Source: a virus
Reading direction: 5' to 3' (one strand)
Length of the DNA stretch: 21,816 nucleotides
Virus record (IMG/VR): IMGVR_UViG_3300023210_002125
Coordinates: 1-21,816 of that record
This document shows, piece by piece, positions 1 to 21,816 of this stretch. The notes under the pieces are model-generated. The model was given only the letters and a program-made list of their open reading frames with translations. It was not told the origin of the DNA and searched no databases. The stretch's first letter is position 1. The number at the start of each line of letters is the position of its first letter. The translations under genes were made by a program, and so were the position numbers.

Positions 1-276
1 TGGACTGGTTCTGACTACGGCGGTACTGCCACGGACCTTCACGTTGGATATGAAGGTGAACTGGGTGAATCTGCTTCCTACTACATTCAAGGAGGAGCTA
101 CTGTAGTCTCCCCTGATGGTGCTGAAAGTGACACTGTTCCTTCTGGTAAGGCAGGTCTCGGTCTTGCACTGACTGATGCACTGGGTGCATATGGTGAAGT
201 ATCATTCGTTGGTTCAGGTGACTCTGACATCGACCGTGGTTATGGAACTAAGTTGGGTCTGAAGTATTCCTTCTGA
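1..276 (+). CDS. C-terminal part of an outer-membrane porin-like protein (5' end outside the window)
   Basis: Frame 1 is open from the first base to TGA at 274-276 and gives 91 residues. The peptide is rich in Gly, Ser, Asp and alternating hydrophobic/aromatic residues, as in amphipathic beta strands, and ends in KYSF, the C-terminal aromatic typical of outer-membrane beta-barrels. Cyanophages often carry a porin-like gene beside pstS, and pstS follows here. Inference: a barrel protein for nutrient passage or host-surface function. A virion protein with beta-rich repeats is the alternative. The missing N-terminus prevents a firm family call. Confidence 0.6.
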   Translation, partial: WTGSDYGGTATDLHVGYEGELGESASYYIQGGATVVSPDGAESDTVPSGKAGLGLALTDALGAYGEVSFVGSGDSDIDRGYGTKLGLKYSF

Positions 277-301
277 TATAGACATATAGACATCTAGATG
301 T
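276..301. repeat. Tandem 8-bp repeat plus 12-bp palindrome
   Basis: ATATAGAC occurs twice in tandem (276-283, 284-291), and ACATCTAGATGT (290-301) is a perfect palindrome. Both lie between the porin-like stop and the terminator. No function is assigned. Confidence 0.4.
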
Positions 302-304
302 TCG

Positions 305-330
305 GGGATCCTGACGAGGATCCCTTTTTT
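305..330 (+). terminator. Factor-independent terminator after the porin-like gene
   Basis: A perfect 7-bp stem GGGATCC (305-311) / GGATCCC (318-324) with loop TGACGA is followed by six T. It separates the porin-like gene from pstS, so pstS should have its own promoter in 330-356. That stretch is AT-rich and shows no clear consensus. Confidence 0.88.
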
Positions 331-356
331 ATGATTAAAAAATTGTTATTAAATTT

Positions 357-1319
357 ATGAAACTCAAAGCAATTGCAGCAGTTGTTGCTGCCACTCCATT
401 GATGGTGGCATGTGGTTCGGGAGAAAGCACTACATTCAGACTTGATGCAGCAGGTGCTACATTCCCTGCACCATTATATCAAGCATGGTTTCAAACTATG
501 GCAGGTGAAACCGGCAATCAAGTAAACTATCAAGCAGTTGGTAGTGGATCTGGTGTCCGTCAGTATATGGCTGGCACAGTTGATTTTGGTGCCAGTGATG
601 GTGCTGTAAGTGATGAGAAGCAGGACATTCCAATGGTTCACATTCCTATGATTGGTGGTGCTATTGTTCCTGCATACAACTATCCTGGTTGTGAAGTCAA
701 GATGACACAGACACAACTTGCTGATGTATATCTTGGTAAGATTACTAACTGGTCTACCTTTGGATGTGAGAGTAAAACTATCGTTCCTGTATTCCGTTCT
801 GATGGTAGTGGCACCACAAAAGGTTTCACTAACTCACTATCAGCATTCTCTCCTGAATGGAAAGAGAATGTCGGCACAGGTAAGGCAGTAAAGTGGCCTG
901 CTGGTGTTGGTGGTAAAGGTAACTCTGGTGTTGCCGCACAAGTGAAGCAAGTTCCTGGTGCTATTGGTTATCTAAACTATGGTTATGTGAGTAGTGGTAA
1001 GTTTCAACAAGTATCCTTACAAAACAAGGAAGGTAACTATGTCAAAGCAAATGCTGAAACATCTGCTGCTGGTTTGAGTATGATTGTACTGGACGACCAA
1101 CTTCGTGGTGCTGATGCTAACCCTGCTGGTGCCAATGCATACCCTATTGTCTCCCTTACTTGGATTCTAGCGTACCCCGAGTCTAAGACTGGTGTGAAGG
1201 AAACTCTTCGTTATATGTTGAGTGAAAAAGCACAATCAATGTCTGATGGACTTGGTTATGTTTCACTGCCTGAAGACTTGAGACAGAAAGCACTTGCTGC
1301 TGTTGACAGTATCAATTAA
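357..1319 (+). CDS. pstS: Phosphate ABC transporter substrate-binding protein PstS
   Basis: 320 residues, usual length for the family. The N-terminus is a lipoprotein signal: positive start, hydrophobic stretch and lipobox ending at Cys19 (LMVAC). Family motifs are GATFPAPLYQAW just after the signal, GSGSGVRQYM near residue 64 and RSDGSGTTKGFT near residue 147, the last two being phosphate-contact loops of PstS. The protein would bind inorganic phosphate in the host periplasm and pass it to the host PstCAB transporter. Marine cyanophage pstS genes are known to be used during phosphate-limited infection. The start follows an AT-rich leader without a visible Shine-Dalgarno. I could not identify a convincing Pho box upstream. 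Terminators on both sides make it a single-gene transcript. Confidence 0.97.
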   Translation: MKLKAIAAVVAATPLMVACGSGESTTFRLDAAGATFPAPLYQAWFQTMAGETGNQVNYQAVGSGSGVRQYMAGTVDFGASDGAVSDEKQDIPMVHIPMIGGAIVPAYNYPGCEVKMTQTQLADVYLGKITNWSTFGCESKTIVPVFRSDGSGTTKGFTNSLSAFSPEWKENVGTGKAVKWPAGVGGKGNSGVAAQVKQVPGAIGYLNYGYVSSGKFQQVSLQNKEGNYVKANAETSAAGLSMIVLDDQLRGADANPAGANAYPIVSLTWILAYPESKTGVKETLRYMLSEKAQSMSDGLGYVSLPEDLRQKALAAVDSIN

Positions 1320-1331
1320 TATTAGTATAGT

Positions 1332-1355
1332 GGGAGACTATCGTCTCCCTTTTTT
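1332..1355 (+). terminator. Factor-independent terminator after pstS
   Basis: Stem GGGAGAC (1332-1338) / GTCTCCC (1343-1349), loop TATC, followed by six T. The ATG of the next small gene follows at once. Confidence 0.9.
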
Positions 1356-1532
1356 ATGAAAAAGAAAATCAAAAAGTCGGAACAAAAAATTGCAGACTGT
1401 GATAACATCTATGATATGATTGAGATACTACAGAGTCGTATTGAGGTAATAGAAAATGAACATATGCAATTGATTCGTAAGATGGGAGAACTAAATAGTC
1501 GCGTAGACGACTTTTCTGCAAATGAAAATTAA
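1356..1532 (+). CDS. Small coiled-coil-like hypothetical protein, 58 residues
   Basis: ATG at 1356 opens a 58-codon frame ending TAA 1530-1532. The N-terminus is strongly basic (MKKKIKKSEQK). The rest has hydrophobics spaced roughly every three to four residues (MIEILQSRIEVIENE), consistent with a short coiled coil. No Shine-Dalgarno is visible because the ATG sits directly behind a terminator T-run. The internal ATG at 1416 is an alternative start. It overlaps the next gene by 11 bases, the usual packing here. Function unknown. Confidence 0.6.
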   Translation: MKKKIKKSEQKIADCDNIYDMIEILQSRIEVIENEHMQLIRKMGELNSRVDDFSANEN

Positions 1533-1695
1533 TCTTTGGTACTCTAAGAGTATGAGTCAATGGAGATGGACTCTCTGTGAAGAATTTAAGAATGGTGTTA
1601 CGAAAGTAGAACAACATGCCGGACAACGTGAGGAACTGCGAGATGCAATGAATGATGTTGCCAATACAGTAGAGTATATGTTAGATGATAAATAA
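1522..1695 (+). CDS. Small Trp-containing hypothetical protein, 57 residues
   Basis: ATG 1522 overlaps the end of the preceding gene; TAA at 1693-1695. The product starts MKINLWYSKSMSQWRW and continues with a charged, helix-favouring C-terminal half (HAGQREELRDAMNDVANTVEYML). An in-frame ATG at 1552 (MSQWRW) is a possible alternative start. The look is that of the small conserved cyanomyovirus proteins, but I cannot name a family. Function unknown. Confidence 0.6.
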   Translation: MKINLWYSKSMSQWRWTLCEEFKNGVTKVEQHAGQREELRDAMNDVANTVEYMLDDK

Positions 1696-1710
1696 CTGAA
1701 AACTGAAGAC

Positions 1711-1726
1711 GTATAAAGAATTATAC
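1711..1726. repeat. Inverted repeat just before the 1728 gene
   Basis: GTATAA (1711-1716), AGAA, TTATAC (1721-1726) is a perfect 6-bp inverted repeat ending one base before the ATG. It could hide or mark the start region, or be chance in AT-rich DNA. Confidence 0.35.
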
Positions 1727-1727
1727 A

Positions 1728-1985
1728 ATGGAAAATATAAAGATTAGATGTCGTTCCTGTGGAAAGGAATTGGAAGGACATCCAAGTAAGACAGTTTCTT
1801 GTGGTTGTCCGAATATGGCAACTATTCGTGGTGATAGGATTTCGGCAGTTGACTTTTCAAATATTGTTATGTTAAACTCTTATCAACCTAAAAATAAAAA
1901 AGGAGTTCTTTCGACGGAAGATATCTTATGGCAGGAACAAAGAAAGCAACGCAAAGTTCGTAAAATGAATTTTGAGATTCGTTAA
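1728..1985 (+). CDS. Small zinc-ribbon-like hypothetical protein, 85 residues
   Basis: The N-terminal half carries CRSC at residues 8-11 and CGC at residues 25-27, spacing compatible with a four-ligand zinc site using three or four cysteines. The C-terminal half is basic and polar (WQEQRKQRKVRKMNFEIR), as in a small nucleic-acid or protein-binding factor. The inverted repeat directly before the ATG may affect initiation. No family name can be given. Role unknown, possibly a small regulator of host or phage transcription (inference only). Confidence 0.75.
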   Translation: MENIKIRCRSCGKELEGHPSKTVSCGCPNMATIRGDRISAVDFSNIVMLNSYQPKNKKGVLSTEDILWQEQRKQRKVRKMNFEIR

Positions 1986-2005
1986 TATTAGGAAATCAAA
2001 ATAAG

Positions 2006-2033
2006 TTGACAGATACGAATTAGTAACTATTAT
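2006..2033 (+). promoter_or_regulatory. Sigma-70-type (early) promoter
   Basis: TTGACA (2006-2011), 16-base spacer, TATTAT (2028-2033). Transcription would start about 20 bases before the small gene at 2063. Confidence 0.7.
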
Positions 2034-2062
2034 AGCTAATATGTATTTCAATCTAAAAAACC

Positions 2063-2227
2063 ATGGACGAGCACACCTATAATAACTGGGTGAAAGTCAA
2101 AGAGACTTTTGAGTCATCTGGAAGTACCAATAATTTCTTTTATCAGAGAGCATGTGCTATAGTTGGTGGAGCACCAGATCCTATTGATAAAATGATTAAA
2201 CAAGATAATGGAACATCGAATAGATGA
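2063..2227 (+). CDS. Small hypothetical protein, 54 residues, of a cyanophage type
   Basis: ATG 2063 to TGA 2225-2227. The product begins MDEHTYNNWVKVKETFESSG and continues NNFFYQRACAIVGGAPDP. This mix (NNWVKVKE, FFYxRA) is of a kind seen repeatedly in T4-like cyanophages, to my recollection, but no function is known to me. It is the first gene after a good promoter and overlaps the next gene by 20 bases, so it probably leads the transcript that runs to 3435. Confidence 0.75.
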   Translation: MDEHTYNNWVKVKETFESSGSTNNFFYQRACAIVGGAPDPIDKMIKQDNGTSNR

Positions 2228-2423
2228 AATAAAATCAGAACATTATGTCACTCAAAAAGAGTGTCAGGAGATGATTAACGATGCTATTCGGAGACACAAT
2301 AGAAACGCAGGTATTATCAGCATGTGTGTTGGGTGGGTTGTCTTATGTTTATTTGCTGAGGGCCTTCTCAGATTAATTGGTGTTATTCCACCATTATTAC
2401 CATGGTTACAAATTAAATTGTAG
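2208..2423 (+). CDS. Small single-pass membrane protein, 71 residues
   Basis: The N-terminal 32 residues are charged (MEHRIDEIKSEHYVTQKECQEM...IRRHNRN). A hydrophobic stretch follows at about residues 35-65 (IISMCVGWVVLCLFAEGLLRLIGV), enough for one transmembrane helix with a further hydrophobic tail. Topology is probably cytoplasmic N-terminus with the basic cluster RRHNRN just before the helix. It overlaps the upstream gene by 20 bases and ends ten bases before the gnd-like start. Function unknown. Confidence 0.72.
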   Translation: MEHRIDEIKSEHYVTQKECQEMINDAIRRHNRNAGIISMCVGWVVLCLFAEGLLRLIGVIPPLLPWLQIKL

Positions 2424-2432
2424 GAGAATTTT

Positions 2433-2903
2433 ATGAAAGTTGGAATGATTGGTTTGGGTCGTACTGGTGAAGGTATGTCCCGTCGTATGATTGAAAAGGG
2501 AATTGAAGTTTGGGGTTATAGTAGCACTAACTATGAGAATGCCTGTGGACAATATGAAGCAGGATACATTAGTGGATGTGTAACTTCTTTAGAGTATCTT
2601 GTACAAGCAGTTAAATCTGATGGTCTTAGATACACTAGTGCCGGAAAAGTTCCTGGTATCTTTCAAATTACTCTTCCAGAGCAAAAGGCAGAAGACACAC
2701 TTGATGAGTTACTACCATTACTTGAGGAGGGTGATATTATTATTGATCATAGTACTACAGACATAAGAAAATGTCAGGAACTGGAACTGTACTGTTCTAA
2801 GTTAGGTATTTTATATATTTTCTCTGGGGTATATGGAGCACATGTTGCTATTGATGCTTGTTCTAAAATTTTCCAATCACTATCACCAGGAAATATAATA
2901 TGA
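2433..2903 (+). CDS. Truncated 6-phosphogluconate dehydrogenase-like protein (NADP-binding domain only)
   Basis: A clear Shine-Dalgarno (AGGAG, 2422-2426) precedes ATG 2433. The product begins MKVGMIGLGRTGEGMSRRMIEKG, with the Rossmann motif GLGRTG at residues 7-12, and continues with Gnd-like segments TSAGKVPGIFQ and GDIIIDHSTTD. Full cyanophage or bacterial Gnd is well over 300 residues. This one stops at 156, just after the position of the conserved SGG substrate-site loop, which here reads FSGVYGAH. The helical catalytic and dimer domain is absent, and the next frames do not encode it. It should bind dinucleotide at best and not act as a pentose-phosphate dehydrogenase. Either a decaying gene or one reduced to a binding domain. 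Confidence 0.82.
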   Translation: MKVGMIGLGRTGEGMSRRMIEKGIEVWGYSSTNYENACGQYEAGYISGCVTSLEYLVQAVKSDGLRYTSAGKVPGIFQITLPEQKAEDTLDELLPLLEEGDIIIDHSTTDIRKCQELELYCSKLGILYIFSGVYGAHVAIDACSKIFQSLSPGNII

Positions 2904-3031
2904 CTTTAGCAGATGTCTTACTCTGGGGAACAATACCCTTTCTATGTACCACCATTTATTTCGGGCACAGAAAAGGTGAAAATGTCTACTATGAAAGTGA
3001 CAAATATGACGGAAATGGAACAGCGCATTAA
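2900..3031 (+). CDS. Tiny membrane protein, 43 residues, translationally coupled to the gnd-like gene
   Basis: ATG 2900-2902 overlaps the preceding TGA as ATGA, a classic coupling arrangement. The product begins MTLADVLLWGTIPFLCTTIY, which fits one membrane helix, then has a polar tail (FGHRKGENVYYESDKYDGNG). TAA at 3029-3031. A frame 13 bases further on (ATG 2913) runs through the same DNA. I prefer this reading because of the ATGA junction and the coherent helix-plus-polar-tail product. Confidence 0.6.
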   Translation: MTLADVLLWGTIPFLCTTIYFGHRKGENVYYESDKYDGNGTAH

Positions 3032-3218
3032 GATGAGGTATGCGTTTGCCATGTCTTCATTTGGTAGAATGTTTACACCAAATAAAATTACATATGAGAT
3101 GAGATTATTATGTGAAGAGTGGTCTGAAGACATGAATAAAATTCCACCTGCTAAAGATTTATATCAAGTTGATCGTTACTTTTTAGAACTATGGAAAACA
3201 TGGTCATTACCTTCATAG
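2982..3218 (+). CDS. Small hypothetical protein, 78 residues
   Basis: I choose ATG 2982 because AAAAGG (2971-2976) sits five bases upstream and because the longer frame from 2913 would cover the coupled 43-residue gene. The product is soluble and mixed-charge, with a helix-rich C-terminal part (NKITYEMRLLCEEWSEDM, YQVDRYFLELWKTW). In-frame ATGs at 2991, 3006 and 3015 are also possible. It overlaps neighbours on both sides. Function unknown. Confidence 0.7.
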   Translation: MSTMKVTNMTEMEQRIKMRYAFAMSSFGRMFTPNKITYEMRLLCEEWSEDMNKIPPAKDLYQVDRYFLELWKTWSLPS

Positions 3219-3274
3219 TATTTTATTCTTTATTCGGTTTATTTCTTTTTATCCTTTCAATTTTACAAGAGTAA
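3191..3274 (+). CDS. Membrane micropeptide, 27 residues
   Basis: ATG 3191 lies inside the end of the previous gene; TAA 3272-3274 overlaps the next ATG (TAATG). Almost the whole peptide is one hydrophobic helix (MVITFIVFYSLFGLFLFILS) with short polar ends. Size and shape resemble the single-helix subunits of photosynthetic complexes, but no such family motif is seen. It could be chance, yet overlapping starts on both sides favour a real gene. Confidence 0.45.
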   Translation: MENMVITFIVFYSLFGLFLFILSILQE

Positions 3275-3435
3275 TGTTACAGTTTGCTAGGTTTTGCGGA
3301 ACAGTATTAAACAATCCATGGGGTTGTGGATTCTTGGCATGGTGTCTTATCTTCGTCCCTATTATGGGAATGTGGGCAGTCCACAAATACAACTGGCAGC
3401 ATTGGGCACCATTTGACAGAGGGCATCAGAGGTAG
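3274..3435 (+). CDS. Small Trp- and Cys-rich membrane protein, 53 residues
   Basis: ATG 3274 overlaps the TAA of the upstream micropeptide; TAG 3433-3435. After a short N-terminus (MLQFARFCGTVLNN) comes a hydrophobic stretch (WGCGFLAWCLIFVPIMGMW), then a Trp/His/Lys-rich tail (HKYNWQHWAPFDRGHQR). It fits one transmembrane helix with a basic exposed C-terminus. A competing frame (3326-3529) crosses the downstream hairpins and lacks coherent composition, so it was rejected. Function unknown. Confidence 0.6.
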   Translation: MLQFARFCGTVLNNPWGCGFLAWCLIFVPIMGMWAVHKYNWQHWAPFDRGHQR

Positions 3436-3446
3436 TATAATATATG

Positions 3447-3511
3447 AGTTGAGAAATCAACTGCGGTGTTCCCCTTTGGTAGGTTCAGGAGCAGCGGCGA
3501 TAGGAACCTAC
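3447..3511 (+). other. Two RNA hairpins in an intergenic stretch
   Basis: Hairpin 1: AGTTGA (3447-3452), GAAA tetraloop, TCAACT (3457-3462). Hairpin 2: GTAGGTTC (3479-3486), a purine-rich 17-base loop, GAACCTAC (3504-3511), then TTTTACTT. The second may be a weak terminator because its T-run is short. The GNRA-type loop of the first suggests folded RNA. They lie between the end of the small-gene chain and the promoter at 3518. Confidence 0.5.
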
Positions 3512-3517
3512 TTTTAC

Positions 3518-3546
3518 TTGACTACATAATCACAACACCTTATAAT
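3518..3546 (+). promoter_or_regulatory. Consensus sigma-70-type promoter
   Basis: TTGACT (3518-3523), 17-base spacer, TATAAT (3541-3546). It is placed 22 bases before the ATG at 3569. Confidence 0.88.
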
Positions 3547-3568
3547 ACACAGGTAATCAAAACGGACA

Positions 3569-3790
3569 ATGGCACTGACTGAAAAATTCAAGACCAAGGA
3601 TTTAGATATCCTTCGTAATGCTGCAAAAGGTGAAATTTTCTTAGATGTAAAAAGTCCAAAATTATTTAAGAAGGTTCGTAAATATTATGAATCTAATGGA
3701 GTAATTTTTTCTGGTGATCCACTTGATGATTATGAAATTATGATGGACTGTTTGTATTCTGATCTAAAAATTTCTGTTGAGGTTGTTTGA
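3569..3790 (+). CDS. Small conserved-looking hypothetical protein, 73 residues
   Basis: The product MALTEKFKTKDLDILRNAAK... is basic in its first half and acidic in its second (GDPLDDYEIMMDCLYSDL), with no membrane segment. This sequence type seems familiar from cyanomyoviruses, but I cannot name a function. It is first in a transcript driven by the promoter at 3518 and ends by TGA nine bases before the ATG of the frameshifted CxxC gene. Confidence 0.85.
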   Translation: MALTEKFKTKDLDILRNAAKGEIFLDVKSPKLFKKVRKYYESNGVIFSGDPLDDYEIMMDCLYSDLKISVEVV

Positions 3791-3798
3791 TTGTAGTC

Positions 3799-3950
3799 AT
3801 GGAGAGACTTGAAAAACCCTGGTGGAGTCATTATGACCCTTTTATGAGTTTACGGCATCTCTCAAATGCCGTTGGTGCGGGTGGGTTACTACCGTCCAGT
3901 TTCTTGCTTCTGGTCAAAGAGCAAGTGGCGTGCATGGCAAGACCTTATAA
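3799..3950 (+). CDS. Small CxxC protein whose frame requires a -1 shift at 3843
   Basis: ATG 3799 starts MERLEKPWWSHYDPF. At 3837-3843 the bases are CCCTTTT, read as C CCT TTT, an X XXY YYZ slippery heptamer. Staying in frame gives a hydrophobic, rare-codon product that runs through the terminator to 3984. Slipping back one base gives YEFTASLKCRWCGWVTTVQ and so on, ending TAA 3948-3950 exactly at the foot of the terminator. The -1 product (50 residues) has CRWC, a zinc-binding half-site, and codon use like its neighbours. No start codon exists in the -1 frame downstream of its stop at 3834 before the CxxC motif. Either programmed frameshifting, a one-base deletion in the T-run, or a sequencing error. 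Confidence 0.6.
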
Positions 3951-3977
3951 GGAGAGTTGCATAAACTCTCCTTTTTT
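3949..3977 (+). terminator. Strong factor-independent terminator
   Basis: A perfect 10-bp stem AAGGAGAGTT (3949-3958) / AACTCTCCTT (3964-3973) with loop GCATA; the T-run covers 3972-3977. It begins inside the stop codon of the CxxC gene's -1 frame. Confidence 0.93.
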
Positions 3978-3993
3978 GGTATAATATTATAAT
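3977..3993 (+). promoter_or_regulatory. Extended -10 promoter for the sugar island
   Basis: TGGTATAAT (3977-3985) is an exact extended -10 element directly after the terminator T-run. A second TATAAT lies at 3988-3993. No good -35 is seen, since the terminator stem occupies that place. It would transcribe gmd and the genes behind it. Confidence 0.7.
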
Positions 3994-4006
3994 GATACTA
4001 TAGTAT

Positions 4007-5005
4007 ATGAAAGTTTCTTTAATCACTGGTATTACAGGGCAAGATGGTTCATACTTAGCAGAACTTCTCCTTACAAAAGGATATGAAGTTCATGGTATTG
4101 TGCGTCGTGCTTCTTTAATTAATACACATAGAATTGATCACATTTATGATCAGTTGAAACTTCATTATGGTGATTTGACAGACTCTACGAACTTGGTTAG
4201 GGTTATTCAGCAGGTTCAACCAGATGAAATTTATAATCTGGGAGCACAAAGTCATGTAAAGGTATCATTTGAGATGCCTGAGTATACGGGTCAGACAGAT
4301 GCTATTGGCACCCTGAGAGTGCTTGAGGCAGTCCGTTTGCTTGAGATGGAAGATAGGGTTCGTATCTATCAAGCATCCACCAGTGAACTTTATGGACTGG
4401 TACAAGAAACTCCACAGACTGAAACTACACCTTTCTATCCACGTTCTCCTTATGGTGTTGCAAAACTCTACGGGTACTGGATAGTAAAGAACTATCGTGA
4501 GTCATATGGAATGTATGCTTGTAGTGGTATTCTTTTTAATCATGAATCTCCAAGACGTGGTGAAACTTTTGTAACTCGTAAGATTACAATCGGTCTGAAA
4601 GCAATCTCTGAAGGAAAGCAAGAGTGTTTGTATCTAGGAAATCTTGATGCACTTCGTGATTGGGGACATGCTAAAGATTATGTTGAAGCAATGTGGTTAA
4701 TGCTTCAACAAGAAGAACCCGAAGACTTTGTGATTGCTACTGGTAAACAATATTCAGTTCGCAAGTTTGTTGAGGAATCAGCACCCTATTTCGGAATGCA
4801 AATTACCTGGAGAGGTGAAGGATTGGATGAAATCGGATATGATATATTTACTGGAAAAGAGGTCATCAAAATTCACTCTAAATATTTCCGACCTGCTGAA
4901 GTTGAAACTTTATTAGGTGATGCCACTAAGGCAAAGGAAAAACTGGGATGGAATCCTAAAATTTCTTTTAAAAAATTGGTTGAGGATATGTGTAATCATG
5001 AATAG
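4007..5005 (+). CDS. gmd: GDP-mannose 4,6-dehydratase
   Basis: 332 residues of an NADP-dependent short-chain dehydrogenase/reductase. GITGQDG (8-14) is the nucleotide-binding loop; STSELYG (124-130) and Y149-x3-K153 form the catalytic Thr/Tyr/Lys set; NHESPRRG (178-185) is a GMD signature. The reaction is GDP-mannose to GDP-4-keto-6-deoxymannose. It is a little shorter than bacterial GMD (about 370), mainly at the C-terminus, but no catalytic motif is missing. It leads the sugar island and overlaps fcl by eight bases. The product feeds both fcl and the following aminotransferase. Confidence 0.97.
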
Positions 5006-5951
5006 TCAGAGTCGAATTTATGTTGCAGGTAATACTGGATTGGTAGGATCTGCAATTGTTCGTATGCTTCATATGAAAGGGTATACGAATATCTTATCAA
5101 CACCATCAAAACATTTTGATCTTCGTCGTCAAGTTGATGTTGAGAGGTTTTTTGAAATCAATGAACCTGAATATGTTTATCTTGCAGCTGCAAAGGTTGG
5201 TGGTATTGGTGCAAATAAAGATTATCCTGGACACTTCATCTATGATAATCTGATGATTCAGTCGAACATCATTCATACCGCACTTAAGTTTGGTGTTAAA
5301 AAACTTCTGTTCCTTGGATCTTCCTGCATCTATCCAAAGATGTGCGAACAACCAATCAAAGAAGAATACCTGATGACAGGTCCTTTGGAACCAACTAATG
5401 ATGCTTATGCTATTGCTAAGATCGCTGGTATCAAGATGTGTCAGGCATATCATCAGCAGTATGGATTCAATGCAATCTCTTTGATGCCTACGAATCTCTA
5501 TGGTCCTAATGATAACTTTGATTTAGAAACATCTCATGTTTTGCCTGCGATGATTGCAAAGTACCATTATGCAATCACGGAAGGATATACTATTGATATG
5601 GGTGGTCCTTGGTGGCCAACTGTGCAACTTTGGGGTGATGGATCCTCAAAACGTGAGTTTCTTCATGTTGATGATCTTGCCGAAGCTTGCTTTACATGTA
5701 TGAAATATTATGATAGTCCTGAACCTATTAATGTTGGAACTGGTGAAGATGTTACTATTAAAGAACTTTCGAATATAATTTCTGATATCGTAAAATATCC
5801 TGGTGAAACAATATGGGATACTTCTAAACCAAATGGAACTCCAAGAAAACTCTTGGATGTGACTAAAATTAAGTCTCTTGGATGGACTCCAAGAATTTCT
5901 CTCAAAAACGGAATTGAAAAAACTTATGAGTGGTATGAGAAAAATGGATAA
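4998..5951 (+). CDS. fcl: GDP-L-fucose synthase (epimerase/reductase)
   Basis: I choose ATG 4998 because the reading [20 protein letters not shown] starts right before the family's first strand; a longer frame upstream only shadows gmd. 317 residues, usual length. [10 protein letters not shown] is the NADP loop. Catalytic residues known in E. coli GMER (Ser107, Cys109, Tyr136, Lys140, His179) all occur at +1: S108, C110 (SSCIYP), Y137, K141 and H180. It converts GDP-4-keto-6-deoxymannose to GDP-fucose with NADPH. It overlaps genes on both sides by eight bases, so translation is likely coupled. Confidence 0.97.
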
Positions 5952-7044
5952 ATTTATACCAGTATATAAACCATCAATAACTGATCTTGAAAAAAAATAT
6001 GTGAATGATTGTTTGGACAGCTCTTGGATTTCTTCTAAAGGTAAATATGTAAATTTTTTTGAAAAATCTTTTGCAAAAAAGACTGGCGTAGAATATGCAA
6101 CAAGTGTTTGTAATGGTACAGTTGCCTTACACTTGGCACTTCTTTCTCTTGGTATTGGACCTGGAGATGAAGTCATTGTTCCTACATTTACATATATTGC
6201 ATCTGTAAATGCAATTGTATATTGTGGTGCTACTCCTGTTTTTGTTGATTCGATAGAAGAAACTTGGCAAGTAGATCCAGAAGATATTGTAAAGAAAGTA
6301 ACTTCTAAAACAAAAGCAATTATGGTTGTTCATTTGTATGGACAACCTTGTGATATGAATTCAATTTGTAAAATTGCAAAAGAGAATGATATATTTCTTG
6401 TGGAGGATTGTGCTGAAGCTTTTGGTAGTTATTATAGGGAAACGCATGTTGGATCTTTTGGAGATATTTCCACTTATAGTTTTTTTGGAAATAAGACTAT
6501 AACTGCTGGTGAAGGTGGTATGGTTGTTACCGACAATGAAACTTTATACCGAAGGGCACTTCATTTAAAGGGTCAAGGTCTTGCAGAACATCGACAATAT
6601 TGGCATGATGTTGTTGGTTATAACTATAGAATGACTAACATTGCATGTTCTATTGGTCAGGCACAACTTGAAAGATCTGATCAGTTGATTGCAAAGAAAA
6701 GAAAGATTGCGGATTACTATCACTCTGCTTTTGAAGGAACTCATATTAAAACACACAAAGAGCAACCAGATACTACTCATAGTTATTGGATGAATAGTAT
6801 TATTCTTGACTGCAATCAAGAACAAAGAGATGAGTTTAGAAAGTATTTGACTGAGAGGGGTATAGATACAAGACCTTTGTTCTATCCCGTACATACTATG
6901 CCTATGTATTCTCATAGGTATCAATCTCACAGAGTATCTGAGGATATAAGTAGACGAGGATTTAATATTCCAAGTTATCCGGATCTTACAGATTCTGAAT
7001 TAGAATACATAGTAAAAAATATACTGAGATTTCAAATATGTTAA
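5944..7044 (+). CDS. DegT/DnrJ/EryC1/StrS aminotransferase, GDP-perosamine synthase-like
   Basis: 366 residues from ATG 5944, which overlaps the fcl stop by eight bases as at the gmd/fcl junction; ATG 5935 is an alternative. The N-terminus (FIPVYKPSITDLEKKYV, SSWISSKGKYV) and the block SFFGNKTITAGEGG closely follow GDP-perosamine synthases. The PLP-binding lysine is K184, and D155 in VEDCAEA is the pyridine-nitrogen contact. Known reaction of that family: GDP-4-keto-6-deoxymannose plus glutamate to GDP-perosamine. Standing after gmd it has its substrate at hand and would compete with fcl. A related 4-keto-sugar aminotransferase specificity is possible. Confidence 0.93.
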   Translation: MDKFIPVYKPSITDLEKKYVNDCLDSSWISSKGKYVNFFEKSFAKKTGVEYATSVCNGTVALHLALLSLGIGPGDEVIVPTFTYIASVNAIVYCGATPVFVDSIEETWQVDPEDIVKKVTSKTKAIMVVHLYGQPCDMNSICKIAKENDIFLVEDCAEAFGSYYRETHVGSFGDISTYSFFGNKTITAGEGGMVVTDNETLYRRALHLKGQGLAEHRQYWHDVVGYNYRMTNIACSIGQAQLERSDQLIAKKRKIADYYHSAFEGTHIKTHKEQPDTTHSYWMNSIILDCNQEQRDEFRKYLTERGIDTRPLFYPVHTMPMYSHRYQSHRVSEDISRRGFNIPSYPDLTDSELEYIVKNILRFQIC

Positions 7045-7166
7045 TTGATGATTTTTTTATTGATGGTAAATGGGATGTTGAATATCCTGGCATGTCAACT
7101 TTTGAAATATTAAATATTTTTGGTGATGGTGGAGAGTCTTCTATATGTCTATTAGAAAGGAAGTAA
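7038..7166 (+). CDS. Tiny acidic hypothetical protein, 42 residues
   Basis: ATG 7038 overlaps the end of the aminotransferase by seven bases; TAA 7164-7166 overlaps the GNAT start. The product (MLIDDFFIDGKWDVEYPGMS...) is acidic and soluble, with no known motif. Only the overlaps and clean composition support it. Alternatively this is a 100-base spacer. Function unknown. Confidence 0.42.
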   Translation: MLIDDFFIDGKWDVEYPGMSTFEILNIFGDGGESSICLLERK

Positions 7167-7546
7167 ATTTTTCTTTTGATTTTGTAAAAGAAATTGTAGA
7201 TCAAAATGAAAATTTAAAAAGAACGTTTAGATATTTTTATTCTAGAGATGAAAGATGTTTTGATAATCACTTATATCATGTTATTTTAAATAATCCAGAA
7301 CCAGTTGGGTATGGACATTTAGACTACGAAGATGGTAAAATGTGGTTAGGTATGTGTGTCTTTGATACTTATGTTGGAAGAGGATATGGAAAACTAATTT
7401 TTAAGACACTTATATATAATAGAAAAAATCATAGTCTACATTTGACAGTAGATAAAGATAACTTTAAAGCAATAAATCTTTATTTGTCTAATGGTTTCAA
7501 GATTTATAAACAAACCGAAAAAATTTTTTACTGTAAATTTAATTAA
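7145..7546 (+). CDS. GNAT-family N-acetyltransferase
   Basis: 133 residues. The acetyl-CoA pyrophosphate-binding loop is seen at about residues 77-82 (VGRGYG, the Q/R-x-x-G-x-G/A motif). The later segment DNFKAINLYLSNGFKIYKQ (about 105-123) is the typical motif-B end of a GNAT domain. Placed right after the perosamine-synthase-like gene, it is a good candidate to acetylate the 4-amino group of GDP-perosamine. The usual perosamine N-acetyltransferases are left-handed beta-helix enzymes, so this would be a different fold doing the job, as WecD does for TDP-fucosamine. Another amine substrate is possible. Confidence 0.8.
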   Translation: MSIRKEVNFSFDFVKEIVDQNENLKRTFRYFYSRDERCFDNHLYHVILNNPEPVGYGHLDYEDGKMWLGMCVFDTYVGRGYGKLIFKTLIYNRKNHSLHLTVDKDNFKAINLYLSNGFKIYKQTEKIFYCKFN

Positions 7547-7548
7547 TC

Positions 7549-7857
7549 ATGGCTGATACATTTGGATCTTTAATAGACAAACTTACTACTGTTGATTTAA
7601 AGATGTGGAATAACCAAGAGTTGCTCTATGAAATTCGTAGAATGACTTTTGAAGAATATAAAGCAAAGTATTTTGATACTGAAGAAGGTGCTGAAAATCT
7701 TTGGAAGTGTTTGAAAAAATGCTGTGACCTTAATGCCCAAAGAAATCAACTAATTGATGAAGTTGATGAAAAACTTATAGAAATTGTTAAATCATCTTTA
7801 TCTGGCGAAGATTTAGATTCTGGAAAATTTATTCAAAGAAAACATAAAACTTATTGA
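7549..7857 (+). CDS. Small helical protein resembling DUF4254
   Basis: 102 residues, charged, without signal or membrane segment. The block NAQRNQLIDEVDEKLIEIV near residues 63-81 matches the pattern I associate with DUF4254 (asparagine, QRN, LI-E-ID), a family found in sugar and LPS gene clusters of unknown function. It begins three bases after the GNAT stop, within the same operon. No catalytic motif can be named. The family assignment is from memory of the pattern and is moderate. Confidence 0.62.
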   Translation: MADTFGSLIDKLTTVDLKMWNNQELLYEIRRMTFEEYKAKYFDTEEGAENLWKCLKKCCDLNAQRNQLIDEVDEKLIEIVKSSLSGEDLDSGKFIQRKHKTY

Positions 7858-7869
7858 GAACTATGAACT

Positions 7870-8442
7870 ATGACTAATCCTAAATTTTGGCCCGAAGAAG
7901 GACATTTAAATATTGATCAATATAATTTTGTAAAAGATTTATTGTCTGGTAAAAAAATTGAATATGTTTTGGAGACCGGATTTGCAACAGGAAGATCTGC
8001 ATTATCTGTTCTTAACAACTGCAAAAATCTTAAAAAAATGATATCTATTGATATTAATTTTGATTATAGATCTATTAGTAGACAAATGTTAGAAATTTTG
8101 GAAAAAAAATTTCCAGTTTTTTCTGGATTTGAATCTGATTCAAAGTCTGCATTAACTGATGAATTTTTTAAGGAAAATTATCCTGAGGGTATTGATTATT
8201 GCTTAGTAGATGGAGATCATACTTATAGTGGTTGTCTTAGAGATCTTGAATTAATTCTTCCACATATGAAAACTGGATCGATTATATTAATTGATGATTA
8301 TATGTCTGGACCTCCAAATGGATGCAATATTCCAGAAGTTACATCAGCATGTGATGATTTTTATTATGAAAATTCTTCTTTGGTGGAGAAAGATCGGTGG
8401 AATAATCAAGGAAAAGGATTTTGTATTTTTACTAAAAAATAA
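7870..8442 (+). CDS. Class I SAM-dependent methyltransferase (Methyltransf_24-like)
   Basis: 190 residues. The glycine-rich SAM motif appears as LETGFATGRSALS (34-46), an acidic residue follows the next strand (SIDINF), and VDGDHTYSGCLRDLELILPHM (113 onward) with ILIDDY (140-144) is characteristic of the Methyltransf_24 group often met in sugar clusters. It probably O-methylates a sugar or glycan intermediate. The substrate cannot be read from the sequence. Its TAA overlaps the ATG of the next glycosyltransferase (TAATG). Confidence 0.82.
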   Translation: MTNPKFWPEEGHLNIDQYNFVKDLLSGKKIEYVLETGFATGRSALSVLNNCKNLKKMISIDINFDYRSISRQMLEILEKKFPVFSGFESDSKSALTDEFFKENYPEGIDYCLVDGDHTYSGCLRDLELILPHMKTGSIILIDDYMSGPPNGCNIPEVTSACDDFYYENSSLVEKDRWNNQGKGFCIFTKK

Positions 8443-10031
8443 TGAGAAAGTGTCACTTTAGTATTCTTTATAATGAACTTCCATTTTTAAAACAAAAAAT
8501 AAATTTTTTATATGATAATTTTGATCAGTTAATTTTTTATGATTTAAATGTAGGAACTCCAAATCCTCATTTTTCTAAGGATGGATCTCATGAATTTATA
8601 AAGTATTATCCAGATCCAGACAATAAAATTACTCTGATTGAAAAAAAAGGTCTGTCTGACGTTACTAATTTTAAGGGAGATGGGTCTATTGAAAAACAAA
8701 AAATGTTTGCAGTTGGATCATCTTATGTTTGGGACGATATTGACTCTTTTTGGTGTTTTGATTTAGATGAATTTTTTCATAGGTCATTGCTTCAAAAAGT
8801 TGATGATATTTTTGAAAAAAACTTGGAAGTAAACTCTATTGAATTGGATCACTATGTTTTTTTGAAGGATCAAGAAACAATTATTGTTGATGGACAATCA
8901 GACAGATGGAAGTTTTATTCTAGAATAGCAAGACATAAACCAGGAAATGTTTATGGACATTGTACTATTTCCTCAGAGTATTTAAATACTTACAAAGTAG
9001 AAGATGAGTCATGCTATCATTTTGCATGGGTAGGTGAAAATAGGGTAAAGAATAAAATTAATCACTATACAAAACCACCAACAGGAAGTTCTAATAATAT
9101 TCCACTATATGAAAAATGGTCTAAAAATGTTTGGAATAAGTTTGAAGATTTTAAGACAGAAATAAAATCTGATGAAATTTTTGGGTATCCTAATATGCAC
9201 CCATCAATACCTAAGGGACTTAAAAAATATTGCGGGAACTATCCTGACTATATAAATTTGAATAAAATGATTGGTGAATTAAATCGAATGAATGAAGCAG
9301 TTGTTCTTTCTCATTTAGGCATGGGTGATATGATTGGAATTAGTCCTGCGGTTAGACATTATTGTAAAAAATATGATGAGGTTTATATTTTTTCGAAAGA
9401 AAAAAATTCAAAAAACGTTTTCTCTTTATATGATGATGTTCCTAATTTAAACATTATAACTATTGATAATGATTCGACTTTAGAGTTGCAACAGATTAAC
9501 TTCTATTTAAATGAACTTGGAAGTAATTTAGATTTGATTAGTTCTGGTTTATATAAAAAAGAACGATCAGATTTTACAAATCTTCCTGATAATTTTTACG
9601 ATGATTTTGATTTAGATTATTCTGTTTATGGAGAAGAATTTAATCTTCCTAGTAAAATCCTTGAAGATAAAAGATACTTAGATCTTTTAGATGATGTTGA
9701 TTATAACTTTATTGCTGGGACATCATCTACAAAAGATATTACTGAAGAAATTTTAGAGTCAATTAAAGATAATCTTTTTATAGTCAGTCCTTCCAAAAAT
9801 GTATATAGTGAAGAAGATCCTAGGTATCAGTTAGCAGAAAAATTTTTAAATCTTCCTCTATTTGATTACACAAATATTATCAAAAATGCAAAAGGTGTAT
9901 ATTTGATTGATAGTTCTTTTTCACTATTATCCAAGTTTGTTGCATCAAAAAACTCCAAGAAAGTTTTGTATAATAGAAGTGGTTATGATTTATCCTCAAA
10001 CTTTTTCTCTGATTGGGAAGTGGTGAAATGA
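8442..10031 (+). CDS. Two-domain glycosyltransferase-like protein, 529 residues
   Basis: The N-terminal half (1 to about 270) looks like a GT-A enzyme of the GT2/GT92 kind: ILYNELPFL start and the metal-binding DLDEF at 107-111, then SRIARH and HYT segments. The second half (about 285-529) opens with VVLSHLGMGDMIGISPAVRHY (HLGMGDMIG at 291-299), which resembles the start of heptosyltransferase/GT9-like GT-B domains, and later has FIVSPSKNVYSEEDPRYQLA and LIDSSFSLL. So one polypeptide seems to join two sugar-transfer modules. The second may be degenerate, as the usual donor-binding glycines are sparse. It is very AT-rich. Both substrates unknown. Confidence 0.72.
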   Translation: MRKCHFSILYNELPFLKQKINFLYDNFDQLIFYDLNVGTPNPHFSKDGSHEFIKYYPDPDNKITLIEKKGLSDVTNFKGDGSIEKQKMFAVGSSYVWDDIDSFWCFDLDEFFHRSLLQKVDDIFEKNLEVNSIELDHYVFLKDQETIIVDGQSDRWKFYSRIARHKPGNVYGHCTISSEYLNTYKVEDESCYHFAWVGENRVKNKINHYTKPPTGSSNNIPLYEKWSKNVWNKFEDFKTEIKSDEIFGYPNMHPSIPKGLKKYCGNYPDYINLNKMIGELNRMNEAVVLSHLGMGDMIGISPAVRHYCKKYDEVYIFSKEKNSKNVFSLYDDVPNLNIITIDNDSTLELQQINFYLNELGSNLDLISSGLYKKERSDFTNLPDNFYDDFDLDYSVYGEEFNLPSKILEDKRYLDLLDDVDYNFIAGTSSTKDITEEILESIKDNLFIVSPSKNVYSEEDPRYQLAEKFLNLPLFDYTNIIKNAKGVYLIDSSFSLLSKFVASKNSKKVLYNRSGYDLSSNFFSDWEVVK

Positions 10032-10915
10032 AAGATTTTAATCAATATGAAATGAGTGATTGGATTTCTAGTAAACTGAAATCTAATCAATCTTTTTCCT
10101 GTGTGAGACTTGGACACACTGAATACGAAATAATAAATAATGTTTTGAGGGGTGAAAGAATACCAGACAGATGGATTCATTATACTAATACTGCGGGCAT
10201 ATTCCCCCATACTGAAGAGTTCTGTAGAAATCAATACTATCCCAAGATTGATATATCTTTAGATACTGCTGATGCAATAGGTCAACCTGGAGTATCTTCT
10301 AAAACATTTTCTCCACATTTTCGGGAGAAGTATTTAACTGATAAGATTGGTTTTATTGAATGTAGATTTTTAGACCCAATATACCTCATAGATTATGATG
10401 ATCCATGGACAAAGTATCTTAAAGGTAAAAAAGTATTAGTTATTAATTCTAGTGTGTCTAGCATTGAGAAGCAGTGGAATATTATTGATGATATTTGGGG
10501 GGATAATCTGGAAAAAATATGTCCATTCGATTTGGTTGAGGTTATAAGATCTCCATTACCACCAAGTATATGTGGTGGAGAAATCTATTACAATGACAAG
10601 AAAATGGAGAATTGGATAGAGTCATCTGAGATGATTTGTGGTATGATAGATAATGTTGATTTTGATGTTGCATTAGTTGGTGCTGGTGCATATGCACCAA
10701 TCTTATCTTCTTATATAAAGAATAAGAATAAGTCTGTGATAACAACTTGTGGAGCAACTCAACTATTCTTTGGAGTAAAAGGTAAACGTTGGTCGAAGAA
10801 TAATGCTAAACACTGCGAAGTATTTAATGACAGTTGGATATATCCAGTTGATGGAGACCTTCCATTGAACTTAAAATTCTTTGAGTCATTTGAAGGTGGC
10901 AATGCATATTGGTAA
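10028..10915 (+). CDS. GT-D-type glycosyltransferase-like protein, 295 residues
   Basis: ATG 10028 overlaps the upstream TGA as ATGA and follows GGAAGTGG, so I choose it over TTG 10013. FSCVRLGHTEYE (23-34) stands where GT-D enzymes have R-x-G-DGE. The C-terminal block VALVGAGAYAPILSSYIK (214-231) and GATQLFFGVKGKRW (242-255) is a conserved segment of such proteins in phage and LPS clusters. Asp/Gly of the DGE motif are replaced by His/Thr here, so metal or donor binding may differ. Probable sugar transferase of the surface-glycan pathway; moderate certainty. Confidence 0.68.
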   Translation: MKDFNQYEMSDWISSKLKSNQSFSCVRLGHTEYEIINNVLRGERIPDRWIHYTNTAGIFPHTEEFCRNQYYPKIDISLDTADAIGQPGVSSKTFSPHFREKYLTDKIGFIECRFLDPIYLIDYDDPWTKYLKGKKVLVINSSVSSIEKQWNIIDDIWGDNLEKICPFDLVEVIRSPLPPSICGGEIYYNDKKMENWIESSEMICGMIDNVDFDVALVGAGAYAPILSSYIKNKNKSVITTCGATQLFFGVKGKRWSKNNAKHCEVFNDSWIYPVDGDLPLNLKFFESFEGGNAYW

Positions 10916-10932
10916 ATTTATTAAGTAAAAAA

Positions 10933-11553
10933 ATGTATTATAGTCAGTGTGGTGAAGACAAGTTTCTCTATGAAAAATACTTCAAAGATGATGAAACTAA
11001 AAATGGGTTTTTTATTGAGTTGGGTGCAATGGATGGAGTTACTTATAGTAATACTCTTTTCTATGAAAAGCAACTTGGATGGAATGGGGTACTTATTGAA
11101 CCTCAAGTTCAAATGTTTAAACAATTAGAACAGAATAGACCTAAGTGTTATAACTTTAACTATGCTATCTCTGAAGTAGATGGTGATGTTGTTTTCACTG
11201 GTCATTATGCAGTAGGTGGAATTGATTTGGATATGACTGAGTGGTATAAAAAAGATCACCATTGGTCGGATAAAGACAAGTATATTGTCAAGTCAAAACC
11301 AATTAAAAGTCTCTTGAAAGATGTACCAATCACAAAGGTGGATCTATTTTCTATTGACGTTGAGGGTGGTGAGTTATCTGTATTGAATACTTTTGACTGG
11401 GAGATTCATGTCAGACTTATACTGATTGAGATGACAAAGTATGACCCAGAAAGAAATGATAAGATTAGAAAACTCTTGATTGAGAAAAATTTTGTCTTTG
11501 CTGATAAAGTGGCTGCTAATGAAGTTTGGGTGAATAAGGAGGACCTGCGATGA
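10933..11553 (+). CDS. FkbM-family methyltransferase
   Basis: From ATG 10933 the product is 206 residues; TTG 10909 would overlap the previous gene and is less likely. Motifs: YYSQCGEDKFLYEKYF at the start, FIELGAMDGVTYSNT (27-41, SAM loop), LIEPQ (54-58), and DLFSIDVEGGE (137-147), all typical of FkbM enzymes, which O-methylate sugars or related hydroxyls. It sits between glycosyltransferases and its TGA overlaps the next ATG, so it is likely co-translated. Together with the methyltransferase at 7870 it suggests a methylated glycan. Confidence 0.9.
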   Translation: MYYSQCGEDKFLYEKYFKDDETKNGFFIELGAMDGVTYSNTLFYEKQLGWNGVLIEPQVQMFKQLEQNRPKCYNFNYAISEVDGDVVFTGHYAVGGIDLDMTEWYKKDHHWSDKDKYIVKSKPIKSLLKDVPITKVDLFSIDVEGGELSVLNTFDWEIHVRLILIEMTKYDPERNDKIRKLLIEKNFVFADKVAANEVWVNKEDLR

Positions 11554-12254
11554 ATATTCAACCATTTATTTTTAACTGGAAAGGGCAGTTCGAAAAGACC
11601 TGCCAAAAAGAAGAGCAACTGAAAAAAATTTTTGATAAGGTTATTGTCATCAATAGTGATGATACCAACGAAAAACCTGAGTGGATTAATGTTGGGGATG
11701 ACTATTATTTTACTGACCAGTTTTTGAAGGCAGTAGAAGTCTTTGATGGTGATGTGATGTTTCACATTCAAGCGGATGCAAGTTATGATGACTTTGAATC
11801 TCTTATAGGGGATGCCAAGAAATACTATGATGAGTATGAGTGGGGAGTGTATGCTCCTAATGTAGATTACACATGGTATACTTCTCAAAATACTGATATT
11901 GAATCACTAAAATCATCACATTTGAATATTAAGATGGTTTCTGATCCTGACTGCACTTGTTGGTTCATACATAAAGATGTTATTGACGATTTTAAAAATC
12001 GAAACATTGATATGAGTGATCAAAAAATGGGATGGGGTATTGACATTTCTATTTGCGGATTATCTTTTCTTAGGGGAAGACCTGTAATAAGAGATTATAA
12101 TCATACAGTAGATCATCCTCCTGGAACAAACTATAATAAAGAAGTTGCTGCAAATGAGATGGGTATTCTTTGGAATCGATTAGATGATGATATGAAACAA
12201 GTTATTTCATACATCAAAGGAGATAGAGAAAAACTTCAAAACTATTTTCAATGA
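11550..12254 (+). CDS. GT-A-like glycosyltransferase, 234 residues
   Basis: GGAGG (11540-11544) precedes ATG 11550, which overlaps the FkbM stop. The N-terminus (NIQPFIFNWKGQFEKT, KVIVINSDD) resembles a GT2 nucleotide-sugar domain. FHIQADASYDDF at about 71-82 takes the place of the DxD strand (QADAS), and a later MGWGIDISICGLS (about 160-172) is like the GWG-D segment of GT2/GT7 enzymes. The presence of all usual GT-A landmarks makes transfer of a sugar likely; donor and acceptor unknown. It overlaps the next gene by four bases. Confidence 0.75.
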   Translation: MNIQPFIFNWKGQFEKTCQKEEQLKKIFDKVIVINSDDTNEKPEWINVGDDYYFTDQFLKAVEVFDGDVMFHIQADASYDDFESLIGDAKKYYDEYEWGVYAPNVDYTWYTSQNTDIESLKSSHLNIKMVSDPDCTCWFIHKDVIDDFKNRNIDMSDQKMGWGIDISICGLSFLRGRPVIRDYNHTVDHPPGTNYNKEVAANEMGILWNRLDDDMKQVISYIKGDREKLQNYFQ

Positions 12255-12895
12255 ATAAAATTATTTCAATAAGTGTATGGGGAAACAACCCTCAGTATTG
12301 TATTGGTGCTATTAAGAATGCTAATATAGCAAAGAAACTTTTGCCAGATTGGAAGTGTAGAATATTTGTAGATTATACAGTTCCAATTGAGTATCAAAAA
12401 CAATTGTATGATATGGATAATGTTGAAGTTGCAGAGGTCAATTCTAAAGGAATATTTGGTGCCTTCTGGAGATTTTACTCAATGTTTGAAAGTGATGATA
12501 ATATCACTATTTCCAGAGATAGTGATTCTAGAATTTCGGAAAGAGAAGTGCGTTGTGTAAATGAGTGGATTGAGAGTGGTAAAAAGTTTTCAATTATAAG
12601 GGATCACGAACGACATTATGATTGGCCAATTCTTGCTGGTATGTGGGGTATGCGTGGATGTTTAGATGAATCGTTTTTAGACAAAATGAATCAATATTCA
12701 AATAAACATTTTTATACATCAGATCAAATTTTTCTGGCAAAAGAAATATGGACATTAGCGGAAAAAAATTCTATGATCCATGGATTCAAAGAAGTTGAAT
12801 GGATGAAAGAATCTAGAGATGTTGACAACTTTATTGGTCAAGGATATAATGAAAATGATAAACCAATTTATACTTCTGATGGTATAAAAATATGA
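12251..12895 (+). CDS. Glycosyltransferase-like protein with DxD motif, 214 residues
   Basis: ATG 12251 overlaps the upstream TGA. The start MNKIISISVWGNNPQYCIGAIKN matches a group of small sugar transferases that begin with a strand and an N-x-x-Y-xx-G-A pattern. FGAFWRFYSM (about 70-79) is followed by ISRDSDSRIS (about 87-96), a DxD metal site. YTSDQIFLA (about 156-164) is the second-half acidic motif. This arrangement is GT-A. The substrate is unknown. The final codons overlap the next small gene by four bases. Confidence 0.74.
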   Translation: MNKIISISVWGNNPQYCIGAIKNANIAKKLLPDWKCRIFVDYTVPIEYQKQLYDMDNVEVAEVNSKGIFGAFWRFYSMFESDDNITISRDSDSRISEREVRCVNEWIESGKKFSIIRDHERHYDWPILAGMWGMRGCLDESFLDKMNQYSNKHFYTSDQIFLAKEIWTLAEKNSMIHGFKEVEWMKESRDVDNFIGQGYNENDKPIYTSDGIKI

Positions 12896-13155
12896 TAGTT
12901 AAATTTATTGAGAGTATTCAAATAAAATTATGGGAGATATTTGCAGAATTGGAATACATTTCATATCCATGGAAAACGATTTCTCCACCACAGTGGGCTG
13001 TAGAAAGATATAGTCTCAATCAGCAGAATGAAGATATTTTGGATGATGGATATTATTATGATTGGATAAAATCACATGATGAAAAAATTAATAAACTTCA
13101 AGAGGATATAATTTATATTTTTGCAAAAATAGAAGAACTGAAAAAAAATGGATAA
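12892..13155 (+). CDS. Small hypothetical protein, 87 residues, in the glycan operon
   Basis: ATG 12892 overlaps the previous stop (ATGA). The protein has an amphipathic N-terminal helix, a Trp/Tyr-rich middle (YPWKTISPPQWAVERY) and a charged C-terminal helix likely to form a coiled coil (KINKLQEDIIYIFAKIEELKK). Its size and the N/E/K-rich end recall the helical protein at 7549, but I see no shared motif. Probably an accessory protein of the glycan enzymes; function unknown. Confidence 0.7.
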   Translation: MIVKFIESIQIKLWEIFAELEYISYPWKTISPPQWAVERYSLNQQNEDILDDGYYYDWIKSHDEKINKLQEDIIYIFAKIEELKKNG

Positions 13156-13939
13156 AAATAAATCGGTTTTCAAAATTAAAGGACTTCCTCCAATTTACTG
13201 GTTAAATCTGGATGCAGATGCTCATCGTCGTGAGTATATGGAGGAACAGTTTGAGTACTGGCAGATTAAAAATCATACTCGTATTTCTGGATATGATGGA
13301 AGGACTGATGATGTGTGTGAGCATATTACAGGAATTGCCCCAGATAAGGTATCAACAAATGAATTGGGATGTTGTTTGTCTCATTTGAAAGCAATTAAAC
13401 ATTTTTATCAAGAAACTGATGATGAATATTGCCTCATCTTTGAGGATGATGTTGTTTTAGATATTGCAAAATATTGGAATTTTTCCTGGAAAGATTTTGT
13501 AGCAAAACTTCCATACAATTGGGACTGTGTTCAATTGACTACTATTTGTACTGGAAATATTCATGTTTGTCTTCATCATTATTTTATTAATGATTTTTCT
13601 GCTGCGGCATATTTGATTACAAGACATCATGCATCTAAAATTGTCAAGAACCATGTGCGTGGTGATAAATTTAAATTGGATAATGGTATCAAACCTCGTG
13701 CAGTTTCTGAAGATACTGTTTTTGGATCTGGAGTCACATATTCAATTCCTATTTTCTTATATCGTCTTGATTTAGGATCTGCTATTCATCCAGAACATAT
13801 TGACATTTACCATAGAGGAAGTTATAATGCCTTGGAAAATTTTTGGAAAACTAATGGATGTGAAATGTCTTTGGACCAATTTATGACATATGATCCATAC
13901 CTGAATAGAATTAGTGAACATTCTCCAAATACCCAATAA
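13148..13939 (+). CDS. Glycosyltransferase family 25 (LPS-type) protein
   Basis: 263 residues. The start PPIYWLNLDADAHRREYM (14-31) is the GT25 donor-site strand (I-x-N-L-x-x-x-x-x-R), followed by NELGCCLSHLKAIKHF (71-86) and the metal-binding CLIFEDDVVL (95-104, EDD at 99-101), all hallmarks of GT25 enzymes that extend lipooligosaccharide. It is the last gene of the glycan island. No clear terminator follows, and the next promoter starts five bases after its stop, so read-through into hli is possible. Donor unknown. Confidence 0.9.
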   Translation: MDKNKSVFKIKGLPPIYWLNLDADAHRREYMEEQFEYWQIKNHTRISGYDGRTDDVCEHITGIAPDKVSTNELGCCLSHLKAIKHFYQETDDEYCLIFEDDVVLDIAKYWNFSWKDFVAKLPYNWDCVQLTTICTGNIHVCLHHYFINDFSAAAYLITRHHASKIVKNHVRGDKFKLDNGIKPRAVSEDTVFGSGVTYSIPIFLYRLDLGSAIHPEHIDIYHRGSYNALENFWKTNGCEMSLDQFMTYDPYLNRISEHSPNTQ

Positions 13940-13943
13940 AAGG

Positions 13944-13972
13944 TTGACAAGACTTTATGTTTCCTATATAAT
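13944..13972 (+). promoter_or_regulatory. Perfect consensus sigma-70 promoter for hli
   Basis: TTGACA (13944-13949), 17-base spacer, TATAAT (13967-13972). The expected start point is about 13979. Confidence 0.93.
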
Positions 13973-13999
13973 ATTGTAATGTTTCTTAACAAAACTCAA

Positions 14000-14218
14000 A
14001 TGACTGTAACAACCGAAGACGGTGGACGCACAAACATGTGGGCTACCGAACCCCGCATGTTTGTTGATCCCTCTTATACTGAGGCATATGGTCTTGAGAC
14101 ACATGCAGAACGTGCAGAGAAACTCAATGGTCGCACGGCAATGATTGGATTTGCTGCTGCCCTGATTTCTTATGCCACGACTGGTAGTGTGTTCTTTTTT
14201 GGACTTTTCGGTTTCTGA
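14000..14218 (+). CDS. hli: High-light-inducible protein (Hli), chlorophyll-binding single helix
   Basis: 72 residues from ATG 14000. ATG 13979 would add seven residues but coincides with the predicted transcription start, making the mRNA leaderless, so I prefer 14000. The signature AERAEKLNGRTAMIGF (about 37-51) is the E-x-x-N-G-R-x-A-M-x-G motif of the chlorophyll a/b-binding (LHC/ELIP) helix, followed by a hydrophobic end. The N-terminal extension (TTEDGGRTNMWATEPRM) is common in cyanophage Hli. It would sit in the thylakoid membrane and protect photosystem components from excess light during infection. It has its own strong promoter. Confidence 0.95.
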   Translation: MTVTTEDGGRTNMWATEPRMFVDPSYTEAYGLETHAERAEKLNGRTAMIGFAAALISYATTGSVFFFGLFGF

Positions 14219-14222
14219 GCAC

Positions 14223-14251
14223 TTGACAATGTATCAAATCTTGTTTACAAT
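14223..14251 (+). promoter_or_regulatory. Sigma-70-type promoter upstream of petF
   Basis: TTGACA (14223-14228), 17-base spacer, TACAAT (14246-14251). It would give a 5' leader of about 57 bases for petF and lies within the first codons of the micropeptide frame at 14229. Confidence 0.75.
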
Positions 14252-14315
14252 GACCAGTATTGCCTTCTTCGTATTGTTGGCATATTCCATCGAAAAATTA
14301 TCTGAAACTTACTAA
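14229..14315 (+). CDS. Membrane micropeptide, 28 residues, ahead of petF
   Basis: ATG 14229 to TAA 14313-14315, overlapping the petF ATG (TAATG). The peptide [20 protein letters not shown] has one membrane helix and a polar end (IEKLSETY). It resembles the single-helix subunits of photosynthetic complexes in size but matches none I know. Evidence against: a good promoter for petF lies inside its first half, so only transcripts from the hli promoter would contain its start. Confidence 0.45.
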
Positions 14316-14608
14316 TGTCTTTTAATATTACTCTCCGCACTCCAGATGGTGCTGAAACCACTGTCACTTGCGAAGATGATCAATACATCCTTGATGCAGC
14401 AGAGGAAGGTGGAGTTGATTTAAACTACTCTTGCCGTGCCGGTGCTTGCTCTTCTTGTGCAGGTAAGATTGTATCGGGTACAGTAGATCAAAGTGATCAA
14501 TCATTCTTGGATGATGATCAAATTGAAGAGGGATTTGTACTCACTTGTGTTGCATATCCAACTTCTGATGTTATACTTGAAACTGAACAAGAAGAAAACC
14601 TCTACTGA
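14315..14608 (+). CDS. petF: Plant-type [2Fe-2S] ferredoxin
   Basis: 97 residues, the size of photosynthetic ferredoxins. The cluster ligands are C40, C45, C48 and C78 (C-x4-C-x2-C-x29-C) in [14 protein letters not shown] and LTCVAYP. N-terminal beta strands ([17 protein letters not shown]) and the acidic surface fit binding to photosystem I and FNR-type partners. In infected cells it would carry electrons from photosystem I to reductases such as phycobilin or ribonucleotide enzymes. It overlaps neighbours by one base at both ends, with TGATG to the next gene. Confidence 0.97.
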
Positions 14609-14925
14609 TGCACGGAAGTCTTGAACCAGAAGATCGAGTAATGGACACTCCATCTGTTTATGAACAAGTTGCTTCTCTTGCCCAAAAATATGGGTGGGAA
14701 GAAGGTGATGATATTGTAGTTGAAATGGCAGGAACTCAAGTTTCTGGTATTGATGTAGGTGAAGTGTATAACAAGAAATGGCAATCACCTATTGGAACTC
14801 GTAAGTGTAACAAAGAGGCATTTATTGTTATCAAAAATCTCTCAAGAGATCCTTTTGAGTCTTCTAAACCTATGGATAGAGAGCACAAACCTCAACATCC
14901 ATATGAACCAGTAAAGAATGTTTAA
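14608..14925 (+). CDS. Hypothetical protein, 105 residues, coupled to petF
   Basis: ATG 14608 overlaps the petF TGA (TGATG). The protein is soluble and acidic, with [11 protein letters not shown] at the start, a central VYEQVASLAQKYGWEEGDDIVVEMAG and a Pro/Lys-rich tail (SSKPMDREHKPQHPYEPVK). No motif known to me. Its coupling to ferredoxin suggests a shared transcript and possibly a redox or photosynthesis role, but that is only context. Confidence 0.8.
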   Translation: MHGSLEPEDRVMDTPSVYEQVASLAQKYGWEEGDDIVVEMAGTQVSGIDVGEVYNKKWQSPIGTRKCNKEAFIVIKNLSRDPFESSKPMDREHKPQHPYEPVKNV

Positions 14926-15088
14926 TCCAAATCAACTCTATGATGATATGGAGAGACTAAATGCCCTATACGAAGAACTCTGCTGGGCACATGATGATGA
15001 ATTAGTATTCACTCATGAAAATGGTAGAGTCATTATTTACAACAAAACACAGGAGAAAACAAATGAACGAAAGAGCAGAACGTATTAA
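14918..15088 (+). CDS. Small hypothetical protein, 56 residues
   Basis: ATG 14918 overlaps the previous stop by eight bases; TAA 15086-15088 lies inside the following hli gene. The product MFNPNQLYDDMERLNALYEE... is acidic and helix-prone, then has a strand-rich part (DDELVFTHENGRVIIYN). It overlaps the next gene by 26 bases, so its C-terminal residues are encoded over the hli start. Function unknown. Confidence 0.68.
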   Translation: MFNPNQLYDDMERLNALYEELCWAHDDELVFTHENGRVIIYNKTQEKTNERKSRTY

Positions 15089-15170
15089 TGGTTGGGCAGC
15101 AATGATCGGAGTCATTGCCGCAATGGGATCATATGCCCTTACCGGCGACCTAATCCCTGGAGTATGGTAA
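15063..15170 (+). CDS. hli: Minimal high-light-inducible protein, 35 residues
   Basis: AGGAG (15052-15056) six bases upstream supports ATG 15063. The whole product is the chlorophyll-binding helix: NERAERINGWAAMIGVIAAM carries E-x-x-N-G-x-x-A-M-x-G, followed by a short tail with SYALTGDLIPGVW. It lacks any N-terminal extension, which is the short Hli form also seen in marine picocyanobacteria and their phages. Probable thylakoid location and photoprotective role. Confidence 0.93.
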   Translation: MNERAERINGWAAMIGVIAAMGSYALTGDLIPGVW

Positions 15171-15171
15171 A

Positions 15172-15297
15172 ATGATGTTATTAGCAACCTTTATGTTGGG
15201 TGCTTTTATAATTCATTCCGTATTTGCAGAAGACATTGATGATGATGACCATTTTGATGGTGGTATGTTGATACCAGCACAAAACCCAATTCAATAA
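15172..15297 (+). CDS. Small protein with hydrophobic N-terminus and acidic tail, 41 residues
   Basis: ATG 15172 (or the adjacent ATG 15175) starts one base after the hli stop; TAA 15295-15297. Residues 1-19 (MMLLATFMLGAFIIHSVFA) look like a membrane anchor or signal peptide with an A-x-A-like end, followed by EDIDDDDHFDGGMLIPAQNP. The acidic patch may bind metal, but there is no known motif. Directly behind hli and before a strong terminator, it is the last gene of the hli-petF-hli transcript. Confidence 0.65.
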   Translation: MMLLATFMLGAFIIHSVFAEDIDDDDHFDGGMLIPAQNPIQ

Positions 15298-15306
15298 CAG
15301 ACAAAA

Positions 15307-15343
15307 AAGACTTTACTCTATATACTGAGTAGAGTCTTTTTTT
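15307..15343 (+). terminator. Factor-independent terminator
   Basis: A 12-bp stem AAGACTTTACTC (15307-15318) / GAGTAGAGTCTT (15327-15338), with one G-T pair and loop TATATACT, is followed by T to 15343. Confidence 0.92.
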
Positions 15344-15348
15344 ATTAT

Positions 15349-15510
15349 ATGCCAAAGAATCAATTGAATAAGGATGAACTGATATGCCATGTTCTTAAAC
15401 TTAAGAATGAAGTTGATACAGAATCGAAATCAGTTTGGCAGAAAGAAAAGGATTTGGCACACAAGTATCTCAATAAGGTGTTGGATCGGATTCAAGAGTA
15501 TCGATACTAG
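15349..15510 (+). CDS. Small helical hypothetical protein, 53 residues, of a cyanophage type
   Basis: ATG 15349 to TAG 15508-15510. The product MPKNQLNKDELICHVLKLKNEV and AHKYLNKVLDRIQEYRY is entirely helical in appearance. The pattern (K-D-E-L near the start, LAHxYLNxVLD near the end) seems familiar from many T4-like cyanophages, from memory. Function unknown. Between a terminator and the first psbA promoter it is a separate unit. No Shine-Dalgarno is visible. Confidence 0.75.
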   Translation: MPKNQLNKDELICHVLKLKNEVDTESKSVWQKEKDLAHKYLNKVLDRIQEYRY

Positions 15511-15513
15511 GGC

Positions 15514-15542
15514 TTGACGGAACTTTTAAAGACCTGTATGAT
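15514..15542 (+). promoter_or_regulatory. Distal psbA promoter
   Basis: TTGACG (15514-15519), 17-base spacer, TATGAT (15537-15542). It is the first of two tandem promoters upstream of psbA. Confidence 0.7.
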
Positions 15543-15590
15543 AGACGGGTCTTCGGGAAACCACCTCAAAACACTCCCAACACGGGGGGG

Positions 15591-15624
15591 TTGACAGAGA
15601 TGGGAAACCGTAGTATACTAAATA
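15591..15624 (+). promoter_or_regulatory. Proximal psbA promoter with overlapping late-type motif
   Basis: TTGACA (15591-15596), 17-base spacer, TATACT (15614-15619), a near-perfect sigma-70 promoter. CTAAATA (15618-15624), a cyanophage form of the T4 late motif, overlaps its -10. psbA may thus be read both early and late. A run of seven G precedes the -35 (15584-15590). Confidence 0.85.
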
Positions 15625-15632
15625 AGTCAGCA

Positions 15633-15766
15633 AGTTAAGAAATCAACACATTTCTTAACTGTTCTTAACACCCCTCAAACCAAGACCTCTAGGGTGTCTA
15701 AACACGTCTTTCATATCCTAGACTTAGGGTGTCTAGGAAATAGTAACTCCACCATTCCCTGATGGT
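15633..15766 (+). promoter_or_regulatory. Structured psbA leader with three hairpins
   Basis: Hairpin 1: a perfect 11-bp stem, AGTTAAGAAAT (15633-15643) / ATTTCTTAACT (15650-15660), loop CAACAC; TTCTTAAC is repeated at 15662-15669, allowing an alternative pairing. Hairpin 2: CCTAGAC (15717-15723) / GTCTAGG (15731-15737). Hairpin 3: ACCAT (15751-15755) / ATGGT (15762-15766). AGGGTGTCTA occurs twice (15691-15700, 15726-15735). There is no Shine-Dalgarno before ATG 15788. The leader of about 160 bases probably controls mRNA stability or translation (inference). Confidence 0.6.
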
Positions 15767-15787
15767 CTTACTTTTTCGTTCAAAACA

Positions 15788-17090
15788 ATGGCAACAACTC
15801 TTTCAAGGCAACAATCTACATCTCCATGGCAGAATTTCTGTGAGTGGGTGACATCAACTAACAATCGTTTATATGTTGGTTGGTTCGGTGTACTGATGAT
15901 CCCAACACTGTTGGCAGCAACTACTTGCTTCATCGTTGCATTCATCGCAGCACCACCCGTCGATATTGACGGTATTCGTGAACCCGTAGCAGGTTCACTC
16001 ATGTATGGCAACAACATCATTTCTGGTGCAGTTGTCCCAAGTTCAAACGCAATCGGTCTCCACTTCTACCCAATCTGGGAAGCAGCATCACTCGATGAGT
16101 GGTTGTATAACGGTGGTCCTTTCCAATTGGTAGTCTTTCACTTCCTTATCGGCATCTATGCTTATATGGGACGTGAATGGGAACTCTCATATCGTTTAGG
16201 TATGCGTCCATGGATCTGTGTAGCATATTCTGCTCCAGTCGCTGCTGCGAGTGCAGTATTCCTCGTCTATCCTTTCGGTCAAGGTTCTTTCTCCGATGCT
16301 ATGCCTCTTGGTATTTCTGGTACTTTTAACTACATGCTTGTATTCCAGGCAGAACACAACATCCTTATGCACCCGTTCCATATGCTCGGTGTTGCTGGGG
16401 TATTCGGTGGATCTCTTTTCTCTGCTATGCATGGAAGTCTGGTTACATCTTCACTCGTTCGTGAGACGACTGAAACTGAGTCACAGAACTATGGTTATAA
16501 GTTCGGTCAAGAAGAAGAAACATACAACATCGTCGCAGCACATGGCTACTTCGGTCGTTTGATCTTCCAATATGCTTCATTCAACAACTCACGTTCCTTG
16601 CACTTCTTCCTTGCTGCATGGCCCGTTGTTGGCATCTGGTTCACTGCTCTTGGTGTATCCACGATGGCATTCAACCTCAATTGGGGTCCCGTCCTAGCAA
16701 TTTGACGGTAAACTTTGGGTGAATTGCTGGAAGCCCTCCTAAATGGGTAATCAGCAGCCAAGTCCAAGACGCTTCTTGGAAAGGTTCAGAGACTAGTCGG
16801 TTTTCCAAGCGTGGAATGTAATACGACACTAGCGCCCAACATCCTTCTGGGATGAAGATATAGTCCACTCCTTAAAGATGGTAAATTTAAGGGTTCAGTG
16901 CAATGGTTTCAACTTTAACCAATCAATCCTTGACCATCAAGGTCGTGTGTTGAACACTTGGGCGGACATTCTTAACCGAGCAAATCTTGGTTTTGAGGTA
17001 CTCCATGAAAGGAATGCCCACAACTATCCTTTGGATTTGGCAGCCGTTGAAGCAACTCCTGTTGCTCTTACTGCCCCTTCTATTGGTTAA
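15788..17090 (+). CDS. psbA: Photosystem II D1 protein, interrupted by a group I intron (exons 15788-16677 and 16901-17090)
   Basis: The joined exons (890 + 190 bases) encode 359 residues, full D1 length. The conserved C-terminal half spells [12 protein letters not shown] across the junction; the first exon read on alone stops at 16703-16705 in intron sequence. Key residues are all present at standard numbers: Tyr161 and Asp170 (redox-active Tyr and manganese ligand), His190, His198 and His215, then HERNAHN with His332, Glu333, His337, then Asp342 and Ala344. Residue 130 is Glu (high-light D1 form). A C-terminal extension after LDLAA would be cut by CtpA. The product replaces damaged host D1 in thylakoids and keeps photosynthesis running. 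Codon use is more GC-rich than the flanking genes, as expected for a host-derived gene. Confidence 0.97.
16678..16900 (+). mobile_element. Group I intron, 223 nt, in psbA
   Basis: The boundaries are set by the D1 reading frame and the group I rules: the exon 1 end is T at 16677 and the intron's last base is G at 16900. The bases CAAT are shared at both ends, so only frame plus the U/omega-G rule fixes the site. P1 is ACCU (16674-16677) with GGGU (16684-16687), with the U-G pair at the splice site. GTAATCAGCAGCCAAGTCC (16747-16765) is P4-P6-like. GACTA (16791-16795) can pair with TAGTC (16861-16865) as P7, and AAGATATAGTCC (16855-16866) is a classic group I S element. No protein is encoded within. 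Confidence 0.93.
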
Positions 17091-17097
17091 TAAAATC

Positions 17098-17124
17098 AGA
17101 GACCCTTTACGGGTCTCTTTTTTT
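17098..17124 (+). terminator. Factor-independent terminator after psbA
   Basis: An 8-bp stem AGAGACCC (17098-17105) / GGGTCTCT (17111-17118), loop TTTAC, followed by T to 17124. Confidence 0.93.
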
Positions 17125-17125
17125 A

Positions 17126-17156
17126 TGCTATAATGGAGTTTAAGATTTTATAAATA
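17126..17156 (+). promoter_or_regulatory. Extended -10 promoter and T4-type late promoter before the endonuclease gene
   Basis: TGCTATAAT (17126-17134) is an exact extended -10 behind the terminator. TATAAATA (17149-17156) is the exact T4 late-promoter consensus, 22 bases before ATG 17178. Confidence 0.75.
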
Positions 17157-17177
17157 GTTAAAAGATTAAACACCATA

Positions 17178-17696
17178 ATGAGAACCACGAAGATTTGTAG
17201 AACCTGCACCAAAGAACTTCCTACTTCTGATTTTAGAGAAGGTCGTAGAAGGTGTATGAGATGTGAAACAAAAAATTATTCTGAAAACTGGGCGAGTAAA
17301 ACTCATATTACTTGCAATAAATGTGGTGTAGAAAAACTGATTTCTGATTATTACAAAGGCCATAAAAGATGTAAGGAATGTTATAGTAAAGATTATAAAG
17401 ACAAAAAACCTTCCTATGATAATAAAAAGGACTATATGTTGAAATATACCTACGGTGAAGATTTTGGATTAGAGCAATATAAAAACATTTTACGAGAACA
17501 GAATGAAGTATGTGCTATTTGTTTTAATCCAAATACTAATGGTAGAAAGGATAGTAATAACCTTTATGTGGACCACGACCATAAGACTGGAAAAGTTCGT
17601 GGACTACTCTGTAGTAACTGCAATCGTGCACTGGGTCTGGTAGGAGACAACACCCAAACTCTCCAAAGTATGATAGAATATCTACAAGAGAACTGA
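17178..17696 (+). CDS. Free-standing Endo VII/HNH-type homing endonuclease-like protein (F-CphI-like)
   Basis: 172 residues. The N-terminal half has two CxxC...CxxC zinc modules (C7/C10/C26/C29 and C46/C49/C65/C68). The C-terminal domain reads VCAICFNPN (111-119), then LYVDHDHKTGKVRGLLC (129-145) and SNCNRALGLVGDN (146-158), the Endonuclease VII (beta-beta-alpha metal) signature with DHDH. F-CphI of cyanophage S-PM2 has the same domain and place, directly behind an intron-containing psbA, and cuts intronless psbA. The first CxxC modules probably bind DNA. Inference: it spreads the psbA intron or itself in mixed infection. A plain phage junction resolvase is less likely given the zinc modules and place. 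Confidence 0.88.
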   Translation: MRTTKICRTCTKELPTSDFREGRRRCMRCETKNYSENWASKTHITCNKCGVEKLISDYYKGHKRCKECYSKDYKDKKPSYDNKKDYMLKYTYGEDFGLEQYKNILREQNEVCAICFNPNTNGRKDSNNLYVDHDHKTGKVRGLLCSNCNRALGLVGDNTQTLQSMIEYLQEN

Positions 17697-17700
17697 TATT

Positions 17701-18426
17701 ATGCTGATAAAAAAAGACTGTCTAGAAGGACTTAAAGACATTGAATCGGATTCAGTTGATTGTATTGTCACATCTCCACCATATAATAAGAAAGGATTAC
17801 TTGGAAAAGTAAAGCAGGGAAATCAAATCTGGGGAAAGTTTAATATTGATTATAATACTTATGGTGATGACATGCCAGAGCAAGAGTATCAGGCATGGAT
17901 GGTAGCACTTTTAAATGAATGCCATCGTGTAATTAAACCTGACGGTTCTATCTTCTTCAATCATAAACCACGACGACATAAGAATCGTTGTTATCTACCA
18001 ACAGATTTTATTCGACACAGCACTGCTGAGTTGTATCAACTTATCATTTGGGATCGTCGTAACTCACCTAACATTCGTAATGATGTATTAGTTCCTTGTA
18101 CAGAACATATCTATTGGTTATGTAAAAAGAAACCAAAAGTATTTCGTGATGCTGTTGATCCTGAATATCGTAGTGAAGTGTGGGTTATTAATCCTGATCG
18201 ACAGAAACAACATCCAGCACCTTTTCCCGAAAAACTTGTGGAGAATTGTATTAAACTCACTACACAGGAAGGAGACTTAGTTCTTGATCCTTTTATGGGT
18301 TCAGGTACAACTGCTGTCGTGTCACAAAATCTTAAAAGAAAATGGATTGGATTTGACATTGACGAAAAGTATGCTAAAATCACTGAAGACAGAATAAATG
18401 AAGGTTTAAGTTCATTTTTTGTCTAA
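17701..18426 (+). CDS. Beta-class DNA methyltransferase (N4-cytosine or N6-adenine)
   Basis: 241 residues. Catalytic motif IV TSPPYN (24-29) comes first, and the SAM-binding motif I LDPFMGSGTTAV (195-206) comes near the end, the beta-class order. TSPPY is commoner in N4-cytosine enzymes, while adenine enzymes often have DPPY, so target base and site are open. A target-recognition region lies between (about 80-170). No restriction partner can be named with certainty, though the gene at 19797 should be considered. It starts four bases after the endonuclease stop, so both are probably co-transcribed. Cyanophages often carry such solitary methyltransferases to evade host restriction. Confidence 0.9.
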   Translation: MLIKKDCLEGLKDIESDSVDCIVTSPPYNKKGLLGKVKQGNQIWGKFNIDYNTYGDDMPEQEYQAWMVALLNECHRVIKPDGSIFFNHKPRRHKNRCYLPTDFIRHSTAELYQLIIWDRRNSPNIRNDVLVPCTEHIYWLCKKKPKVFRDAVDPEYRSEVWVINPDRQKQHPAPFPEKLVENCIKLTTQEGDLVLDPFMGSGTTAVVSQNLKRKWIGFDIDEKYAKITEDRINEGLSSFFV

Positions 18427-18433
18427 ATAAATC

Positions 18434-18507
18434 AACTCATTGGAACTTAATCGTCCTTAGAGTTTTACTCAATTCAATATTCAATCTACGGGAACTTAGT
18501 TGTCCCG
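18434..18507 (+). repeat. Pair of near-identical hairpins before the DGQH gene
   Basis: GGAACTTAATCGTCC (18442-18456) and GGAACTTAGTTGTCC (18491-18505) match at 13 of 15 bases. Each can close GGA with TCC round a nine-base loop. The second has a 5-bp stem CGGGA (18489-18493) / TCCCG (18503-18507), and the first is flanked by AACTC (18434-18438) / GAGTT (18460-18464). Placed directly before ATG 18515 they could be a translational operator (inference). Confidence 0.5.
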
Positions 18508-18514
18508 ATATTAC

Positions 18515-19720
18515 ATGTCATACGAAGAACAACCCATGGGGTTTGGTAAAAATTCTCATGTTAAAAAGAAATCAAAAACTATTGCCGAACTGTCGAAAGA
18601 AGTTTTATATAAGGTAGTTTATGGAATTTCAGGAAAATTACTGAAACCTGAAATTTGGTTTAGAATTATAATTGCAAATGCATTAGTAGGTAAGTATCAG
18701 AGGATGCTTTCTAGTAATCAGCTACAATCATACGGTTTGGTTGATATGGAGTTGCTGATTCCTCCCATTATTTCAAGGAGACCTGAACATTTAGGTGAAG
18801 AACTTGGAGGAGATCACATTATTGATGGGCAGCACAAACTACTTCTATATTACAATGGCACGAAACTTCTAACTGAAGAACAAGAAAAAGAGCATGGCGG
18901 TGTCAATGTAATGATTCTTGAGCACAATGAAGATTCAACTTTGCAAGAAGTTGAAGTAAAAGAAGCAAAACTTTTCAAGGCACTTAACACACTTCGTAAG
19001 AAACTCAATCTGGTTGACATTTATCGTGCCGCAGTCTATGAAAATGACGAGACTGCGACTCATGTGCGAAGTGTGATGGAAGGCATCAACGTGCAATATG
19101 ATAACTTTGGTTCTGAATCTTCTGATGCAAGAAGTGTAGAAACATTCAACCAATTTAATTACACAATCACTGCAGATTATCCACAAAACACCGCTGGTTT
19201 GATGCAAATTCAAGGTGGATATGAATTATGGAAGAAAATTTATGGTAAGAAAGATACTACCAAAAAACTATTAAATCTTCATGGAACTGCTTTTAGATCT
19301 ATTTGTTTTATTGATAGGTTCATCTCCGAAGGATTGACTGGTAAAAAAGCAGAAAAGTTTTATGAGTGGTGTGTAACTGAATTAGCAAAACAGTTCAATC
19401 AGAAGAAACTTGTTGAAACATCAAGTTCATTTGATGCACCACGATGGGCACTATATAAAGTCATCTTGAAATATAATGAGATGATGACTAATGAGCATGG
19501 TGCTGCTGGTGCTTGTTATGTTATTGGACCAGAAACTCTTTCTTCTGCGATTAAAAACTCTGGAAGAGATGGTAAAGGTGAGGGAAGATTCATGCATCCA
19601 GATGAAGATACAATGGTCTTAATGTATGGATTAACTGGAGAACAACTAAAGCAATGGAAAAGGGATGTTATTGAGTTGAGAGACTACTTTAACAGTCTTA
19701 AAAAGAAGAAAACTCCCTGA
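18515..19720 (+). CDS. DGQH-motif protein, 401 residues
   Basis: ATG 18515 is chosen; TTG 18500 falls inside the second upstream hairpin. DHIIDGQHKLL (100-110) contains the DGQH signature seen in DGQHR-domain/DndB-like and ParB-related proteins; LFKALNTLRKKLNLVDIYRA and HGTAFRSICFIDRFI are other conserved-looking blocks. No membrane or signal segment. In that family members bind DNA or nucleotides and often accompany DNA modification; here the gene follows a DNA methyltransferase. Whether it has nuclease or ATPase activity cannot be seen. A 36-base gap leads to a terminator. Confidence 0.7.
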   Translation: MSYEEQPMGFGKNSHVKKKSKTIAELSKEVLYKVVYGISGKLLKPEIWFRIIIANALVGKYQRMLSSNQLQSYGLVDMELLIPPIISRRPEHLGEELGGDHIIDGQHKLLLYYNGTKLLTEEQEKEHGGVNVMILEHNEDSTLQEVEVKEAKLFKALNTLRKKLNLVDIYRAAVYENDETATHVRSVMEGINVQYDNFGSESSDARSVETFNQFNYTITADYPQNTAGLMQIQGGYELWKKIYGKKDTTKKLLNLHGTAFRSICFIDRFISEGLTGKKAEKFYEWCVTELAKQFNQKKLVETSSSFDAPRWALYKVILKYNEMMTNEHGAAGACYVIGPETLSSAIKNSGRDGKGEGRFMHPDEDTMVLMYGLTGEQLKQWKRDVIELRDYFNSLKKKKTP

Positions 19721-19738
19721 CAGTTGAATAAGTGACAC

Positions 19739-19762
19739 AAGGAGCGGCAATGCTCCTTTTTT
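19739..19762 (+). terminator. Factor-independent terminator after the DGQH gene
   Basis: Stem AAGGAGC (19739-19745) / GCTCCTT (19752-19758), loop GGCAAT; T-run to 19762. Confidence 0.9.
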
Positions 19763-19765
19763 AAT

Positions 19766-19787
19766 TGTTATAATAGTACTACAAATA
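19766..19787 (+). promoter_or_regulatory. Extended -10 promoter; possible late motif
   Basis: TGTTATAAT (19766-19774) is an exact extended -10 right after the terminator. TACAAATA (19780-19787) is one base off the T4 late motif, but it lies only nine bases before the ATG, so it is doubtful. Confidence 0.65.
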
Positions 19788-19796
19788 AAACGATCT

Positions 19797-20435
19797 ATGC
19801 AACTCACTGCTGAACAAGGTTATAAGATTCGTGAAGAATATTCTGTCATCAAAGAGAAACTAGTGTGTGATGCTCATGGTCTTGAGCAGATTGGTGGATC
19901 ACGCACTAAGATTGACGGACAAGATGCTAATAAGCGTGTCAGTATCAAGAATGCTAGTGGTAGTAGCACCCAGGTGCATCTGACTACACAAAAGCATTTC
20001 ATGGAGGTTCTCAACATCACAGGAGATTCTGCTGAGTTTGTTAAACATTTCTGCGGTAACAAAGACTATAATTATAACGGTAAGGATCGACGCACTATTA
20101 AACAAATTGAAACTCAATATACTGAGGCATTCAAACAGTTTCTTGATACTAACAAGAGTGCTATTGTTGATCTTATTATCAGAAATGGGTTTGATATCAC
20201 GCATGTGGTGTACAATCACATGCCAACTCAAGAGTATGAGTTGACCTATCAAGAGATCCTTGATAAGATTGAACAGGCAGAGTGGAAGTTCTTGAGTGGT
20301 GGCATTCACCTCAAATTAAATGGTAAAACTCTATTCCACTTCCAGCGTGAGGGTAAGCGTAACCCTAGTAATCGTTACAATGTTCTTTGGCACATCCATC
20401 TCAATCTTTTTTTATGTGTAAGTATAAACTCGTAG
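19797..20435 (+). CDS. Hypothetical protein, 212 residues, possible nuclease-like
   Basis: It has a conserved-looking block at about 34-64, GSRTKIDGQDANKRVSIKN followed by ASGSSTQVHLTTQ, in which D40 or D43 and S-I-K51 can be read as a weak PD-(D/E)xK pattern with Ser in place of the acidic residue. A C-terminal block, FHFQREGKRNPSNRYNVLWHIH (about 182-203), is basic, then His-rich. This layout recalls some type II restriction endonucleases, but I cannot identify a family. It follows the methyltransferase and DGQH genes, under its own promoter. The last residues (LFLCVSINS) look less conserved. Treat as unknown. Confidence 0.72.
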   Translation: MQLTAEQGYKIREEYSVIKEKLVCDAHGLEQIGGSRTKIDGQDANKRVSIKNASGSSTQVHLTTQKHFMEVLNITGDSAEFVKHFCGNKDYNYNGKDRRTIKQIETQYTEAFKQFLDTNKSAIVDLIIRNGFDITHVVYNHMPTQEYELTYQEILDKIEQAEWKFLSGGIHLKLNGKTLFHFQREGKRNPSNRYNVLWHIHLNLFLCVSINS

Positions 20436-20461
20436 GCATAAATTTTTGTTTCCTAATTGTA

Positions 20462-20490
20462 TTGATTTACACACAAATCATCTATATAGT
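20462..20490 (+). promoter_or_regulatory. Sigma-70-type promoter with operator-like inverted repeat
   Basis: TTGATT (20462-20467), 17-base spacer, TATAGT (20485-20490). TGATTT (20463-20468) and AAATCA (20475-20480) form a perfect inverted repeat across the -35 and spacer, a position suited to a repressor site. Confidence 0.6.
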
Positions 20491-20537
20491 GGTAGAATTG
20501 GAGAGTTGAGAAAAGTGTAACTAAGTCGATTTTTATT

Positions 20538-20573
20538 ATGAGTAAATTTATTTGTGGAGGTTACTGTGCATAA
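20538..20573 (+). CDS. Possible 11-codon leader peptide
   Basis: ATG 20538 reads MSKFICGGYCA and stops at TAA 20571-20573, overlapping the GTG start at 20566. It spans the Shine-Dalgarno of the next gene, so its translation could control that start. Chance occurrence is possible. Confidence 0.25.
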   Translation: MSKFICGGYCA

Positions 20574-20751
20574 TCTTATATCCTATAATCAATTAGCAGG
20601 ATGGAAAGAAAGTTTTAAAAGATTTGGTAAAACCCTAGATAGGAGCATAGAGGAATCAGATCTAATTAATGATTATTATAATTGTCTAATTGAGTGTGAT
20701 GATAATCAGTCATCATGTAAACGTATATGTCGGGAGGTTCTTAGGGAATAA
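20566..20751 (+). CDS. Small Cys-containing hypothetical protein, 61 residues
   Basis: GTG 20566 is chosen because GGAGG (20556-20560) sits five bases before it; GTG 20554 would overlap that Shine-Dalgarno. The product is charged and helical, ending NCLIECDDNQSSCKRICREVL with four cysteines in the last third (C-x4-C-x6-C-x3-C), possibly a metal or disulfide site. This Cys-rich end seems familiar from cyanomyovirus small proteins, but function is unknown. A strong terminator follows. Confidence 0.75.
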   Translation: MHNLISYNQLAGWKESFKRFGKTLDRSIEESDLINDYYNCLIECDDNQSSCKRICREVLRE

Positions 20752-20767
20752 TGCATATGGTCTTATT

Positions 20768-20809
20768 TAAATATTAATATATTAAGGACTCTTGGGGAGT
20801 CCTTTTTTT
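20768..20809 (+). repeat. Terminator-containing repeat, copy 1
   Basis: About 41 bases starting TAAATATTAAT match 21708-21748 at 34 positions, the differences being mostly in the hairpin loop. The pair brackets the Asn/Gln-rich gene. Confidence 0.7.
20784..20809 (+). terminator. Factor-independent terminator
   Basis: An 8-bp stem AAGGACTC (20784-20791) / GAGTCCTT (20797-20804), loop TTGGG; T-run to 20809. Confidence 0.92.
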
Positions 20810-20820
20810 GTGGAAAGCAC

Positions 20821-20849
20821 TTGACACCTCACCCGTAATGCCTTATAAT
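20821..20849 (+). promoter_or_regulatory. Perfect consensus sigma-70 promoter
   Basis: TTGACA (20821-20826), 17-base spacer, TATAAT (20844-20849). The expected start is about 20856, giving a 33-base leader before ATG 20889. Confidence 0.93.
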
Positions 20850-20888
20850 GAATTCGAACACAATTTCAGACACCTCTCAAAAAATTAA

Positions 20889-21698
20889 ATGAAAACCAAA
20901 GTATTTTTGTCTACTCTTGCAATCCTCGGAACTCTAACCACTCCTGTTTTTGCATCTGGTCAAACCATTAAAAATGGTAACGATGTAGAAAATACTAATC
21001 GCAATAAAGTAGAAAATACCAATCGTAACTCCATTGATAATAGCAGCGATAATATCAATCGAAATCGCAATAAGAACGACAACTTTAATAGCAACACTGC
21101 TGACAACAGCAATCGTAATCGTAATAGTGCTGATAATACCAACAGCAATAGTCAAGGTCAACTTCAAGGTCAAGGACAGTTGCAGGGTCAAGGTCAACTC
21201 CAAGGTCAAGCACAACAAGCTACCTCTGACCAAGGACAAGATCAATCTCAACAAGCTTCCTCCAGTCAGTCTCAAACCTCTGCTAATAACGGAAACTCTC
21301 AAGGAACATTTGTTGATGCTTCAAACCGTAGCACCAACACCTATGTTGAACTTCCAGAAGCAGCAGTAGCACCTCTTCCTGTTGGGAATGCTGGTAGTGG
21401 TGGTATTGGTGATATTGTAGTTCCTTTGCCTGGTTTCCAAGTTGGTGCTTTCTATTCCAATGATGACAATGCTGGATATGGGAGTGGTACAAGTCGTAAT
21501 GCTACTGGTGTAACTGCTGGTTTCAGTGTTCCTCTTGGTGCTGGTGAGTTTCGTGAAGCAGCACGTAATGAGGTTCGTCGTCGTGCAGCATCTCAACGGA
21601 TTCAGTTAATCAAAGAAGCAGTATGGCTTCAGCAAAATGATATTGAAGTCACTGCTGAAGCATTCCCCGAACATTATGCTGCAATGGGTCTTGATTGA
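20889..21698 (+). CDS. Exported Asn/Gln-rich repeat protein, 269 residues
   Basis: The N-terminus MKTKVFLSTLAILGTLTTPVFA is a clear signal peptide with cleavage likely after residue 22. Residues about 30-88 are asparagine-rich with tandem VENTNRNK/VENTNRNS (33-48) and NRNRN units. Residues 90-107 are three exact GQLQGQ hexapeptides, followed to about 140 by Gln/Ser-rich sequence. The C-terminal half is ordered: LPVGNAGSGGIGDIVVPLPG, FQVGAFYSNDDNAGYG, and a basic helix with EFREAARNEVRRRAASQRIQ. The composition is prion- or amyloid-like and could form a surface or extracellular assembly. No family is recognised. It has its own consensus promoter and terminator. Confidence 0.88.
   Translation: MKTKVFLSTLAILGTLTTPVFASGQTIKNGNDVENTNRNKVENTNRNSIDNSSDNINRNRNKNDNFNSNTADNSNRNRNSADNTNSNSQGQLQGQGQLQGQGQLQGQAQQATSDQGQDQSQQASSSQSQTSANNGNSQGTFVDASNRSTNTYVELPEAAVAPLPVGNAGSGGIGDIVVPLPGFQVGAFYSNDDNAGYGSGTSRNATGVTAGFSVPLGAGEFREAARNEVRRRAASQRIQLIKEAVWLQQNDIEVTAEAFPEHYAAMGLD
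21156..21209 (+). repeat. Three tandem 18-base units encoding GQLQGQ
   Basis: The units at 21156-21173, 21174-21191 and 21192-21209 encode the identical hexapeptide while differing at synonymous third bases, so the peptide rather than the DNA repeat seems to be kept. Confidence 0.9.
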
Positions 21699-21707
21699 TA
21701 TAAAAAC

Positions 21708-21748
21708 TAAATATTAATGTAATAGGGACTCTGAATGAGTCCTTTTTT
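21708..21748 (+). repeat. Terminator-containing repeat, copy 2
   Basis: The copy begins TAAATATTAAT and matches 20768-20809. CTAAATA (21707-21713) at its edge also fits the late-promoter motif. Confidence 0.7.
21724..21748 (+). terminator. Factor-independent terminator
   Basis: Stem GGACTC (21726-21731) / GAGTCC (21737-21742), extended by A-T and G-T pairs, loop TGAAT; T-run to 21748. Confidence 0.9.
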
Positions 21749-21759
21749 AATGATCGAAT

Positions 21760-21816
21760 ATGAGTAAAAAGAAGAAGAATAAATCACTTTGGAGAGTATG
21801 GGCAAAAGCACTTGGA
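21760..21816 (+). CDS. Start of a small hypothetical gene (cut by the window end)
   Basis: ATG 21760 opens MSKKKKNKSLWRVWAKALG and runs off the end of the window. The strongly basic start and W-R-V-W-A-K-A-L-G look like the beginning of a small membrane protein often found in cyanophages (from memory). The frame ends are unknown, so only the start is supported. Confidence 0.62.
   Translation, partial: MSKKKKNKSLWRVWAKALG

What the first reader, a model, noticed from the sequence alone, without database searches (positions are those of the whole stretch)
20889..21698. Secreted Asn/Gln-rich, prion-like phage protein with GQLQGQ repeats
A signal peptide, a long N-rich then Q-rich low-complexity region with exact hexapeptide repeats, and an ordered C-terminal domain. 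Synonymous differences between repeat units imply selection on the peptide. Such composition is typical of amyloid or adhesive proteins and unusual in phages. It is driven by a perfect promoter, so it is probably made early.
Basis: partly seen in the sequence, partly recalled or inferred. Interest (0 to 1): 0.66.

Follow-up and report, generated by a model that had tools for sequence, protein, structure and literature searches.

The report
Exported cyanophage protein with disordered N/Q spacer
A cyanobacterial virus carries a self-contained gene for a small exported protein made of a loose, variable Asn/Gln-rich arm and a conserved end domain that is distantly related to an exported protein family found in most marine cyanophages; it is more likely a host-envelope accessory protein than a prion, and its function is still unproven.

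Summary
ORF 20889-21698 (269 aa) has a Sec-type signal peptide, an N-rich then Q-rich stretch (36 N/Q in 80 residues), three in-register GQLQGQ units with different codons, and a conserved C-terminal domain. It sits alone between two terminators, behind a perfect sigma-70-type promoter.

The prion/amyloid reading is not supported. Relatives keep the signal peptide and C-domain (dN 0.13 against dS 1.7) but change the middle: one close relative has one repeat instead of three, and the Makaravirus proteins fall below the N/Q threshold. Such composition is not unusual here: prion-like domains are reported as enriched in cyanophages, and exported QGQ-repeat proteins occur in unrelated phages.

New: the C-domain is distantly homologous to the T4-GC235 / Syn9 gp165 family (phrog_848/1755), exported proteins of T4-like and T7-like cyanophages (profile score 39.9; 0 of 200 shuffles). 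Complete genomes of S-N03, S-H34 and MA10 have the window-type protein but lack GC235-237; a close relative of the window phage has both.

Best reading: a moron-like exported envelope protein whose disordered arm is a spacer and whose C-domain is the working part. Superinfection blocking, or another change to the host envelope, is the leading but unproven function.

The parts
20784..20804 (+). Intrinsic terminator upstream of the gene (ends the preceding transcript)
   Evidence: stem of 9 pairs then T run
20821..20849 (+). Sigma-70-type promoter TTGACA-17-TATAAT, 12 of 12
   Evidence: same site in L003 and L004; 11/12 in S-N03 and 10/12 in L014 at a similar distance from the ATG
20889..21698 (+). 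Gene for the 269-aa exported protein
20889..20954 (+). Sec signal peptide, residues 1-22 (MKTK / VFLSTLAILGTL / TTPVFA)
   Evidence: read from sequence; layout kept in all relatives
20955..21152 (+). N-rich disordered half, residues 23-88 (24 N; 17 charged of 66)
   Evidence: AlphaFold pLDDT below 50
21153..21206 (+). Q-rich repeats, residues 89-106: three QGQLQG units, GQLQGQ at 90, 96 and 102
   Evidence: one GQLQGQ only in L004
21207..21329 (+). Q/S/N-rich linker, residues 107-147
21330..21695 (+). Conserved C-terminal domain, residues 148-269 (LPEAAVAPL...IGDIVVPLP...GVTAGFSVPLGAGEF...)
   Evidence: dN 0.129 / dS 1.717 against L005; distant homology to GC235
21432..21461 (+). Putative amphipathic strand 1, residues 182-191 GFQVGAFYSN
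   Evidence: inference from alternation of residues; not modelled by AlphaFold
21507..21542 (+). Putative amphipathic strand 2 with the PLGAG motif, residues 207-218 GVTAGFSVPLGA
   Evidence: inference; G-V-x-x-G-x-x-x-P-L-G-A-G is invariant in all six aligned members
21540..21635 (+). C-terminal helix, residues 218-249
   Evidence: the only long confidently predicted element
21724..21744 (+). Intrinsic terminator downstream
   Evidence: stem of 8 pairs then T run

Best explanation
The gene is a self-contained accessory ('moron-like') unit with its own sigma-70-type promoter and terminator. It makes a protein that the host Sec pathway exports to the periplasm or outer membrane. Residues 23-147 are a disordered, hydrophilic spacer or bristle whose length and make-up drift freely. 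The conserved C-terminal domain (148-269) is the working part. It is a remote, cysteine-free relative of the exported T4-GC235 / Syn9 gp165 family and probably docks on or in the host envelope. Shown here: ORF, signal peptide layout, terminators and promoter match, a low-complexity region that varies between relatives, purifying selection on the C-domain, profile homology to GC235. Inferred: disorder, export, envelope docking through an amphipathic hairpin, early timing. Most likely function (inferred, about 1 in 3): changing the surface of the infected cell, for example by blocking a second phage from adsorbing.
For: Signal peptide layout in every member. C-domain dN 0.129 against dS 1.717. 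The low-complexity part differs in length and composition between members. AlphaFold leaves residues 1-220 without confident structure, with confidence only in helix 218-249. Promoter and two terminators enclose the gene alone; promoter-like sites at a similar distance in S-N03 and L014. Two different genome positions: beside psbA / plastocyanin / talC / psbD in the window's relatives, and beside the sliding clamp in S-N03, MA10 and S-H34. C-domain profile against GC235 profile: score 39.9, E 2.2e-5; 0 of 200 column shuffles reach it, best shuffle 20.4. In one relative's contig the C-domain profile also matches the GC235 gene (E 4.5e-4). An Acaryochloris plasmid protein bridges the two families. 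Profiles of GC236, GC237, OEP and the phrog_20531-type C-domain do not match.
Against: No member of either family has a known function, and no proteomic or expression data for this gene were found. The homology to GC235 rests on 47 aligned columns and an alignment of only six related sequences, and the window protein lacks the GC235 cysteines. The GC235 family was chosen for comparison after it had been seen by eye and through the plasmid bridge. Export and disorder are predictions. Surface blocking is inferred by analogy with exported exclusion proteins of other phages (own knowledge), not from this sequence. L005 has a late-promoter-like TATAAATA in place of the sigma-70 site.
Confidence: 0.5

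Rival explanations
1. Lysis or envelope-disruption accessory protein: the C-domain works like GC235, whose genes sit with exported GC236/GC237 and, in T7-like cyanophages, right behind a small DUF6450 protein that looks holin-like.
For: Cassette order in P-RSP2, P-SCSP1u, P-SSP3 and Syn9; DUF6450 and DUF6322 assignments; complete genomes of S-N03, S-H34 and MA10 lack GC235-237 but have the window-type protein, as if it stood in for them.
Against: The window gene stands alone and not in a lysis cassette. The window's close relative (L004 contig) has both the full GC237-236-235 cassette and this gene. 'Holin-like' is by eye only; no PHROG or Pfam function. Its sigma-70-type promoter is not a late promoter.
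Confidence: 0.2
2. Functional amyloid, prion-like or adhesive surface protein: the N/Q region self-assembles after export.
For: 36 N/Q in 80 residues, above the usual 30 in 80 cut-off (the cut-off is own knowledge); regular QGQ units; prion-like domains enriched in cyanophages.
Against: N/Q density is not conserved: 24 in 80 in MA10 and S-H34. GQLQGQ repeats vary from 3 to 1 to 0. N half 26% charged, 2 aromatics and 9 I/L/V/M in 125 residues.
Confidence: 0.1
3. The C-domain is a miniature outer-membrane efflux protein (TolC/OEP-like) hairpin-helix module that oligomerises into an outer-membrane pore or plug.
For: Pfam OEP is a sub-threshold hit for 5 of 6 members, best E 0.0073; strand-strand-PLGAG-helix order resembles the TolC hairpin.
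Against: Below the gathering score; no match of the profile to TolC, CusC or MdtP or to solved structures; GC235 members do not hit OEP; AlphaFold gives no strands.
Confidence: 0.1
4. Minor virion-associated protein (decoration or tail) displayed through a flexible arm.
For: Many cyanophage hypothetical proteins turn out to be virion proteins (PMC3037559).
Against: Signal peptide; own sigma-70-type promoter; in S-N03 and MA10 next to the sliding clamp, among replication genes; no report found.
Confidence: 0.1

Closest known systems
Direct relatives: uncharacterised proteins of Synechococcus phages S-N03 (QIN96738.1), S-H34 (QIN97022.1), MA10 (WVP99986.1)
   Same: Signal peptide, low-complexity N-part, C-domain 43-48% identical; upstream sigma-70-like site 9-11 of 12
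   Different: N-part rich in G/N/R rather than N then Q; no GQLQGQ; a different genome position
T4-GC235 / Syn9 gp165 family (phrog_848, phrog_1755), in an exported-protein cassette of T4-like and T7-like cyanophages
   Same: Signal-peptide-like start; G[VF]-x(5)-PL motif followed by a helix; profile match 0 of 200 shuffles
   Different: GC235 has invariant cysteines and a cassette with GC236/GC237; the window protein has no cysteine, stands alone and does not hit the PHROG models directly
phrog_20531-type QGQ proteins of phages of Proteobacteria (for example Achromobacter phage JWAlpha JJJB_0025)
   Same: Architecture: signal peptide, G/N-rich then QGQ-rich stretch, compact C-domain
   Different: C-domain has conserved cysteines; profile comparison not significant
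Acaryochloris sp. 'Moss Beach' plasmid pMB09 protein WP_235113136.1
   Same: C-domain similar to all six members (single-pair E 1e-5 to 1e-12) and to phrog_1755 (E 3e-6)
   Different: Plasmid-borne, with cysteines and no N/Q-rich region; only E 0.05 in a whole-collection search

Membership tests
T4-GC235 / Syn9 gp165 (phrog_848/1755) | Hits the family profile directly | tested here: not met
   No hit of the window protein or its C-domain to either PHROG; phrog_1755 not found in the window at E up to 10
T4-GC235 / Syn9 gp165 (phrog_848/1755) | Profile-level homology of the PL-motif-plus-helix region | tested here: met
   hhalign score 39.9, E 2.2e-5, 0 of 200 shuffles; C-domain profile finds GC235 in L005's contig, E 4.5e-4
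T4-GC235 / Syn9 gp165 (phrog_848/1755) | Invariant cysteines | tested here: not met
   Four invariant Cys columns in the GC235 alignment; the window protein has none
T4-GC235 / Syn9 gp165 (phrog_848/1755) | Next to GC236/GC237 | tested here: not met
   The window gene stands alone; in L004's contig the cassette lies elsewhere (7.8-9.4 kb against 34.4 kb)
Prion-like / functional amyloid protein | At least 30 N/Q in 80 residues | tested here: met
   36 of 80
Prion-like / functional amyloid protein | Composition kept across homologues | tested here: not met
   MA10 and S-H34 only 24 of 80; GQLQGQ repeats 3, 1 or 0
Prion-like / functional amyloid protein | Forms amyloid fibres | not testable with these tools
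   Needs a bench assay; PLAAC was not on hand
Outer membrane efflux protein (Pfam OEP, TolC) | Pfam gathering score reached | tested here: not met
   13.1 bits against 22 for the window protein; 5 of 6 members sub-threshold, best E 0.0073
Outer membrane efflux protein (Pfam OEP, TolC) | Profile similarity to known OEPs | tested here: not met
   hhalign probability 0.5%; hmmsearch not significant
phrog_20531 QGQ proteins | Homologous C-domain with conserved cysteines | tested here: not met
   hhalign E 0.03 over 10 columns; window protein has no cysteine; S-N03 hit E 4.7e-4 covers the biased N-part
Superinfection-exclusion protein | Blocks a second infection when expressed | not testable with these tools
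   Bench test needed

The most novel reading that the evidence does not exclude
Phages of Gram-negative hosts have repeatedly built the same device: an exported protein with a disordered N/Q/G-rich bristle (QGQ repeats) and a small conserved docking domain (cyanophages, phrog_20531-type phages), used to coat or remodel the envelope of the infected cell. In cyanophages its docking domain belongs to the same superfamily as the near-universal GC235 exported protein.
Probability: 0.25. Interest if true: 0.65.

Novelty: new variant of a known kind. Interest (0 to 1): 0.36.

Why it matters
GC235 sits in a cassette that Sullivan et al. 2010 (PMC3037559) found in all but one of 16 cyanomyoviruses and suspected of a shared function, yet no function is known. 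Linking a second, free-standing exported protein to it, in phages that lack the cassette, gives a small, single-gene handle on what exported cyanophage proteins do to the host envelope. It also shows that the eye-catching N/Q repeats are the variable part, so prion-domain scores in cyanophages may mark disordered spacers rather than prions.

Tried and rejected
Two genome-contig scans with the C-domain found no relative among about 85,000 prokaryote species. The profile search of solved structures had no credible hit. AlphaFold on the full protein (mean pLDDT 43.5) and on the C-domain (54.1) gave only the helix, so no fold search was run on low-confidence models. Homology to phrog_20531-type C-domains looked good by eye but failed the profile test. 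The OEP/TolC idea failed direct tests. Further viral-contig scans found no new members beyond L002-L005 and L014. The genome search cannot draw relatives for a virus record, so cyanobacterial hosts could not be searched that way. No paper in the library mentions DUF6322 or DUF6450.

Full report
Observation. The window is a 21.8-kb virus record that carries psbA, a high-light-inducible-like gene, a ferredoxin-like gene, a PstS-like gene and sugar-nucleotide genes; these names are read from the ORFs. The finding's ORF, 20889-21698, is real and encodes 269 residues. Residues 1-22 read as a Sec signal peptide ending VFA. Residues 23-88 are N-rich, 89-147 Q/S-rich, and 148-269 of ordinary composition. 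The region holds 36 N/Q in 80 residues, against 9-13 in seven other ORFs checked. GQLQGQ occurs three times in register with different codons, and 2 of 5000 shuffles reach as many exact hexamers. The gene has a 12/12 sigma-70-type promoter at 20821-20849 and is enclosed by terminators at 20784-20804 and 21724-21744. Four more perfect promoter matches exist in the window, two of them inside other ORFs, so the match alone is weak evidence.

Relatives. Close relatives lie in IMG/VR contigs L002, L003 and L004 (96-100%), L005 (75%) and L014 (45% in the C-domain). Eight records of Synechococcus MW02 phages (S-N03, S-H34, MA01, MA10, MC09, ME01) hold more distant ones, matched only from residue 140 on. 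All are annotated as hypothetical. The signal peptide and C-domain are kept; the middle is not. L004 has one GQLQGQ, L005 has two plus other QGQ repeats, L014 has GQLQGQGQVQGQ after a glycine-rich stretch, and MA10 and S-H34 have mostly G/N/R-rich sequence with 24 N/Q in 80. In the C-domain the window and L005 differ by dS 1.72 and dN 0.13. So selection acts on the C-domain, and the repeats look like tolerated variation in a spacer. The gene lies in two different places: near psbA, plastocyanin, talC and psbD or near the sliding clamp. That fits a mobile, self-contained unit. A sigma-70-like site 59-69 bases before the ATG recurs in L003, L004, S-N03 and L014; L005 instead has TATAAATA, the T4 late consensus.

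What the C-domain is. Direct Pfam, PHROG and PDB searches give nothing significant. A weak plasmid hit, an Acaryochloris protein (E 0.05), itself matches phrog_1755 (E 3e-6) and matches all six family members pairwise. phrog_1755 and phrog_848 are the T4-GC235 / Syn9 gp165 family, with matches in 461 phage records, nearly all cyanophages. A profile of the C-domain against a profile of 11 GC235 proteins scores 39.9 (E 2.2e-5, probability 76%). None of 200 column shuffles exceeds 20.4, the reversed profile scores 12, and control profiles (GC236, GC237, OEP, phrog_20531-type) score 12-18. In the L005 contig the C-domain profile finds the GC235 gene as its only other match (E 4.5e-4). I take the two domains to be distantly homologous, centred on G-[VF]-x(5)-PL followed by a helix. 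The window protein is not a GC235 member: it has no cysteine, no direct profile hit and no cassette.

Distribution. The complete genomes of S-N03, S-H34 and MA10 lack GC235, GC236 and GC237 at this sensitivity but hold the window-type gene. The L004 contig, a close relative of the window phage, and L005 hold both. Sullivan et al. 2010 (PMC3037559) describe the GC235 cluster as present in all but one of 16 cyanomyoviruses and suspect a shared function.

Architecture in other phages. Some are exported proteins with the same layout: signal peptide, N/Q/G-rich QGQ stretch, compact cysteine-bearing C-domain. Several belong to phrog_20531, also found in Achromobacter phages JWAlpha and JWDelta. Their C-domains do not match the window family by profile, so the likeness may be convergent. 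Together with the report that prion-like domains are enriched in cyanophages (PMC5694896), this removes 'unusual in phages'.

Mechanism. Anatomy suggests an exported protein whose C-domain acts at the envelope and whose disordered arm gives reach or a hydrophilic coat. Two stretches, GFQVGAFYSN and GVTAGFSVPLGA, alternate small and hydrophobic residues like amphipathic strands, and a sub-threshold OEP hit in 5 of 6 members (best E 0.0073) points the same way. Direct OEP tests failed, and AlphaFold shows only helix 218-249, so this stays a lead. Given the lone transcription unit with a host-type promoter, envelope modification such as superinfection blocking is my first choice (about 1 in 3). 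A role in lysis, shared with GC235, comes second.

Verdict. The sequence feature is real; the prion interpretation is weak; the new content is the family link. Interest is moderate.

Noticed in passing
window 16668-16892: psbA is split by a group I intron (Rfam RF00028, 87 bits) with no room for an endonuclease gene inside; a free-standing endonuclease-VII-type gene lies just downstream (17178-17693). L003 has an uninterrupted psbA and a different endonuclease gene.
   Followed up: partly
window 3844-3939 and 15656-15751: wcaG RNA ahead of the GDP-sugar genes and PhotoRC-II RNA ahead of psbA.
   Followed up: no
window, whole: 18 sigma-70-like sites with at most 2 mismatches against 6.5 expected, five of them perfect; two perfect ones lie inside ORFs (12822, 13800).
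   Followed up: partly
L015 2671-4318 (Syn9 gp167-165) and equivalents L016-L025: The GC237-GC236-GC235 cassette of exported proteins recurs in T4-like cyanophages, and a GC236-GC235 pair in T7-like ones (P-SSP3, P-SCSP1u, P-RSP2). GC236 and GC237 are paralogues (hhalign probability 96.6), and Syn9 gp166/gp165 overlap by 166 bases in different frames as annotated.
   Followed up: partly
L019 3152-3406, L023 2166-2405, L005 1015-1320: A small DUF6450 protein (phrog_721) with hydrophobic stretches, holin-like by eye, sits directly ahead of GC236 in T7-like cyanophages.
   Followed up: partly
L005 1497-3483: psbA in this relative is broken into several pieces, with an endonuclease-like ORF (2118-2807) between exon pieces, suggesting more than one intron.
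   Followed up: no
L034, L044, L051, L067, L082, L099, L135, L146: Exported QGQ-repeat proteins with cysteine-bearing C-domains in unrelated phage contigs, several in phrog_20531; function unknown.
   Followed up: partly
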